DNA of 64,000 nt from assembly GCF_015291705.1 (NCBI RefSeq), contig NZ_CP030050.1, positions 2,604,001-2,668,000 of the forward strand. Direction: 5' to 3'. Shown here one piece after another: positions 1 through 64,000 of the stretch; positions within the stretch are counted from its first letter, which is position 1; every line of letters begins with the position of its first letter. Made by a program: the position numbers and the translations under genes. The notes under the pieces were generated by a model, which saw nothing but the letters and a program-made list of their open reading frames with translations, was not told the DNA's origin and made no database searches. This DNA comes from Bradyrhizobium arachidis. GTDB taxonomy: Bacteria; Pseudomonadota; Alphaproteobacteria; Rhizobiales; Xanthobacteraceae.

Positions 1-539
1 TTGGTCGCGAGCGGATCGATCGGAACGAAATGGTCCTCGCCGAGATCGGAGGCGCCGCCCGAATTGGTGCCGTTCTCGACGATGCCGACGCGGTTGACGT
101 CGAGACCCCGGATGATCGGCCGGCTGGAGGCGCCGGGCGCAAAGCTGGAGCCGGTGATGCCTGGCTTGGAGAACAGGAGATCGCCGAGCTGGCCGCCGCC
201 CTCGCGGCGGATCTCCTCGTTCGGTACCACGGTGACGGTGGCGAACTGGTTGGTCACGATAGGCAGCACGCCCTGCTGGGGCGCGGCAGTCGGCGGTGCT
301 GCCGGCGCGGCCTCGGCCGTGCGTTCGCGGCTTCGCTCCCGAGCGGTTCGTGTGGCGCGGCCGGGGGTGCGGGACGGCACCACCGCTCTGCGCACGATCG
401 GGCTCGGGGCCGTCACGGTGACGGACGGAAGCTCGGTGGCCACCGGCTTGTCCTGGGCCAGCGCCGGGGTGGCGGCGGCACCGAGCAGGAGCAGGCTCGC
501 TCCGCCGAGGCGCTGCGCGCGTCGCAATTCAAATGACAT
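1..539 (-). CDS. TonB-dependent receptor, N-terminal part (runs off window)
   Basis: Reading the minus strand from the ATG at 539 gives about 179 residues open to the window edge. Residues 1-29 form a Sec signal peptide ending ATPALAQ. Then comes a basic, Pro/Ala-rich linker, and then a TonB plug domain with the segments PNEEIRREGGGQLGDLL and SSRPIIRGLDVNRVGIVENG, which are typical of the plug region. The beta-barrel lies outside the window. The family imports metal chelates or similar ligands across the outer membrane; the substrate cannot be told. A DUF2946 gene lies just upstream on the same strand, a common pairing for metal-related receptors. Confidence 0.85.
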   Translation of the reverse strand, partial: MSFELRRAQRLGGASLLLLGAAATPALAQDKPVATELPSVTVTAPSPIVRRAVVPSRTPGRATRTARERSRERTAEAAPAAPPTAAPQQGVLPIVTNQFATVTVVPNEEIRREGGGQLGDLLFSKPGITGSSFAPGASSRPIIRGLDVNRVGIVENGTNSGGASDLGEDHFVPIDPLAT

Positions 540-687
540 GGTCCTGATTCCAGTCAGGCGCCGTCCGCGTGATGGTGTGCTGATCGGAGGCGGCCTGCCG
601 TCGCGGCGCGACGGAATTCGACTTCAACGGCTCCCAGGCGATCGCCTGAAAGCGGCGAGCCCGGGTGTGATCAAGCGATGTTGGAAG

Positions 688-1092
688 TCAGGACGCGGGA
701 GGGGCGCGCGGCTGGAACGCCGTGCGGGCCGATTCCAGATGGGTGAATTCGGCGTCGAGGGCGCGGTAGAGCAGCTCGGTCGCCTGCGGCAGCTGCAACA
801 GAGGCGGCGTCGCAAACACGACGGTGCCCGCCATCGCGACCACGGCGCAGATCGCGCAATTGTCCTCGCCCGGCTGTTCGCGGTCGGGGCTTCCAGGCGA
901 TTGCTTCTGGACAGCAGTGCGGTCGCTCGAAGCGACAGCCTTGCCGCTGTCGGTCTGCTGAAGCGAGGCTGCCGCAAGCGGCGCGGCCTGCGCGAACCAA
1001 TGGCTGTGGCCGAAGGTCAGCGCGAGCTGCACCAGCATCGCGAACAACGCGAGCCGGGCGCCGTGCCTGATATTCGACCGGAACCACTTCAT
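688..1092 (-). CDS. DUF2946 family small exported/membrane protein
   Basis: The protein has 134 residues. An N-terminal hydrophobic segment (about residues 11-30) is followed by the His-rich motif GHSHW. In the middle there is a CAICAVVAMAG hydrophobic stretch with paired Cys, a pattern seen in DUF2946 proteins. Family function is unknown; members often sit next to TonB-dependent receptors or copper genes, as here (receptor starts 149 bp downstream). The His and Cys residues suggest metal handling, but that is inference. Other reading frames over this stretch look like shadows. Confidence 0.65.
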   Translation of the reverse strand: MKWFRSNIRHGARLALFAMLVQLALTFGHSHWFAQAAPLAAASLQQTDSGKAVASSDRTAVQKQSPGSPDREQPGEDNCAICAVVAMAGTVVFATPPLLQLPQATELLYRALDAEFTHLESARTAFQPRAPPAS

Positions 1093-1293
1093 CTGCAGAC
1101 GCCACCCCGCATCGCGCGGCGCCGATTGCAGGCGGTCGCGATGTTATAATGTAACATCGCCTGATCAGTGAGGGGATGTCAACGGTGAGCGGAGCCGCGC
1201 ACGCAGGCGGCCGGCCCGATGTGTCGTTCGGGCAACTCTAGTGCGATGAGAAGATGAACTCGAATCGAGTTGGGCCAACAGCGTTGCTCTCTC

Positions 1294-1448
1294 CGTTCCC
1301 TCCCCCCTTGTGGGGGAGGGGCAGGGAGAGGGGTGCCGCACGGGGACTCTTTCCGTCGCGCACCCACACGCGACGCATCGCCAACGTCCGGCACCATTTG
1401 CTGGGCTATCCCTCTCCCTAGCCCTCCCCCACAAGGGGGGAGGGAACG
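1294..1448. repeat. Inverted repeat with C/G-tract arms (dispersed intergenic palindrome)
   Basis: The 400-bp gap between the DUF2946 start (1092) and the next gene end (1495) holds a near-perfect inverted repeat. The left arm, about 1294-1333, begins CGTTCCCTCCCCCCTTGTGG. The right arm, about 1411-1448, is its reverse complement, ending GAGGGAACG. The roughly 80-nt centre shows no gene. A related G/C-tract palindrome lies at 57832-57976, so this belongs to a dispersed family. It could act as a bidirectional transcription stop, but no T-tract follows it. Confidence 0.7.
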
Positions 1449-1494
1449 CACCGGCGTTGGGGGCGCCAAGCAGATCCAATCAAACGTTAGGAAA

Positions 1495-3558
1495 TCACCG
1501 CCCTTCGCGCACCCACGTCGCCGCAAACGCGCCGAGCAGCAGCAACAGGCCGATCAGGCCGGCGAAGATCGGCAGCACGCCGACGCCCTTCACGACGCTG
1601 GCGTCGCGCATCCGCACGCCCATCCAGCCGTCGCCGGCGAAGACGCTCGCCGAGCGCGACGGCACGATGCGCGGCAGCTCGACGCTGTTGCCGTCGACGA
1701 CGCGCACGGCGTTGCCGCCGGTCGCCTGCGTCAGCGGCTTCAACGTCTCGGTGGTGGAGGTGACTTCCGAAAACTCCTTCGGATTGGTCGGGCCGACATT
1801 GATCAGCGCCTTCAGCGTGCCGTCGGTGGCCTGCCACAGGCCGAGCTCATTGGCCGGCAGGCTGGCACGCCACTCGCCGGGATCGCCGGCGCTCAGCGTC
1901 AGGTCGCGCGACACGCCCGACGGCGAGGTCACGCTGACCGGCGGGACGCTGTCCGCCATGGTCTGGCGCACCACAATGAGATCCTTGCCCTGCACCTGGA
2001 GGCGCAGCGCCTCTTCGTCGAGATCAGGCTGCTTCATCAGCCAGTGCGACATCCGCCTGAGCAGATCGAGATGCGGGCCGCCGCCTTCATAGCCGCGCGC
2101 CCACAGCCAGATGTGGTCGGAGAGCAGCAGCGCGACGCGGCCCTCGCCGAAGCGCGACAGGAACAGCAGCGGCTTGCCGTCGACGCCCGTCATGACAGGC
2201 GGGTTGACGGCGTTGCGGGTGTCGACGGTGCGGAAGAACCGGCTCCAATGCGGCGGCTCGCTGGCCGAGCCTTCCAGCCCGCGCGTGACGGGGTGGCGTT
2301 TGCCGATGTCTGAGAGATGCGCATAGAACGGCTTCTCGGTCACGCCGACGGGCTCGGCCGGCAGCACCGAATCCAGCGGCGTGCGCCAGATGCTGGTGTT
2401 GGAGGCATAGTCCGGACCGGCCGAGACCAGCACCGCGCCGCCGCTGCGCACATAGCGCGCAATGTTGTCGAAATAGGCGATCGGCAGCACGCCCTGGCGG
2501 GCGTAGCGGTCGAAGATGATCAGCTGGAATTCGTTGATCTTCTGCTGGAACAGCTCGCGGGTCGGAAACGCGATCAGCGACAATTCGTTGATCGGCGTGC
2601 CGTCCTGCTTCTCCGGCGGACGCAGAATGGTGAAGTGCACGAGGTCGACGCTGGCGTCGGACTTCAAGAGGTTGCGCCAGGTGCGCTCGCCGGAATGCGG
2701 CTCGCCCGAGACCAGCAGCACGCGCAGCTTGTCGCGCACGCCGTCGATCGCGACCACGGCGCGATTGTTGACCGGCGTCAGCTCGCGTTCCAGCGGCGAG
2801 GCCTCGATCTCGACGATGTTCGGGCCGGCATGCTTGATGTCGACCTCGACGCTGGCGGTCTGGCCGCTCGAGAGCGTGCGCTCGTTGATGGTCTCGCCGT
2901 CGCGGCGCACCGTGACCTTGGCGCGCTCGCCGGAGACGCCCTGGTCGTCGAGGCGGTAGGTGATGGTCTGGCTCTGGCCGACGATGCCGAAACGCGGCGC
3001 TGCCGTGATCGCGATGCGGCGGTCGCGCTCGTCCTTCTGCCCGGTGATCAGCGCGTGCACCGGTGCCTGGAAGCCGAGTGCGGCGGCACTGGCGGGAATG
3101 TCGTGGACGCGGCCGTCGGTGATCAGGAACGCACCGGCGACACGGTCGACCGGCACGTCCGACAGGGCCGAGGCGAGGGCGCCGAACAGCCGTGTGCCGT
3201 CGGTCTCGCCGTCGGCCTGTCCGGCGTCGACGACGCGGACCTCGAGTCCTTTGATTTTCTTCAGGCCGTCGACCAGCGCTTCCTGCGCCTGGGCTGCCTC
3301 GCGATTGCGGTTGCCGAAGTTCTGGCTCGGGCTCTTGTCGACGACGACGGCCGCGACCGAGGTGAGGGGATCGCGGTCCTCGCGGGTGAAGGACGGATTG
3401 GCGAGCGCCAGCAGGAACAGCGCCAGCGCCGCGACGCGCACGGCCGCGCCGCGCGCACGCGCCACCAGCAGCAGAAGTGCGATGACCACGATCGCCGCGA
3501 GCGCGATCCACAGCACGATCGCGGGAACAAGCGGCGTGAAGGCGATGCCGTAATTCAT
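1495..3558 (-). CDS. Large membrane protein of the moxR operon, glutamine amidotransferase-like
   Basis: The protein has 687 residues. Two hydrophobic segments lie at the N terminus (about 8-31 and 38-52) and one at the C terminus (about 660-682), with a large periplasmic region between. The middle part (about 270-480) resembles class I glutamine amidotransferase-like domains seen in such Bat-type operons. It is the last gene of moxR-DUF58-DUF4159-this gene and starts 7 bp after its neighbour. The operon type is usually linked to envelope stress or chaperone-type AAA activity; the role of this member is unknown. The ATG at 3558 is the first available start. Confidence 0.7.
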   Translation of the reverse strand: MNYGIAFTPLVPAIVLWIALAAIVVIALLLLVARARGAAVRVAALALFLLALANPSFTREDRDPLTSVAAVVVDKSPSQNFGNRNREAAQAQEALVDGLKKIKGLEVRVVDAGQADGETDGTRLFGALASALSDVPVDRVAGAFLITDGRVHDIPASAAALGFQAPVHALITGQKDERDRRIAITAAPRFGIVGQSQTITYRLDDQGVSGERAKVTVRRDGETINERTLSSGQTASVEVDIKHAGPNIVEIEASPLERELTPVNNRAVVAIDGVRDKLRVLLVSGEPHSGERTWRNLLKSDASVDLVHFTILRPPEKQDGTPINELSLIAFPTRELFQQKINEFQLIIFDRYARQGVLPIAYFDNIARYVRSGGAVLVSAGPDYASNTSIWRTPLDSVLPAEPVGVTEKPFYAHLSDIGKRHPVTRGLEGSASEPPHWSRFFRTVDTRNAVNPPVMTGVDGKPLLFLSRFGEGRVALLLSDHIWLWARGYEGGGPHLDLLRRMSHWLMKQPDLDEEALRLQVQGKDLIVVRQTMADSVPPVSVTSPSGVSRDLTLSAGDPGEWRASLPANELGLWQATDGTLKALINVGPTNPKEFSEVTSTTETLKPLTQATGGNAVRVVDGNSVELPRIVPSRSASVFAGDGWMGVRMRDASVVKGVGVLPIFAGLIGLLLLLGAFAATWVREGR

Positions 3559-3565
3559 ATCGATC

Positions 3566-6379
3566 CTATTGCCCCAACCGTTCGATCAGGGCCGGTGCGT
3601 GCACCTGGTCGGCCTTGTAGTTGCCGGTCAGCGTGTACATCACGATGTTGGCGCCGGCGCGGTAGGCGAATTCGCGCTGGCGGGGGTCGCCTCCGACCAC
3701 GGGCAGCATGGCCTGGCCGTCGGGCCGCACCGCCCAGGCGCCGGCGAGATCGTTCGAGGTGATGATGATCGGCGAGACGCCGTCGCCGCCGCGCGCCGGC
3801 CGCTGCGCAGCCTCGTCATCCTCTTCGCGCGGCAGGGTTTCGACCCAGGTCTGGCCGGTGCTGAAGCGGCCGGGGAAGTCGCGCAGCAGGTAGAAGGTCT
3901 TGGTCAGCACGTGCTCGCGCGGCACCGGCTCGAGCTCGGGGACGTCGAGCGAGGACAGGATCTCGCGCAACGTCCGCATCGCCGGGGTCTGCGACCCGCC
4001 GTTGTCGCCGGGCGCGGCCTCGATGGCGTCGCGGGTGTCGAACAGCACGGTGCCGCCCTGCTTCATGTAGGCGTCGATCTTGTTGATGGCGTCCTGCGGC
4101 GGCTTGGGCGCGCCGGGCACGATCGGCCAGTAGATCAGCGGGAAGAAGGCGAGCTCGTCGCGCGCCGGATCGACGCCGACGGGATCGCCGGCCTCCAGCG
4201 CGGTGCGCTGCGCCAGGAACAGCGTCAGTCCGGACATGCCGGCCTTGACGATGGAATCGACGTCGGCATTGCCCGTGACGACATAGGCGAGGCGGGTCTG
4301 CGAGGTCGCCTTCATCGCGAAATCGTCCGCGGCGCTGTCGGCGCGCGACGGCGAGGGCGAGAGCGACGCGAGGCCTGCGAGCATGAGGCCAAGCACGATC
4401 GTTGCGGTCGCGGCGCGGCGGCGCAGCAGTGCGGCGAGGCCGCCGCCGAGCACCGCGACGATGATGGCATCGATCAGGAACAGCGCCAGCGCGCTCGACA
4501 GCAGCCAGCCGCGCAGGTCGCGCGGCTCGGCATTGGTGTAGGTGGCGTGCCGGGCGCGCAGGCTCGCGGTGTTCAGGGCGGCGATGCGGTCGGCGGCAGC
4601 AAGCGTGTTCACGGCAAGCGGTCCTTCTGCCGGACCATAGAAGCCGGGCGGATGATCGGGGGTGGCGCGGTCGCGGTAATCCGCAGGCAGCGGCTTCGCG
4701 GTCGCCGGCGGCGGGCCGAAGGCGCCAAAACCGTCGAGGATGTGCAGCGGCGCCACCGTCTCGGTGGTGGCCTCGGCGGCAACGCCAGCGCCTGGCTTGG
4801 CGGTGTAGCCGGACATGTCGACGACGCGCCTCAGCATTTCGACGAAGGTGCCCGACATCGGCAGATCCGACCAGCGCATGTCGGCGCTGACGTGGAACAG
4901 GCTGACGAGGCCCTTGCCGCGATGCTCGCCGGTGACGAGCGGCGTGCCGTCCTCCAGCGAGGCCCAGCTCTTGGTGGCGAGCACGGCGTCCGGCTCGGCC
5001 AGAACCTGCCGGCTCACGGTGACGTCCTTCGGCACGACGACGCCGGCGAACGGACCGTCGGCGGCGAAGGAGGCGAGATGCTGCGGCTTCTCCCAGGTCA
5101 GGCTGCCGCCGAGCGTGCGGCCGCCCTTGCGCAGCTTGACCGGCACGAGATCGTCCTCGGCCTGCGCGAGGCGGGGCCCTGCGAACCGCACCAGCACGCC
5201 GCCTCCGTCGATCCAGGCGTTGAGGCGTTCGCGCAGCTCCGGCGCGATGGTGCCGACATCGGCGAGGATGATCATCGGCAGCTTCTGGTCGAGGAACTGC
5301 GTGATGCCCTGCTGCGGCGAGCCCTTGTCGGCGAGCCGCACATCGGCGAACGGCGCCAGCGCGCGGGTGAGGTAGAAGGTCGGTGCCAGCAGCGGCTGCG
5401 CGGTCTCGCTGGTCGAGCCCGAGACGATGCCGATGGCGCGGCGGCGCCAGCGCTTGTCGAGCAGCTGCACCGCGCCGGCGGAGCGTTCGCCCGAGATTTC
5501 GAGCCGGGTGATGTCGTTGCGCAGCTCGACCGGCAGGTCGAACGCGGCGTCGGTCTCCTTGTCCTGCGAGCCGAACGAGAAGCGCGCTTCGCCGATCGGG
5601 GAAGCCTTCTGGTCCAGCGCGCGCACGGTGCCTGCGGCGATGCCGCTGTCGGTGCGCAGCACCTTCACTGTCATCTTGGCGGCGGCGTTCTCGGCCGCGA
5701 CCAGCGCCAGCGGCGCGGAGGTGCCGCCTTCGAAAATGGTCAGGCTGCGGTCGCCGATGGTCTTGCCGAGGCCAGTTACGAATTCCTCGCCGCGGCCGGT
5801 GTCGACGCCATCCGACAGCCAGGCGATCTCGCAGTCGCCGGTTGCCTTGAGGAAACGGTCGATCGTGCTCAGCGTCTCGACGCGGTCGATCGAATAGGGC
5901 TTTGGCGCGAGCTGCCGCAGTGCGACGCGCGCCGCGCCCGCCGGCATCAGGGTGATGTCGCGGTTCGGCTCGGAGAGCGGCACCAGCGCGATGGCGCGGC
6001 GGTCGTTGTCGGCATTGGCGATCAGCTCGTCGGCGGCCCGGATCCGGATGTCCCAGTTCGAGGCCGCGCTCCAGCCGTCGTCGAACATGATCATCAGCGG
6101 CGCCTTGCTGCCGGCAAGCCCGGTCTGCGGATTCCAGATCGGGCCGGCGGCGGCGAAAATGACCAGCGCCGCAGCCAGGAGCCGCAGCGCGGTCAGCCAC
6201 CACGGCGTCCGCGACGGCGTCTCTTCGCGCGGTGCGATGTCGAACAACAGGCGTGTCGGCGGAAACTCGATGCGGCGCGGCCGCGGCGGCATCACGCGCA
6301 GGAGCCACCACAGCACCGGCAGGCTGACGAGGCCGATCAGGAGCAGCGGTTCGGTGAAGGCGAGCGGCAGTCCCATCAT
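3566..6379 (-). CDS. DUF4159 domain protein with BatA-like N-terminus
   Basis: The protein has 937 residues. The N terminus matches BatA-type sequence: a hydrophobic segment (about 7-27), then PPRPRRIEFPPTRLL and a second membrane segment near residue 65. Another membrane segment and a short Arg-rich loop occur near 640-660. The C-terminal third (about 690-937) is the DUF4159 domain, with segments such as FFPLIYWPIVPGAPKPPQ and DAYMKQGGTVLFDTRD. Its ATG overlaps the stop of the upstream DUF58 gene (ATGA at 6376-6379), so translation is coupled. Function is not known beyond membership of this AAA-linked membrane complex. Confidence 0.8.
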   Translation of the reverse strand: MMGLPLAFTEPLLLIGLVSLPVLWWLLRVMPPRPRRIEFPPTRLLFDIAPREETPSRTPWWLTALRLLAAALVIFAAAGPIWNPQTGLAGSKAPLMIMFDDGWSAASNWDIRIRAADELIANADNDRRAIALVPLSEPNRDITLMPAGAARVALRQLAPKPYSIDRVETLSTIDRFLKATGDCEIAWLSDGVDTGRGEEFVTGLGKTIGDRSLTIFEGGTSAPLALVAAENAAAKMTVKVLRTDSGIAAGTVRALDQKASPIGEARFSFGSQDKETDAAFDLPVELRNDITRLEISGERSAGAVQLLDKRWRRRAIGIVSGSTSETAQPLLAPTFYLTRALAPFADVRLADKGSPQQGITQFLDQKLPMIILADVGTIAPELRERLNAWIDGGGVLVRFAGPRLAQAEDDLVPVKLRKGGRTLGGSLTWEKPQHLASFAADGPFAGVVVPKDVTVSRQVLAEPDAVLATKSWASLEDGTPLVTGEHRGKGLVSLFHVSADMRWSDLPMSGTFVEMLRRVVDMSGYTAKPGAGVAAEATTETVAPLHILDGFGAFGPPPATAKPLPADYRDRATPDHPPGFYGPAEGPLAVNTLAAADRIAALNTASLRARHATYTNAEPRDLRGWLLSSALALFLIDAIIVAVLGGGLAALLRRRAATATIVLGLMLAGLASLSPSPSRADSAADDFAMKATSQTRLAYVVTGNADVDSIVKAGMSGLTLFLAQRTALEAGDPVGVDPARDELAFFPLIYWPIVPGAPKPPQDAINKIDAYMKQGGTVLFDTRDAIEAAPGDNGGSQTPAMRTLREILSSLDVPELEPVPREHVLTKTFYLLRDFPGRFSTGQTWVETLPREEDDEAAQRPARGGDGVSPIIITSNDLAGAWAVRPDGQAMLPVVGGDPRQREFAYRAGANIVMYTLTGNYKADQVHAPALIERLGQ

Positions 6380-7320
6380 GCGGCCGGCCCCGCCTTGATG
6401 GTGGTGGTTCGGACGCCCGACTTGCTCACCTGCATGCCGGCATGCAGATACAGCAACAGCTCGGCCGCAGAGCGGTCGGTCGCATGGGTCGTGAACAGCC
6501 AGTCGAGCTTGCTCGTCTCGGCGCGGATCTGGTCGCGGTGCAGGGCGAGGCGCGCGGTGTAATCCTGCGCCCAGCTCTCGGCGCGGCCGGCGGTGATCAC
6601 GCCGAAGCCTTCGGGCTCGACGAACTCGATGCGGCCGGAATAGGGGAACGACTCCTCGGCGGGATCGACGACCTGCACCATGGTGCCGTGTGCGCCGGAG
6701 CCGGAGAGGCCCGCGAGCGTGGTCTTGATCTCGGAGATCGGCGACCAGAAATCCGACAGCACGATGATTTCGGCCAGCGCCGCGGGCACGAAGGAGGGCG
6801 GCAGGCTGAGCCGGTCGGCATCGTCATGCAGCATCGCCTGCGCCATCTTGTCGATGACGCTGCGGCTCGCGGTCGGTGCCATCAGGCCGGGAATGCCGAC
6901 GCGCTCGCCGCCGGACACCAGTAGCTCTGCCAGCGCGAAGGCCACGATCAGCGTGCGCTCCAGCTTGGATTCGCGCGCGGCCTTCGAGGCGAACGCCATC
7001 GAGGGCGAGCGGTCGGGCCAGATCCAGACCGTGTGCGACGCCTCCCATTCGAGCTCGCGGACATAGAGATGGTCGTCGCGCGCCGAGCGGCGCCAGTCGA
7101 CGTTCTGCGCCGGCTCGCCGGAGACGAAGCGGCGGTATTGCCAGAAATTCTCGCCGGAGCCGGCACGGCGGCGGCCATGCAGGCCGTGGATGACGTTGGC
7201 GGCGATGCGGCGGGCTTCTAGCACCAGGCGCGGCAGCGAAGCGGCGAGCGTGCGGCTTTCGCCATCGGCACGTCGGATCGCGATGATCTCCTTTGCTGTG
7301 TGCCCGGTCTCTGCGGCCAT
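6376..7320 (-). CDS. DUF58 domain protein (moxR-associated)
   Basis: The protein has 314 residues, starting MAAETGHT at 7320. A longer frame exists upstream, but the start at 7320 overlaps the moxR stop as ATGA and gives the usual DUF58 length. The conserved core is visible: GRRRAGSGENFWQYRRFVSGEP, then DWRRSARDDHLYVRE and WIWPDRSPSM (a vWA-like segment). DUF58 proteins are commonly encoded directly after MoxR ATPases and are thought to be their partners. It is bounded by 4-bp overlaps on both sides. Confidence 0.85.
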   Translation of the reverse strand: MAAETGHTAKEIIAIRRADGESRTLAASLPRLVLEARRIAANVIHGLHGRRRAGSGENFWQYRRFVSGEPAQNVDWRRSARDDHLYVRELEWEASHTVWIWPDRSPSMAFASKAARESKLERTLIVAFALAELLVSGGERVGIPGLMAPTASRSVIDKMAQAMLHDDADRLSLPPSFVPAALAEIIVLSDFWSPISEIKTTLAGLSGSGAHGTMVQVVDPAEESFPYSGRIEFVEPEGFGVITAGRAESWAQDYTARLALHRDQIRAETSKLDWLFTTHATDRSAAELLLYLHAGMQVSKSGVRTTTIKAGPAA

Positions 7321-8318
7321 CAACCGATCCGTGTCTTGAGTTGCTTGATCACGTCCGGAATCGTGCGGCCTTCGGCGCGCGCCTGGAACGTCAAGGCCAT
7401 GCGGTGCTTCAGCACGGGCTCGGCGAGGTCGAGCACGTCGTCGACCGAAGGCGCAAGGCGGCCGTCGATCAGCGCACGGGCGCGCACGGCGAGCATCAGG
7501 GATTGGCTGGCGCGCGGGCCGGGGCCCCAAGCGATGAACTTGCCGGCTTCGCCGCTCTCGGCGCCCGGACGGGCCGAGCGCACCAGCGACAGGATCGCCT
7601 CCACCACGGAATCGCCGACCGGCAGGCGGCGCACCAGCCGCTGCGCGGTGATCAGCGCATCCGCGCTCATCGAGCCCTTGGCGAGCGTCTCCTCGGCGCC
7701 GGTGGTTTCGAACAGGATGCGGCGCTCGGCGTCGCGATCGGGATAGTCGACGTCGATCTCCATCAGGAAGCGGTCGAGCTGCGCTTCCGGCAGCGGATAG
7801 GTACCTTCCTGCTCCAGCGGATTTTGCGTCGCCAGCACATGGAAGGGCTTTGGCAGATCGTGACGTGCGCCGGCCACCGTGATGTGCTGCTCCTGCATCG
7901 CCTGGAGCAGCGCCGACTGCGTGCGCGGTGAGGCGCGGTTGATCTCGTCGGCCATCAGCAGCTGCGCGAACACCGGGCCCGCAATGAAGCGGAAGGCGCG
8001 CCTGCCGGCGGTGCTCTCGTCCAGCACCTCGGCGCCGAGAATGTCCGACGGCATCAAATCGGGCGTGAACTGGATGCGCTTGGCATCGAGACCGAGCGTG
8101 ACGCCGAGCGTCTCGACCAGCTTGGTCTTGGCAAGACCGGGCACGCCGATCAACAGCGCATGGCCACCGGAGAGGATCGTCACCAGCGTGTTCTCGACGA
8201 CGCGATCCTGGCCGAAGATGACGGAGCCGATCGCCTCCTTCGCCGCGCGAATCTGGCTCGACACCTGCTCGGCCGAACGGACGATCCCGTCCTCGAGTTT
8301 CTCGACACTCTCCGCCAT
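7320..8318 (-). CDS. MoxR-family AAA+ ATPase
   Basis: The protein has 332 residues. It carries an AAA_3 core: a Walker A-like loop GVPGLAKTKLVETLG (about 58-72), Walker B LLMADEINRASPRTQSALLQAMQE (about 120-143) with the DEIN variant, sensor 1 ATQNPLEQEGTYPLPEAQLDRF, and a C-terminal lid domain. MoxR ATPases act as chaperones that activate or insert metal cofactors or assemble complexes, usually with vWA/DUF58 partners, which follow here. It is the first gene of the operon. The 250-bp gap upstream faces the divergent DUF1285 gene. Confidence 0.92.
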   Translation of the reverse strand: MAESVEKLEDGIVRSAEQVSSQIRAAKEAIGSVIFGQDRVVENTLVTILSGGHALLIGVPGLAKTKLVETLGVTLGLDAKRIQFTPDLMPSDILGAEVLDESTAGRRAFRFIAGPVFAQLLMADEINRASPRTQSALLQAMQEQHITVAGARHDLPKPFHVLATQNPLEQEGTYPLPEAQLDRFLMEIDVDYPDRDAERRILFETTGAEETLAKGSMSADALITAQRLVRRLPVGDSVVEAILSLVRSARPGAESGEAGKFIAWGPGPRASQSLMLAVRARALIDGRLAPSVDDVLDLAEPVLKHRMALTFQARAEGRTIPDVIKQLKTRIG

Positions 8319-8593
8319 TCGCTCGCTCCTTCAGCCGGTCCTTCGGCTCGCTTGCGTCGTCACATCAGCACGTCGGCTGGATCATGGGCCCTATGCTAGA
8401 CTTGCAGGAAGGCCATGTATTCGTTGAATTAACCTATCCCCACCTTATCGGCTTCGGGTTATGTACGGCATCACGAAGTGGCGACCTCCGCACCGGACTA
8501 ATCCGGGGTGGAACCGAGCGCCGCACTACAACGTAGACCTGCACCAATCGTGCCAAACGAAATTCGTGCCAAATGACAAAGTCAGGGCAAACC

Positions 8594-9205
8594 ATGGCGA
8601 ACCAAGGGCAGAGCGCCGATCGCGGTCTTGAGGGGCTGACTGCCGCCGCCAAAAGTGCTGCCAGTGCCGAAGGCGCCAAAAAGGGCCTGCCTCCGGTGCA
8701 TCTGTGGAATCCGCCGTTTTGCGGCGATCTCGATATCCGAATCGCTTCCGATGGTACTTGGTTCTACATGGGGACGCCAATCGGTCGTCACGCGCTGGTG
8801 CGCCTGTTCTCGACCATCCTCAAGCGCGAGGGCGACAAGCATTTCCTGGTCACGCCGGTTGAGAAGGTTGGCATCCGCGTCGACGACGCGCCGTTCATGG
8901 CGGTCGAAATGCTGAAGAGCGGCGAGGACAACCATCGCGTGCTGCGCTTCCGCACCAATGTCGACGACTGGGTGACGTGCGATGCCGCGCACCGGCTGCG
9001 CTTCGAGCAGGCCGCGGACGGCGGGCTGACGCCGTATTTGCATGTCCGCGCCGACCTCTGGGCCAAGGTGACCCGCGCGCTCTACTACGATCTGGTTGAC
9101 ATGGGCGAGGAGCGGATGGTCGATGGCCAGCCGATGTTCGGCGTCGAGTCGGCCGGCGAGTTCTTCGCCATGGCCGACGCGGAGCAGGTGAGGGCCGCGC
9201 TTTGA
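8594..9205 (+). CDS. DUF1285 family protein
   Basis: The protein has about 203 residues from ATG 8594 (MANQGQ); an ATG at 8573 adds seven residues. The body shows the DUF1285 pattern: LWNPPFCGDLDIRIASDGTW, then GTPIGRHALVRLFSTILKRE and a C-terminal region rich in conserved Asp and Trp. The family is uncharacterised, with a known fold only. Its stop overlaps the next start (TTGA at 9202-9205), placing it first in a coupled chain with Nudix, DUF6111, the CCA-adding enzyme and a transporter. Confidence 0.8.
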   Translation: MANQGQSADRGLEGLTAAAKSAASAEGAKKGLPPVHLWNPPFCGDLDIRIASDGTWFYMGTPIGRHALVRLFSTILKREGDKHFLVTPVEKVGIRVDDAPFMAVEMLKSGEDNHRVLRFRTNVDDWVTCDAAHRLRFEQAADGGLTPYLHVRADLWAKVTRALYYDLVDMGEERMVDGQPMFGVESAGEFFAMADAEQVRAAL

Positions 9206-9873
9206 ACAAGCCTATCCCCAGAGGTGAGCCCGTCGCGATCGGCGCGGCGGATTTCTTTGCCCGCTCGCGGGCAAGGCTCGGCTTCGACGTGCCGCCCGGC
9301 CTCTATGATCCCAATATCATTCCCGCCTCCGGCGATCCCGGCACCGACAAGATGCTGGAGATCGTCGCGCGTGAGCAGCCGGTGCGCCCCGCAGCGGTCC
9401 TGATCGCGGTGGTGGACCGTCCCGAGCCGACCATCCTGCTGACGCAGCGCTCGGCCCATCTCAACGACCATGCCGGGCAGATCGCCTTTCCCGGCGGCAA
9501 GATCGACGCGACCGATTCCTCGCCGCTCGATGCGGCGCTGCGCGAGGCCGAGGAGGAGGTCGGGCTGTCCAGGGACTTCGTCGAGCCGATCGGCTACCTC
9601 GATCTCTACGGCACCGCCTTCGGCTTCCGCATCCTGCCGACGGTCGCGAGGGTCCGGCCGGGCTTCGAGCTCACCATCAACCATTCCGAGGTTGATGACG
9701 CCTTTGAGGTGCCGCTATCCTTCCTGATGAACCCGGCGAACCACCAGGTGCACAGCAAGGAATTCCGCGGCATGGAGCGGTTCTACTACGCGATGCCGTT
9801 CGCGGAGCGCTACATCTGGGGTGCGACGGCCGGAATGCTGCGTGTGCTGTATGAGCGGATCTATTCATCATGA
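9202..9873 (+). CDS. CoA pyrophosphatase-type Nudix hydrolase
   Basis: The protein has 223 residues starting at a TTG that overlaps the previous stop. The UPF0035 signature of CoA-cleaving Nudix enzymes is present: LLTQRSAHLNDHAGQIAFPGG, followed by the Nudix helix ALREAEEEVGL, which supplies the metal-binding Glu residues. The expected reaction is hydrolysis of CoA or its derivatives to 3',5'-ADP and phosphopantetheine. Its stop overlaps the ATG of the next gene (9870). Confidence 0.87.
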   Translation: MNKPIPRGEPVAIGAADFFARSRARLGFDVPPGLYDPNIIPASGDPGTDKMLEIVAREQPVRPAAVLIAVVDRPEPTILLTQRSAHLNDHAGQIAFPGGKIDATDSSPLDAALREAEEEVGLSRDFVEPIGYLDLYGTAFGFRILPTVARVRPGFELTINHSEVDDAFEVPLSFLMNPANHQVHSKEFRGMERFYYAMPFAERYIWGATAGMLRVLYERIYSS

Positions 9874-10133
9874 TCCGGACGGTTCTGACCGAGATCGGAA
9901 TCTTCCTCATCCCCTTTGCCGTCTATGCGCTGTTCCTGGCCGCCACCCGCTCCGGCCTGTTCGTGCAATCGTCCTGGCCGGTCACGGTCGTCGCGCGCCT
10001 CGTCCTGGCGGCACTGGTGCTGGTGATCGCAGGCCTGGTCGGGCTTGCGCATTTCTCCGGCGCGGCGCCGGATTCGACCTACACGCCCGCCCATATCGAG
10101 AACGGCAGGCTCGTGCCGGGCGTGGAACGATAG
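9870..10133 (+). CDS. DUF6111-type small membrane protein
   Basis: The protein has 87 residues and two clear membrane helices (about 5-25 and 38-62), followed by a short conserved tail with DSTYTPAHIENGRLVPG. It lies between a Nudix hydrolase and the CCA-adding enzyme, a fixed arrangement in Bradyrhizobiaceae. The ATG overlaps the Nudix stop (ATGA). No biochemical function is known for the family. Confidence 0.75.
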   Translation: MIRTVLTEIGIFLIPFAVYALFLAATRSGLFVQSSWPVTVVARLVLAALVLVIAGLVGLAHFSGAAPDSTYTPAHIENGRLVPGVER

Positions 10134-10143
10134 GGGCGGGCCG

Positions 10144-11400
10144 ATGACCGCGGAGCCGTTACTTGCGCAAGCGCCCTGGCTGACCTCCGGTGGCACCGCA
10201 CGCGTCCTGAAGTTGCTCAATGCCGATGGCGAGGAGGCGCGCGTGGTCGGCGGCGCCGTGCGCAACGCGCTGCTCGGCCTCGTGCCCGGTGACATCGACA
10301 TCGCGACCACGGCGCTCCCGGACGAGGTGATCCGTCGCGCCAAGGCGGCCGGCATCAAGAGCGTGCCGACCGGCGTCGACCACGGCACCGTCACTCTCGT
10401 CATCGACGGGCATCCTTACGAGGTCACGACGCTGCGCGAGGACACCGAGACCTTCGGCCGCAAGGCCAGGGTCGCGTTCGGCCGCGACTGGGTGAAGGAC
10501 GCCGAGCGGCGCGACTTCACCATGAACGGCCTGTCGGTCGATGCGAGAGGCGTCGTCTACGACCATGTCGGCGGCATCGCCGATGCCAAGGCGCGCCGCG
10601 TGCGCTTCATCGGCGATCCCGACCAGCGCATCGCCGAGGACTATTTGCGCATCCTGCGCTTCTTCCGCATCCATGCCGCCTTCGGCGCCGGCGAGCCCGA
10701 CCGCGACGGCTATCTCGCCTGCATCCGCGGCCGCGCAGGGCTGGCCAGCCTGTCGGCCGAGCGAGTGCGCATGGAGATGCTGAAGCTGCTGGTGGCATCA
10801 GGCGCATCCGCCGCCGCGCTGGCGATGACCGATGGCGGCCTGTTGCAGGCGCTGACCGGCGGCGTTGCCTATACCGGCCCGCTGGCGGCGATGATTGCGC
10901 TCGAGCGCGAGCTCGGCCTCGCCGCAAGCACTACGCGGCGCCTCGCCGCGCTGACGGTCGCCGTGACGGAAGACGCCAAGCGCGTCGCGACGCGCCTGCG
11001 GCTCTCCAATGCCGAGGCCAAGGCGCTGGACTCGATGGGCCATCGCTGGTGGCGCTTCGCCGCCAAGGACGAGGCCCATGCGCGGCGGCTGCTCTACCGG
11101 CTCGGCGCGGAGCGCTATCACGATCGCGTGCTGTTGGCCTGGGCGCGGGACGGCGGCGATACCGGCTCGTCGCGCTGGCGTGCGCTCGCCGAGCTGCCGC
11201 AGCGCTGGACCGCGCCGAAATTTCCGCTGAAGGCAGCCGATTTCATCGCGCGTGGTCTCGCCGAAGGTCCCGCGCTTGGACATGTGTTGACGCTGGCCGA
11301 GGACGCTTGGCTTGCGGCGGATTTTCCACTAGAGGAAGCCGCACTCGCTTCCATCGCCGATCAAGCTGCGGCACGCATCACGCGCGATCAGAAAAATTGA
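10144..11400 (+). CDS. cca: CCA tRNA nucleotidyltransferase / poly(A) polymerase family
   Basis: The protein has 418 residues from ATG 10144 (MTAEPLLA); the reading frame extends upstream into the DUF6111 gene, so this start is chosen. The class II nucleotidyltransferase motifs are VVGGAVRNALLG and GDIDIATTALPDEV (catalytic Asp pair), then RDFTMNGLSVD and the RIxEDYLRILRFFR helix. It adds or repairs the 3' CCA of tRNAs. It lies 10 bp after DUF6111, and its stop overlaps the TTG of the next gene (11397-11400). Confidence 0.92.
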   Translation: MTAEPLLAQAPWLTSGGTARVLKLLNADGEEARVVGGAVRNALLGLVPGDIDIATTALPDEVIRRAKAAGIKSVPTGVDHGTVTLVIDGHPYEVTTLREDTETFGRKARVAFGRDWVKDAERRDFTMNGLSVDARGVVYDHVGGIADAKARRVRFIGDPDQRIAEDYLRILRFFRIHAAFGAGEPDRDGYLACIRGRAGLASLSAERVRMEMLKLLVASGASAAALAMTDGGLLQALTGGVAYTGPLAAMIALERELGLAASTTRRLAALTVAVTEDAKRVATRLRLSNAEAKALDSMGHRWWRFAAKDEAHARRLLYRLGAERYHDRVLLAWARDGGDTGSSRWRALAELPQRWTAPKFPLKAADFIARGLAEGPALGHVLTLAEDAWLAADFPLEEAALASIADQAAARITRDQKN

Positions 11401-12167
11401 CCATCGTCTCAGGCTTCGCCGACATCTCGATCCTTCAGCTTTTGCTGGTCGCGATGATGGCGTTGTTTGCCTCGATCATCGGTGGTCTTGCCGGCTACGG
11501 CACCGGCGCGCTGATGCCCTTGGTGCTGGTGCCGCTGGTCGGCGCCGAGCCGGTGGTGCCGATCATCGCGATCTCCGCGATGCTGACCAATGCGAGCCGC
11601 GCCCTTGCCTATGTCCGCTATGCCGACCGCCGCCGCGCGCTGATCGTGCTCGCCTGCGCCGCGCTCACGACCGCGCTCGGCGCCTATGGCTATACGCGCC
11701 TGACCAATGCGGGCGCTGCGATCGTGATCGGCGCCATGCTGATGCTGAGCGTGCCGCTGCGCCGCATGCTACGGCGTCGCGAGGTCAGGATCGGCGATAC
11801 CGGCCTTGCCGCGGGCTCGGTCGGCTACGGCGTGCTGGTCGGTGGCACCTCGGGCTCCAGCGTGATCCTGCTCTCGCTCCTGATGGCCGCCGGCCTCGAA
11901 GGCGCCGCCGTGATCGCGACCGACGCGATGATCTCGCTCGGCACCGGCCTCATCAAGATCGCCGTGTTCGGCCTCGCCGGTGCGGTGACCGCGCAGGTAC
12001 TCGCCTTCGCGCTTTTGATCGGCGGCATCGCGATCCCCGGCGCGTTCCTGGCAAAGGCCTTCGTCGAGCGCATGCCGGTGCACATCCACGCCGCGATCCT
12101 CGATGTCGCGGTGATCACCGGCGGGCTGGTGATGATCTCGGCGGCGGGGAGGCAGCTCGTCGCGTAG
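11397..12167 (+). CDS. TauE/SafE (TSUP) family membrane transporter
   Basis: The protein has 256 residues starting from TTG 11397, in the same TTGA overlap arrangement as at 9202. It has seven to eight hydrophobic segments and the Gly-rich first helix of the family (ALFASIIGGLAGYGTGALMPLVLVPLVG), with a repeated motif in the second half (VGGTSGSSVILLSLLMAAGLEG). Family members move sulfite, sulfonates or other anions; the substrate is not predictable here. It ends the coupled chain. GC drops just beyond it. Confidence 0.85.
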   Translation: MTIVSGFADISILQLLLVAMMALFASIIGGLAGYGTGALMPLVLVPLVGAEPVVPIIAISAMLTNASRALAYVRYADRRRALIVLACAALTTALGAYGYTRLTNAGAAIVIGAMLMLSVPLRRMLRRREVRIGDTGLAAGSVGYGVLVGGTSGSSVILLSLLMAAGLEGAAVIATDAMISLGTGLIKIAVFGLAGAVTAQVLAFALLIGGIAIPGAFLAKAFVERMPVHIHAAILDVAVITGGLVMISAAGRQLVA

Positions 12168-12205
12168 AGGCGGATCGAAGCTCGTCAGGGGCGTGTGTGC
12201 ACAGA

Positions 12206-12275
12206 CGTCGGCTTCCGAGCGCAAGTCGAAGGTGGCCCAGCTTGGCCGTCATCGGCGGTTTATGACCCACAGCGG
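12206..12275. repeat. Dispersed repeat copy (same family as the IS target site)
   Basis: About 70 bp beginning GTCGGCTTCCGAGCGCAAG and containing GGCCGTCATCGGCGGTT then ATGACCCA and AGCGGAC. A closely similar copy lies at 25239-25301 and is split there by the insertion sequence. It overlaps the 3' end of the adjacent hydrolase gene. Confidence 0.75.
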
Positions 12276-13114
12276 ACGTCGGCACGCCAAAATCGCGTCA
12301 CGCCGGCGATGACTGCTTTTGGGGCGTCTTCTTGAACAAGGTGCTTCGCTCCGGAAACGATCATCAACGGAGCCGAGAGCCGGCGCGACAGCTCCTCTCC
12401 GTCCGACAGCGGGCACCACTCGTCTTCTTCTCCCCAAATAAGCGTAACGGGACAGCGCATCTCTCTGTAACGCCACTCGATCTCCTGCGTATACTTGTCG
12501 TCCATTTGCGCAATCTGCCGCCAGAATGCCTTTTGACCCTCATCACCAAGCCACGGGCGCAAATACAACGACATGTCGGAAGTACGCAGGGCCTTGGCAA
12601 CCGCGCCGTCGATGTAAGCGTGCAAGATAGCTTCATGGACATAGGCCGGCAGATTAGAGAAGACGTCCTCGTGTTGCTTGGCTGATTGAACAAGCGCTGA
12701 TCCTTGAGGGCTGATTGCTACAGGGTCTATTAGAGTAAGCGATCTGTATTCAAGCCCGTCGAGCAGATGCCCCCGCAAAGCAGTGGATCCTCCGAAGTCG
12801 TGTGCGACGATATCCGGAGTACCGATGCCCCAATGTTCATAGAGGGCTGCGAAGAGACGGTTTTGAATGCCTCTCGACACGTCAGCGTTCGGCATATCGG
12901 ATCGACCGTATCCCAGCATGTCGAAGTAGTATACGCGGCGTTCCTGTGCAAGCAGAGGAGCAATCCGCCGCCATTCGACCGACGAAAATGGAGTACCATG
13001 TAAGAGGACGGCGGGCGGACCATTTCCGATGCAATCCCAAGCAATCGAGTGTCCCCGAAAATCGAAACGATTTTGCAGCCGCCAATGTTCGTCAAGCTGA
13101 TCGACAGTTTTCAT
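12260..13114 (-). CDS. Alpha/beta hydrolase with Asp nucleophile (haloalkane dehalogenase-like)
   Basis: The protein has 284 residues from ATG 13114 (MKTVDQLDEHW); upstream in-frame sequence is not typical of the family. The oxyanion motif is LLHGTPFSS. The nucleophile elbow is VAHDFGGS, with Asp in the nucleophile position as in haloalkane dehalogenases, fluoroacetate dehalogenases and epoxide hydrolases. The acid is probably in WGEEDEWCP and the His in AKHLVQED. GC is lower than in the core genes on either side, and repeat fragments lie at both ends, which suggests horizontal acquisition. The exact substrate is unknown. Confidence 0.75.
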   Translation of the reverse strand: MKTVDQLDEHWRLQNRFDFRGHSIAWDCIGNGPPAVLLHGTPFSSVEWRRIAPLLAQERRVYYFDMLGYGRSDMPNADVSRGIQNRLFAALYEHWGIGTPDIVAHDFGGSTALRGHLLDGLEYRSLTLIDPVAISPQGSALVQSAKQHEDVFSNLPAYVHEAILHAYIDGAVAKALRTSDMSLYLRPWLGDEGQKAFWRQIAQMDDKYTQEIEWRYREMRCPVTLIWGEEDEWCPLSDGEELSRRLSAPLMIVSGAKHLVQEDAPKAVIAGVTRFWRADVRCGS

Positions 13115-13309
13115 GAGGCTTCGACCTGGAACGGATGTCACGCGGGCAAAACCGAGCTGAAGCGATAACGTTCCAAGGAGACAGGCAGGCCATAGTGTCC
13201 ACTTCTGGCCCAAAAGTCACATCAGCGGATGCCCGGCTATGTCCGCAAGTGGATCTTGGGCGACCGTTTCATTCTAATTTCCTCGATCGGCGGGTTTGGC
13301 CGGCCCAAA

Positions 13310-14113
13310 TCACCGCTCGCGCAGCGCCGGTGCAGCCAGCAGCATCGTCAGCCGATAATCCGGCCAGCCCGCGAGCGACAGCGACACCTGCTGATAGTGC
13401 AGCACTCCCATGGCCGGATGATCGAACGCACGTTCGCCGCCTTCGCGCGCCAGAACCCCCTGCGTCTCCCAGCAGCGCGCGAAATCGGAGCTTGCAATTC
13501 TCAGCTCGTCGACGAGCCGGCGGATATCCGGATCGTCGGAGTAGCCCGTCGCTGCTGCACGGAATTCTGCGACGACGCGATGTGCGCGTGAGGGCCAGTC
13601 GCGGATGAGCGTTCGTGCCTCGGGCCTGAGGAAGATGTAGCGCAGCAGGTTTTTCTCGCCGTCGGCATCGAGCCATCCTGCGAACAGGCGGGACGCTTTC
13701 GCATTCCAGCGCCGCGCGCCCCAGCTGCGATCGAGGATGTAGGCGGGACCATCGATCGCATCGACGCAGGCCAGCACCGCCTCGGGCGGATCGTCCCTGC
13801 TGTCCGGCCGCTCGGGATCGCGCTTGCCGGCAACTTCGAACAAATAGCTGCGCTCGGCGCGCGACAGGCGCAATCCGCGTGCGAGGCGCGCAAGTGTCGC
13901 GGCGGAGACCGACACATCGCGCCCCTGCTCGATCCAGGTGTACCAGGTGGCGCTCAATCCGCAGAGCTGCGCGACCTCCTCGCGCCGCAGGCCCGGCGTG
14001 CGTCGTCGCGGCCCGGCGGCGAGACCGAATTCTGCCGGAGACTGGCGCTCCCGGAGCGCCCGCAGGAACGCGCTGAGCGAGAGCGCCGGAGCGATCGGGT
14101 CTTGTCCTGTCAT
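13310..14113 (-). CDS. MmyB-like helix-turn-helix transcriptional regulator
   Basis: The protein has 267 residues from ATG 14113. The N-terminal XRE-type HTH includes RRTPGLRREEVAQLCGLSATWYTWIEQGR (about residues 36-64), the usual start of MmyB-type regulators. The C-terminal part (about 105-260) is the MmyB ligand-binding PAS-like domain, with PAYILDRSWGARRWNAKA. Similar regulators control divergent oxidoreductases. It faces the flavin-nucleotide oxidase-like gene at 14213, and a GGATA-N5-TATCC palindrome lies 16 bp upstream of its start. Confidence 0.82.
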   Translation of the reverse strand: MTGQDPIAPALSLSAFLRALRERQSPAEFGLAAGPRRRTPGLRREEVAQLCGLSATWYTWIEQGRDVSVSAATLARLARGLRLSRAERSYLFEVAGKRDPERPDSRDDPPEAVLACVDAIDGPAYILDRSWGARRWNAKASRLFAGWLDADGEKNLLRYIFLRPEARTLIRDWPSRAHRVVAEFRAAATGYSDDPDIRRLVDELRIASSDFARCWETQGVLAREGGERAFDHPAMGVLHYQQVSLSLAGWPDYRLTMLLAAPALRER

Positions 14114-14129
14114 GGTGGTCTTTATACCA

Positions 14130-14144
14130 GGATAAGATGTATCC
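14130..14144. promoter_or_regulatory. Candidate operator palindrome in divergent promoter
   Basis: GGATA-N5-TATCC, a perfect 5-bp-arm inverted repeat, lies between the divergent HTH regulator (start 14113) and the oxidase-like gene (start 14213). Its position fits autoregulation and control of the divergent gene. No binding data are available; the call rests on symmetry and position only. Confidence 0.4.
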
Positions 14145-14212
14145 TTAAACCGGTACATATGACGTGCTAGCTCTTTGTCTCGACGTCTTCGCTGAGCAAA
14201 GGATGGCCGGGC

Positions 14213-14782
14213 ATGGGCAAGCAATTCGCTGGGATCGAGCCGGAGCACAGGGCTTTCATCGAGCGGCAGAAAATCTTCTTCGTCGCCAGCGCCCCGCCGC
14301 AAGGACGCATCAACGTCTCGCCCAAGGGCCTGTCATCATTCCGCGTGCTCGGGGAGACCGACGTCGCCTATCTCGATTGCACCGGCAGCGGCAGCGAGAC
14401 CCGCGCGCATCTGATGGCTTCGCATGACAAGCGGCTGACCATCATGTTTTGCGCCTTCGATGGTCCTCCGATGATCCTGCGACTCTATGGCCAGGGCCGA
14501 TCGCTGATGCGCGGCACGCCGGAATATGCCGATCTCGTTCCGCAGTTCGAGGAAGTTGCGGGCGCCCGCCAGATCGTGCGTCTTGCGGTCGACCTCGTGC
14601 AGACCTCGTGCGGCATGGGCGTGCCGCTGTTCGACTACAAGCAGGAGCGCGGCAGCCTCGTCCGCTACTGGATGGCGCAGGGTGTCGACAATCTGCGAAA
14701 ATACTGGCGTCTGAAGAACATGAAGAGCATCGACGGCCTGCCGACCGACTTTGTACCTGACAGCATGGTTCCGCCGAGCTGA
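14213..14782 (+). CDS. Pyridoxamine 5'-phosphate oxidase-like FMN-binding protein
   Basis: The protein has 189 residues. The split-barrel pattern is visible: HRAFIERQKIFFVASAPPQGRINVSPKG, LDCTGSGSETRAH and MFCAFDGPPMILRLYGQGRSL. Such proteins bind FMN or F420-type cofactors and act as small oxidoreductases; the substrate is unknown. It is divergent from the MmyB-like regulator, which probably controls it. A decayed copy of its last 13 codons occurs at 25054-25107. Confidence 0.82.
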   Translation: MGKQFAGIEPEHRAFIERQKIFFVASAPPQGRINVSPKGLSSFRVLGETDVAYLDCTGSGSETRAHLMASHDKRLTIMFCAFDGPPMILRLYGQGRSLMRGTPEYADLVPQFEEVAGARQIVRLAVDLVQTSCGMGVPLFDYKQERGSLVRYWMAQGVDNLRKYWRLKNMKSIDGLPTDFVPDSMVPPS

Positions 14783-14831
14783 CAGGCAAGGTTGCATTCC
14801 GCGGGAGCGCGACCACGGTCGCGGCCAGCTC

Positions 14832-15164
14832 CTAGCCAGTGTTTTTGACCGCCTCAGCCAGAATGGCATAGAGCTGCTGCTTGCTGAATTCCTTCGGCTG
14901 CCGCCTGTCGGCTGTCTTCCGCGACACCTTCTGTGCGACCCGATTGGTGCAGGCTGCCGATGACATCAGCTTCGGGGGCGGCCTTATCTTGGGCCTTGCT
15001 GTAGGCGGCTTGCGGCCGCGCTTCAGGCCCTGACGGGTCAACATGCCGCAGACCGCGTTACGACTGCACCCGAGACGGCGCGCAATCTCCGCCGCGCTCT
15101 GTCCTGCGGACCAGAGCCTCTTGAGGAGCGCTATGTCTTTCGCGTCCCAGCCCATGGGAGACAT
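14832..15164 (-). CDS. GcrA-like HTH protein (short)
   Basis: The protein has 110 residues. The N-terminal 45 residues match the GcrA DNA-binding region: MGWDAKDIALLKRLWSAGQSAAEIARRLGCSRNAVCGMLTRQGLKRGRK, with GcrA's RNAV...R.GL pattern. The rest is basic and poorly conserved, ending in SKQQLYAILAEAVKNTG. GcrA is a cell-cycle regulator that acts with sigma70 at methylated sites; this is shorter and lies in an accessory stretch, so it is more likely a paralog than the true regulator. The start may be 15164 or the second ATG at 15155. Confidence 0.65.
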   Translation of the reverse strand: MSPMGWDAKDIALLKRLWSAGQSAAEIARRLGCSRNAVCGMLTRQGLKRGRKPPTARPKIRPPPKLMSSAACTNRVAQKVSRKTADRRQPKEFSKQQLYAILAEAVKNTG

Positions 15165-15194
15165 TATAAAGCCGATCGGCGAGCACGCGCTAGT

Positions 15195-15371
15195 CTAGTC
15201 TTCGTCCGGCTCGCGCACGACCGCCGGTTCGTCAGCGTCATCTTCCTCTTCGTCGTCTTCGTCCTCATCGTCTTCGTCGGGATCTCTTGGCGGCATCGCC
15301 GTGCCCATAAGCACGAGCGGTGTCCAGCCGTTCGCTGGGGTGAAAAGTGCTTCGGAGGTGTGTTGCTTCAT
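15195..15371 (-). CDS. Small protein with strongly acidic C-terminal tail
   Basis: The protein has 58 residues from ATG 15371 (MKQHTSEA). The first 28 residues are ordinary; the rest is almost entirely Asp/Glu. A similar poly-acidic tail occurs on the DUF2158 protein at 32360-32587 and on a gene fragment at 17691-17759. Function is unknown; the tail may have come from the same repeat-like DNA. It could be non-coding, since low-complexity sequence easily keeps frames open. Confidence 0.4.
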   Translation of the reverse strand: MKQHTSEALFTPANGWTPLVLMGTAMPPRDPDEDDEDEDDEEEDDADEPAVVREPDED

Positions 15372-15501
15372 GTTGTTGCTGCTCCTCGAAAGGAAAGCGC
15401 AGTCGCACGTTCCTGGTTGACGACATGCAGATGCTCGGAGGCGCGGTCGCCGCAAGCGCGACGGGGGTCCGGGCGGCATCCGCCACGCAACGGTGACGTG
15501 G

Positions 15502-15813
15502 CTACCTTATGCCTGAAGGCCCGTCAGGCTCCATGTTCACCAAAACCTCACCGGCGAAGATCTCGGGAACTCCGAGATCGAGGTCAGGTAGACTTGCTTG
15601 AACGAACGCCAATATCTTGGCGTTCGCTGCGTTGGCGCTTTCGCGGTCCTCAAATATCATCACGGCGATACCAACGCCGTCGCCGGCATCCAGCACATGG
15701 TAAGATCTGAACCCGGGCGATTGCCTCAGGATCTCGCCGACGCCGCTCTTGGCGCGGCGGGCAGCGTCCGCTACCGAACGAACCTTGGTGTACTTGCGAA
15801 TGACCATGTACAT
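15502..15813 (-). CDS. Hypothetical protein, antibiotic biosynthesis monooxygenase (ABM)-like fold
   Basis: The protein has about 103 residues from ATG 15813; a second ATG at 15807 (MVIRKYTKV) is equally possible. The pattern MVIRKY...GVGEILRQSPGFRSYHVLDAGDGVGIAVMIFEDRESANAANAKI is that of small dimeric ferredoxin-like ABM/YgiN proteins. It has no obvious partner gene. The family includes monooxygenases and stress proteins; no specific role can be assigned. Confidence 0.6.
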   Translation of the reverse strand: MYMVIRKYTKVRSVADAARRAKSGVGEILRQSPGFRSYHVLDAGDGVGIAVMIFEDRESANAANAKILAFVQASLPDLDLGVPEIFAGEVLVNMEPDGPSGIR

Positions 15814-15931
15814 GAGGTCACCACACGCCCCCACGCATCAAAACATATCGGTCCCGATCAGACTAGGGCCTACTTCCGAGATGGCTTACACTGCCCTGTT
15901 CGGCGGACCGCAGCGCCTTGTTCCGATGAGC

Positions 15932-15962
15932 CATCCTCGCCCCGCAAAGCGGGGCGAGGATG
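15932..15962. terminator. Strong hairpin after dodecin gene
   Basis: Perfect 14-bp arms (CATCCTCGCCCCGC and its complement) with an AAA loop lie 8 bp downstream of the dodecin stop. There is no clear T-tract, so it may be a stabilising hairpin or a dispersed repeat rather than a true intrinsic terminator. Confidence 0.55.
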
Positions 15963-15969
15963 CCGAGGC

Positions 15970-16185
15970 TCAGGAGCCCTCGAATTTGAACGATACGTTG
16001 AGCTTGGCGCGATAGGCCTCAACTTTTCCCTTCTCATCCAGTTGCATATCGAGCTTGATGACCTCTGCGACGCGAAGGTCTCGGAGCGATTTTGCAGCTT
16101 GCTCGACCGCATTGGCGGCCGCCTTCTCCCACGAGTCGCTGCTGGTACCGACCAGTTCTATGACTTTGTAGACGCTATCGGGCAT
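15970..16185 (-). CDS. Dodecin family flavin-binding protein
   Basis: The protein has 71 residues from ATG 16185 (MPDSVYKVIELVGTSSDSWEKAAANAVE). It is full length for dodecin, a small protein forming a 12-mer that stores riboflavin/FMN. The conserved VYKVIELVGTS start and the W (flavin-stacking) in SDSWEKA are present, as is the C-terminal YRAKLNVSFKFE strand. The longer upstream frame is rejected because the family starts here. It is monocistronic, followed by the hairpin at 15932-15962. Confidence 0.93.
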   Translation of the reverse strand: MPDSVYKVIELVGTSSDSWEKAAANAVEQAAKSLRDLRVAEVIKLDMQLDEKGKVEAYRAKLNVSFKFEGS

Positions 16186-16501
16186 GTCGTCCTCCTGTCC
16201 GGTGTGACCCGGGAAATCTAGCATCAGGCTCACGAGGCCGATACCGCACCCGTAGCCGCGGCCGGACCAGCGCCATCTCACGGCGGGTAGACTGAAAAAC
16301 GTCCGATTGGCTGTCACTTTTCAATCCGACCCGGATCGCAGGACGATCCAGTTCAATCGCCGACAAAATGTCGTGCCTCTAGAAATGTCGTGCCTCTACG
16401 AGAGTGCCTGGCCAAGTTGCAAGCAAGCGGTCGGCGCAATACCGTCGATGTCGATGGTCCGACGCCTGTTCTGACAGCCAATCTTGCCAGGAGCCAACGA
16501 T

Positions 16502-17575
16502 ATGAATGTGGTCTCAGTGCCCAGCGGGATCAATCGCCCGCCCGGGAAGATCGATATCCCATCGGCCTGGCTTGGCGCCGACATGAAGGCCCATCCTGAT
16601 CGATGGCTGATATCGCTTGGGGCCAGCGAGATCGCGGAGCTTGAGAGCGCGGCGGAATCCTATCTTGGCCGGACCACGAAAATCGCCGACATCACCAAGG
16701 AAAGCTTTCCGCTTCCCCGCCTCGGTGCGCACCTGGAAGAGCTCAAGACAACGCTGCTGGCTGGCCTGGGTTTCGAAGTCATCCGCGGCTTGCCTGTGGC
16801 AAGATACAGCCAGGAGTTTGCCGCGACGATCTTTTGCGGGGTGGGCGCGCATCTCGGATCGGCGCGGTCCCAGAATGCAGCGGGTCATATTCTCGGTCAC
16901 GTCCGTGACATCGGCGCCGATGCGAGGGATCCGAATACCCGCATCTATCAAACGTCGGAACGACAAACATTCCACACGGATTCGTCCGACGTGGTTGGCC
17001 TGTTATGCATTCGCGAGGCGATGGAGGGAGGAGATTCTCTCCTTGTCAGTACGTCGACCATCTACAACGAGATGTTCGACAGGCGTCCCGACCTTGCCGC
17101 CCTCTTGTTCGATCTCATCGCGACGGACCGGCGCGGCGAGGTGCCTGAGAACGAAAAGCCATATCTCGAAATCCCGGTGCTGAACTGGCATGCGGGGTTC
17201 CTGACCGGCTTCTATCAGCGCCAGTACATCGATAGTGCGCAGCGCTTTCCCGGTGCGCCAAGACTGACGCCAGCTCACGTCGAGGCTCTCGATCTGTTCG
17301 ACGCGCTCGCAAATGACCCCACGCTGCATTTTGGCATGCGGCTTCAGCCGGGTGACATGCAGTTTGTCTACAATCATGCCTTGTTGCACGATCGGACCGG
17401 ATTCCGCGATTGGCCCGATGCAAGCCAGAGGCGTCATCTGTTGCGCCTTTGGCTCAGCATGGAAGGAGACCGCCCACTGCCCGATTGCTTCAAGCAGCGC
17501 TATGGTTCGATCGAGATCGGCAACCGTGGCGGCATTATCACCAAAGGCACCAGCCTGAACGTTCCGTTGGATTGA
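16502..17575 (+). CDS. TauD/TfdA family Fe(II)/2-oxoglutarate dioxygenase
   Basis: The protein has 357 residues from ATG 16502, with AGGAG 10 bp upstream. The metal motif HxD is visible as QTFHTDSSDVVGLL. The distal His is in YNHALLHDRTGF, with the 2-oxoglutarate-binding Arg in RRHLLRLWLSM. The family hydroxylates or cleaves small acids such as sulfonates; the substrate is not inferable. It lies alone in the accessory region. Confidence 0.88.
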   Translation: MNVVSVPSGINRPPGKIDIPSAWLGADMKAHPDRWLISLGASEIAELESAAESYLGRTTKIADITKESFPLPRLGAHLEELKTTLLAGLGFEVIRGLPVARYSQEFAATIFCGVGAHLGSARSQNAAGHILGHVRDIGADARDPNTRIYQTSERQTFHTDSSDVVGLLCIREAMEGGDSLLVSTSTIYNEMFDRRPDLAALLFDLIATDRRGEVPENEKPYLEIPVLNWHAGFLTGFYQRQYIDSAQRFPGAPRLTPAHVEALDLFDALANDPTLHFGMRLQPGDMQFVYNHALLHDRTGFRDWPDASQRRHLLRLWLSMEGDRPLPDCFKQRYGSIEIGNRGGIITKGTSLNVPLD

Positions 17576-17593
17576 CGATCGAGGCGTCCGGCG

Positions 17594-17632
17594 ATGTCCG
17601 CTATTGTGCTGCTGTTGGCACAGAGCGGACAT
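17594..17632. repeat. Dispersed palindrome fragment (ATGTCCGCT...AGCGGACAT)
   Basis: The 9-bp arms ATGTCCGCT and AGCGGACAT enclose 21 nt. The arrangement and flanking GCG...CAG match another copy at 32266-32305. These belong to a repeat family common in rhizobial intergenic DNA. Confidence 0.6.
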
Positions 17633-17690
17633 CAGGCGCGGCGGAGCATGGGGCTCCAATCCAGGCAGGATGCGATCTCATCCGTGCCGA

Positions 17691-17759
17691 CTAATCGTCG
17701 TCCTCTTCCTCGTCCGGGTCTTCTTCCACCTGCACGAGTGCGGCTTTGGCCGCGCGCTT
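17691..17759 (-). pseudogene. Fragment of a DUF2158-like gene tail
   Basis: Read on the minus strand, this stretch encodes KRAAKAALVQVEEDPDEEEDDD and a stop. The run LVQVEEDPDEEEDD is identical to residues of the DUF2158 protein at 32360-32587, and the DNA is nearly identical. A stop codon directly upstream in frame shows that the 5' part is missing. The rest of the gap 17576-17845 holds the palindrome above and nothing else recognisable. Confidence 0.65.
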
Positions 17760-17845
17760 GCAGGATCAGGCTTGCCATATTTCTGCGTCAGGCCCGTGGT
17801 GTAGCTTAGCCTTCCGGCAACCGCCGACCCAGAAAGGATCGAGAC

Positions 17846-18319
17846 ATGACGCTCGCGATTTCCACAAGGCTGGCACCTTCATTGATTAGCCTTGCGGCTG
17901 CGGCGTCTCTCGCGCTGGGCGGATCGACGCCGGTTCTTGCCCAGGATGCGGTTGTCGCAACGCTTCCCCAGGACATTCATTTCGAGGGCCCCGCCGGAGC
18001 GGTGGGGATCGCTGTCCTGTATGGCGACCCGAAAAAGGCGGGCATGCTTTCGGAGCGGGTGAGAATCCCGGCTGGCTTCAAGATCATGCCGCATTGGCAC
18101 GGTGAGACGCGAACCGCCGTCGTTCTGTCCGGCACCTTCTATTACGCGAACGGCGATGAGTGGGATGAAAGCAAATTCAAGGCATACCCACCCGGCTCGT
18201 TCTTGATTGAACCGGCGAAAATCTCCCATTACGCGATGGCAAAGGACGGCGAGGTCGTTCTTCAGGCGACGAGTATCGGTCCGAGCAGCACCGTCAGGAT
18301 TGAACAAGCGAAGAAGTAG
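17846..18319 (+). CDS. Exported cupin-domain protein
   Basis: The protein has 157 residues with a signal peptide (about 1-32, ending TPVLAQ). The cupin motif 1 is MPHWHGETRTAVVLSGTFYY, with paired His; motif 2 is PPGSFLIEPAKISHYA. A good ribosome site (GAAAGGA) precedes the ATG. Such small periplasmic cupins have no fixed function; an anti-sigma ChrR-like or dioxygenase role is possible but unsupported. Confidence 0.82.
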   Translation: MTLAISTRLAPSLISLAAAASLALGGSTPVLAQDAVVATLPQDIHFEGPAGAVGIAVLYGDPKKAGMLSERVRIPAGFKIMPHWHGETRTAVVLSGTFYYANGDEWDESKFKAYPPGSFLIEPAKISHYAMAKDGEVVLQATSIGPSSTVRIEQAKK

Positions 18320-18394
18320 GTGAGTGGTGGCGCACGCCTCGGCCTGAATGTTCGCTGCCGGCCATATCTAGCCCAAATCCAGGAACGCTCAACT

Positions 18395-19036
18395 ATGCTC
18401 ACCGTCTATGGCGAAGGTCGTGGCTTCCGTGTTGTTTGGCTGCTCGAGGAATTGGGATTGGCTTATCGGCTGCGCCCGGTCGATCTGCTGGCAGCCGAGG
18501 TTGATCGCGATTTCCTCGCGATCAACCCCGCCGGCTTCATTCCCGCACTGCAGGACGGCGAGACGATCATGGTCGAATCGATCGCAATTCTCGAGTACCT
18601 GCTCGCCCGATACGGCTCAGCTTCGCTCGCCGTCGCCCCGGACGATCCCGCCTTCGCGTCCTATCTGCAATTTCTCCACTTGGGCGAGGCCGGGCTCGCC
18701 GGGCCGATGAACACCGTCCTTGTCGGTCGCCAACTGGCGCCCGAAGCCGAGCGAAATGCCCGGGTGACCCGCTGGGCATTCGAGACCTTCGAGAGCCGGC
18801 TGGGATTGGTTATCCGCCGCCTCGCGGATTGCCCCTATCTCGCCGGCGACCGATTCACTGCTGCCGATATCTCGGTGAGCTACGCCCTCCTGCTCGGCCT
18901 GCGCACCGGTAACTACGTCCCCGGTTCGACCGAGCAGGACTATCTCGCCCGCACGACGGCACGGCCTGCCTACGCCCGAGCGATGGAAAGCTGCCAGGCC
19001 ACCAAGGCCTGGGCGGCGAGATCACCGGGATTGTAG
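18395..19036 (+). CDS. Glutathione S-transferase-like protein
   Basis: The protein has 213 residues from ATG 18395. The thioredoxin-like N-terminal domain starts MLTVYGEGRGFRVVWLLEELGL and contains the cis-Pro and GSH-binding segments FIPALQDG and VESIAILEYL. The helical C-terminal domain has FTAADISVSYALLLG, the conserved N-capping region. It resembles GSTs usually linked to detoxification; the N-terminal catalytic residue is not clear. Confidence 0.85.
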   Translation: MLTVYGEGRGFRVVWLLEELGLAYRLRPVDLLAAEVDRDFLAINPAGFIPALQDGETIMVESIAILEYLLARYGSASLAVAPDDPAFASYLQFLHLGEAGLAGPMNTVLVGRQLAPEAERNARVTRWAFETFESRLGLVIRRLADCPYLAGDRFTAADISVSYALLLGLRTGNYVPGSTEQDYLARTTARPAYARAMESCQATKAWAARSPGL

Positions 19037-19129
19037 CGCTCGCTTCAATCCGGGTGTGGCTCCGCGCTGACGAGAAGGCCTGGATCAATATTGATGCGAG
19101 TCCTCAAGCGCGAGCGAACGAATCGTGTG

Positions 19130-19229
19130 CTAAAGCGCGATGAGATTGGGATGAATCGTCATCGCGCTTTAGGTTGTCGTTTGAGCATGATCTGTTCGGA
19201 AAACCGCTTCGCACTTTTCCGGATCATGC
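19130..19229. repeat. Composite dispersed repeat: two inverted repeats
   Basis: First unit 19130-19172: perfect 14-bp arms CTAAAGCGCGATGA and its complement around a 15-nt centre. Second unit 19185-19229: GCATGATC...GATCATGC with inner complementary TTCGGAAAA and TTTTCCG. This pair of units is common in Bradyrhizobium and other Rhizobiales intergenic DNA. A half copy of the second unit, 32 nt identical, is at 21061-21092. It lies just before the 80-residue membrane protein gene. Confidence 0.8.
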
Positions 19230-19243
19230 TTTAGGGCAGAGCA

Positions 19244-19486
19244 ATGGAATTTCTGTCAGGATGGTTTTCTGAATATCTGATCGGCGAGTCCGACGATTGG
19301 ATGCCGCGAACGTGGCTGGGCTGGATCAGAGTTGGGCTCCTTGCCGGCCTGATCGGCCAGCTCATCTACCTGATCCACGCTTGCATCGCGTTGTCGGTCC
19401 CGATGATGCTCTGGTTTGGCCTTCCAGCAAATGTCCTGGCTCTGGTTGTCGTCCGTCGCGTTCTGCGGTGGCGCTACCCCGTCTAG
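19244..19486 (+). CDS. Small hypothetical membrane protein
   Basis: The protein has 80 residues with two predicted membrane helices (about 30-50 and 53-70). A ribosome site AGGGCAGAG precedes the ATG. Trp-rich N-terminal segment (GWFSEYL, DWMPRTWLGW). No family is recognised. It lies directly after the composite repeat. Confidence 0.5.
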   Translation: MEFLSGWFSEYLIGESDDWMPRTWLGWIRVGLLAGLIGQLIYLIHACIALSVPMMLWFGLPANVLALVVVRRVLRWRYPV

Positions 19487-19674
19487 CCAGGACCGTAGAT
19501 CGAACCTCGTACTGATAATTTCGGCTCGCAAGCCCAAACCGTCGTCGGCGGCTTGTGACCCTACCCGGACACCAAGTCGGTATCTCCAAATATACCTCAT
19601 TCAACCGATGCCGACGTCTTCCAAGCGCCGGTTCTGGCCAGCTACACTATCGCACTCTGATCGCGAGGCGAGGG

Positions 19675-20166
19675 ATGCGGCGACGGCAATTTCTCGGGTT
19701 GATCAGCGGCGCGGCGGCGTGGTCGCGCTCGGCCCGCGCGCAGCAGGCAAACATCTCCCGGCTGGGCTCCCTCAAATTGACCGAACCTAATGGGAAGCCG
19801 GTTCATATCAACGTAGCGCAGATAACCTACATCAGATCTGACACTCAAGTTTCCGGTGCTAACGCCGAACTCGGTTTGGCCAGCGGGAAAATTCAGGGCG
19901 TGCAGGAGAACGTCGACGAAGTCATGCGGTTAGTCACAGTCGGACAACGTGGCGAAATGTCTTGGATCAAATTGACTGAACCTAGCGGTCTGCTGATCTA
20001 CGTCAACGTATCACAAGTAACCACCGTTAGGTTTGACAGTCAAATTCCCGGCACAAATGCTGAACTCGGTTTTGCGAGTGGGAAAGTTCATGGCGTGCAA
20101 GAGTCTGTCGATGATGTCATGCAGTTGATCGCAGCCATTGCAAGGCAACCAGGAAAGCCGCCATGA
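19675..20166 (+). CDS. Exported protein with two tandem FlbD-like repeats
   Basis: The protein has 163 residues from ATG 19675. Residues 1-24 (MRRRQFLGLISGAAAW...ARAQQ) form a twin-Arg/Sec-type signal very like that of Bradyrhizobium ABC substrate-binding proteins. Two modules follow, residues 33-87 and 98-152. Each shows LTEP-G-----N--Q-T--R-D-Q--G-NAEL--ASGK--GVQE-VD-VM-L. This pattern (I-LT--nG---N---I, l--Gk---V-Es--eV) resembles the flagellar FlbD family. No flagellar genes are nearby. Function is unknown; the FlbD resemblance is by eye. Confidence 0.6.
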   Translation: MRRRQFLGLISGAAAWSRSARAQQANISRLGSLKLTEPNGKPVHINVAQITYIRSDTQVSGANAELGLASGKIQGVQENVDEVMRLVTVGQRGEMSWIKLTEPSGLLIYVNVSQVTTVRFDSQIPGTNAELGFASGKVHGVQESVDDVMQLIAAIARQPGKPP

Positions 20167-20187
20167 TCAACCGGCAGATCAAGCCCC

Positions 20188-20886
20188 ATGTTCGCGCCAG
20201 CAATGAAGTCTTTCTTGCGCAATCGCGGCACTAGCCTCACGATGGTTGTGCTGATCTTGTTTGCCACCTCTCTTGCGCAGGGCGCCATCTCCTACACGAT
20301 GACGCTGGGCGCTTTGCGGGGCCTTCTGCCGAGTGATGTGTCGTTGTTCGGAAAGGGCCTGATTGTCTTGCGATTTGGCCTCGTTACAGCGCTGAGCATA
20401 TTGTGGCTCTTCAAACTCAAACGTGCGCTTTTCCAGTTAATCATTCTTGTCAACGCATGGTTCACGTTGGGACTGCTGGGCCAGACGAGCGGCCTTATTG
20501 CCACCCTGTTCGGTTCCGGCTCGCCGGCGGTCCGCACGCTTCTGCTCGACGTCGGGCTAATGGCGGTGTCGAACATTTTGATTTTTTCAATCTGGTATTG
20601 GATTATTGATCCCCCGGGAGTCGAGGAGGTCACACGGGCCGGTGAGCCATGGGATTTTCTGTTTCCGCAGCGGGGGAGCAGCTTGCCACATTATGAATCG
20701 TGGTCCCCACTCTATGCTGATTATCTGTTCGTCGCGTTCACGACCAGCTTCGCGTTCAGTCCAACCGACGTGCTGCCACTGACGCGCCGCGCCAAGTTGC
20801 TGATGCTCCTGCAGGCGGCGATCTCAGTTGTCTCGTTGACCGCGATAGCCGGCAGCGCGATCAATATTCTTGCCGGTGGCAAGTGA
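20188..20886 (+). CDS. DUF1345-like multi-span membrane protein
   Basis: The protein has 232 residues from ATG 20188 (a second ATG at 20203 is possible). There are five or six hydrophobic segments. The C-terminal stretch YADYLFVAFTTSFAFSPTDVLPLTRRAKLLMLLQAAISVV resembles the conserved part of DUF1345 membrane proteins. It begins 21 bp after the FlbD-like gene, so the two probably share a transcript. No function is known. Confidence 0.6.
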   Translation: MFAPAMKSFLRNRGTSLTMVVLILFATSLAQGAISYTMTLGALRGLLPSDVSLFGKGLIVLRFGLVTALSILWLFKLKRALFQLIILVNAWFTLGLLGQTSGLIATLFGSGSPAVRTLLLDVGLMAVSNILIFSIWYWIIDPPGVEEVTRAGEPWDFLFPQRGSSLPHYESWSPLYADYLFVAFTTSFAFSPTDVLPLTRRAKLLMLLQAAISVVSLTAIAGSAINILAGGK

Positions 20887-21331
20887 CATGCTTGGCGAAG
20901 GCGAGGATGAAATCACAGAGTCCGCCCAGGATTTCACGCCAAGCCGCTCACGGATCATCCCAGATCTGGACCTCTCCATTTCATCCGGCTCGTGCTATCG
21001 CACAGAGGCTGCCGCTTTCCACCGGCTATTAGGCCCCCGTCGTCACGGTTGACCAAGGCAAAACCGCTTCGCACTTTTCCGGATCATGCTTTGGCGCAAT
21101 CGCTTTGATCGCTTGAGCTCGGCGACCTGAAACGTGCTGCCGCCATGGGCTCGCTTGTAGGTATCGCTCGCCTCTGTCCGGCGTAGGACGCTTTCTTACA
21201 ACTGCAACCGGGCATGTCGGGACTGAAATGCTTCAGTAGCACCGTCGAGCCAGGCTCGTCGCTTCATATCAACGGAAGCGGGCGCGTGCATGCGCGCGCA
21301 CCGTGGTCTCGACGTGCACGGGAGGTGAGGC
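20887..21331. other. Intergenic region, 445 bp, with half-copy repeat
   Basis: The region contains a 32-nt exact half copy of the repeat at 19201-19232 (positions 21061-21092). I see no convincing gene in it. It is the probable promoter region of the quinohemoprotein gene; no sigma54 box was found by eye. Confidence 0.6.
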
Positions 21332-23508
21332 ATGGAACGATCCAACGCAGAGTGCCAATGGCCTGAAAAAACGTCGGGCGACCGGTTCAGGATTCAGATT
21401 GCCTTCCGTGAGCTCAGCGTCTTTTTTGCTCTTTTGGGTCTTTCCCTGCCTTCCAGTGCATTGGCGCAGACCGCGACTAGCGCGACGCCGGACCGCATCA
21501 AGGCGGAAACTTCGAGAGTCGACGGCGACTTTATCAAAGCCAATACGAAAACATCCTGGGATTGGCCGACCGTCGGCCTCGACTATGCGGAAACGCGTTC
21601 AGCAAGCTCAATCAGATCAACACCGACAACGTCAGGGAGCTCGGGCTCGTCTGGAGTTACAACCTCGAATCTTCGCGCGGGATCGAGGCAACTCCTCTCG
21701 TCGTCGACGGCATCATGTATCAGCCGGCCCCCTGGAACGTGGTCCATGCCATCGATGCACGGACCGGGACAAAGATCTGGTCGTTCGATCCGGGCGTCGA
21801 CCGGTCCAAGGGCTATCGGGGTTGCTGCGACACTGTCAGCCGCGGGCTCGCGCTTTACAAGGGCAAGGTCTTCGTTGCCGCCTATGACGGACGCTTGATC
21901 GCGCTCGATGCCGCGACCGGGGCCAAGCTCTGGGAAAAGGACACGCTGATCGATCACAAGCATTCCTACACGGTCACCGGCGCGCCTCGCGTCTTCAACG
22001 GCAAGGTCGTGATCGGCCAGAGTGGTGCCGAATACGGTGCGCGCGGATATGTCACGGCGTACGACAGCGAGACGGGCAATCAACTCTGGCGCTGGTTCAC
22101 CGTGCCCGGGGATCCATCGAAGCCGTTCGAGGACGCTTCGATGGAAGCCGCGGCGAAGACCTGGGATCCCTCAGGCAAATATTGGGTCAACGGAGGCGGT
22201 GGCACGCCGTGGGACACGATCACATTCGATCCCGATCTGAACATGGTTTACGTCGGCACGGGAAACGGCGGTCCCTGGAATCGCAAGCTTCGCAGTCCGT
22301 CGGGTGGCGACAATCTTTATCTCGCCTCCATCGTCGCGCTCAACGCCGACACGGGGCAGTATATCTGGCACTACCAGGAAACGCCCGGCGACAATTGGGA
22401 CTATACATCGACCCAGCCGATGATCCTGGCCGACATCAAGATCGACGGCGTGCCGCGCAAGGTGATCCTGCACGCGCCGAAGAACGGCTTCTTCTTCGTC
22501 ATCGATCGCACCAATGGCAAGTTCATCTCGGCGAAGAACTTCGTCGATGTGAATTGGGCGACCGGATACGATTCCAACGGGCGGCCTATTGAGCTGCCGG
22601 CTGCGCGCGACGCAGATCGATACGAGTCCATTCCGGGACCGGACGGAGCTCACAACTGGCAGCCGATGTCGTTCAATCCGCTGACCGGCCTCGTCTACCT
22701 TCCGGCGCAGCACATCCCGGTCAATCTGACGCCGGAAAAGTCATTCGTGCAGAATGCCGCCGCGCCGGGCAAGCTCGGCGGCATATTGGGCGGCAATATC
22801 GGCTTCGTTTTCAACCCGCCGAACTCAACCCCATTCGGACGTCTGCTCGCCTGGGATCCCGTGAATCAGAAGGAAGTCTGGCGCGTCGAGCACGTGTCGC
22901 CGTGGAATGGCGGCACGCTGACCACCGCTGGCAATCTGGTTTTCCAGGGCACGGCGGATGGCCGCTTCGTCGCTTATGACGCAGCAAACGGCTCCAAGCT
23001 GTGGGAAATCCCGACCGGGACCGGTGCGGTGGCGGCCGCTGCAACCTACATGGTCGACGACAAACAATACATCTCGATTGCGGTCGGCTGGGGCGGCTCC
23101 TACGGCCTTACGCATCGCGTGACCGAGTACCAGAACCCGGGAACGATCTACACATACGCGCTCGGCGGCACGGCGAAGCTGCCGGCGTTCGTCAAATATC
23201 AGACCGAAGGTCTGCTCCAGGGCGTGACGTACGATCCGAACGATATCAAGAAAGGTGGAGAGATCTATGTCGAGGCGGCCTGCGTCGCCTGCCACGGCGT
23301 GCCCGGTGTCGGCCGCGGCGGCAACATCATCAATCTCGGTTATGTCGGCGCTGATGAGATCACCAATCTGAGGAACATCCTCTTCCACGGGCCATTCCGC
23401 GATCAGGGCATGCCGGATTTCAGCGGCAAGCTGACGGAAGGGGACGTCGTCAAGCTCCAGGCCTTCATCCAGGGAACGGTCGACGCCATCAGGCCGAAGA
23501 TCAGGTGA
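21332..23508 (+). pseudogene. Quinohemoprotein (PQQ) alcohol dehydrogenase with a frameshift near its N-terminus
   Basis: The first frame (from ATG 21332) gives a signal peptide ending SSALAQ and then WPTVGLDYAETR. At about 21596 the family sequence continues, FSKLNQINTDNVRELGLVW, in the next frame to the stop at 23508. One base is missing. The rest is intact: beta-propeller with the vicinal Cys pair (GCCDTV) that contacts PQQ, the catalytic Asp region GDNWDYTS, and a C-terminal cytochrome c domain with CVACHG and a Met in GMPDFSG. Type II quinohemoprotein ADHs oxidise alcohols in the periplasm. The gene may be recently inactivated, or this is a sequencing error. Confidence 0.85.
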
Positions 23509-23756
23509 TGAGCCAACAGGTGCGGCAGGCAGACATGCGAATGTCCGCCTGCGGCCATCAACGCAAATGTCCGCTTTGCGCCGACAAGCGGTCGTCCTCC
23601 CCTTACAGCTGTAACCATCCCGGCCTGAAGAGACATCCTTCAGTAGCGCGTGGTGCTTCATTCTTGGTGTGGCCAGTGCGGCCAAGCATCCGTCCGGACG
23701 CCTGCGCCCAGGATGGATCGCAAGTCAATTCACCAGCGTGACGGAAGGGCTTTCGA

Positions 23757-25055
23757 ATGTCGTATGATTTTCTGCTGGCGTCGTGGGGAACGCTCGGAAA
23801 TTTGAGCCCGATGCTGACTGCGGCGCGGCGGTTGCGCCAGAATGGACACCGCATCCGGGTGATGGCGGATCCGGCGATGCGCTCTGAAGTCGAGGCCTCC
23901 GGCTTTGCATTCGTCACATGGCGCCGCGCTCCGACCGGAACGGCTGCGGATCCGGTCGATGTCTCGGACATAAACGACTTTTTCCGCCGGGCCATCTTCG
24001 ATCCGGCCGTGCTCTATGCGGCCGATCTTCGCGATGAGATCGGCCGCGTACCGACGGATGCCGTTCTCGTGCTTGACGTGCTGTTTGGCGGCGCGCTGGG
24101 GGCGGAGGCATCCGGCCTGCCGTTCGCTCTGCTGTCGCCTCATGTCAGCCTTCGGCCCCTGCCGGGAGTGCCGCCGGCCACCAGCGGATTGACCCAACCG
24201 AAGACGCCGGAACAGCGCGCCGAGGTCGACGCGGCCAATGTCAGGCAGGCCGAAACGATCAATGCCTTTCTGCTCGATCTCAATCGCGCACGCGCCGATC
24301 TCGGTCTATTTCCGCTGAGAGATGTCTTCGACCTGTTCGATCGCGCCAGCCGGCTGTTGCTTGCGACCAGCCGGGCGTTCGACTTCCAGGCCGACACGCT
24401 GCCCGACAATCTCCGCTATGTCGGACCGCTGCTCGATGTCCCGAACTGGTCCAAGTCTCTGGAGACGGAGGCGTGGCGAGCGCCATGGTCGGCCCGGTCG
24501 GGTCGTCCTCGCGCGCTGATCGCATGCAGCACCGGCGCGCAAGGTCAGCGCGACATGTTTCAGCGCATTCTCGACGCGATGGAAGCGGTCGAGGTCGATG
24601 CCCTAGCAACGGCCGGTCCCAATCTGGACGTCGCCGATCTCAGGGCTCCGAAGAACGTGCATCTGGTCCGGGGCGCTCCTCACGACCTGGTGATGAAGGA
24701 TGTGTCCGTGGTGATATCGCAAGGCGGCCACGGAACGACCACGCGCTCACTCATCAACGGACTGCCGCAGCTCATTCTGCCGATGGGGCGGGACCAGGCC
24801 GCTAACGCCGCGCGCATCGAGGCGAAGGGGGCAGGGCTTCAATTGCCGCCAACCGCCTCCGAAGTTGACATTGCCGCGGCGGTGAACCGATTGATTGCAG
24901 AGCCGCGATTCAGGATGGCAGCCGGTCTCCTCGGCGAGGCCATGAAGGCCGATATCGATCGGTCCAGCCTGGTCGAGGAGATGGAGGCGATCGCCGCCAC
25001 TGGCCGTGCGGCGAGACGGCAACCGAACAGGCTGCCGCTTCGCAAATCTGCCTGA
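23757..25055 (+). CDS. GT1-family (MGT-type) glycosyltransferase
   Basis: The protein has 432 residues; GGAAGGG precedes the ATG. The N-terminal Rossmann domain begins FLLASWGTLGNLSPMLTAARRL (UGT/MGT-type acceptor domain). The nucleotide-sugar binding region is VVISQGGHGTTTRSLINGLPQLILPMGRDQAANAARIEA, with the conserved His/Gly run and Asp-Gln. Relatives glycosylate macrolides, sterols or phenolics. It lies alone between the dehydrogenase and the insertion sequence. Confidence 0.85.
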   Translation: MSYDFLLASWGTLGNLSPMLTAARRLRQNGHRIRVMADPAMRSEVEASGFAFVTWRRAPTGTAADPVDVSDINDFFRRAIFDPAVLYAADLRDEIGRVPTDAVLVLDVLFGGALGAEASGLPFALLSPHVSLRPLPGVPPATSGLTQPKTPEQRAEVDAANVRQAETINAFLLDLNRARADLGLFPLRDVFDLFDRASRLLLATSRAFDFQADTLPDNLRYVGPLLDVPNWSKSLETEAWRAPWSARSGRPRALIACSTGAQGQRDMFQRILDAMEAVEVDALATAGPNLDVADLRAPKNVHLVRGAPHDLVMKDVSVVISQGGHGTTTRSLINGLPQLILPMGRDQAANAARIEAKGAGLQLPPTASEVDIAAAVNRLIAEPRFRMAAGLLGEAMKADIDRSSLVEEMEAIAATGRAARRQPNRLPLRKSA

Positions 25056-25107
25056 CGGTTCGGTGCCGACGGATTTTGTACCCGACACCATTGCTCCGCC
25101 AAGCTGA
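25054..25107 (+). pseudogene. Remnant of a pyridoxamine-oxidase-like gene 3' end
   Basis: In frame, this reads DGSVPTDFVPDTIAPPS and a stop, compared with DGLPTDFVPDSMVPPS at the end of the gene at 14213-14782. Similarity continues about 17 nt beyond the stop (to about 25124). It overlaps the last codon of the glycosyltransferase, so the fusion point of the duplicated piece is visible. Confidence 0.7.
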
Positions 25108-25238
25108 CAGACAAGATTGCGATCCGTGTCGGAAAGCCATGAATTTGTGGGCAACAGCAGCCTAGCGGGTCTGCGATCCGGCCCCGGCCCGATTGGCGTT
25201 TGCATCCGGATCGCGGATTGAGCCTCGTGCTCGTTGAC

Positions 25239-25301
25239 GTCGGCTTCTGAGCGCAAGCCGGGAGTCGCCTCGTATGGCCGTCATCGGCGGTTCATGACCC
25301 A
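25239..25301. repeat. Left half of the dispersed repeat split by the insertion sequence
   Basis: Begins GTCGGCTTCTGAGCGCAAG and contains GGCCGTCATCGGCGGTT then ATGACCCA, as in the copy at 12206-12275. The next expected bases AGCGGAC reappear at 26881, beyond the element. Confidence 0.75.
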
Positions 25302-25320
25302 AATGTATGGTCCGGCCGTG

Positions 25321-25738
25321 GGGTGCAAGAAGATTTCGACGATCCGGTAGATGCGGTCTTGCATCAATGTATCCGGCCTCTGTTTGGAGCGCAGTGCTCC
25401 GGGCCATCATGGATATCAGCGCGCATGTGATCTGGTTAGCGGACAGGCCTCGACCGGGCCATTTGGGTCACCAGGGTTCACATGTGCCGGGAAGACCGAT
25501 TCTCCATCGTCGTCTCATCCTCTCGCAGACCTCGGCGGGTAAGGGTTGTTACGTCATCGATAGCTCCTCACTTCGCGCTGTTCCTTCGTTCGTGCCTGGC
25601 GGCCGTTCCTTCGTCCCGGCCTGCGCGCGCAGACGCGCCGCGCGCAAGGGGCCGTCAAAGCCGGCCGTCGTGCTGTCCTGACGTCTTGCTCTCCTGCTGC
25701 CAGGCTGCGCCTTGACGGCCCCGCGCACGGCGCGAGGA
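25321..25738 (-). ncRNA. Candidate bridge RNA / seekRNA region of the insertion sequence
   Basis: This long non-coding part lies downstream of the transposase, where IS1111-type elements encode their guide RNA. In the minus-strand transcript, 25434-25473 can fold as CTGGT/ACCAG, then an open internal loop, then GGCC/GGCC with a 7-nt cap. One side of the loop contains TGACCCAAATG, identical to the left junction (25295-25305). The other contains GTCCGCTAA, the complement of the right junction (26879-26887). Another inverted repeat (GGGGCCGTCAA/TTGACGGCCCC) lies nearer the transposase stop. The RNA ends are not determined. Confidence 0.6.
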
Positions 25739-26803
25739 TCAAGCAGGTCGGGACACCGTCTCCTCCATCTTGACGCACGCGAAGGCGCGTCCCTTGTTGA
25801 GGACCGCCCAGGCGATCCGGGCGAGCTTGTTGGCGAGCGCAATCGCCAGCACGTTGTGGTGCAATCGCTTCTTGGCGGCTTCGATCCAAGAGTTGAGGCC
25901 ATAGCGCTCCCAGCACTTGACCTTTACCAGAACAACCCACGCGGCTTGCACGAACAGCGCGCGCAGGTAGCGATTACCGCGCCTTGATATACTGCCGAGG
26001 ATCGTGCGGTCGCCGGTCGATATCTGCTTCGGAACAAGTCCAAGCCAGGCGCCGAAGTCGCGGCCTTTCGAGAACACGTCTCCGGTGCCGATCGCAGCCA
26101 CCATTGCGCTCGAGATGATTGGGCCAATGCCAGGCACCGTCATCAGTCGCTGGCAGGCCCTATCTTGACGGGCTAGTGTTTCGATCTCGCCAGATAGACC
26201 CTCGATACGCTCATCCAGCCGGCGCCAGTCTTCCGCCAGACCCTCGATGATGGGCAACATGCGAGGCGAGAGCACATCAGTGCGTGTTGCCAAGATACCT
26301 GGCAACTCGAACCGCAGGGAATGCGGGCCTTGCCGCACGGCGATGCCCCGTTCCAGCAGGAACGCACGGATCTGATTGATCGCGCCGGTACGCTGACCGA
26401 CCAATCGATCGCGGACGCGGTGCAGTGCCTGAAGGTCGAGCTGATCGGCGGTCTTGGTCGCGACGAACTTCATGGTCGGGCGTTGGACAGCCTCGGCGAT
26501 GGCTTCCGCATCTCGGAAGTCATTCTTCTGTCCCTTCGAATACGGGCGCACGTATTTCGCTGGCATCAGGCGGGCGTCGTGGCCAAGTACTTGGAGTTTG
26601 CGGCTGAGATGATGGGCGCCTACGCAGGCCTCCATACCGATCAAGCACGGCGGCAGGTTGGCGAGCCGCGTTTCCACCTGGCCGCGCGACCACTTCTGCC
26701 GCAGCACGATGGCACCGCGGTGATCCTGACCCACGATGTGGAACGAGTTTTTGCCGATGTCGATGCCGATCACGGCGATCGCCGCGTTGAGTTTCTGAGA
26801 CAT
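25739..26803 (-). CDS. IS110-family (IS1111-type) transposase
   Basis: The protein has 354 residues from ATG 26803 (MSQKLNAA). The N-terminal RuvC-like DEDD domain shows IGIDIGKNSFHIVG, GMEACVGAHHLSRKL and KNDFRDAEAIAEAV. The phrase RLMPAKYVRPYSKGQKNDF with AVQRPTMKF is characteristic of the IS1111 subgroup. The C-terminal Transposase_20 domain has LMTVPGIGPIISSAMVAAIGTG and a region with Ser in ISTGDRTILGSISRRGNRYLR. Such enzymes use an element-encoded guide RNA. Complete, no frameshift. Confidence 0.93.
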   Translation of the reverse strand: MSQKLNAAIAVIGIDIGKNSFHIVGQDHRGAIVLRQKWSRGQVETRLANLPPCLIGMEACVGAHHLSRKLQVLGHDARLMPAKYVRPYSKGQKNDFRDAEAIAEAVQRPTMKFVATKTADQLDLQALHRVRDRLVGQRTGAINQIRAFLLERGIAVRQGPHSLRFELPGILATRTDVLSPRMLPIIEGLAEDWRRLDERIEGLSGEIETLARQDRACQRLMTVPGIGPIISSAMVAAIGTGDVFSKGRDFGAWLGLVPKQISTGDRTILGSISRRGNRYLRALFVQAAWVVLVKVKCWERYGLNSWIEAAKKRLHHNVLAIALANKLARIAWAVLNKGRAFACVKMEETVSRPA

Positions 26804-26975
26804 GGCGTGCTCCTTGTCTTGAGCGCCCCTTGCCAGCTTCTCGTGCTGGCAGGGCCGGAGCACGGCCGGACCATCCCATTAGCGGACTTCCGCGCTGCAT
26901 TGACTTAGATCAAGCGGTTCCAACGATATCGTTCAGCATTATCCTCGGCGGGCAAAGCTGGGCACGAGGGTGCGG

Positions 26976-28055
26976 ATGAGTGCGGCACGGACTAGCTGGT
27001 GGACGTGGGCGTGGCCGGTCGCCTCATGGCTCGTACTTCTACTCGCGCTCGTACTCGGTGCCGGCGGATTGGTCTCCGCGCTCGCAGGCATTGCGCTGTT
27101 CGGTGCCGTGTTCGCGGCCGTGTACCATGCGGAGGTGATCGCTCACCGTGTCGGCGAGCCGTTCGGGACTCTGGTCCTGGCTCTGGCCGTCACGACAATT
27201 GAGACCGCGCTGATCGTTTCGGTGATGATCGCGGCTCCGGCTGAAAAGGCAGGTTTGGCACGCGATACGGTCTTCGCTGCGGTGATGATTGTGTGCAATG
27301 GCATTGTCGGCCTGTCCCTGCTCATGGGGGGCGCCCGGCATCGCGAGCAGGGATTTCAGATCCAGGGGGCAAGCGCGGCGCTCGTCGTGCTGGCGGCCCT
27401 CACCTTTCTTGCCCTGATCCTTCCCAACTATGCGGCAGCGGAACTCGGGCCGGCCTATACGACGCCGCAACTGGTTTTCGCGGGCTTCGTGTCGTTGGTG
27501 TTGTACGGCGCTTTCGTTTTCGTTCAGACAGTGCGGCATCGCGACTTTTTTCTTCCGGTCAAGACCGACGATGAGGAGATACATGAGCATCCGCCGTCTG
27601 TGCAGACGACGCTGCTCAGCGCGGGCCTCCTGATGGTCTCTCTGGTCGGCATCGTCGGGCTCGCGAAGGCTCTCACCCCCACGGTTGAATTGACCATCAC
27701 TCGCCTCGATGTGCCGAAGGCCGTCGTCGGGGTCGTCATTGCAGCGCTTGTGTTGCTGCCCGAGGCCCTGGCGGCATTGAGAGCCGCGCAAATGAATCGG
27801 TTGCAAACAAGCCTCAACCTTGCCCTGGGATCGGCCCTGGCGACGATCGGCCTGACCATTCCGGCCGTTGCCGCGGTCTCGATTGTGCTCGGACAGCGCC
27901 TGCAGCTCGGTTTGGATTCCAAAGATCAATCCCTGCTGGCCATAACTTTGTTCATCAGCGTGATTACGTTCGGCACCGGCAGAACCACGGTGCTTCAAGG
28001 CATCGTCCATTTGATGATTTTCGCCGCGTTCATGTTCTTTGCTGTCGCGCCATGA
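26976..28055 (+). CDS. chaA: ChaA-type cation:proton antiporter
   Basis: The protein has 359 residues from ATG 26976, with GAGGG just upstream; a GTG at 26970 is an alternative. It has about eleven hydrophobic segments in two inverted halves. The CaCA acidic motifs are LALAVTTIETALIVSVM in the first half and ALVLLPEALAALRAAQMNRLQTSLNLALGSALATIGLT in the second. ChaA exports Ca2+/Na+/K+ in exchange for H+. It is followed at once by the RND adaptor gene, possibly in one transcript. Confidence 0.88.
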   Translation: MSAARTSWWTWAWPVASWLVLLLALVLGAGGLVSALAGIALFGAVFAAVYHAEVIAHRVGEPFGTLVLALAVTTIETALIVSVMIAAPAEKAGLARDTVFAAVMIVCNGIVGLSLLMGGARHREQGFQIQGASAALVVLAALTFLALILPNYAAAELGPAYTTPQLVFAGFVSLVLYGAFVFVQTVRHRDFFLPVKTDDEEIHEHPPSVQTTLLSAGLLMVSLVGIVGLAKALTPTVELTITRLDVPKAVVGVVIAALVLLPEALAALRAAQMNRLQTSLNLALGSALATIGLTIPAVAAVSIVLGQRLQLGLDSKDQSLLAITLFISVITFGTGRTTVLQGIVHLMIFAAFMFFAVAP

Positions 28056-28068
28056 ACGGAGCAGAGCC

Positions 28069-29175
28069 ATGCGTCGACCGTCTTCTCGACTCGTCATCTG
28101 CGCTTTCGTCGTCTTTGGTTTGCAGGGCTGTAGCGAGAAGCAGCAGGCCGCCACCGACCAGCCCTTGCGCGGACTTCGCGCCTACAAGGTCTCGACGACA
28201 GCCGGGAGCCGTGTTCGCCGCTTTCCCACCGTCCTGCAGCCGGCGGACGTCAGCAGCCTGTCGTTCGAGATCGCTGGCCAACTGAGAGCGGTTACCCTCA
28301 TCGTCGGCCAGAAGGTGTCTTTGGGCGATGTGTTGGCTGAGATCGATCCCCGCTCACTGCAGACGCAGGTCGAGCAGGCGGGCGCCGGCGTGCAGCAGGC
28401 GCAGGCACAGCTCGACAACGCAGAGGCGGATTTCCAGCGCAAGGAGGACCTGCTCAAAAAAGGGGTTACGACCCAGGCCATATTCGACCAATCGCGAGCG
28501 GCGCTGCTGACCTCCCGGGCGCAGGTGGACCAAGCGAAGCGGCAGCTTGATCTCGCGAGTCACAATCTCGACCGCAGCAAGCTTCTCGCACCGTTCTCGG
28601 GCACGGTCGCGCGCGTGGACACGAAGTCATTCGCGCAGGTTGCGGCCGGACAGCCGATCCTCACTCTGTACAGCGATGACCGCTTCGAGATGTCCCTCCT
28701 GGTGCCGGCACCGACCTTTCAGAATCTGAAAGTCGGTCAGCATGTCGGCGTCAAGGTCGCGGACCTGCCCGACGTTTCCGTGACCGGGGAGATCAGAGAG
28801 CTCGGATCCAAAGCGGAGCAGGTGTCGGCCTTTCCAGCCGTCGTCCGGCTCGACAACAACGTTACCGGATTGAATGCCGGAATGTCGGTCGAAGTCACGA
28901 TCGAGGATCCCTTGAGCGGTGGGCCAAGCGGCTTTCTGGTGCCTATCAGCGTGCTGGCGCCGGAGGGCGGCAAGGAACTCAAGGGACCTGCGACGGTGTT
29001 TGTCTATGACGGCCAGAGCTCCACGGTGCACAAGCGCAAGGTCGTCGTCGGAGGCGTTCGCGACAATCGCCTGATCGTCACCGAAGGTCTGAGCGAGGGA
29101 GACATCGTTGCGTCTGCCGGCGTCTCCTATCTGTTTGACGGGCAAAAAGTGAAGCTTCTTCCCGTGCAGGAGTAA
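28069..29175 (+). CDS. RND efflux periplasmic adaptor (lipoprotein)
   Basis: The protein has 368 residues from ATG 28069. A lipobox FGLQGC gives an acylated N terminus at about Cys 22. The membrane fusion protein order is seen: barrel/lipoyl segment, a coiled-coil hairpin (about 100-170) with AQAQLDNAEADFQRKEDLLKKG, the second lipoyl half DRSKLLAPFSGTVARVD, and beta-barrel segments. It lies 13 bp after chaA and 5 bp before the RND pump gene, forming one operon. Confidence 0.9.
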   Translation: MRRPSSRLVICAFVVFGLQGCSEKQQAATDQPLRGLRAYKVSTTAGSRVRRFPTVLQPADVSSLSFEIAGQLRAVTLIVGQKVSLGDVLAEIDPRSLQTQVEQAGAGVQQAQAQLDNAEADFQRKEDLLKKGVTTQAIFDQSRAALLTSRAQVDQAKRQLDLASHNLDRSKLLAPFSGTVARVDTKSFAQVAAGQPILTLYSDDRFEMSLLVPAPTFQNLKVGQHVGVKVADLPDVSVTGEIRELGSKAEQVSAFPAVVRLDNNVTGLNAGMSVEVTIEDPLSGGPSGFLVPISVLAPEGGKELKGPATVFVYDGQSSTVHKRKVVVGGVRDNRLIVTEGLSEGDIVASAGVSYLFDGQKVKLLPVQE

Positions 29176-29180
29176 GCAAC

Positions 29181-32100
29181 GTGAACTTCCTCACGCGATT
29201 TAGTCTCGCCCGGTCACGATTCACCATCGCAGTCATGATCGTACTGCTTGCTGCGGGCGTGGCGCTCTACCCGAGTTTTCCCAAGCGTGAAGATCCGGTC
29301 GTCGTGATCCGGACCGCGGTGGTATCGGCGCTGTCCCCGGGAATGGCACCGGAGCGCGTTGAAAACCTGATTGCGATTCCGATCGAGCGCAAGATCCGCG
29401 AGTTGGCCGAAGTCAAGGATATCAGAACGCTTGCCAGCGAAGGATCGCTTATCATTTACGTCGATCTCAAGGATGAGATTGGCAACGTCAATGCGACCTG
29501 GCAACGTCTGCGTGACAAGATGGGCGACGTGAAGGTCGAGCTGCCCGCCGGCGTCGCCGGCCCCTTCGTCAACAGCGACTTCGGTGACGTCGCAATCGCG
29601 ACGATCGCGATCACCGGCGAGGGCTTTTCACAGCGAGAATTGAAGGACGTCGGGGAAGACTTTCGCAAGAAGCTCTATGATCTGCCCGGGACCGCCAAGA
29701 TCGACCTTCTCGGCGTTCAGGACGAACGGGTTTGGCTTGAGCTCGATGTGCGCAAACTCGGCTCCGTCGGCGTCCAGGTCAACGCGCTGGTAAAAGATCT
29801 GCAGGCGCAGAACGTTGTGGTTCCATCTGGGTCCATGAATGTGGACGGCACCCGACTGCTGTTGGAAACATCCGGCGATTTTCCGAACGTGCGTGCGATC
29901 GAGACCATGCTGACCCGCGTGGGCGTGACGGACAGCCTGGTGCGGCTCGCCGATCTTGTGACCGTTCACCGCGGATACGTCTCTCCCAAGACCAAGCCCG
30001 TCTATTTCAACGGGCGAGCCGCAGTCGTGCTCAGCGTAATCATGCAGCCCGACCAGGATGTGACGCAACTCGGACGGAGGCTGCGCGCCGAGGCGGAGGC
30101 CTATGAGCGACAACTTCCGATCGGGTACGCGATCAGCTTTGCGAGCTTCCAGGCCGATCAGGTCCGCGCTTCCGTCAATTCCGCGCTGTCGAGCGTGGCG
30201 CAAACCTTCGTGGTCGTGGCTGCGCTGGTCGTGCTGTTTCTCGGCCTGCGTGCGGGGTTGATCGCGGCGATGATCGTTCCGTTTGCCATCATGTTTGCGC
30301 TGATCGGCATGCGTCAGCTCGGCATTGCGCTCGAGCAGGTCTCGATCGCGGCCATCATCATTGCCCTTGGCCTTCTCGTGGACAATGGCGTGGTGATCGT
30401 CGAGGATATCGTCAGTCGCATCGGTCGCGGCATGCCGGCCCAGGCTGCGGGTCTTGCCTCCGGAGAGCAATATGCCTTTCCGCTGCTGATATCCTCGGTT
30501 ACCACGGTCGCGGCCTTCTTGCCCCTGTTTCTGTTGCCGGGATCGTCGGGCGAATACGGTTACTCGCTCGCCGCAGTCGTCGCCCTGACGTTGGCCGGTT
30601 CTTGGCTCGCCGCCCTCTACATCCTACCGGCACTGACCGTCTGGCTGTTCGGCCGCGTCGAGATCAGCGAAAACCGGCCCGCGTCTCCGTCACCGCTGCA
30701 ATGGATTTACGGCACGGCCCTGCAGGCCGGGCTCCGGTTCGCTCCTCTCGTGCTGGCTGCGTGCATCGGCCTGATCGTGCTTTCTGTTGCGCTGTTCGGC
30801 CGCGTGCCGAGACAGATGTTTCCGCTAAGCGAGCGCAACCAATTTTTGATTTACATGAACATGCCCGATGGCACGGATATTTCCCGCACCGAGACGCAGG
30901 CTCTGGCGATTTCCAGATGGCTCGGCGACAAAACGCAAAATCCCGAGGTCGCTAGCAACATCGTCTATATCGGAGACGGCGGTCCGCGCTTCTATCTGAC
31001 GTTGACCCCTGTGGCGCCCGATCCCGCGTCGGCCTTCTTCCTTGTCGATGCCAACGATTACCCCGGCGCGGTGCGGGCAGCGGATCGTGCCTGGAAGTAC
31101 CTCTACACCAATCACCCGGAGGGGCGCTTCAAGGTCAAGCGTCTTGCAATGGGGGCCGTGGAATCGGGGATCGTCGACGTGGAGATCTCCGGACCCGATG
31201 CCGATCGCCTCTTGAAGCTGAGCGAACACGTGCAATCGCTGCTTCGCGCCGTAGCGGGCGTCCGGGAAAATGAGGACGATTGGGGCAACAAGCTCATCAA
31301 AGTGGTCGTCGAGATAGATCAGGACCGCGCGCGCCAGCTTGGAATAACCACGGAAGACATCGCCCAGCTCCTCAACACCTATTTCAGCGGCGACGCGGTG
31401 TCGACCTATCGCGAAGGCGACAATCTCATTCCGATCGTGCTCCGCGCCGGAGCCTACACGTCGGAAAACCTGGAAGGTCTCACCAGTGCGACCTTTGCGA
31501 AGAACGGCGGTCTGATTCCGCTGGCGCAGTTCGCGAGGCTGCGGCCCGAATTCGATCTTGCGCGCATCCGCCGGAAGAATCAGGAGCGAACGATCACGGT
31601 GTCTGCGCGGGGTGCATCCATGACGGCTGGTCAGCTTCTCGAGTCCATTCGCCCGGGTCTGCAGACTCTCGACCTTGCAGGCGGCTATCATGTCGCGATC
31701 GGAGGTGAGATCGAACAGAGTGCGGAGACAAACCAGAAGCTCGTCGCTGGATTTCCCCTTGCCCTGGGGGTCATGGTGCTTGCGATCATTCTGCAATTCA
31801 ACTCGTTCCGCCGCACGCTCCTGACGTTCATCACCGTTCCGCTGATCCTGATCGGCATCCCCTATGGCCTGCTGCTGACCGGGCAACCGCTTTCCTTCTT
31901 CGGAACGCTCGGCATCATTAGCCTGTCGGGAATCATCATCAATAACGCGATCGTATTGATTGATCAGATCGACATCGAACGAAGGGAGCTGAGTTTACGG
32001 GACGCGATCGTTTCGGCCGCCGAAAAGCGGCTACGGCCGATCCTCTTGACTTCGGCGACTACCGTTCTCGGACTGGCGCCGATGGCGATCGCGGGTGGCG

Positions 32101-32222
32101 CGCTGTGGCAGCCAATGGCGATACTCATGATGTCCGGGCTCGCCATCGCCTCGTTGCTGACATTGTTTTTCGTTCCGGCGGGCTATTTTTTGCTCTTCCG
32201 GTTCGGCGGGAGTCACCATTGA
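29181..32222 (+). CDS. RND family efflux transporter
   Basis: The protein has 1013 residues, the full length of an inner-membrane RND pump: TM1 at about 12-30, a large periplasmic loop, TM2-6 (about 335-500), the second loop, then TM8-12. The TM4 motif reads GLLVDNGVVIVED (D401, N402), where AcrB has Asp-Asp. In TM10, IIINNAIVLID (N921) replaces the AcrB Lys. The proton pathway is therefore reduced compared with AcrB. No outer-membrane channel gene is adjacent. Its substrate is unknown. Confidence 0.93.
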   Translation: MNFLTRFSLARSRFTIAVMIVLLAAGVALYPSFPKREDPVVVIRTAVVSALSPGMAPERVENLIAIPIERKIRELAEVKDIRTLASEGSLIIYVDLKDEIGNVNATWQRLRDKMGDVKVELPAGVAGPFVNSDFGDVAIATIAITGEGFSQRELKDVGEDFRKKLYDLPGTAKIDLLGVQDERVWLELDVRKLGSVGVQVNALVKDLQAQNVVVPSGSMNVDGTRLLLETSGDFPNVRAIETMLTRVGVTDSLVRLADLVTVHRGYVSPKTKPVYFNGRAAVVLSVIMQPDQDVTQLGRRLRAEAEAYERQLPIGYAISFASFQADQVRASVNSALSSVAQTFVVVAALVVLFLGLRAGLIAAMIVPFAIMFALIGMRQLGIALEQVSIAAIIIALGLLVDNGVVIVEDIVSRIGRGMPAQAAGLASGEQYAFPLLISSVTTVAAFLPLFLLPGSSGEYGYSLAAVVALTLAGSWLAALYILPALTVWLFGRVEISENRPASPSPLQWIYGTALQAGLRFAPLVLAACIGLIVLSVALFGRVPRQMFPLSERNQFLIYMNMPDGTDISRTETQALAISRWLGDKTQNPEVASNIVYIGDGGPRFYLTLTPVAPDPASAFFLVDANDYPGAVRAADRAWKYLYTNHPEGRFKVKRLAMGAVESGIVDVEISGPDADRLLKLSEHVQSLLRAVAGVRENEDDWGNKLIKVVVEIDQDRARQLGITTEDIAQLLNTYFSGDAVSTYREGDNLIPIVLRAGAYTSENLEGLTSATFAKNGGLIPLAQFARLRPEFDLARIRRKNQERTITVSARGASMTAGQLLESIRPGLQTLDLAGGYHVAIGGEIEQSAETNQKLVAGFPLALGVMVLAIILQFNSFRRTLLTFITVPLILIGIPYGLLLTGQPLSFFGTLGIISLSGIIINNAIVLIDQIDIERRELSLRDAIVSAAEKRLRPILLTSATTVLGLAPMAIAGGALWQPMAILMMSGLAIASLLTLFFVPAGYFLLFRFGGSHH

Positions 32223-32265
32223 AGCCATCGCATTGTCAGTTCTGGCCCATCCGCGCCATCCAGCG

Positions 32266-32305
32266 ATGTCCGCCATTGCAGCGTTATCGGCAGAGAGGCG
32301 GACAT
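32266..32305. repeat. Dispersed palindrome (ATGTCCGCC...GGCGGACAT)
   Basis: The 9-bp arms enclose 22 nt; related to the copy at 17594-17632. It lies between the RND stop and the DUF2158 gene on the other strand. Confidence 0.6.
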
Positions 32306-32359
32306 CAGAGCGCCGGAGCGGAACGCTCCGGCCTGATGAGGATGCGGTCTTAGGCGCGC

Positions 32360-32587
32360 CTACTCCTCGTCTTCGTCGTCCTCGTCTTCATCCTCATCTT
32401 CGTCGTCCTCTTCCTCGTCGGGGTCTTCCTCCACCTGCACGAGCGTGGCCAGCGGCAGCGTCTCGCGGAACAGGTCGCCTTCCATGCCCATCCAGAGGCA
32501 GAGCACGTCGTCTTCTTTCACTTCCGCGACGGTCAGCGGCTGGCCGCCGGATTTCAGCATCACGACATCGCCGGCTTTCAAGTCCAT
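32360..32587 (-). CDS. YodC/DUF2158 protein with acidic tail
   Basis: The protein has 75 residues. The first 48 match DUF2158 (MDLKAGDVVMLKSGGQPLTVAEV...CLWMGMEG). The last 27 are nearly all Asp/Glu. DUF2158 is a small beta-barrel of unknown role, found in many enterobacteria and rhizobia. The tail shares 14 residues with the fragment at 17691-17759. Confidence 0.78.
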   Translation of the reverse strand: MDLKAGDVVMLKSGGQPLTVAEVKEDDVLCLWMGMEGDLFRETLPLATLVQVEEDPDEEEDDEDEDEDEDDEDEE

Positions 32588-32717
32588 GGATTGTCCCTTT
32601 CGAGTTGATCGACGCGGCGGCGAAGTTAGCAGGCGGTCATGACAGGGCGATCACCGGCGGCCGGGTTTCAGCCGGTGATGCGGACGCCTCCGCGCCGCCC
32701 GAAATTCCGGTGCGATA

Positions 32718-33791
32718 TCAACGCCTGGTGACGATGATCGGCGTCGTTTTGATCGGCGTGCAGGAATCGTTGAAGAAGCCCACCACGGACGTCACGATCG
32801 GGACACGGCAGGCAAAGCTGTCCGGACGATAACTCTCCCGGATGCCGTCCATGTCGAAGGTCGCAAGGTTCATGAAGGCGTTGAGCCGCTTGGCCTGAAG
32901 GTCGATCGCCAATTGGATGTTGTCCCGATCGACCGGCGGTGAAGCCTCGCTCGCGGCCGCCTTCGCTTCGGGTCGCGAAGCCCAGTGGCGCACCGGCGCC
33001 AATCTCTCGTGCAAATTGCGCAGGCAATAGTGCATCACCAGCACCTGGTGCTTGGCGCTGTACCAATGAATCGTCACGGACTCGTTCGAGCCGGCCTTCT
33101 CGCGGTTCTTGGGACAGATATCGACGTAGGAATAGGCCGGGTCCCAATTATGCTTGGCATCGATCGTGCACGCATTCTCGGCAGAGACGCGCGGGGCGGC
33201 GGCCGTGCTGCCGTTCGCGGGCATGAATTGCGGCAGGTTGTGGTCGCAATCGAAGTCATAGGCGCGCAGCAGGGTCTGGTCGAGCGGATCGCTCGTCGGG
33301 GCAGATTGTTCCGTCGGATCGCGCCTGAAGTTCGTCGCCCAGTCGATGTACATCTGGGCGTTGCGCGCCATCAACTCGCCGGTTTCGAACAGGGCGAGCT
33401 GGGCGTCTTCGTAGACCTTCAGAATCTCCTGGGCGCTCTTGACGGCAAGAGCCTGCTCGCTGGCGTCGGCGCGATCGTCGAGTGCGGTCGCGTAGTCGGA
33501 GAACAGCTGCTGTTGCAGCGCCTGCACCTGGGAAAACTTCGTCGAGATGTCGTCGAACGTCTTCGCCGCGGCTTGCATGTTTTCCTTGGCCTGAGCGCTC
33601 ACCTTGTCCTGATAGGATCCCAGGTACTGAAAGGATCCGACAAAGAGGCTGCTCAGCACCGTCACGACCGAGAGGCCTTTGACGAGGGTGAAACGGCGAT
33701 CGAACTTGGCGAGCCAACCCAGCGGTTCCTCGGCGGGAGGCTGCTTCTGCGCTGCGTCCTTCTCCTTCTCCTTCTCCTTCTCCTGCTCCAT
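32718..33791 (-). CDS. Hypothetical membrane-anchored protein
   Basis: The protein has 357 residues from ATG 33791 (MEQEKEKEKEK); a longer start at 33827 adds twelve residues. The N-terminal Glu/Lys repeat is encoded by a CTCCTT-type microsatellite. One membrane helix lies at about 40-58, then a predicted coiled-coil (about 65-150), then a Cys-containing domain. No family recognised. A CGCAATC-N3-GATTGCG palindrome (33834-33850) lies 43 bp upstream of its start. The gap 33792-34089 contains nothing else recognisable. Confidence 0.6.
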   Translation of the reverse strand: MEQEKEKEKEKDAAQKQPPAEEPLGWLAKFDRRFTLVKGLSVVTVLSSLFVGSFQYLGSYQDKVSAQAKENMQAAAKTFDDISTKFSQVQALQQQLFSDYATALDDRADASEQALAVKSAQEILKVYEDAQLALFETGELMARNAQMYIDWATNFRRDPTEQSAPTSDPLDQTLLRAYDFDCDHNLPQFMPANGSTAAAPRVSAENACTIDAKHNWDPAYSYVDICPKNREKAGSNESVTIHWYSAKHQVLVMHYCLRNLHERLAPVRHWASRPEAKAAASEASPPVDRDNIQLAIDLQAKRLNAFMNLATFDMDGIRESYRPDSFACRVPIVTSVVGFFNDSCTPIKTTPIIVTRR

Positions 33792-33833
33792 GATCGCCTC
33801 CAACTCACTCCACGCCCCATGGTGCAAAAGTAG

Positions 33834-33850
33834 CGCAATCGCGGATTGCG
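33834..33850. promoter_or_regulatory. Small palindrome upstream of hypothetical gene
   Basis: CGCAATC-N3-GATTGCG with perfect 7-bp arms lies 43 bp upstream of the start at 33791. It could be an operator or a short hairpin. No supporting regulator gene is nearby. Confidence 0.3.
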
Positions 33851-34089
33851 AACTGTGAGGTATTTCACTTCAAGTGGGGCAGGGGCGCTGTCGGATGTCG
33901 GGAGGCGGCGGCTCGATGGGCGAGCGGATGATGCGGGCCCGCCTGTCCATCGGACATCGCGACGATGACATCATGCCCCTGTTTTGCCCGACGCGTCAAC
34001 GACTATTCTGAAAATCAGCAATCTCTTGAATTTGCAACACCCCGCTACTGTGCATGGGGTTGTTTTCGATTTTTGGTGGCGTGCCCCGA

Positions 34090-34830
34090 TCAAGCCCGGT
34101 CCGGCACGAGCTCGGTCAGCGAGCGGATGATGCGGTCGGGCCTGACGGTCGAGCCTGCGGGCAGGCCGTCGCCATGCACGTCGATCCAGATCGCATAGAT
34201 GCCGAGCCGCTGCGGCGTCACGACTTCCCATTCCAGATTGTCGCCGATCATCCAGGTGTCTTTCGCGCTGACGCCGAGCGCCTCCATCGCGTGCAGATAG
34301 GCGCGCTCCTCGGGCTTGCCGAAACCGTGCTCGCCTTCGATCTGGATGTGGTGGAAGCGGTGCGCGAGCTCGAAGCGCTCGACCTTGGCGCGCTGGGTAT
34401 CGGCGGCGCCGTTGGTCACCAGCGCGAGCTTGACCCCGAGCGCCTTCAACTGGTCGATCGCCTCATGCGCGCCGGGGAAGACGAACATCTCCTCCTCGCG
34501 ATAGGCGGTGAAGCGGTCGGCGATGCGGATGGCGAGATCGTCGGGGAGCGCGCGGTGGCCGGCGGCGGCGAGCGCGGCGAAGCCGCCCTTCACCGTCAGA
34601 TGACGGGCTTCGGCGAGCCTGAGCCGCCACGAGGCGTCCGCATTGGTCCAGAAGTTTCGCGCGAAGGCCAGCACCGCCGTTGCGACCTCCCGCGGCGGCA
34701 GCGGGGCAAGCTCTGCGGCGAATTCGTTGGCGATGGTGTTCCAGGCGATCTCGGGCCGGCCATAGGCCGACAGGATGGTGTCGTCCATGTCGATCAACAT
34801 GGCGCGCGGCAGTGGCCTCAAAGCGCTCAT
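34090..34830 (-). CDS. HAD superfamily hydrolase (HAD-IA type)
   Basis: The protein has 246 residues from ATG 34830, which overlaps the hemF stop (an ATG at 34836 is also possible). Motif I is LIDMDDTI with the two Asp, motif II VTNGAA, the Lys in FGKPEERAY, and motif [17 protein letters not shown] phosphatases act on small phosphorylated metabolites. Translationally coupled to hemF. Confidence 0.9.
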
Positions 34831-35717
34831 GGCCATTTCACCTCCGGCGGCAGCGACGACAGGATGGAGTCCACATTGCCGCCGGTCTTGAGCCCGAAGA
34901 TGGTGCCGCGGTCGTAGAGCAGGTTGAATTCGACATAGCGCCCGCGCCGGATCAGTTGCTCCTCGCGATCATCAGCCGTCCAGGCGCTCGCGAAATTACG
35001 CCTGACGATCTCGGGGTAGATCTTCAGGAAGGTGCGGCCGACATCCTGCGTGAAGGCGAGGTCGGCGTCCCAATCGCCGCTGTCGTGCCAGTCGTAGAAG
35101 ATGCCGCCGATGCCGCGCGCCTCTTTCCGGTGCGGCAGGTAGAAATACTCGTCGCACCACTTCTTGTACTTGTCGTAGTCGGCAACGCCGTTCGGCTGGT
35201 CGCACGCCTCTTTCATCGCGGCATGGAAAGCGAGCGTGTCGGCATCCTCCTGCGTGCGCCGGCGGTCGAGCACCGGCGTCAGGTCCGCGCCGCCGCCGAA
35301 CCAGGCTTTGGTGGTGACGACGAAGCGCGTGTTCATGTGCACGGCGGGCACATGCGGATTGCGCATATGTGCGATCAGCGAGATGCCGGAGGCCCAGAAT
35401 TTCGGGTCCTCCGCCGCGCCCGGAATCTGCGCGCGAAACTCGGGTGCGAATTCGCCATGCACGGTCGAGCAATGCACGCCGACCTTCTCGAACAGGCGCC
35501 CATGCATCATCGACATCATGCCGCCGCCGCCCGCCGCGCCAGAGTGGTCGGTGCGCTGCCAGGGCGTGCGTTCGAAGCGGCCGGCCTCGCCCGGATAGAG
35601 GCTCTGCGGCGCGTCGTCCTCGAGCCGCTCGAAGCTTGCGCAGATGTCATCGCGCAGGGCTTCGAACCAGGCGCGGGCGCGGCTCTTGCGGTCTTCGATT
35701 GTCGATGCGTCCATCAT
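34827..35717 (-). CDS. hemF: Oxygen-dependent coproporphyrinogen III oxidase
   Basis: The protein has 296 residues, normal HemF length. Family motifs: [50 protein letters not shown] and [12 protein letters not shown]. It oxidatively decarboxylates coproporphyrinogen III to protoporphyrinogen IX in heme synthesis, using O2. It precedes the HAD gene in a two-gene unit. Confidence 0.96.
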
Positions 35718-35737
35718 CTATTCCCGAGCGAAGCTGC

Positions 35738-35828
35738 CGTAGGGTGGGCAAAGGCGTCCTCGCGCCGTGCCCACCATCTTTCACCGTCGTCTTGATTGGT
35801 GGGCACGCTCCGCTTTGCCCACCCTACG
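35738..35828. repeat. Dispersed palindrome, GTAGGGTGGGCAAAG type
   Basis: Perfect 16-bp outer arms (CGTAGGGTGGGCAAAG and complement) with an inner GTGCCCACCA/TGGTGGGCAC pair. A related copy lies at 60040-60163. It lies just upstream of hemF and adjoins the end of queD. Confidence 0.8.
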
Positions 35829-35837
35829 AGATCGTGA

Positions 35838-36203
35838 CTATTCTTGCGGACCGTAATAGGTGCAGCTCTCGTTGCAACTGTCGCGGTGGATGCTGACGCG
35901 GGTCAGCTTGCCGATATGCGCCAGCCGCTCCCAGACGAAGCGCGAGAGGTTTTCCAGCGTCGGCGTGCCCAGCGCCTCGATCTTGTTGAGGTACTTGTGG
36001 TCGAGCGTGAGCCTGACGTCCTCGATGGCGCGCTGGACGAGGCCGAGGTCGACCACCATGCCCGTCTTGGGATCGGGCGTGCCGCGCAGCGTCACCTCGG
36101 CGCGGAAGGAGTGGCCGTGGATCTCCTCGCTCGCTGCACCGAAGGTCGTGCCCGATAGTGAATGCGCCGCCTCGAAGCGGAACGATTTGGTCAATTCCCA
36201 CAT
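35838..36203 (-). CDS. queD: 6-carboxy-5,6,7,8-tetrahydropterin synthase
   Basis: The protein has 121 residues from ATG 36203 (MWELTKSFRFEAAHSL). Zn-binding His are in EAAHSLSG and HGHSFRAEV; the acidic motif GMVVDLGLVQ follows. It makes the carboxytetrahydropterin intermediate of the queuosine pathway. It follows queE by 17 bp. A start at 36218 is an alternative. queC is not in the window. Confidence 0.94.
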   Translation of the reverse strand: MWELTKSFRFEAAHSLSGTTFGAASEEIHGHSFRAEVTLRGTPDPKTGMVVDLGLVQRAIEDVRLTLDHKYLNKIEALGTPTLENLSRFVWERLAHIGKLTRVSIHRDSCNESCTYYGPQE

Positions 36204-36220
36204 CTGTCCGAAAACCAATC

Positions 36221-36853
36221 CTATCTGATGCCGAGCGATTTATGCGTCTGCACGCTCAGCCGCCACTGCGGGTGGCGCAGGCAATAGTCGATCGCGCGCG
36301 CGGTGTTCTCCGTGACCTCGGGCCCGTCCATCGGCTGCAGCGAGAAGCGCTCGAAGGCGAGGCCCTCGAAGGTCTCGGGGGCGGCGAGGGCCTGCGGATA
36401 GACCAGCTTCAGCTCATGCCCGCGCGTCTGCACGAGCTCGCTGCCGCCCTTGGGACTGACGCAGATCCAGTCGAGGCCGTCAGGCGCTGCAATCGTGCCG
36501 TTGGTCTCGACGCCGATCTCGAAGCCGCGCGCATGGAGCGCATCGATCAGGTCGGCGTCGACCTGGAGCAGCGGCTCGCCGCCGGTCAGCACCACATAGC
36601 GGTTGTCGTTGGAGGCGGTCCACTGCGCGGCGATGGTGTCGGCGAGATCCGCAGCCGAGGCGTAACGGCCGCCGAGCGTGCCGTCGGTGCCGACGAAGTC
36701 CGTGTCACAGAACTTGCACACGGCGTCCGTGCGGTCGGCCTCGCGGCCGCTCCAGAGGTTGCAGCCGGCAAAACGGCAGAACACGGACGCGCGCCCGGCA
36801 TGGGCGCCTTCGCCTTGCAGGGTCAGGAAGATCTCCTTGACCGCGTAACTCAC
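36221..36853 (-). CDS. queE: 7-carboxy-7-deazaguanine synthase
   Basis: The protein has 210 residues. The radical-SAM Cys cluster is FAGCNLWSGREADRTDAVCKFCDT, which has the longer first spacer of the QueE group. The GGEPLLQ motif binds SAM. The enzyme converts carboxytetrahydropterin into 7-carboxy-7-deazaguanine. It is coupled with queD, whose product is its substrate. Confidence 0.95.
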   Translation of the reverse strand: MSYAVKEIFLTLQGEGAHAGRASVFCRFAGCNLWSGREADRTDAVCKFCDTDFVGTDGTLGGRYASAADLADTIAAQWTASNDNRYVVLTGGEPLLQVDADLIDALHARGFEIGVETNGTIAAPDGLDWICVSPKGGSELVQTRGHELKLVYPQALAAPETFEGLAFERFSLQPMDGPEVTENTARAIDYCLRHPQWRLSVQTHKSLGIR

Positions 36854-36872
36854 TGGTCTCTCCTCAATGGTC

Positions 36873-37331
36873 TCAAACTTGCGGGTTCCGGAGCTGCCGC
36901 AGCGCTTCGCCTGCGGCCATCGCCGCGCTCATGGCGACATTGAGCGACCGCAGCCCCGGATTGATCGGGATCACCAGCCGCGCATCCGCGGCCTCGACCA
37001 CCGCGTCGGTGACCCCGGCGCTCTCGCGCCCGAATAGCAGGATGTCCGCCGTCTGGTAACGGAAATCGCGGTAGTCGGTGGCACCCTTGGTGGTGAACAG
37101 GAGCAGGCGGTAGCCCTGTGCCGCGCGCCACTCCTCGAACTTCGCCCAGGAGTCGTGTCTGACGATGCTGACATGGTCAAGATAATCCATTCCCGCCCGG
37201 CGGAAATGGCGGTCGGAGACCGGGAACCCTGCCGGCTCGATGATATGGGCAGTCATACCCAGGCAGGCGCAGAGGCGGAGAATCGTGCCGGTGTTCTGGG
37301 GGATGTCAGGCTGGAAAAGCGCTATCTGCAT
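36873..37331 (-). CDS. trmL: tRNA (cytidine/uridine-2'-O-)-methyltransferase
   Basis: The protein has 152 residues from ATG 37331 (MQIALFQPDIPQNTG). SPOUT motifs: PQNTGTILRLCACLG, LLFGRESAG and INPGLRSLNVAMSAAMAAGEALRQ, the deep knot. TrmL methylates the wobble base of certain tRNA-Leu. It lies just upstream of queE on the same strand. Together these affect position 34 of tRNAs. Confidence 0.94.
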   Translation of the reverse strand: MQIALFQPDIPQNTGTILRLCACLGMTAHIIEPAGFPVSDRHFRRAGMDYLDHVSIVRHDSWAKFEEWRAAQGYRLLLFTTKGATDYRDFRYQTADILLFGRESAGVTDAVVEAADARLVIPINPGLRSLNVAMSAAMAAGEALRQLRNPQV

Positions 37332-37610
37332 GGCTTGATGTCGGGTTGGGCCGGGACCGAATTGTCTCAATAAAACATCGCTGGCGCGGGAATTCGTGCA
37401 TTGCACGCTCCCGCGCCGTTAGCGGGCTTGCGCTCGCCCGGCAAGGGTGCCAATAGAACGATTCTGGACTGCTGTTTTCGCCCTTGTTTTGGTGGGGACA
37501 AGTGAAGTTCTGCCGCCGCGGGGGGCCGCGGGCGCCGGCAGGCTGTTCTGGGGACCTTGGGGGCTCCCGGAGCGGTTCCGCCGGCAGCATAAGAAGAAAG
37601 GGTTGGAATC

Positions 37611-38141
37611 GTGACGACAGCGTCTTCGGCGGACCATCCGACACGCCGTGATTTCTTATTCGTTGCAACAGGGGCAGCTGCAGCAGTAGGGGGCGCAGCC
37701 GCGCTCTGGCCCTTCATCTCCCAAATGAATCCCGATGCGTCGACCATCGCCGCCGGTGCGCCGATCGAGGTCGATCTCAGCCCGGTCGCCGAGGGCCAGG
37801 ACATCAAGGTGTTCTGGCGCGGCAAGCCGATCTACATCAGCCACCGCACCAAGAAGCAGATCGACGAGGCGCGCGCCGTCAACGTGGCGAGCCTGCCCGA
37901 TCCGCAGACCGACGAGGCCCGCGTCAAGTCCGGCCATGAGCAGTGGCTGGTCGTGATCGGCATCTGCACCCATCTCGGCTGCATCCCGATCGCCCATGAG
38001 GGCAATTACGACGGCTTTTTCTGCCCCTGCCATGGGTCGCAGTACGACTCGTCTGGCCGCATCCGCCAGGGACCCGCGCCCGCGAACCTGGCCGTGCCGC
38101 CGTACCAGTTCGTTTCCGACACCAAAATCCAGATCGGCTGA
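37611..38141 (+). CDS. fbcF: Ubiquinol-cytochrome c reductase Rieske iron-sulfur subunit
   Basis: The protein has 176 residues with a GTG start. The N terminus has a Tat motif ([11 protein letters not shown]) and one membrane helix. The 2Fe-2S ligands are CTHLGC and CPCHGSQYD. It passes electrons from ubiquinol to cytochrome c1. It is followed by fbcH at 38204, and a terminator closes the pair at 40291. Confidence 0.97.
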
Positions 38142-38203
38142 GCCGCGGACCTGCGTCCGAAGCTTCGCGCCGTCTCGTCGTTATATTTCCTCAGGATCGC
38201 ATC

Positions 38204-40267
38204 ATGAGCGGACCATCCGACTACCAGCCGAGCAATCCGGCCCTGCAATGGATCGAGCGGCGTCTGCCGATCCTCGGCCTCATGCACTCTTCCTTCGTCG
38301 TCTATCCCACCCCGCGCAACCTGAACTACTGGTGGACCTTCGGCGCCATCCTCTCCTTCATGCTGGGGATGCAGATCCTCACCGGCGTCATCCTGGCGAT
38401 GCACTACACGCCGCATGCCGATCTCGCCTTCAAGTCGGTCGAGCTGATCGTCCGTGACGTCAATTACGGCTGGTTGCTGCGCAACATGCACGCCTGCGGC
38501 GCGTCGATGTTCTTCTTCGCGGTCTATGTCCACATGCTGCGCGGCCTCTATTACGGCTCCTACAAGGAGCCGCGCGAGGTGCTGTGGATCCTCGGCGTCA
38601 TCATCTACCTCCTGATGATGGCGACGGGCTTCATGGGCTACGTGCTGCCGTGGGGCCAGATGAGCTTCTGGGGCGCCACCGTCATCACCAACCTGTTCTC
38701 CGCCATTCCCTATGTCGGCGAGAGCATCGTGACGCTGCTGTGGGGCGGCTATTCGGTCGGCAACCCGACGCTGAACCGCTTCTTCTCGCTGCACTATCTC
38801 CTGCCGTTCCTGATCGCAGGCGTCGTCGTGCTGCACGTCTGGGCGCTGCACGTCGCCGGCCAGAACAATCCCGACGGCGTCGAGCCGAAGACGGAAAAGG
38901 ACACGGTGCCGTTCACGCCGCACGCGACCATCAAGGACATGTTCGGCGTGTCCTGCTTCCTGCTGCTCTACGCCTGGTTCATCTTCTACATGCCGAACTA
39001 TCTGGGCGATGCCGACAACTACATTCCGGCGAACCCGGGCGTGACGCCGCCGCACATCGTGCCGGAATGGTATTACCTGCCGTTCTACGCGATCCTGCGC
39101 TCGATCCCGAACAAGCTCGCGGGCGTCATCGCGATGTTCTCGGCGATCATCATCCTGTGCTTCCTGCCCTGGCTGGACAGCGCCAGGACGCGGTCGTCGA
39201 AGTACCGTCCGCTGGCCAAGCAGTTCTTCTGGATCTTCGTCGCGGTCTGCATCCTGCTCGGCTATCTCGGCGCGCAGCCGCCGGAAGGCATCTACGTGGT
39301 TGCCGGCCGGGTCCTGACGGTGTGCTACTTCGCCTATTTCCTGATCGTGCTGCCGCTGCTCTCGCGCATCGAGACGCCGCGGCCGGTGCCGAACTCGATC
39401 TCGGAGGCGATCCTCGCCAAGGGCAGCAAGGCTGTGGCCTCCGTCGCGGTCGCGCTGGTCGCCGCCGGTGCGCTGTTCCTCGGCAGCCTCGGGGATGCCC
39501 GGGCCAGTGAAGGCAGCGACAAGCCGCCGGGCAACAAATGGTCGTTCTCAGGTCCGTTCGGCAAGTTCGACCGCGGCGCGCTCCAGCGCGGCCTGAAGGT
39601 CTACAAGGAGGTCTGCGCCAACTGCCACGGCCTGTCCTACGTCGCCTTCCGCAATCTCGGTGAACCCGGTGGCCCCGGCTATTCCGTGGCGCAGGTGGCA
39701 GCCTTCGCCTCCGACTACAAGATCAAGGATGGTCCGAACGACGCGGGCGACATGTTCGAGCGCCCTGGCCGGGCAGCCGACTACTTCCCCTCGCCGTTCC
39801 CGAACGAGCAGGCCGCCCGTGCTGCCAACGGCGGTGCGGCGCCGCCCGACCTGTCGCTGATCACCAAGGCGCGTTCCTACGGCCGCGGTTTCCCCTGGTT
39901 CATCTTCGACTTCTTCACCCAGTACCAGGAGCAGGGCCCGGACTATGTCGCGGCGGTGCTCCAGGGTTTTGAGGAGAAGGTGCCGGAAGGCGTGACGATC
40001 CCGGAGGGCTCCTACTTCAACAGGTACTTCCCGGGCCACGCCATCAAGATGCCGAAGCCGCTCAGCGACGGCCAGGTGACCTATGACGACGGCTCGCCGA
40101 CGACGGTCGCGCAATACTCCAAGGACGTCACCACGTTCCTGATGTGGACCGCCGAACCGCACATGGAAGCGCGCAAGCGCCTCGGTTTCCAGGTGTTCGT
40201 GTTCCTGATCATCTTCGCGCTGCTGATGTACTTCACCAAGAAGAAGGTCTGGGCCGACTCCCACTGA
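38204..40267 (+). CDS. fbcH: Cytochrome b / cytochrome c1 fusion precursor
   Basis: The protein has 687 residues. Residues 1 to about 430 are cytochrome b: heme His in [23 protein letters not shown] motif ([14 protein letters not shown]), and the usual transmembrane helices. From about residue 435, after an internal signal-like segment ending DARASEG, comes cytochrome c1 with [15 protein letters not shown] and Met ligand MPKPL, plus a C-terminal anchor. In Bradyrhizobium the polypeptide is cut into two subunits after export. The fusion is diagnostic of the genus. Confidence 0.97.
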
Positions 40268-40290
40268 GCGGCGCGCGACGAGAATGAAGA

Positions 40291-40313
40291 AGCCCCCGCA
40301 AGGGGGCTTTTTT
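40291..40313 (+). terminator. Rho-independent terminator of fbcFH
   Basis: AGCCCCC, loop GCAA, GGGGGCT and then six T. It lies 23 bp after the fbcH stop. Strong and canonical. Confidence 0.9.
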
Positions 40314-40321
40314 GTTGTGCG

Positions 40322-40403
40322 GTCATTCCGGGGCGGCGCGCGATGGCGTGAACCCGGAATCTCGAGATTCCGGGTTCGGTGCTGCGCACCGCCCCGGAAT
40401 GAC
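40322..40403. repeat. Dispersed palindrome, GTCATTCCGGGGCG type
   Basis: Outer arms GTCATTCCGGGGCGG and complement. The centre 40351-40376 is a 26-bp perfect palindrome containing CCGGAATCTCGAGATTCCGG. Related elements at 43639-43740 and 47217-47316 share GTCRTTCCGG and the CTCGAGATT core. Confidence 0.85.
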
Positions 40404-40483
40404 GAGAGTGTGGATTGCTTCACACGTCCTCACCCGCCAAAATGCCGTCAACCGCTCCCCCAAGAAACTCACCGGAGGACACC

Positions 40484-41158
40484 ATGGGAACCACGATCAC
40501 CTTCAAGCGCCCGGACGGCAAGGACGCCTCGGGCTATCTCGCCAATGCCGCGCGCGGCAATGCGCCGGGCGTGGTCGTGATCCAGGAATGGTGGGGCCTG
40601 TCGGACCAGATCAAGGGCCTGTGCGATCGCTTTGCGCTGGCCGGCTTCGATGCGCTGGCGCCCGATCTCTACAAGGGCAAGGTGGTGCCGTATCACGACA
40701 CGGATTCCGCCAACAAGGAAATGAACTCGCTCGACTTCATGGATGCCACCACGCAGACCGTGCGCGGCGCCGCGCAATATCTGTCGCGCAACGGTGCCAA
40801 GGTCGGGCTGACAGGCTTCTGCCTCGGCGGTGCCGTCACCATCATCGGCGCGGTCCATGTGCCTGAGCTCGCCGCCGGTGTCGTGTTCTACGGCATCCCG
40901 CCGGAGCAGGCCGCCAAGCCCGCCGACGTCAAGATCCCGCTCCAGGCCCATTTCGCCAACAAGGACGATTGGTGCACGCCGGAGCTGGTGGGCGGCTTCG
41001 AGAAGGCCATGAAGGCCGCCGGCAAGTCGCTCGAGCTGTTCCGCTATGACGCCGAACACGCCTTCGTCAACGAGCAGCGCCAGGCCGTGCACGACCGCGA
41101 AGCCGCCGAGCTCGCCTGGGGCAGGGCGACGGAGTTTTTCCGGAAGCATCTTGGGTGA
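40484..41158 (+). CDS. Dienelactone hydrolase family protein
   Basis: The protein has 224 residues from ATG 40484, with GGAGGA upstream. Alpha/beta fold with Cys nucleophile GFCLGGAV; the remaining triad is probably in ANKDDWCTP and DAEHAFVNE. The family hydrolyses cyclic lactones or related esters. Specific substrate not known; no chlorocatechol genes nearby. Confidence 0.9.
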   Translation: MGTTITFKRPDGKDASGYLANAARGNAPGVVVIQEWWGLSDQIKGLCDRFALAGFDALAPDLYKGKVVPYHDTDSANKEMNSLDFMDATTQTVRGAAQYLSRNGAKVGLTGFCLGGAVTIIGAVHVPELAAGVVFYGIPPEQAAKPADVKIPLQAHFANKDDWCTPELVGGFEKAMKAAGKSLELFRYDAEHAFVNEQRQAVHDREAAELAWGRATEFFRKHLG

Positions 41159-41164
41159 TCGCTC

Positions 41165-41227
41165 GTAGCCCGGATGGAGCCAACGGGTCGGCGCGAAGCG
41201 TCGCCCCGTTCGCTCCATCCGGGCTAC
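41165..41227. repeat. Dispersed palindrome, GTAGCCCGGATGGAGC type
   Basis: Perfect 16-bp arms around a 31-nt centre. Common in rhizobial genomes. Lies between the hydrolase stop and the trp leader. Confidence 0.8.
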
Positions 41228-41280
41228 CGCCTTGCCGCCACCCTTGACGCCGCCCCCGGGCCATGGTGAGTATCCGCCCC

Positions 41281-41328
41281 ATGAGCACCGCCGTCCGCCC
41301 AGCCCGTCTTTGGTGGCGCACCTCCTAA
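41281..41328 (+). CDS. trpL: trp leader peptide
   Basis: A 15-codon frame, MSTAVRPARLWWRTS, with two adjacent Trp codons at 41311-41316. It precedes trpE(G) by 127 bp. Leader peptides with tandem Trp codons govern attenuation of trpE(G) in rhizobia. No strong ribosome site is evident, but the following RNA elements fit well. Confidence 0.8.
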   Translation: MSTAVRPARLWWRTS

Positions 41329-41397
41329 AGAGGTGGCCGGTGCGATTTTCCTTTCCCAAATCGTCTGAGGTCGCCAGCACAGCGCGGCGGCCTTCTC
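41319..41397 (+). promoter_or_regulatory. trp attenuator (stem 1, antiterminator, terminator)
   Basis: Stem 1 pairs CACCTC (41319-41324) with GAGGTG (41330-41335). The antiterminator pairs GAGGTGGCC (41330-41338) with GGCCTTCTC (41389-41397), one mismatch. The terminator pairs GAGGTCGCC (41367-41375) with GGCGGCCTT (41386-41394), nine pairs including wobbles. The 3' half is shared, so the two are exclusive. A weak T-rich segment follows. A ribosome stalled at the Trp codons would mask stem 1 and favour antitermination. Pairings were found by eye. Confidence 0.7.
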
Positions 41398-41455
41398 GTT
41401 TGTCCTGTGTGGCGTTCCCTCGGCAAGTCTCGTAAGAGGACCCCAAGAGGATCAC

Positions 41456-43621
41456 ATGAACAGGATAGTCTTTGCCCTCCCGGCCAGAAGCGATTACGTG
41501 ACCCGCGGCGGTCTCGCGATCACGCGTGTCGCGGAGCAATTCACCGGCGGCGCCAATCGGCTCGACGATCTCATCAATCTGCTCGACCGCCGCCGCGGGG
41601 TGGTGCTGTCCTCGGGCACCACCGTGCCCGGCCGCTACGAGAGCTTTGACCTCGGCTTCTCCGATCCGCCGCTCAAGCTCGAGACATCAGGCGTCGATTT
41701 CAAGCTGGAGGCGCTCAACGAACGCGGCCAGGTACTGATCGCCTTCCTCGCGGACGTGCTGCGCGAGCCTTGCGTGGTGATCTCCGAGAAGACCGCCACG
41801 CGCCTTGCCGGCCACATCATCCGCGGCGATGCGCCGGTCGAGGAGGACCAGCGCACGCGGCGCGCCAGCGTGATGTCGATGGTGCGCGACATCATTGCCG
41901 CTTTCTCCGCCAATGATGACGGGCTGCTCGGCCTGTTCGGCGCCTTCGCCTATGACCTCGTGTTCCAGATCGAGGACCTCGTGCAAAAGCGCCCGCGCGA
42001 GGCCGACCAGCGCGACATCGTGCTCTACGTTCCCGATCGCCTGCTGGCCTATGACCGCGCCACCGGCCGCGGCGTGGTGCTCACCTACGATTTTGCCTGG
42101 AAGGGCAAATCCACCGAGGGCCTGCCGCGCGAGACCGCCGAGAGCCCGTATCTGAAGACGCCGCGCCAGGGCTTTGCCGATCACGCGCCCGGCGAATATC
42201 AGGCGACCGTCGAGACCGCGCGCGCGGCGTTTGCCCGCGGCGATTTGTTCGAGGCTGTGCCCGGCCAGCTCTTCGCAGAACCATGCGATCGCTCGCCGGC
42301 CGAAGTGTTTCAGCGGCTCTGCGTCATCAATCCATCGCCCTATGGCGCGCTGATGAATCTCGGCGAGGGCGAATTCCTCGTCTCGGCCTCGCCGGAAATG
42401 TTCGTGCGCTCGGACGGACGCCGCGTCGAGACCTGCCCGATCTCGGGCACGATCGCGCGCGGCACCGACGCGATCGGTGATGCCGAACAAATCCGCCAGC
42501 TGCTGAACTCGGAGAAGGACGAGTTCGAGCTCAACATGTGCACCGACGTCGATCGCAACGACAAGGCGCGCGTCTGCGTGCCCGGCACCATCAAGGTGCT
42601 GGCGAGGCGGCAGATCGAGACCTACTCAAAGCTGTTCCACACCGTCGATCACGTCGAGGGCATGCTGCGCCCCGGCTTCGACGCGCTCGATGCGTTCCTC
42701 ACCCATGCCTGGGCGGTGACCGTAACAGGCGCGCCAAAGCTCTGGGCGATGCAGTTCGTCGAGGATCACGAACGCTCGCCCCGGCGCTGGTACGCCGGCG
42801 CCATCGGCGCGGTGAATTTTGACGGCAGCATCAACACCGGCCTCACCATCCGCACCATCCGCATGAAAGACGGCCTTGCCGAAGTGCGGGTCGGCGCGAC
42901 TTGTCTGTTCGACTCCGATCCCGCCGCGGAAGACCGCGAGTGCCAGGTCAAGGCCGCTGCGCTGTTCCAGGCGCTGCGCGGCGATCCGCCAAAGCCGCTC
43001 TCCACTTTCGCGCCCGATGCCACAGGCTCGGGCAAGCAGGTGCTGCTGATCGACCACGACGACAGCTTTGTGCATATGCTCGCCGACTATTTCCGCCAGG
43101 TCGGCGCCGAGGTCACCGTGGTCCGCTATGTGCATGCGCTCGACATGCTCAAGCGCAAGAGGTGGGATTTGCTCGTGCTGTCGCCTGGCCCTGGGCGCCC
43201 CGAAGATTTCGGGATCAAAAAGACGATCGATGCGGCGCTGGAGAAGCAGCTGCCGGTGTTCGGCGTCTGCCTCGGCGTGCAGGCCATCGGCGAATATTTC
43301 GGCGGCGAGCTCGGCCAGCTCACCCATCCAGCCCACGGCCGGCCGTCGCGGGTGCAGGTGCGCGGCGGACGCTTGATGCGCAATCTGCCGAACGAGATCG
43401 TCATCGGCCGCTATCATTCGCTGTTCGTCGAGCGCGACAGCATGCCGGAGGTGCTAAGCGTCACCGCCAGCACCGAGGACGGCGTCGCCATGGCGCTGGA
43501 GCACAAGACCCTGCCGGTCGCCGGCGTGCAATTCCACCCGGAATCGCTGATGTCGCTCGGCAACGAGGTGGGCTTGAAGATTGTCGAGAATGCGTTCCGG
43601 CTGGATGCCGGGACGAATTGA
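41456..43621 (+). CDS. trpE(G): Fused anthranilate synthase (component I + II)
   Basis: The protein has 721 residues. The N-terminal part (to about 515) is TrpE, with the chorismate-binding segments ISGTIARGTDAI, DVDRNDKARVC and SGTTVPGR. The C-terminal glutamine amidotransferase has GVCLGVQAIGEYFGG (nucleophile Cys) and GVQFHPESLMS (His, Glu). It makes anthranilate from chorismate and glutamine. The fused form is characteristic of Rhizobiales. Regulated by the leader upstream. Confidence 0.97.
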   Translation: MNRIVFALPARSDYVTRGGLAITRVAEQFTGGANRLDDLINLLDRRRGVVLSSGTTVPGRYESFDLGFSDPPLKLETSGVDFKLEALNERGQVLIAFLADVLREPCVVISEKTATRLAGHIIRGDAPVEEDQRTRRASVMSMVRDIIAAFSANDDGLLGLFGAFAYDLVFQIEDLVQKRPREADQRDIVLYVPDRLLAYDRATGRGVVLTYDFAWKGKSTEGLPRETAESPYLKTPRQGFADHAPGEYQATVETARAAFARGDLFEAVPGQLFAEPCDRSPAEVFQRLCVINPSPYGALMNLGEGEFLVSASPEMFVRSDGRRVETCPISGTIARGTDAIGDAEQIRQLLNSEKDEFELNMCTDVDRNDKARVCVPGTIKVLARRQIETYSKLFHTVDHVEGMLRPGFDALDAFLTHAWAVTVTGAPKLWAMQFVEDHERSPRRWYAGAIGAVNFDGSINTGLTIRTIRMKDGLAEVRVGATCLFDSDPAAEDRECQVKAAALFQALRGDPPKPLSTFAPDATGSGKQVLLIDHDDSFVHMLADYFRQVGAEVTVVRYVHALDMLKRKRWDLLVLSPGPGRPEDFGIKKTIDAALEKQLPVFGVCLGVQAIGEYFGGELGQLTHPAHGRPSRVQVRGGRLMRNLPNEIVIGRYHSLFVERDSMPEVLSVTASTEDGVAMALEHKTLPVAGVQFHPESLMSLGNEVGLKIVENAFRLDAGTN

Positions 43622-43638
43622 GTGCATGTTTCATGCTC

Positions 43639-43740
43639 GTCATTCCGGGATGGTGCGCAAGCACCAGACCCGGAATCTCGAGATTCTCAGGTGCGCAATT
43701 GCGCACCAGAGTTCGGCTCTTCGAGCCGCTCCGGAATGAC
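43639..43740. repeat. Dispersed palindrome, GTCATTCCGG type
   Basis: Begins GTCATTCCGGGATGG and ends CCGGAATGAC, with inner GGTGCGCAATTGCGCACC. Lies between trpE(G) and apt. Member of the same family as 40322 and 47217. Confidence 0.8.
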
Positions 43741-43758
43741 AGCTAACATGGGATACAA

Positions 43759-44298
<540 letters not shown>

Positions 44299-44317
44299 GC
44301 GTCCGGGTCGTTTCGGG

Positions 44318-44986
44318 TCACGACCTCTGCAGGATCAGGTTGAGCTCCAGCTCGCGGAAGGCGAGGTAATTCCTCCGGGTCCACTGGTGCAGCTCGGTCG
44401 AGGAGTCCTTCTCCTGGCGCAGATAGCCGGTGAAGGAGAAGTTCAGCCGGTCGATATAGGTTTTCAGGAAGCCGGGCAGCGCGGGCAGGCGGAACAGCCG
44501 GCCGCCTTCCATCGCAGCCGGCAGCTCGCCGCGCACGACATATTCATTGTCAACCGTGATCAAGCTCATCCGGGGGATCTGTCCGCGCAGCATCTCGTGG
44601 GCGCGCGCCGAGACGCGGTCGGTGTCGGCGACGAACATGATCTGCGGTGCGACATGCCGGCGTGCCGCTTCCTTGAGCAGGCCGATCTCCTCGGTCATCT
44701 TGAAGAACTCGTCGAAGGCGTGGAAGCCGAGGTCGATGACCTTGGCGAGGCCGTCATCGACGATGACGCGGTCCATCAGCTGCATCTTGCCGTAGGTGTC
44801 GATCACGTCGGCGGTCTCGGTGATGCCAGGCAGATAGTCCAGCAGCGACGGCTCCTTCAGATTGACGTCGAAGGCCGCCACGTTGCCGTTCTTGAGCAGC
44901 AGGAATTCGCTCAGAAGCCGCGCCAGCAGGGTCTTGCCGACCTGCGGGCGGGGCGAGCAGATGATGTAGACGGGTGTCGCGGACAT
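44318..44986 (-). CDS. ParA-like P-loop ATPase (divergent Walker A)
   Basis: The protein has 222 residues. The P-loop reads SPRPQVGKTLLARLLSEF; the signature Lys of ParA/MinD proteins is replaced. An ParA-like switch segment AFDVNLKEPSLLDYLPG follows. The C-terminal half is not typical of known ParA. Just upstream is a second ParA-like ATPase (45049-45801). No ParB or pili genes are nearby. The two may work together; partner unknown. Confidence 0.7.
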   Translation of the reverse strand: MSATPVYIICSPRPQVGKTLLARLLSEFLLLKNGNVAAFDVNLKEPSLLDYLPGITETADVIDTYGKMQLMDRVIVDDGLAKVIDLGFHAFDEFFKMTEEIGLLKEAARRHVAPQIMFVADTDRVSARAHEMLRGQIPRMSLITVDNEYVVRGELPAAMEGGRLFRLPALPGFLKTYIDRLNFSFTGYLRQEKDSSTELHQWTRRNYLAFRELELNLILQRS

Positions 44987-45048
44987 TGCGGGTTATTATT
45001 TGAGCGAACTTGCCGCCCAATCCAGCCGTATCAGCCCGGGGTCCGCAA

Positions 45049-45801
45049 CTATTTTTCGCTGTTGCGGGTCACCGGCTTCGAACCGACGATGTCCGTCAGG
45101 CGAATGCGGTCGAACTCGCTCCAGACATTGGCCAGCCAGTGGCGGACATAGCCGCGTAGCACGAAGGAATAGTTCGCGGCCTCGTCGCTGATGCCCTTGT
45201 TGGCGACGAATTTCAGGAACGGAACGGACGACACCTCGACCTGCTCATAGGCCATCTCGTTGAGCTTGGGGATGGTCAGCTCGGTGGCGTCCTTGATGCG
45301 GTGGAAATAGGAATTATAGGTCGCCTGATCCCACTGGAAGAACTGGGTATCGTTGATGAAATTCTTGACCAGGAAGTATTTCGCGCCGGTCATGAAGCCG
45401 GCGGTCTCGGCGATTTCCTCCAGCGAGGCGATCGAGGGGCCGAGGATATGGAACACCGCGAAGGTGATCTGGCCGGCCTTGGCGGCGTCGAGGAAGCCGA
45501 TGTCGCGGAGCGAGGCCAGCGCGGGCGAGAGCAGACCGGCGCGGACGTCGATGACGGTGACCGACGGGCTGACCGCGTTGAGCGTGTCGAAAATTTTCAT
45601 CTGGTCGGCCGTCGTCGTCATGTCGACGATCTCGGTGATATCAGGGTGGAAGCGCTTCAGGGTTCCGCGCGGCGACTCCGTGTCGAAGGCACGAGTCGGC
45701 ACGTTGTTGGCTGAGAAATAATCGAGCAGGGTGCGCGATACCGTGGTCTTGCCGACCCCGCCCTTGTCCGCGCCCACCACAACCACTGCCGGCTTTGCCA
45801 T
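45049..45801 (-). CDS. ParA/MinD-like P-loop ATPase
   Basis: The protein has 250 residues. A canonical deviant Walker A, ADKGGVGKTTVSRTL (signature Lys present), then FDTESPRGTLKRF, and VIDVRAGLLSPALASL near the Walker B position. It precedes the divergent ATPase at 44318 by 62 bp and is probably cotranscribed with it. Role is unknown; spatial positioning is the family theme. Confidence 0.75.
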   Translation of the reverse strand: MAKPAVVVVGADKGGVGKTTVSRTLLDYFSANNVPTRAFDTESPRGTLKRFHPDITEIVDMTTTADQMKIFDTLNAVSPSVTVIDVRAGLLSPALASLRDIGFLDAAKAGQITFAVFHILGPSIASLEEIAETAGFMTGAKYFLVKNFINDTQFFQWDQATYNSYFHRIKDATELTIPKLNEMAYEQVEVSSVPFLKFVANKGISDEAANYSFVLRGYVRHWLANVWSEFDRIRLTDIVGSKPVTRNSEK

Positions 45802-45989
45802 TGCTGTCCCCTAACGCGCGCCCCCGATCGCGAGGTCGCAATCGGCCGGGCCCGAGACCGATGTCCCGAGTCTGCTGTTGGGCGCGAACATGGCAGAAAC
45901 AAGGGAGAATTCAAATCCTCGGCACGCCGATGCAGCTATTCCGGCGGTTTTTCCTGATCGTTGCGAAACCGCCGCACGCGGTGCCTGCT

Positions 45990-47195
45990 TCAATGGCGGC
46001 CCCAGGGACCCATCGGATTGCCAGCCGCGGTTCCGGAGGGGCTGGGCGCGGGGATCGGCGGCGGACTGGCCGGACCGGCTGCATCGCCCCACGGTCCCTG
46101 CGATAGCGGCGGCGGGGTGGTTTGCGAGTCAGCCTGCGCTTCGGGCTGATCCGTCGCTGCAGTCGGGTCGGGCAGCGGGCCGGGATCGTGGCCGCCGGCA
46201 AACTTGACCAGTGCATCGACCCGGGACTGCACCGAGGGATGGGTGGCGAACAAATCGGCAAAGCCCTCGCGCGGATTGTCGACGCAGAGCTCCATCACCG
46301 CCGAGGTCGCGCCCGGTAGCTCGCCGCGGCCCTCGATCTTGCGCAGCGCCGAGATCATGGCATCGGGATCTTTGGTCAGCTCGACCGAGCCGGCATCGGC
46401 GAGATATTCGCGCGAGCGCGACAGCGCCAGCTTCACCACCTGCGACATCAGCCAGGCCACCACGATCAGCACGACCGCGATGATGATGACGATCACCGCG
46501 CCGCCGCCGGAGCTCTTGCTGTCGCTCGACGAGGACGAGCGCGACGAGGAGGAGGAGCCTGACGACCACGAGCCGCCACTGGTGTTCCAGCTGAAATTGG
46601 TGAACAGGCGGAAGAACAATTCGCCGAAGAAGCCGACCACGCCGGCGATGATGACGGCAACCACCATCAGCTGCACGTCGCCGTTCTTGATGTGGGTCAG
46701 CTCATGCCCCAGCACCGCCTCGATCTCCTTGTCGTTCAGCGCGCTGAGGAGACCGGTCGTGACGGTGACCGAGTATTGCCGCGGGTTGAGGCCGGTCGCG
46801 AACGCGTTCAACGCCGGGCTTTCCATGATCTTCAGCTTCGGCATGGTGATGCCGCGCGAGATGCAGAGGTTTTCGAGCAGATTGTAGAGCCGCGGCTCCT
46901 CCTGCCGGGTGACATCGTGGCCGCCGGTCACGGCGTCGATCATCGACTGGTGGAAGAAATAGGCGATCACGACCCAGGCCACTGTGACGACCGTCGCAAT
47001 GGGCGCGGCGACGATCAGATCATGGAAGGCGTGGCTCAGGTAGAAGGCGGCGGTCCGATTGCTGTCGATCAGAACTTCAGCGACCAGCGCGCCGGCATAG
47101 ACCAGCACATAGACCAGCGCGAACAGGCCGGCGAGCAGCAGCATCGAACGAAACTTGTTCGAGGCGATATGCGTGTAGAGTCCATACGCGGCCAT
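45990..47195 (-). CDS. M48 family membrane metalloprotease (HtpX-like)
   Basis: The protein has 401 residues. Membrane helices at about 16-40 and 64-86 and after residue 165; Zn motif VLGHELTHIKNG with the third ligand in SREYLADAGS. A Ser/Gly-rich insert (about 203-230) interrupts the helix pair, and the C terminus is Pro-rich (PPPLSQGPWG). M48/HtpX proteases degrade damaged membrane proteins. Next gene upstream encodes LemA, the usual partner. Confidence 0.9.
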   Translation of the reverse strand: MAAYGLYTHIASNKFRSMLLLAGLFALVYVLVYAGALVAEVLIDSNRTAAFYLSHAFHDLIVAAPIATVVTVAWVVIAYFFHQSMIDAVTGGHDVTRQEEPRLYNLLENLCISRGITMPKLKIMESPALNAFATGLNPRQYSVTVTTGLLSALNDKEIEAVLGHELTHIKNGDVQLMVVAVIIAGVVGFFGELFFRLFTNFSWNTSGGSWSSGSSSSSRSSSSSDSKSSGGGAVIVIIIAVVLIVVAWLMSQVVKLALSRSREYLADAGSVELTKDPDAMISALRKIEGRGELPGATSAVMELCVDNPREGFADLFATHPSVQSRVDALVKFAGGHDPGPLPDPTAATDQPEAQADSQTTPPPLSQGPWGDAAGPASPPPIPAPSPSGTAAGNPMGPWGRH

Positions 47196-47216
47196 GGCGG
47201 GCCTTCGTCAATGTCC

Positions 47217-47316
47217 GTCGTTCCGGGGCGCGCCGAAGGCGCGAACCCGGAACCTCGAGATTCCCTGGTGCGCAACTGCGCACCATAGTTCGTCGCTTCG
47301 TGACGCCCCAGAATGA
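47217..47316. repeat. Dispersed palindrome, GTCRTTCCGGGGCG type
   Basis: Begins GTCGTTCCGGGGCG and ends CGCCCCAGAATGAC, with GGTGCGCAACTGCGCACC inside. Same family as 40322 and 43639. Fills the gap between the M48 and LemA genes. Confidence 0.8.
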
Positions 47317-47345
47317 CGGAGAAAAACAATGGACATGCTAGGCAA

Positions 47346-47906
47346 TCAGAACTTCACCTGAGGCGTGGCTTCGACCTCGGTGCGGCTGGCGCCGAGATCG
47401 AAGAAGTCCTTCCTGGTGAAGCCGAACATGCCGGCGAACAGCGCGGCGGGCATCTGCTGGATGCCGGTGTTGTATTCCTGGACCGCGTTGTTGAAGAAGC
47501 GGCGGCTCGCCGCGATCTTGTTCTCGAGGTCGGAGAGCTCGGATGCGAGTTGCTGGAAGTTGGCATTGGCCTTGAGGTCCGGATAGGCCTCCGACAGCGC
47601 GATCAGCCGGCCGAGCGCACCGGAGAGCTGGTTCTCGGCGGCGGATACCTGCGCCGGGCCCTGCGCCGACATCGCCGAATTGCGCGCCTTGATGACGTCG
47701 TCGAGCGTGCCGCGCTCATGCGAGGCATAGCCCTTCACGGTCTCGACCAGGTTCGGAATGAGATCGTGACGCTGCTTGAGCTGCACGTCGATATCGGCAA
47801 AGGCCTGGCCGACGCGCTGGCCCAGCGCGACCAGGCGGTTGTAGGCGCTGAAGGCCAAGAACACGAGAACGACGATGACGCCGAGAACGATCCAGCCGGT
47901 CGACAT
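47346..47906 (-). CDS. lemA: LemA family protein
   Basis: The protein has 186 residues from ATG 47906 (MSTGWIVLGV). N-terminal membrane helix (about 5-22), then YNRLVALGQRVGQAFADIDVQLKQRHDLIPNLVETVKGYASHE, the LemA signature, followed by long helices. The pairing with an M48 protease is common. Exact function unknown. Confidence 0.94.
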   Translation of the reverse strand: MSTGWIVLGVIVVLVFLAFSAYNRLVALGQRVGQAFADIDVQLKQRHDLIPNLVETVKGYASHERGTLDDVIKARNSAMSAQGPAQVSAAENQLSGALGRLIALSEAYPDLKANANFQQLASELSDLENKIAASRRFFNNAVQEYNTGIQQMPAALFAGMFGFTRKDFFDLGASRTEVEATPQVKF

Positions 47907-48044
47907 GGAGGACTCCTGAAGGGGATTGAGGCGGGCGCTAGGGTAGACCAAATTGGCGCAGGACGAGAGCCCCGGCGCAGAGGGCAGGTAAGACTTGGTC
48001 GAACCGGGAACCATCCAAGTTCAAGGCGAAAGCCTTGAATGAGG

Positions 48045-49022
48045 TTAACTTTCGGCAATAACGGCATCGCCCCAGCGCCAGCGCCGGGCAGCCGCATAGG
48101 CGGCCTTGTCGCGGCGGGCGACCTTGGCGAGTTCGACGCCGCTCTCGGTGCAGAGCTTGGCCGTGATCTCGGCCTTGCCGACATCCGGCGGTGCCAGCAC
48201 GCGTGACGCACGCGTTGGCGGCGTACGGGTCAGGGCGACGTAGATGAAGCGCTCGTCCTCGAACGGCACCTCGGCACCCTTGATCTGGCGGTGCGCCTGC
48301 GAGCGCGGCAGGCGCTGGCTGAAATGGCACCAGTCGGGCGCTACGAGCGGGCAGGGCTTTTCGTGCGGGCAGGGCGCGGCGACGTAGGCGCCAGCTGCGA
48401 TCAGCTGCTGGCGCAGCGCGAGGATGCGGGCGTAGCCGGCGGGCGTGCCCGGCTCGATCACGACCAGCGCGTGGCGCGCCTTGGCCCACATCGCTTCCGT
48501 CAGCTTGCGCTGGTCGCCTTCATTGAGCTCGCCGATGATGTAGCTGGCGACGACGAGATCGGCTTGCGAGACTTCAGTGAGGTTGCCGCCGGCGTCGCCC
48601 GGCAGATAGCGGCACTCCGAAAGGCGCGAGCTGTCGCGCGCCAGCTCGAGCGCGAGCCGGCTCAGCGTGGGGTTGGCGTCGAGCAGGGTGAAATCCTGCA
48701 GCGATGGAAACGCCTCCGCGGCGGCCCAGCTCGCAGTGCCCGGGCCTGCGCCGACGTCGAGCAGCGTTTCAGGCGCAAGGCTTGGCGCGATCTCGGTCAG
48801 CGCATTCAGGCTCGCGGCCACGGCCGCGTAGGTCGCCGGCATGCGCGCCAGCGCGTAAGCCAGCGCATCGGCCTCCGACTTGATCGTGCCCGAGCCGCCG
48901 CCGGCGCGATAGGTGGTGGAGATTTTCTGCGAGCGTTGTGCGGCGTCGGTACGAGAGAAGCCCTGCAGCTTGCCGTCGAGGGCGGCTTTCAATTCGGCGG
49001 GGAGGGTGGGGGCTATCATCAT
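48045..49022 (-). CDS. Rsm22-like small-subunit methyltransferase family protein
   Basis: The protein has 325 residues. SAM-binding LLDVGAGPGTASWAAAEAF; later Cys cluster APCPHEKPCPL...DWCHFSQR. The family is related to mitochondrial Rsm22, needed for small-subunit assembly. It lies between LemA and the SMC gene; the gap to SMC contains repeat DNA (49030-49126). Confidence 0.85.
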   Translation of the reverse strand: MMIAPTLPAELKAALDGKLQGFSRTDAAQRSQKISTTYRAGGGSGTIKSEADALAYALARMPATYAAVAASLNALTEIAPSLAPETLLDVGAGPGTASWAAAEAFPSLQDFTLLDANPTLSRLALELARDSSRLSECRYLPGDAGGNLTEVSQADLVVASYIIGELNEGDQRKLTEAMWAKARHALVVIEPGTPAGYARILALRQQLIAAGAYVAAPCPHEKPCPLVAPDWCHFSQRLPRSQAHRQIKGAEVPFEDERFIYVALTRTPPTRASRVLAPPDVGKAEITAKLCTESGVELAKVARRDKAAYAAARRWRWGDAVIAES

Positions 49023-49152
49023 CCGCAGTCATGCCCCGCGCAGGCGGGGCATCCAGTACTCCGAGACAGTGCCGTCAATCGAGAAGTCACGGCGTACTGA
49101 ATCATCCGCCTTCGCGGATGATGACGTCAATGGGTGTGGCGCGACCGCAGCG

Positions 49153-52100
49153 TCACGCCACGTTCTGGTCGAGAATGTCCACGGCCTCGGCGAGGCTCAC
49201 CGACACCAGTTGCGAGACGCCACGCTCGGCCATGGTGACGCCGAACAGCCGGTTCATCCGCGCCATGGTGATCGGGTTGTGCGTGATGATGATGAAGCGC
49301 GTGTCGGTCGAGCCGGTCATCTCGTGCAAGAGGTTGCAGTACCGTTCGACGTTGTGGTCGTCGAGCGGCGCGTCGACTTCGTCCAGCACGCAGATCGGCG
49401 AGGGGTTGGTCAAGAACACCGCGAAGATCAGCGCCATCGCGGTCAATGCCTGCTCACCGCCCGAGAGCAGCGACAGCGTCTGCGGCTTCTTGCCCGGGGG
49501 CTTGGCGATGATCTCGAGACCGGCTTCGAGCGGGTCGTCGCTCTCGATCAGGTGCAGCGCGGCCTCGCCGCCGCCGAACAGCTCGACGAACAGGCGCTTG
49601 AAGTGGTTGTTGACGACCTCGAACGAGGTCAGGAGGCGCTCGCGCGCTTCCTTGTTGAGGCTCTGGATGCCCTGGCGCAGCCGCTTGATGGCTTCGACGA
49701 GGTCGTCGCGCTCGGTGACGAGGCCGGTGTGCTGGGTCTCGACCTCGCGCAGCTCTTCCTCGGCGCGCAAATTGACTGCGCCGAGGCGCTCGCGGTCGCG
49801 GCGCATCTTTTCGAGGTCTTCCTCGATGTCGTGCAGCGGCGGCAGCTCCGCGCCGGGCTCGATCTCGGCGAGGCCGGCAACCGCCTGCGGCTCGACCTCG
49901 AGCATGTCGCGGATCTCGCGCTCGATGTCCTCGAGCCGGCGCCGCGCGCCTTCCATGCGCTCTTCGGCACGCGCGGTGGCCTCGCGCGAGCTGGAGAGAG
50001 CTTCGAGCGTCAGCTTGGCGACGCGGTCGGTCTCGGCCATCGCGGTCTCGGCGGTGGCGAGCGCGTCGGCGGCCATGCGGCGGTCGTTCTCGGCGTATTC
50101 GATCTCGGTGATCAGCGCGCTGCGCTTCTCGGCGAACACGGCCGGCGCGTTTTCGAGCTCGCTGCGCTCGATCGTGAGTTCGGCGATACGTGCCTGGATG
50201 GTGTCGATATGGGAGGCCGCGCTCTCCTTGCGGTTCGCCCACTCGGTGCGCTCGGCGAGGATCGCCTGCACGCGGCGGTCGGCCAGTTCAGCCTCGCGCG
50301 CCAGCGCCTGCGCCTCAGCGCGGACCTGGGCGGCCATGCGGCGATGAGCCTCGATGTCGCTGCGGACGGCGGCGAGGCGGGTCTCGGTGTCCTCGCTCGA
50401 CGGCAGCTCGGTGATGCCGGCGGCGGCGTATTCATGCGCGGCTTCGGCTTCGGCGCGGTCGGCGGCGAGACGGCTATGCGCTTCCGACAGCGTCGCCTTG
50501 CGTGCGGCGTGGCGGCTGATCTCGCGCTCGGCGCTCGCATGACGTTCGCGTGCGGTGTTGAGCTCGCGCTGCGCGGCGCGCCAGGCTTCGCGGCTGGCAC
50601 CTTCCGTGCTGGCCGCCATCTGCAATTCGGACTCGGCATTCTCAAGCGCCTGGCGCTTGATCTGCGCGTCGATGCGGGCCTGCTCGAGCTCATTCTCGAT
50701 GTCGACGAGACGGGCGCGCTCGGCAAGACGCCGCGCGGCGCCGGTCGGGGCGTGAGCGGCGGCGACGAAGCCGTCCCAGCGCCAGACGTCGCCCTCGGGC
50801 GAGACCAGCCGCTGGCCGGTCTTGAGCTGCGAGACGAGCTCGGCGCCGCGCTCGCGCGGCACCACGCCGATCTGCGCCAGACGACGCGCCAGCTCGGCCG
50901 GCGCCTGCACATGGTTGGCGAGCGGGGTGACGCCTTCGGGCAGCTCCGGATCGCCCTCGGTGACGCCGGCATTGGTCCAGCGCATCGGCGCTGACGGGTC
51001 GACCGGCGCGTCGAGATCGTCGCCGAGCGCGGCGCCGATCGCCTTTTCAAAACCCTTGTCGACGGTGATGCCGTCGATGATCGGCGGCCACAGATTCTTG
51101 GTCTCGCCGTTGACGATCTTGGAGATCGTGCGTGCTTCGGTCTCGAGGCGCTGCACGCGCTTGTCGGCCTCGTTCAGCGGTGAGCGCGAGGATTCCAGCG
51201 TCTGGCGCGCCGCGACGTGCGCGGCTTCGCTCGCCTGCGCCGCGGCTTCGGAAGCTGCCAGCGTCTGCTCCGCGGTCTCAACCGTCGCGGTCAGCTCGTC
51301 GAGATCGCCGAAGCCGCCGGTATCCGCGGCGAGCTTCTGCTCTTCGGCGGTGACGTTCGCGATTTCCTGGTCGAGCCGGGCGAGCTTGTCGCGATGGGTG
51401 CGGACGTTGGCTTCGAGTTGGTTGCGCTTGGCGGTGAGGTCGGCGAGCGCGGTGGTGAGCTCGGCGAACTGCTGCTCGGTCTCGGTCAGCACCGCCTCGG
51501 CTTCGCCGACGCGCTCGTCGACGCCGGAGCGCTTCTCGACGCGCGACTTGATCTCTTCCTTCAGCTCGGCGTCTTCGGCGTCGAGCCGCTGCAGCGCGAC
51601 GTCGGCGTCCATCGTTTGTTGCTGAGCACGCGAAATGTCGCCTTCGAACTGCGCAAGGCGGCGCTCGAGCTCGGCGACGCGCTCCTTGGCGCGCTCTTCC
51701 TCGCGGTCGAGCAATTCGCGGGCATTGGTGAGGCGCTGCAGCCCGGCCGCGGCGCGCGCTTCGGCATCGCGCAGCGCCGGCATTTCGGCGGCGCGGATCG
51801 CCTGGATGCGGGCGGCTTCGGCCTGGTGCTGGGTGCGCTCGGCCATCTCGCGCACGGCGAGATCGTGGGTCTGGCCGGATTCGTTGACGTCGGCATGAGC
51901 GCCGATCCAGCGCAGGTGGAACAGCGTGGCTTCGGCCTTGCGGACCTTGGCCGCGACCTCGCGATAGCGCACGGCCTGGCGGGCCTGCTTCTTCAGGCCT
52001 TCCATCTGGCCGGAGAGCTGGCCGATCACGTCCTCGACGCGGGTGAGGTTGGTTTCGGCGGCCTTCAGGCGCAGCTCGGCTTCGTGGCGGCGGGCGTGCA

Positions 52101-52617
52101 GGCCGGCGACGCCGGCGGCGTCTTCCAGCACGCGGCGGCGCTGCTCGGGCTTGGCCTGGATGATCTCGCCGATCTTGCCCTGGTGGACGAGGGCGGGCGA
52201 ACGCGCACCGGTGGCGGCATCCGCGAACAGGATCTGCACGTCGCGGGCGCGCACGTCGCGGCCGTTGATGCGATAGACCGAGCCGGCTTCGCGCTCGATG
52301 CGGCGGGAGATTTCGAGAAGCTGGCTGTCGTTCATCGCCGCCGGCGCGGTGCGATCGGCATTGTCGATCGTCATCGTCACTTCGGCGTGGTTGCGCGCGG
52401 GACGGTTGCCGGAGCCGGCGAAGATCACCGCGTCCATGTCGGCGGCGCGCAAGCTCTTGTACGAGGTTTCACCCATCGCCCAGCGCAGCGCCTCGACGAG
52501 ATTCGACTTGCCGCAGCCGTTGGGGCCGACCACGCCGGTCAGGCCGGGCTCGATGACGAAGTCCGTGGGCTCAACGAAAGACTTGAAGCCGTGAAGGCGC
52601 AGGCGGGTGATTTTCAT
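49153..52617 (-). CDS. smc: Chromosome segregation protein SMC
   Basis: The protein has 1154 residues from ATG 52617 (MKITRLRLHGFKSF). Walker A GPNGCGKSNLVEALRW, long coiled-coils, a hinge (about 500-640), then the C-terminal signature LSLLSGGEQALTAMALIFAVFLTNPSPICVLDEVDAPLDD. It compacts and organises chromosomes. A GTG six bases upstream is a possible alternative start. Its usual partners ScpA/ScpB are not adjacent. Confidence 0.96.
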   Translation of the reverse strand: MKITRLRLHGFKSFVEPTDFVIEPGLTGVVGPNGCGKSNLVEALRWAMGETSYKSLRAADMDAVIFAGSGNRPARNHAEVTMTIDNADRTAPAAMNDSQLLEISRRIEREAGSVYRINGRDVRARDVQILFADAATGARSPALVHQGKIGEIIQAKPEQRRRVLEDAAGVAGLHARRHEAELRLKAAETNLTRVEDVIGQLSGQMEGLKKQARQAVRYREVAAKVRKAEATLFHLRWIGAHADVNESGQTHDLAVREMAERTQHQAEAARIQAIRAAEMPALRDAEARAAAGLQRLTNARELLDREEERAKERVAELERRLAQFEGDISRAQQQTMDADVALQRLDAEDAELKEEIKSRVEKRSGVDERVGEAEAVLTETEQQFAELTTALADLTAKRNQLEANVRTHRDKLARLDQEIANVTAEEQKLAADTGGFGDLDELTATVETAEQTLAASEAAAQASEAAHVAARQTLESSRSPLNEADKRVQRLETEARTISKIVNGETKNLWPPIIDGITVDKGFEKAIGAALGDDLDAPVDPSAPMRWTNAGVTEGDPELPEGVTPLANHVQAPAELARRLAQIGVVPRERGAELVSQLKTGQRLVSPEGDVWRWDGFVAAAHAPTGAARRLAERARLVDIENELEQARIDAQIKRQALENAESELQMAASTEGASREAWRAAQRELNTARERHASAEREISRHAARKATLSEAHSRLAADRAEAEAAHEYAAAGITELPSSEDTETRLAAVRSDIEAHRRMAAQVRAEAQALAREAELADRRVQAILAERTEWANRKESAASHIDTIQARIAELTIERSELENAPAVFAEKRSALITEIEYAENDRRMAADALATAETAMAETDRVAKLTLEALSSSREATARAEERMEGARRRLEDIEREIRDMLEVEPQAVAGLAEIEPGAELPPLHDIEEDLEKMRRDRERLGAVNLRAEEELREVETQHTGLVTERDDLVEAIKRLRQGIQSLNKEARERLLTSFEVVNNHFKRLFVELFGGGEAALHLIESDDPLEAGLEIIAKPPGKKPQTLSLLSGGEQALTAMALIFAVFLTNPSPICVLDEVDAPLDDHNVERYCNLLHEMTGSTDTRFIIITHNPITMARMNRLFGVTMAERGVSQLVSVSLAEAVDILDQNVA

Positions 52618-52834
52618 AAGCACGCATCTCTGTTGGCAGGCGCGAATCCCCCTGCCGGGACACTACCATGGAAGGCAATGTCGCTATCCGGGCGAGTCGC
52701 GCGAGGCGCCTCATGCGGCTGGACAATGGCCGCGGTGCGCCGCGAGGGCAACCGGCGAAAGCCGCTTTTCCCAAGGGATTTATGACGGGAACGATACGGC
52801 TTTCGAGATGCGAATCAGGATCTTGACGAGCGAA

Positions 52835-53527
52835 TCAGCTCTTGAGCAGCGGGTTGATCTTCTTGGCGAACTCCTCGAACGAGGCCTCGCCCTTGATCTT
52901 CTCGCCGTTGATGAAGAAGGTCGGCGTCGAATCCACCTTCAGGATGTCGCTGGCATATTTCTGGTCGGCGGCGATCTTGTCGAGCAGCGCCTGGTCCTTC
53001 AGGCAGGCTTCGACCTGCTGCTGGGTGAGGCCGGCCTGCTTGCCGATCCGCGTCAGGGTCTCGGTGGTGTTCTTCATCACCCAGTCGCTCTGCTGGCGGA
53101 ACAGCATGTCGGTGACCGCGAAGTATTTCGTCGCGTCGCCATTGGCAATGCAGCGCGACAGCATCGAGCCGGCGGCAGCTTTGATGTCGAGCGGGAACTC
53201 GCGGAAGATGTAACGGATCTTGCCGGTGTCGATGTATTCCGACTTGATCTTGGGGAACACTTGCTCGTTGAAGGCCGCGCAATGCGGGCAGGTCATCGAG
53301 GCGAATTCGGTGATGGTGACGGGGGCGTCCTTCGGGCCGAGCGCCATGTCGGGCAGCGACACCGGCTTGGCGACGTCGGCGGCGGTCTGCGCCTTTGCCT
53401 CAGGGATCATCGCCTCGGAGATGAACCGCAGTGGTGAGAGCCCGGCGACCGCGGCAAGCCCGGTCAGCGACAGCATCGTGGTGAAGGCGCGGCGGGTGAT
53501 GATCAAGGTCGGCTCCCGAATTGGCAA
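52835..53527 (-). CDS. DsbA-family exported thiol-disulfide oxidoreductase
   Basis: The protein has 230 residues. N-terminal Tat-like signal (ITRRAFTTMLSLTGLAAVAGL) and cleavable region ending AKAQ. Active site MTCPHCAAF (CPHC) and cis-Pro TPTFFINGEKI. It would act in the periplasm in disulfide bond formation or isomerisation. Convergent neighbours: SMC downstream, DUF721 upstream. Confidence 0.9.
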   Translation of the reverse strand: MPIREPTLIITRRAFTTMLSLTGLAAVAGLSPLRFISEAMIPEAKAQTAADVAKPVSLPDMALGPKDAPVTITEFASMTCPHCAAFNEQVFPKIKSEYIDTGKIRYIFREFPLDIKAAAGSMLSRCIANGDATKYFAVTDMLFRQQSDWVMKNTTETLTRIGKQAGLTQQQVEACLKDQALLDKIAADQKYASDILKVDSTPTFFINGEKIKGEASFEEFAKKINPLLKS

Positions 53528-53633
53528 GGTGTCGCCCGAGGTTCCCGTTCGGGCGGCCTGTCGCTAGCTTGAAACCTCGTTCGAGGCAATGGCGAGGGAC
53601 AAAGACAGGTCCAGATTAGCCGGGGAATGAGGC

Positions 53634-54131
53634 TCAATTTCGCTTGATGGCGGCCCCGAGCCGCGCCAGCGCTGTCTTCAATTCTTCATCTTCGATGTCC
53701 GCGAGGCTCTCGGCCACCTTGGCGACGCTCTTGGGGTCCGGCGGGCCGGGTCGCTTCCGGATCCGAGGGCGCGACAGGGGGGCCTGGCGGAAGGCCAGCT
53801 TGCCGACCGCGCTCCAGCCGAAGAAGCGGTTGACCCGCTCCAGGATGACGTCGGCGGAGTGCTGGATCTCCAGCGCCATCGGCCCCTCGACCCGCAGCAC
53901 CAGCGTCGCCGGCTCCTGCGGCTGGCCCTCCACGGGGCGCGGCCATTGCATCTTCAGCGGCTCGGCATGGGCCGCGATCTCGGGCCCGGCAATCTGCGCC
54001 CACCGCGTCACCAGCTCGCGCGCCGCAAAACCCTGCTTGGCATAGGCCTCGGCAAAGACGTCGTCGAGCAGGATCCCGAGCGGTTTTGCGCTGATGGGAC
54101 CGGGTTTGAAGATCGGGCCGGATTTGGACAT
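53634..54131 (-). CDS. DUF721 (DciA-like) protein
   Basis: The protein has 165 residues from ATG 54131 (MSKSGPIF). The DUF721 domain is residues 14-105: LGILLDDVFAEAYAKQGFAARELVTRWAQIAGPEIAAHAEPLKM. DciA proteins help load the replicative helicase in bacteria lacking DnaC. It is divergent from mutY, a conserved arrangement with dsbA and smc. Confidence 0.8.
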   Translation of the reverse strand: MSKSGPIFKPGPISAKPLGILLDDVFAEAYAKQGFAARELVTRWAQIAGPEIAAHAEPLKMQWPRPVEGQPQEPATLVLRVEGPMALEIQHSADVILERVNRFFGWSAVGKLAFRQAPLSRPRIRKRPGPPDPKSVAKVAESLADIEDEELKTALARLGAAIKRN

Positions 54132-54291
54132 GGCGGCGTTATAGCACTCCGTGAGGCGGGCCATAGGCTCAATGCCGTCATGGCCGGGCTTGTCCCGGCC
54201 ATCCACGTATCCTGCGAAGAAAGACGTGGATGCCCGCGACAAGCGCGGGCATGACGTAGAGAGGCCGGTGCCTTTGCCGTTACAGTGAGGC

Positions 54292-55389
54292 ATGAGCTCC
54301 AGATCCGCCCGCAAGCCGAAGCCGGAACCTTCCCCGCCGGAGACCACATCGCGTCCGCTCGCGCTCCTCCAATGGTACGATCGCCATCGCCGCCGGCTGC
54401 CCTGGCGCGCCCCGCCCGGCGAGGCATCGGAGCCCTACCGCGTCTGGCTGTCGGAGATCATGTTGCAGCAGACCACGGTGAAGGCGGTCGGGCCTTACTT
54501 CGAAAAATTCGTCGCGCGCTGGCCTGACGTCACGGCGCTCGGGAGCGCTTCGCAGGACGACGTGCTGCGGATGTGGGCCGGGCTCGGTTATTATTCGCGC
54601 GCGCGAAATCTTTACGCCTGCGCGGTCGCCGTGACGCGCGAGCATGGTGGTGTCTTCCCCGACACCGAGGAAGGCCTGCGGGCACTGCCAGGCATAGGGC
54701 CCTACACGGCAGCTGCGATCGCCGCGATCGCGTTCGACCGCCGCACCATGCCGGTCGACGGCAATATCGAGCGCGTGGTGTCGCGGCTCTTTGCGGTTGA
54801 AGAAGAGCTCCCGCAGGCAAAGCCCCTGATCCAGCAGTTGGCGGCGACGCTTCTGGCCGACACCCGGGCCGGCGACAGCGCGCAGGCGCTGATGGATCTC
54901 GGCGCCTCGATCTGCACGCCGAAGAAGCCGGCCTGCTCGCTGTGTCCGCTGAATGACGACTGCACCGCGCGTGCGCAGGGCACGCAGGAAACGTTCCCGC
55001 GCAAGGCGCCGAAGAAGAGTGGGACGCTACGGCGTGGCGCAGCCTTCGTCGTCACGCGCGGCGACGAGCTGCTTGTCCGCTCGAGGCCCGAAAAGGGCCT
55101 GCTCGGCGGCATGACGGAAGTGCCGGGCTCGGACTGGCTGGCCGGCCAGGAGGATGCGACGGCGAAGCAGCAGGCGCCGGAACTGAAGGGGCTGTCGCGC
55201 TGGCAGCGCAAGGTGGGCGTCGTCACCCACGTCTTCACGCATTTTCCGCTGGAGCTGGTGGTCTACACGGCGAAGGCGGAGGCGCGCACGCGCGCGCCCG
55301 AGGGCATGCGCTGGGTGCCGATCGCAACCCTTGCCGGCGAGGCGCTGCCCAATGTCATGCGCAAGGTGATCGCGCACGCGCTCGACTGA
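54292..55389 (+). CDS. mutY: A/G-specific adenine glycosylase
   Basis: The protein has 365 residues. Catalytic Glu in SEIMLQQTTV, Asp in MPVDGNIERV, and the FeS cluster C-x6-C-x2-C-x5-C (CTPKKPACSLCPLNDDC). A C-terminal Nudix-like domain (about 240-350) recognises 8-oxoG. Removes A mispaired with 8-oxoguanine. Divergent from DUF721. Confidence 0.96.
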   Translation: MSSRSARKPKPEPSPPETTSRPLALLQWYDRHRRRLPWRAPPGEASEPYRVWLSEIMLQQTTVKAVGPYFEKFVARWPDVTALGSASQDDVLRMWAGLGYYSRARNLYACAVAVTREHGGVFPDTEEGLRALPGIGPYTAAAIAAIAFDRRTMPVDGNIERVVSRLFAVEEELPQAKPLIQQLAATLLADTRAGDSAQALMDLGASICTPKKPACSLCPLNDDCTARAQGTQETFPRKAPKKSGTLRRGAAFVVTRGDELLVRSRPEKGLLGGMTEVPGSDWLAGQEDATAKQQAPELKGLSRWQRKVGVVTHVFTHFPLELVVYTAKAEARTRAPEGMRWVPIATLAGEALPNVMRKVIAHALD

Positions 55390-55395
55390 AAATCG

Positions 55396-57141
55396 TCAGG
55401 CCGCGCGTGCCGCGCGCTCGTCTTCGGCCGGCATCAAGAAGGTGCGGTTGCGCCCGGTCTTCTTGGCGACATAGAGGCCCTGGTCGGCGCGCTCGATCAC
55501 GTCCTGCACGTCGCGGTCGCTGTCGTCGAACAGCGCGAGGCCGACCGAGACGGTGATGGGAATGACGGTGTCGCCGTGGCGCACCGTGGCGCTCTCGATC
55601 GATGTCCTGATGCGATCGGCGAGCAGGATGGCGGTCTCCTGGTCGATCTCGCGCAGCAGCACCACGAACTCCTCGCCGCCGAAGCGGGCGGCCTTGTCGG
55701 TGGTGCGGATCGACTGGCTGACGATCTCGGCGACGCGCTTGATGGCGTCGTCGCCGGCAGCGTGACCGTGGGTATCGTTGATCTTCTTGAAATGATCGAT
55801 GTCGATCATCAGCGTCGCCATGTTGCGCTTGTAGCGGCGGCAGAACGCGACGGCATCGTCGGCGACGGCGAGGAAGGAGCGGCGGTTCATCAGGCCGGTC
55901 ATGAAATCGGTGTCGGCGAGCTGGCGCAGCTTCAGCATGTCCTCCTGAAGCTGCATCGCGTTCTCCGTGGCGCGCAACTCGGCTTCCTTGGTGCGCTCCT
56001 CGGCGAGGCCGATGCGGCGGATCAGCGAGCGCAGCGCGCGAGAGAGCTGCACGACTTCGGCCGAGCCGCTCTGTCGCGCCAGCATGGTCGGGCCATGGGC
56101 GCGCCCGATACGGTCGGCTTCCTGCGTGATGGCGATGATCGGGCCTGCGATCCGGCGTGCGACCAGCACGGCCAGCGACAACGCGATGAGGGCGGTGACG
56201 CCGCCGATCGCCAGAATCGCCTGCGCCGACGAGATCGCGGCGGCCAGTGCCACGCTCGCCGGCTGGCTTGCGGTGACGATCCAGTTCAGGCCCTGATAGT
56301 CGCGATAGCCGCGGCCGACGTGGAACGCGGTCAGCATCTGCCGCCCGTCAGTCGTTTCGCGGAAGGTGCCGTCGCGGGCATTCAGGATGCCGGCGAGTTC
56401 GTCGCCGGCATAACGCGTCGTTTCCTTCTGCGGTCCGATTAGGACGACGCCACCCTTGCTCAGGATCGAAAGCTGCGTGTCGGTGTTGCCGTCATTGGCT
56501 TCGACGTCCTTGATCAGGTTGGAAGCCCAATTCCAGTCCAGATGACCGCCGAGCACGCCAAGCAGCTTGCCGGAGGCGTCGCGGACGGGGACGGCGATGT
56601 CGACGAAGCGATAGGGCTCGTTATTGGCGCGCTGCGTCAGCAGTGAGGCCAGCAGCATGGCCTCGTGCACGTCGCCGACGGCGACCCGTTCGAGGCCCTG
56701 CTTGAACCAGGGCCGCGAGGCGACGGACTGGCCTTGCAGCAGGCCACCGGTCGAGGCGACGACGTTGCCGTCGACGTCGGCGAAGCCGATCCAGGTGAAA
56801 TCGAACGAATGCTGCAGCGCCTCGAGCGCGCTGCGCAGTTCATCGGGGTTGCCCTGCCACAGCCGCTGCATCGGCTGGAGCTCCGCGAACAGCTTCATCT
56901 CCTGCTGCCGCGTCGCCATGAAGCGATCGAGCCTGGCCGAGGTGCTGGATGCGATCCCGGCGAGGCTGCTCTCGATCAGGGCGGCTGTATTTCGGTAGCT
57001 GATGAGGGCTGCGCCGGCTGCCAGCGTGCCCACCAGCACGATGGACATCGCGGCGACGGCCGCGGCGATCTGCGTCCGTACCGTCAGTCGATCTTCGATC
57101 GCATGCAGGCGGCTGGCTGCCTGCTGCAAGAGGGCTCGCAT
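55396..57141 (-). CDS. Diguanylate cyclase with Cache sensor (GGDEF)
   Basis: The protein has 581 residues from ATG 57141 (MRALLQQAA). Membrane helices at about 24-46 and 305-325 flank a dCache sensor; HAMP follows; then GGDEF with RFGGEEFVVLL. The inhibitory RxxD site is present just before it (RTTDKAARFGGEEF). It makes c-di-GMP, with product inhibition. Regulated by a periplasmic ligand. Confidence 0.92.
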   Translation of the reverse strand: MRALLQQAASRLHAIEDRLTVRTQIAAAVAAMSIVLVGTLAAGAALISYRNTAALIESSLAGIASSTSARLDRFMATRQQEMKLFAELQPMQRLWQGNPDELRSALEALQHSFDFTWIGFADVDGNVVASTGGLLQGQSVASRPWFKQGLERVAVGDVHEAMLLASLLTQRANNEPYRFVDIAVPVRDASGKLLGVLGGHLDWNWASNLIKDVEANDGNTDTQLSILSKGGVVLIGPQKETTRYAGDELAGILNARDGTFRETTDGRQMLTAFHVGRGYRDYQGLNWIVTASQPASVALAAAISSAQAILAIGGVTALIALSLAVLVARRIAGPIIAITQEADRIGRAHGPTMLARQSGSAEVVQLSRALRSLIRRIGLAEERTKEAELRATENAMQLQEDMLKLRQLADTDFMTGLMNRRSFLAVADDAVAFCRRYKRNMATLMIDIDHFKKINDTHGHAAGDDAIKRVAEIVSQSIRTTDKAARFGGEEFVVLLREIDQETAILLADRIRTSIESATVRHGDTVIPITVSVGLALFDDSDRDVQDVIERADQGLYVAKKTGRNRTFLMPAEDERAARAA

Positions 57142-57395
57142 GGAAAGGCTCCGGTGTGACCGTCGCTCATGCCATGTCGTAGCTTCCAATCGCTTACCGG
57201 CGGATTGCCCAATTGGATCGTATTGAATCGGTCGTGAAATCGGTTGGTTGAGGTGGGCTTAATGCCGTGCGGACTGTCCTCGATCTGCACAATTTTCCGT
57301 ATTTTCCCGGGGCCTGCCGCGCTGCGGCGTGTCGTCTGCTGCCACCAGGGTGTCAGCAGGGCTAGGTTATCTGTCGGCAGTAACGGAGGTGCCGC

Positions 57396-57815
57396 ATGGT
57401 CAAGACCGCGCTCGACAACTTTCCAAGGCCGCCCTGCGCCGAGCTGTTGGGATGGCATCTGCTCGACGCCCGCCCCGAGGAGGGCTGGATCAAGCTCGCC
57501 TTCGACGGCAAGCCGGAGTTCTGCAATCCCGCGGGCTTCATCCAGGGCGGCATGCTCTCGGCCATGCTCGACGACACCATGGGCCCGGCGGTGCTGGTGA
57601 TGAGCGAGGGGCGGCTCTACACCACCACCATCAGCATGACCGTGAACTTCTTGGCGCCGGCAAAGCCCGGGCCGATCATTGGCGAAGCCAAGGTGACGCA
57701 GCTCGGGAAGACCATTGCGTTCGTCGAGGGCAAGCTGACGGCGGCGGACGGCACCGTGCTGGCGACGGCGAGCGCGAGCGAGCGGTTGCTGGAAGCGGCG
57801 AGGGTGGTGAAGTAA
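57396..57815 (+). CDS. PaaI-type hotdog thioesterase
   Basis: The protein has 139 residues. Hotdog core GFIQGGMLSAMLDDTMGPAVLVM, with the catalytic Asp/Glu region, and TTISMTVNFLAPAKPGP. Relatives hydrolyse acyl-CoAs in aromatic catabolism. No paa genes are near; the substrate is unknown. Confidence 0.9.
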   Translation: MVKTALDNFPRPPCAELLGWHLLDARPEEGWIKLAFDGKPEFCNPAGFIQGGMLSAMLDDTMGPAVLVMSEGRLYTTTISMTVNFLAPAKPGPIIGEAKVTQLGKTIAFVEGKLTAADGTVLATASASERLLEAARVVK

Positions 57816-57831
57816 GGCGGGCATCGCGCTC

Positions 57832-57976
57832 TCACTCCCTCGCCCCGTTCTTACGGGGAGAGGGTGGGGTGAGGGGCTTCTCTCCGCGTATGCGATTGTC
57901 GTGAGACCTGTACCCCCTCACCCGGATTGCATCTGCGATGCAATCCGACCTCTCCCCGCAAGCGGGGCGAGGTAAG
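57832..57976. repeat. Dispersed repeat with G/C tract and palindromes
   Basis: Contains CTCACTCCCTCGCCCCG... and its complement CGGGGCGAGGT at the ends, with GATTGCATCTGCGATGCAATC inside. Same general type as 1294-1448. Non-coding; fills the gap between the thioesterase and the flavin monooxygenase. Confidence 0.7.
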
Positions 57977-58002
57977 GAAGGAGCCCGCGGTTCGCTGATC
58001 TG

Positions 58003-59277
58003 CTAACCCGCGCGCGCGTCCTTGCTCACGATCGGCGGCTTCGCATTCAGCGCCTCGACCTGGAAACCCGCGACGCGCTTGTAGTTGGCGGCGATGTCTT
58101 CCAGCTCCTTTTGCGACAGCACGTCAGTGACCACCTTGTAACCGTCAGGCGCGCGCTCCTCGACGAGCTGCATCACCTGCTCGGGACCGTTCTTGCGGTT
58201 GAGCAGGACGAGGTCGGTGGTTGCGGGTCTCCGCTCGGCCTCATAGGCGAGCAGCGCGGCCTGTGTCGGGCCGTGCGCCAAAATCTCGCGGGTGATGACG
58301 CGGGCATCGAGGATCGCCTGCGAGGCGCCGTTCGAGCCGATCGGATACATCGGGTGTGCGGCATCGCCCATCAGCGTGACCTTGCCGAAGGTCCATTGCG
58401 ACACCGGATCGCGGTCGACCAGCGGATATTCATAGGCGTGCGGGCAGTTCCTGATCAGGCCGGGCACGTCGAGCCAGTCGAACTGCCAGCTCTCGAACCA
58501 GGGCAGGAATTCTTCGAGCCGCGCGGTGCGGTTATAGTCCTCGCGCCGCCATTGATAGGTCGGCGGCATGTGGCGCTCGGCGACCCAGTTGATCAGATGG
58601 TTGCCGGATGCGTCCGGCTCTTTCGAAATGGGATAGCAGACGAATTTCAGGATTTCGTGGCCGGCCATGATCATGGTACGGCCGGTGAGGAACGCCTTTG
58701 ATGGCGTGACGCCGCGCCAGAGAATGCGGCCGTTCCAGATCGGCGGGCCCTCGTTCGGATAGAGCTTTTCTCGCGCGGCGGAATGGATGCCGTCGGCGGC
58801 GATCATGATCGCGCCATCGTAACTGCCAGCGGCCTTGCCGGTCGCCCGGTCGATGAAGTCGGCGCGCACACCGTTCGCCGTTTCGGTCCAGCCGGTCAGA
58901 TGATGGCTGGTCAAAATGTTGTCGCGGCCGAGCCGCTCGACCGCCGTGTCGAGCAGGAGCTGCTGCAGCGTGCCGCGATGGATCGAGAATTGCGGCCATT
59001 TGTAGCCGGCTTCCAGCCCGCGCGGCTCGCTCCAGATCGGCTTGCCGTGCTTGGAGAAATAGGCGAGTTCGCGGGTCCGCACGCCGCTGGCATCCAGCTT
59101 GTCCATCAGCCCGAGCTCGATCAGCTCGCGGACCGCATGCGGCAGCACGTTGATGCCGACGCCGAGCGGCTTCAGTTCCGCGACGCTCTCGAACACTTTT
59201 ACGGGAACGCCGATCTGATGCAGGCTGAGCGCCAGCGTCAGCCCGCCGATGCCGCCACCGGCGATGAGTACCGTCAT
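58003..59277 (-). CDS. FAD-dependent aromatic monooxygenase
   Basis: The protein has 424 residues from ATG 59277 (MTVLIAGGGIGGLTLAL). GxGxxG FAD motif, DG motif MIAADGIHSAAREK, and GDAAHPMYPIGSNGASQAILDA. Class A flavoprotein hydroxylase, probably for hydroxybenzoates, phenazine or indole-like compounds. It is divergent from the GST gene. No cluster partner. Confidence 0.88.
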   Translation of the reverse strand: MTVLIAGGGIGGLTLALSLHQIGVPVKVFESVAELKPLGVGINVLPHAVRELIELGLMDKLDASGVRTRELAYFSKHGKPIWSEPRGLEAGYKWPQFSIHRGTLQQLLLDTAVERLGRDNILTSHHLTGWTETANGVRADFIDRATGKAAGSYDGAIMIAADGIHSAAREKLYPNEGPPIWNGRILWRGVTPSKAFLTGRTMIMAGHEILKFVCYPISKEPDASGNHLINWVAERHMPPTYQWRREDYNRTARLEEFLPWFESWQFDWLDVPGLIRNCPHAYEYPLVDRDPVSQWTFGKVTLMGDAAHPMYPIGSNGASQAILDARVITREILAHGPTQAALLAYEAERRPATTDLVLLNRKNGPEQVMQLVEERAPDGYKVVTDVLSQKELEDIAANYKRVAGFQVEALNAKPPIVSKDARAG

Positions 59278-59406
59278 GACAAATCCCCCTCCGATCATCG
59301 GCGTCTTGGCACAGGCGGACGGCGGTGGGCAACTGCGAAGAGGATGTCTTGCTATGGACCTCCGGGGCAACAGTCGTTAATTTCCAATTTTCCCATGAGG
59401 TCCGAC

Positions 59407-60027
59407 ATGCTCAAGCTCTACTACGCCACCGGCACCTGCGCGCTCGCCACCTATATGACCCTGGAGGAGGCCGGCGCCGACTACACGGCTGAACGGCTGA
59501 GCTTCAAGGACAACCAGCAGAACAGCCCTGACTATCTCGCGATCAATCCGAAGGGCCGCGTGCCGGCACTGGTGACCGATCGCGGCGTCCTCACCGAGAC
59601 GCCGGCGATGCTCGCTTATATCGCGCAAACCTTCCCCAAGGCGAAGCTTGCGCCGCTCGACGATCCCTTCGACTTCGCGCAGGTGCAGTCGTTCAACTCC
59701 TATCTCTGCTCGACCGTGCACATCAACCATGCCCACAAGATGCGCGGCGCGCGCTGGGCGACGCAGGAGACCTCGTTTGCGGACATGAAGGCGAAGGTCC
59801 CGCAGACCATGGGCGCCTGCTTCAAGCTGATCGAAGACAAGATGTTCAGGGGGCCCTGGGTGATGGGTGATCAGTTCACGATCTGCGATCCCTATCTCCA
59901 CACGCTCTCGCACTGGCTCGAAGGCGACAGCGTCGACATCAGCGCGACGCCGAAGATCGCGGATCATTTCAAGCGCATGTCCGATCGCCCGGCGATCCGC
60001 AAGGTGATGGACGCGCAGAAGGCGTAG
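59407..60027 (+). CDS. Glutathione S-transferase (beta-like)
   Basis: The protein has 206 residues from ATG 59407 with GAGG upstream; another ATG at 59395 adds four. The N-terminal LYYATGTCALATYMTLEEAG has the Cys of beta-class GSTs. GSH contacts at GRVPALV and TETPAMLAYIAQ. C-terminal helix VMGDQFTICDPYLHTLSHWLEG. Detoxification. Confidence 0.9.
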   Translation: MLKLYYATGTCALATYMTLEEAGADYTAERLSFKDNQQNSPDYLAINPKGRVPALVTDRGVLTETPAMLAYIAQTFPKAKLAPLDDPFDFAQVQSFNSYLCSTVHINHAHKMRGARWATQETSFADMKAKVPQTMGACFKLIEDKMFRGPWVMGDQFTICDPYLHTLSHWLEGDSVDISATPKIADHFKRMSDRPAIRKVMDAQKA

Positions 60028-60039
60028 GAGCACTGCTCC

Positions 60040-60163
60040 CGTAGGGTGGGCAAAGGCGCAACGCGCCGTGCCCACGATCTTTCTCTGGTGGCGACAGATG
60101 GTGGGTACGCTTCCGCGTTCGCTCTTCGAGCTACGGCGGACAAGCCGCTTTGCCCACCCTACG
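60040..60163. repeat. Dispersed palindrome, GTAGGGTGGGCAAAG type
   Basis: Begins CGTAGGGTGGGCAAAG and ends with its complement. Related to 35738-35828. The end supplies the stop codon of the LysR gene. Confidence 0.8.
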
Positions 60164-61082
60164 GCAGCTTGCGCTTGGCTTGCTCCAGCTCCCGTCCCGT
60201 CTCCAGCATCAGCCGCCGCAGCCAGATCGAGCCCGGATCCATCTGCGCGCGGGTCGGATAGAACATGAACTGCTCGTCGATCCCAGGGTCGAACGGCGGC
60301 GTCACCGCGACGAGGCCGAGCTGCTTGGACAGCGCCGCGATCAGCCGGCGCGGCACGAAGGCAACGAGGTCGGTTCGCGCCGCGACGTGCAGCGCTTCGA
60401 GATAGCCCGACACCACCAGCGAGATATGCCGCTCGATGCCTTTGCTGTGCAGCCAGGTGTCGATGAGATCCTCTGCATTGCCGCGAATGATCACGCCGAC
60501 ATGGCGCGCGGCCAGGAATGCCTCACGCCGCTTCAGCTTCGCAGCCATCGGATGGCCGCGCCGCACCGCCAGGGCGTCGCTATCGGTGTAGAGCAGCTGG
60601 CGGTGAAACCCCTTGAAGGCGTTGCCGATCGAGATCACGAGGTCGATGGTGCGGGCAAACTCGGCGTGGAAGATCGCCGGCCCCCGCCACGGCACGACGT
60701 CGATGCGGACGTTGGGCGCAAGGCGCGTCACCTTCTCCATCAAAGGCGGCATCAGCAGCTCGACCGCCAGATCCGGCATCATCAGGCGGAATTGCCGCTC
60801 ACTGCGCGCGGCATCAAAGTCCTCCGGCAGGAACAGGCCGCGGACCTGGTCGAGCGCCTGCGCCAGTGGCGCGCGGAGCGCCTGTGCCCGCGGCGTCAGC
60901 TCCATCCGCGCGCCGGTCCGCACCAGCAGCGGATCGCCGAAGATGTCGCGCAGGCGCTGCAGTGCGTGGCTCGCCGCCGGCTGCGACAGGCCCATCCTCA
61001 TCGCGGCGCGGCTGACATTGGCCTCGCGCAGCAGCGCGTCGAGCGCGGTCAGGAGATTGAGGTCAAGCGAATTCAAATTCAT
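60159..61082 (-). CDS. LysR-type transcriptional regulator
   Basis: The protein has 307 residues from ATG 61082 (MNLNSLDLNLLTALDALLREANVSRAAMRMGLSQPAASHALQRLRD). HTH at about 18-55; the remaining part is the effector-binding domain. Regulates the divergent NTF2-like gene at 61174; an LTTR box is in between. Its stop codon falls inside a dispersed palindrome (60040-60163). Confidence 0.93.
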   Translation of the reverse strand: MNLNSLDLNLLTALDALLREANVSRAAMRMGLSQPAASHALQRLRDIFGDPLLVRTGARMELTPRAQALRAPLAQALDQVRGLFLPEDFDAARSERQFRLMMPDLAVELLMPPLMEKVTRLAPNVRIDVVPWRGPAIFHAEFARTIDLVISIGNAFKGFHRQLLYTDSDALAVRRGHPMAAKLKRREAFLAARHVGVIIRGNAEDLIDTWLHSKGIERHISLVVSGYLEALHVAARTDLVAFVPRRLIAALSKQLGLVAVTPPFDPGIDEQFMFYPTRAQMDPGSIWLRRLMLETGRELEQAKRKLP

Positions 61083-61085
61083 GAG

Positions 61086-61106
61086 GCGAATAGATATCAT
61101 ATTCGC
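61086..61106. promoter_or_regulatory. LysR-type operator (LTTR box)
   Basis: GCGAATA-N7-TATTCGC, perfect 7-bp arms, 4 bp upstream of the LysR start and 68 bp before the NTF2-like gene. Matches the expected T-N11-A architecture. Confidence 0.7.
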
Positions 61107-61173
61107 TATCGATTTGAAGAATTTCGATCGGCGAACGATGATCTCCGTGGTTCTTACTAAAGGAGATGCCGCC

Positions 61174-61617
61174 ATGAGCGCGAGCGCCAACAAGAAACTG
61201 ATGCAGGATATTTTCGCCGCCGCCGCCAATCCGGATCCGGCCGTGCGCGATCGCGCCCTGTTCACCGCAAGCCTTGCCGACGATGCCAGATGGGTCGTGA
61301 CCGGCCAGTATTCCTGGTCGCGCACCTTCACCGGCAAGGAGGCGATCCTCAACGATCTGCACGGCTATGTGCGCACCCGCCTGCGCGATCGCACGCGTAC
61401 CGTCGCACATCGCTTTATCGCCGACGGCGACGTCGTCGTGGTCGAAGCCAAGGGCGACAACGTCACGCCCGAGGGCGTGCGCTACGACAACGACTATTGT
61501 CTCGTGTTTCAGTTCGAGGAGGGCAAGATCAAGGAGATCCGGGAATACTGCGACTCCGTCCTGACCGAGAAGGCGCTGGGTCCTTTTCCGCAGACGGGTG
61601 TGAGGGCCGCGAGCTGA
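61174..61617 (+). CDS. NTF2-like (SnoaL-type) protein
   Basis: The protein has 147 residues from ATG 61174, with AAAGGAG upstream. SnoaL-type fold, with Trp/Asp features typical of the family (WVVTGQYSWSRTFTGKEAILNDL, VRYDNDYCLVFQFEEGKIKEIREY). Role: possible isomerase or dehydratase, or a small binding protein. Controlled by the divergent LysR. Confidence 0.82.
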   Translation: MSASANKKLMQDIFAAAANPDPAVRDRALFTASLADDARWVVTGQYSWSRTFTGKEAILNDLHGYVRTRLRDRTRTVAHRFIADGDVVVVEAKGDNVTPEGVRYDNDYCLVFQFEEGKIKEIREYCDSVLTEKALGPFPQTGVRAAS

Positions 61618-61622
61618 GCGGA

Positions 61623-61838
61623 TTGAACGACGTCGCGTCCGCCAGCCGGTTCCATCCGTCACAGCCATCGATTGTCGTGCGAGCATGGCGGATGCTGGTG
61701 GACATCATGCGTATCAGGCGGGAGCGGTCCCGGGCCTGGTATCAGCTCGCTGCCATGACCGAACGGGAGCTTCAGGACTGCGGCATGACCCGGTCGGAGA
61801 TTGCCTATGAGCTGAAGAAGCCCATTCGGCGGAAATAG
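61623..61838 (+). CDS. DUF1127 small protein
   Basis: The frame has 71 codons from a TTG just after the previous stop; ATG at 61692 (MLVDIMRIRRERS) would leave 48. The C-terminal AWYQLAAMTERELQDCGMTRSEIAYELKKP matches DUF1127, common small proteins in Rhizobiales. Start uncertain. Function: DUF1127 proteins may bind RNA or affect phosphate/nitrogen responses in some bacteria. Confidence 0.75.
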   Translation: MNDVASASRFHPSQPSIVVRAWRMLVDIMRIRRERSRAWYQLAAMTERELQDCGMTRSEIAYELKKPIRRK

Positions 61839-61900
61839 AGCATCAGTGCGGGGCAGGGGCATGACGTCTGCCCCGCTCATCAAGACCCCGGAGGGAACTT

Positions 61901-62557
61901 TTGAATTCCGCCGACGTTCCCTCGGTTTCCGGGGGTACTTGCGCGCCCGGCAACATGGGTCGTGGGAATTTCATGCTGGCTGGGGCTTCGGACGTTTCAT
62001 CACATGTGGGCCGCAGCTTCTCCGGACTCCGCGAACGATTGAGGGACTCAACCGCGTCGGCGCATCGGGAGCTCGATGCGCAGCTGTCTGCGTTCGACCT
62101 CACCGTGTTTTCCGGCTACCGCCGCTTTCTGCAAGCGAGCGCCGCCGCCCTGCTGCCGCTCGAAACCGCGCTGGTCGAGGCCGGCATCGCAAGACTATTT
62201 CCGGACTGGCCGGAGCGGTCGCGCAGTGCCGCGATTGTCGCCGACCTCGGCCGCCTCGGCAGCGCCGTGCCGTTCACTGTCTCCGTGCCGGCGCTGACGC
62301 GCAGCGGCATGCTCGGCACGATGTATGTGCTCGAGGGCTCCCGGCTCGGCGCGAAATTCCTGCTCAAGACGGTCGCGGACGCGGCCGATCCGCGCCTCGG
62401 TGAGGCGGCCGCCTATCTCAATCATGGCACGGGCAAGCGGCTTTGGCAGAGCTTTCTGGCGAAGCTCGCGAGCGAGGAGGGTTGCGAGGAGGACGAGGCG
62501 ATCGATTTCGCCCGCATCGCCTTCGCCGCGTTCGAGCGAGCGGCGGACCGCGCATGA
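61901..62557 (+). CDS. Biliverdin-producing heme oxygenase
   Basis: The protein has 218 residues; an earlier 40-residue extension may be non-native, as the family begins near GLRERLRDSTASAHRELDAQL (proximal His). Conserved GMLGTMYVLEGSRLGAKFL gives distal helix. It converts heme to biliverdin. The stop overlaps the phytochrome start (ATGA at 62554), so the chromophore maker and receptor are made together. Confidence 0.92.
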   Translation: MNSADVPSVSGGTCAPGNMGRGNFMLAGASDVSSHVGRSFSGLRERLRDSTASAHRELDAQLSAFDLTVFSGYRRFLQASAAALLPLETALVEAGIARLFPDWPERSRSAAIVADLGRLGSAVPFTVSVPALTRSGMLGTMYVLEGSRLGAKFLLKTVADAADPRLGEAAAYLNHGTGKRLWQSFLAKLASEEGCEEDEAIDFARIAFAAFERAADRA

Positions 62558-64000
62558 ACGAGGCCGTCAATCTCACCAATTGCGATCGCGAGCCGATCCA
62601 CATTCCCGGCAGCGTGCAGCCCTACGGCTTCCTGCTTACGGTGCTCTCCGATTTCACGATCTGCATGGTCTCGGAGAATGTGGGCGGCTTTCTCGGGATT
62701 GACGTCGCCGACCTGCTCCGGCAGCCGCTGTCGAGCATCTTCACGCAAGGCGCGGTCGACACCATCCGCAGCCGGGTCGATCATCTGAGCGGTCCCGATG
62801 CGACGGAGCGTCTGTTCGGCCTCGAGCTCCAGGCCGGCAAGCCGCCTTATGACGTCTCCATTCACTTCTCCGCCGCCTATCTCGTGATCGAGGCGGAGCC
62901 GAGTGTGAATGAGCCCGGTGTCAATTCCGGCGAACTCGTCCGCCTGATGCTGGAGCGCATCCGCAAGACGCGCAGCATGAGCGAGCTCGCCCGCGAGGCG
63001 GCGCGCCAGCTCAAGGTGCTGACCGGCTTCGACCGCGTCATGGTCTACCAGTTCCACCCGGATGGATCGGGCGAGGTCATCGCCGAGGCCGCGGAGACCG
63101 GCCTCGAATCCTTCCTCGGCCTGCATTATCCGGCGTCCGACATCCCCAAGCAGGCCCGCATCCTCTATCAGCGCAACTGGCTGCGCATCATCGCGGACAT
63201 CGATGCGGGGCCCGCCGCGCTGGTCTCGACCGCTACGCACAATGCCGGGCTGCTCGATCTCTCCATGAGCGTGCTGCGCTCGGTGTCGCCGATCCACATC
63301 GAGTATCTGCGCAACATGGGCGTCGCGGCCTCGATGTCGGTGTCGATCCTGCGCGACGGCAAGCTATGGGGTCTGTTCGCCTGCCACCATTATGCGCCGC
63401 GCTACATCTCGTTCGAGAAGCGCACCGCGGCCGAGCTGTTCGGCCAGATGTTCTCCTGGATTGTCGAGGGCCGCGAGCGCGAGGGCGACGTCGCCTACGA
63501 GACCCGCGCCCACCAGGTTCAGGAGCGGCTGATCGAGACCGCGGCCTCGCACGAGCATAGCCGCCGTGCGATCTTCGACTTCCTGGGCGACTACCGGCAA
63601 ATGATCGACTGCGACGGCGTTGCGGTCTGGTCCGACAACAAGATCGCGCTCCAGGGCGAGGCGCCGACCGAGGACGAGGTGAAGGACCTCGTCGCCTTCA
63701 TCAACCGGACCTCGCCGGGGCGGATTTTCGCCAGCGCCGAGATCGCCAAGGTCTACGCCGCCGGCCAAGCCTTCCGGGACCGTGCGGCGGGCTTTCTCGC
63801 CATCCCGATCTCGCGCACCCCGCGCGATTGCCTGATCTTCTTCCGCCGCGAGGTCACGCGGTCCGTGAACTGGGCCGGCGCAGCCGACAAGGTCTACGAT
63901 GAGGGGCCGAATGGGCCGCGCCTGACGCCGCGCAAGAGCTTCGAGCTCTGGCAGGAGACGGTGGCGGGGCAGTCGAAGCCGTGGTCGGCGGCCGATATCC
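62554..64000 (+). CDS. bphP: Bacteriophytochrome, N-terminal photosensory part (runs off window)
   Basis: 482 residues are visible. PAS-GAF-PHY order; the biliverdin Cys is in the N-terminal segment (LTNCDREPIHIPGSVQ). The following HG of most relatives is YG here (QPYGFLL). GAF has the DIP motif PASDIPKQARILYQRNWLRII and LWGLFACHHY. Output domain is outside the window. Expressed with heme oxygenase. Confidence 0.94.
   Translation, partial: MNEAVNLTNCDREPIHIPGSVQPYGFLLTVLSDFTICMVSENVGGFLGIDVADLLRQPLSSIFTQGAVDTIRSRVDHLSGPDATERLFGLELQAGKPPYDVSIHFSAAYLVIEAEPSVNEPGVNSGELVRLMLERIRKTRSMSELAREAARQLKVLTGFDRVMVYQFHPDGSGEVIAEAAETGLESFLGLHYPASDIPKQARILYQRNWLRIIADIDAGPAALVSTATHNAGLLDLSMSVLRSVSPIHIEYLRNMGVAASMSVSILRDGKLWGLFACHHYAPRYISFEKRTAAELFGQMFSWIVEGREREGDVAYETRAHQVQERLIETAASHEHSRRAIFDFLGDYRQMIDCDGVAVWSDNKIALQGEAPTEDEVKDLVAFINRTSPGRIFASAEIAKVYAAGQAFRDRAAGFLAIPISRTPRDCLIFFRREVTRSVNWAGAADKVYDEGPNGPRLTPRKSFELWQETVAGQSKPWSAADI

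Follow-up and report, generated by a model that had tools for sequence, protein, structure and literature searches.

A predicted guide RNA that matches both flanks of an IS1111-group insertion sequence in Bradyrhizobium arachidis, and changes with them among relatives

Does the non-coding DNA behind a transposase gene specify the site at which its own element has been inserted? This question is raised by a locus in Bradyrhizobium arachidis, within a window of 64,000 nucleotides (the whole stretch of DNA analysed: contig NZ_CP030050.1 of assembly GCF_015291705.1, positions 2,604,001 to 2,668,000), for which an initial annotation had described an IS1111-type element with an internal RNA loop whose two strands match the two sides of the insertion. 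Our analysis confirms that observation and supports its interpretation as right in substance. All positions given below are those of the window, and the element consists of the following parts:

25304..26881, minus strand: IS1111-group insertion sequence of 1578 bp, including a 7-bp left and a 3-bp right extension
26861..26874: sub-terminal inverted repeat of 14 bp at the left end (transposase orientation), an exact inverted match to 25307..25320
25307..25320: sub-terminal inverted repeat of 14 bp at the right end (transposase orientation), an exact inverted match to 26861..26874
25739..26803, minus strand: transposase gene tnp, 354 amino acids from the ATG at 26803
25304..25738, minus strand: downstream non-coding region of 435 bp, the last ~240 nt of which are kept by shorter relatives

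The tnp reading frame is open from a GTG at 26863 (25739..26863), with 26803 as the likely start. Its product matches the profiles PF01548 and PF02371, both above cut-off, as well as the NCBIfam model NF033542 ('IS110 family RNA-guided transposase'), with 329.5 bits against a cut-off of 140. These matches correspond to the DEDD (RuvC-like) transposase with an IS116/IS110/IS902 C-terminal domain that is a trait of the IS1111 group. The protein also aligns with the transposase chains of IS621 and ISCro4 over residues about 192-363, and its GLVPKQISTG matches the IS1111 motif GL-P----S(t)G as worded in the excerpted text of PMC11187229; by our own reading by eye, the DEDD residues would be placed in IGIDIGKN, GMEAC and NDFRDAEA. 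A further trait of the group is the distribution of non-coding DNA, with 435 bp downstream of tnp (25304-25738) versus 78 bp upstream of the ATG. In alignments, six relatives (L112, L113, L118, L127, L131 and L135; L numbers denote loci and G numbers genomes) are shorter by about 150-190 nt near the junction of tnp and the downstream region, and retain the guide part. Its sequence places the element in the IS1111 group, within the IS110 family, as a new member; our literature searches found no paper on it or on its target repeat.

The bounds 25304-26881 were set by the IS1111 rule of a 7-bp and a 3-bp end, as it appears in the part of PMC11187229 drawn upon, which gives extensions of TAATGGG on the left and ACA on the right in transposase orientation, outside the perfect 14-bp repeats that are expected of the group. 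This assignment agrees with uninterrupted repeat copies reading GTCCGC-TNN-GGGTCA in relatives. An earlier idea, that the AT shared by both ends is a duplicated core, was dropped because the 7/3 rule and the uninterrupted copies fit better; a pattern built on it had found 6 sites against 1 in the control. The genome of B. arachidis (9.87 Mb, one contig) holds 20 copies with differing flanks, 19 of them identical over the 1578 bp and the remaining one, L020, 2 bp shorter, and all 20 have the same orientation relative to the target, in keeping with the group's habit of one target and one orientation. From the identity of the copies we infer that the element is active or recently active. The same genome also contains three diverged relatives, L057-L059 (G000:C1:2050885-2052344, 1838696-1839951 and 2097137-2098380), of which L057 has changed ends and arms of the AGAC/ACCTT type seen in L107 and L111.

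The guide itself is predicted to lie on the transposase-gene strand, in these parts:

25421..25487, minus strand: target-reading stem-loop of the predicted seekRNA, from the fold and from the consensus fold and pair counts of 47 sequences
25461..25470, minus strand: top-strand arm TGACCCAAAT, the complement of TTTGGGTCA on the right flank
25436..25444, minus strand: bottom-strand arm GTCCGCTAA, the same as the left flank GTCCGC plus the core T and the element's AA
25368..25418, minus strand: 3' hairpin of the predicted long seekRNA, with AUACAU (25372-25367, partly outside the hairpin) equal to the right element end plus the core T

The stem-loop is predicted to have CAUGUGA/UCACAUG and CUGGU/ACCAG stems, a symmetric 9x9 internal loop and a GGCC apical stem. 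In the minus-strand RNA, CUGGU (25474-25470) and ACCAG (25436-25432) form one stem and GGCC with GGCC another, so that the fold reproduces the CTGGT/ACCAG and GGCC/GGCC pairing around an internal loop that had been described for this segment. Both arms, TGACCCAAAT and GTCCGCTAA, sit within the 9x9 loop of the predicted fold, the top-strand arm followed by the bottom-strand arm in one folded RNA; this arm order and the position downstream of the gene are those of IS1111 seekRNAs in the excerpts of PMC11187229, and the earlier assignment to an IS1111-type layout holds.

The matches between the arms and the flanks are present in the sequence with small shifts from those first described. TGACCCAAATG is the complement of 25460-25470 and GTCCGCTAA that of 25436-25444, and their copies at the junctions lie exactly where they had been placed, at 25295-25305 and 26879-26887. 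What requires correction is the view of these copies as flank throughout, since TG (25304-25305), 2 of the 11 matching bases, and TTA (26879-26881), 3 of the 9, are inside the element ends. Because the arms match the occupied junctions through these two and three element bases, the inserted state fits slightly better than the empty target, which could serve excision. It is very unlikely that an 11-mer and a 9-mer on the right strands would face each other in one loop by chance (less than 1e-6, by our own estimate rather than a tool's computation), and the comparison among relatives given below is a stronger argument still.

As a fold, the stem-loop is unremarkable in energy (z = -1.55; 15 of 200 shuffles fold as well), and the covariation term of RNAalifold is small (-0.25 kcal/mol). 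In the consensus structure of 47 distinct sequences, one representative being taken per distinct guide region, 97.6% of cells are paired and 10 of 35 pairs have changes on both sides, five of the ten in the basal stem. None of 500 shuffles was as high on any of five pair-change measures, and slid versions were lower on all of them; related sequences can beat shuffles without any structure, the measures that count pairs and types being less prone to this. Taken by comparison, these paired base changes support the fold. The second hairpin that had been noted, TATCC/GGATA (25370-25374 and 25411-25415) with AATGTAT at 25366-25372, is present as well; its stem hardly varies, and is therefore neither supported nor refuted. 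A search of the element against Rfam gave no family and only one chance-level miRNA match, outside the element.

What site does this guide predict, and is it the site at which the copies lie? At the window locus the two halves of the interrupted target are:

26882..26887, minus strand: left half, reading GTCCGC in the direction of the transposase gene
25295..25303, minus strand: right half, reading TTTGGGTCA in the direction of the transposase gene

In that orientation the site reads GTCCGC^TTTGGGTCA. The 20 copies in the genome sit at a GTCCGC-like sequence followed by ^T, a short spacer and then GGGTCA. On the right flank both GGGTCA and the first base T are exact in all 20, and on the left flank GTCCGC is matched at 6/6 positions in 8 copies, 5/6 in 6, 4/6 in 5 and 3/6 in 1. 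It had been reasoned that identical loops at different targets would speak against a guide, and instead the 20 same-loop copies share GGGTCA and a GTCCGC-like left half.

For a wider view we used the best 79 of 124 loci with related transposases, and guide loops and flanks were tabulated in 90 rows, which cover those loci in which the alignment extended to the right end. Of these rows 67 were usable, 19 being dropped for a short flank and 4 (L057, L118, L123 and L124) for a damaged right end. The right half of the target is matched at 6/6 positions in 63 of the 67 sites, at 5/6 in L088, L089 and L116, and at 3/6 in L100. This last element (right end at about 3055) is intact, with the majority guide, a left flank of GTCCGC and a right flank without GGGTCA, and is possibly a rearranged site.

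The distance between the core and the right half-site is less constant than the half-sites themselves. Before GGGTCA the spacer is 2 bases in 4, 3 in 15 and 4 in 1 of the element's own copies, and by the best fit of the right arm it is 2 in 20, 3 in 40, 4 in 5, and 0 and 1 in one each of the 67 sites, the spacer-1 case being L100, with no real fit. A search for the right-end pattern in 60 genomes listed 59 junctions, from 24 genomes, in which a count by hand gave spacer 3 in 42, spacer 2 in 14, and spacers 4, 1 and 0 in one each. We could read this as play in the target: the left half and the core T may fix the cut, with the right arm pairing one base nearer or further.

An alternative is that the guide does not tolerate spacers of 2 or 4, and that imprecise joining sometimes loses or adds one base. 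The comparison with uninterrupted sites speaks on both sides here. Among uninterrupted copies of the repeat family R1 with CCGC in front (found in 32 of 117 genomes), 42 of 44 have a spacer of 3, and spacers of 2 and 4 are absent. The element of L002 nevertheless interrupts an R1 copy with a spacer of 2, the left half there being CTCC and not CCGC. Similarly, the repeats related to the type interrupted in L008 have spacer 3 (L199 and L200) where L008 has 2, and L163, an uninterrupted relative of the site of L001, also has spacer 3. On the other hand, an uninterrupted spacer-2 site exists (L143), and TT occupies the spacer in 13 of the 14 spacer-2 junctions (hand count), as if picked by pairing to the AA of the guide. 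Element-free exact motif sites also show spacers of 2 and 4: those with a T first have spacers of 1, 2, 3, 4 and 5 bases in 6, 5, 32, 9 and 2 cases among the matches listed (146 counted of 150, the four left out being of G075 and including no T-first spacer), and the T-first excess of spacer 3 was seen in 12 genomes counted. For spacers 2, 3 and 4, the element-free exact GTCCGC-T..GGGTCA sites number 5, 32 and 9, against 19, 40 and 4 occupied sites with exact right halves, and the difference between spacers 2 and 3 gives p = 0.053 in a Fisher test. As to the absence of a target duplication, another trait of the IS1111 group, joined flanks resemble uninterrupted repeat copies, with spacing that varies by one base and no before/after pair of a single locus; a search for such pairs at spacer-2 sites returned only paralogues or partial matches. 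We regard imprecise joining as a somewhat doubtful account of the variable spacing.

Many of the joined sites are part of a degenerate repeat that is dispersed in Bradyrhizobium, with the layout GTCCGCTNNGGGTCA ... (+40) GTCCGCT ... (+58) AGCGGAC, like two linked hairpins. GTCCGCT recurs with at most 1 mismatch at +39/+40 of the right flank (positions counted by hand), where a 26-base window is matched in 11 of the element's 20 own flanks (0-3 for other windows) and in 25 of the 55 flanks from relatives (2-8 for other windows), and its complement recurs, again with at most 1 mismatch, at +57/+58 in 10 and at +11 in 5 of the 20 own flanks. Owing to these recurrences the repeat looks like a paired palindrome whose first arm is entered by the element. 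There are several subfamilies that differ in the sequence between these words, with uninterrupted examples in L155, L145 and L163. RNAalifold found no shared consensus fold in the 20 joined sites, and Rfam found no repeat family in nine loci with uninterrupted repeats, where it returned six tRNA matches in L163 and a below-threshold radC match in L155. We make no claim of abundance for the motif in the element's own genome, since a looser target pattern was no commoner there than its reversed control (43 against 43).

If the loop guides insertion, the guides of relatives should change together with their sites, and several relatives with changed loops do lie at changed motifs, a comparison that the initial annotation had called for. 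Over the 67 sites, the summed matches between guide and flank were 718, versus a mean of 686.9 (sd 3.51, highest 711) when guides and flanks were re-paired, with none of 20000 re-pairings as high; without L100, the 66 sites gave 710 versus 678.9 (sd 3.5), again with none of 20000 as high. In these figures the left flanks of L107 and L111 resemble each other, and the two sites may be related rather than independent, as may some copies of Bradyrhizobium erythrophlei GAS478. Fifteen usable elements have a guide unlike the majority in the six scored arm bases, and 9 of them (L073, L074, L082, L092, L093, L098, L106, L107 and L111) match the flank at which they sit better with the guide they carry than they would with the majority guide. 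The bottom-strand arm changes with the flank in L082 (arm GTCGCC, flank gTCGCC), L092, L106 (variant guide CCGA), L107, L111 and the CCGG group of L073, L074, L093 and L098. The top-strand arm does so in L092, whose arms GTCGCA and TGGCCC face flanks TTCGCA and CGGGCCA, and in L107 and L111, where arms AGAC and TGACCTT face AGAC and AAGGTCA. The other 6 fit worse, by one base in L084, L112, L113, L132 and L136 and by one in each arm in L116; in L084, L132 and L136 a U replaces the majority C, and G-U pairing could still be possible. GAS478 (FSRD01000001.1 and sister records, loci within L073-L136) holds several guide variants of the same element family in one genome, GTCCGC, GTCCGG, GTCGCC and GTCCGT, a natural series for retargeting. 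By comparison, the case that guide changes go with target changes in this family is strong.

These relatives also bear on whether recognition of GTCCGC-TNN-GGGTCA is instead the work of the transposase protein, with the similarity of the RNA loop to the target a by-product or a relic. Within the genome, reading by protein and by RNA are inseparable, as the copies share the loop (20 of 20) and the whole element (19), and most of the tabulated relatives have the majority arms and target alike. However, differing arms occur at differing targets in elements whose protein remains close to that of the query (86% identical for L082, one of the GAS478 copies, 83% for L092 and 85% for L106), while other relatives at a similar distance retain the majority arms and target, and we consider it highly unlikely that the protein alone accounts for the match. 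Capture of flanking DNA by an ancestral copy, or chance, with no guiding function, might explain why both arms match occupied junctions including the element bases (TG and TTA on the plus strand), as a copied junction would, but it is a very improbable origin for arms that face each other across a conserved internal loop, match opposite strands and track changes in the target, when a captured copy would be expected to decay.

Does the 3' hairpin read the element's own end? The suggestion that it may be the donor loop is partly supported: AUACA and the base after it equal the right end and the core, and this core base changes with the others in relatives that have a G core. In 62 of the 67 rows there is a T at the start of the right flank, at the start of the element, in the core of both target arms and after AUACA. 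L106 has G in all five positions (one at each junction, two in the target arms and one in the donor arm). In L060, L094, L100 and L109 the core base of the right flank is not T and only the flank differs (4 of 66 sites with T guides). The pattern GGATACAGNNNTGCAAGACC was found in 4 of 265 genomes of the genus; the match in G164 proved to be something else, and G-type elements are present in the remaining three genomes. L215 likewise has G in all five; in L203 the left end was not found, and the four remaining positions are all G. The base after AUACA is thus T in elements with a T core and G in L106, L203 and L215. L106 comes from Bradyrhizobium niftali and is identical in guide and right end to the copy in G127; no more than three independent insertions with a G core are therefore represented. 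Two observations speak against a linked core base: L204-L207, picked for their odd flanks, have non-T letters on the right flank despite T-type guides, and L118, whose right end is damaged, combines G-type arms with a T at its left end.

These co-changes give moderate support to a donor arm in the 3' hairpin that would read the element's own right end and core, and one natural lineage may have switched its core base from T to G in the target arms, the donor arm and the two ends together. For IS1111 RNAs, Durrant et al. predicted nucleotides that bind the donor (in the excerpted text of PMC11208160), and the role of the long seekRNA is left open by Siddiquee et al. in the portions of PMC11187229 used here. 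Combining a target read as two half-sites with play between them (14-, 15- and 16-bp targets), a 3' hairpin that is a true donor loop and a T-to-G core switch in one lineage gives a fuller reading, which we put forward tentatively and would not expect to hold in all its parts.

How might such an element move? Searched in its inserted form, the element yielded neither a sigma-70-like promoter nor a terminator of a simple kind. Joining of its ends would give a junction promoter on the circle, TTGCAC-N17-CATAAT, by analogy with the ISEc11 circle, for which a junction promoter is described in the excerpts of PMC11187229. L106 starts with GGATGGG, and its circle would for that reason lack the second box, CATAAT. 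RNA from the transposase-gene strand, downstream of tnp, would be transcribed from this circle-junction promoter, then processed and folded to form the target loop, whose two arms would pair with the two strands of GTCCGC-T-NN-GGGTCA; the 3' hairpin would read the element's own joined ends, and an RNA-guided recombinase would join ends and target at the shared core base T. An IS1111-group element moving by an RNA-guided recombinase, with a target loop and a donor-reading 3' hairpin, is in our opinion very probably the best explanation of the locus. Its family, its ends, the shared target of its 20 copies, the co-change of guide and target, the conserved fold and the co-change of the core are established by comparison of copies and relatives. 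For transcription, processing, pairing with DNA and the chemistry of recombination, we infer the behaviour by analogy with ISEc11 and IS621.

The systems closest to this one, so far as the excerpts of PMC11187229 describe them, are ISEc11, ISPa11 and ISKpn4, which also have a DEDD transposase and a long downstream non-coding region. Like other IS1111-group seekRNA elements in that text, the element has sub-terminal inverted repeats with 7/3 extensions and inserts in one orientation at one target, and in its RNA the match to the top strand precedes that to the bottom strand. Natural redirection has a parallel in ISEc11/ISXne4, and a repeat as target in ISPa11 (REP); both ISPa11 (PMC11187229) and IS621 (PMC11208160, likewise in excerpt) are known examples of IS110-family elements that insert in REP-like repeats. 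In contrast to ISEc11, ISPa11 and ISKpn4 as covered there, it has another target, with one-base play between the core and the right half-site, and shows a natural core swap in the target and donor parts of the RNA together; moreover, unlike seekRNAs of the ISEc11 type, its seekRNA is predicted from sequence alone. With the bridge RNA of IS621, as presented in the excerpts of PMC11208160, it would share a target loop, a donor loop and a common core, a REP element being the target of IS621. However, IS621 belongs to the IS110 group, with its RNA upstream of the gene, the reverse arm order, a CT core and an 11-bp target, whereas here the target is gapped, the core is T and the RNA is downstream. 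The target repeat resembles Br-REP1 and Br-REP2 in being made of dispersed intergenic palindromes of the same genus, but their consensus, as given in the part of PMC5082802 drawn upon, does not contain the target motif found in the GTCCGCTNNGGGTCA ... GTCCGCT ... AGCGGAC layout.

To these systems our work adds the comparative test of guide against target, the core swap and the puzzle of the spacing. Less expected were the one-base play, the use of a degenerate paired-palindrome repeat as a target, and a core swap hinting at a role for the 3' hairpin in reading the end of its own element. Tools for DNA insertion are being developed from RNA-guided recombinases of this type, and the T-to-G core swap makes the reading of the donor end by IS1111 seekRNAs directly testable. 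Finally, 20 copies in one genome together with many close relatives form a natural archive that shows which positions in the guide are important, how guides evolve and how strict the spacing is.
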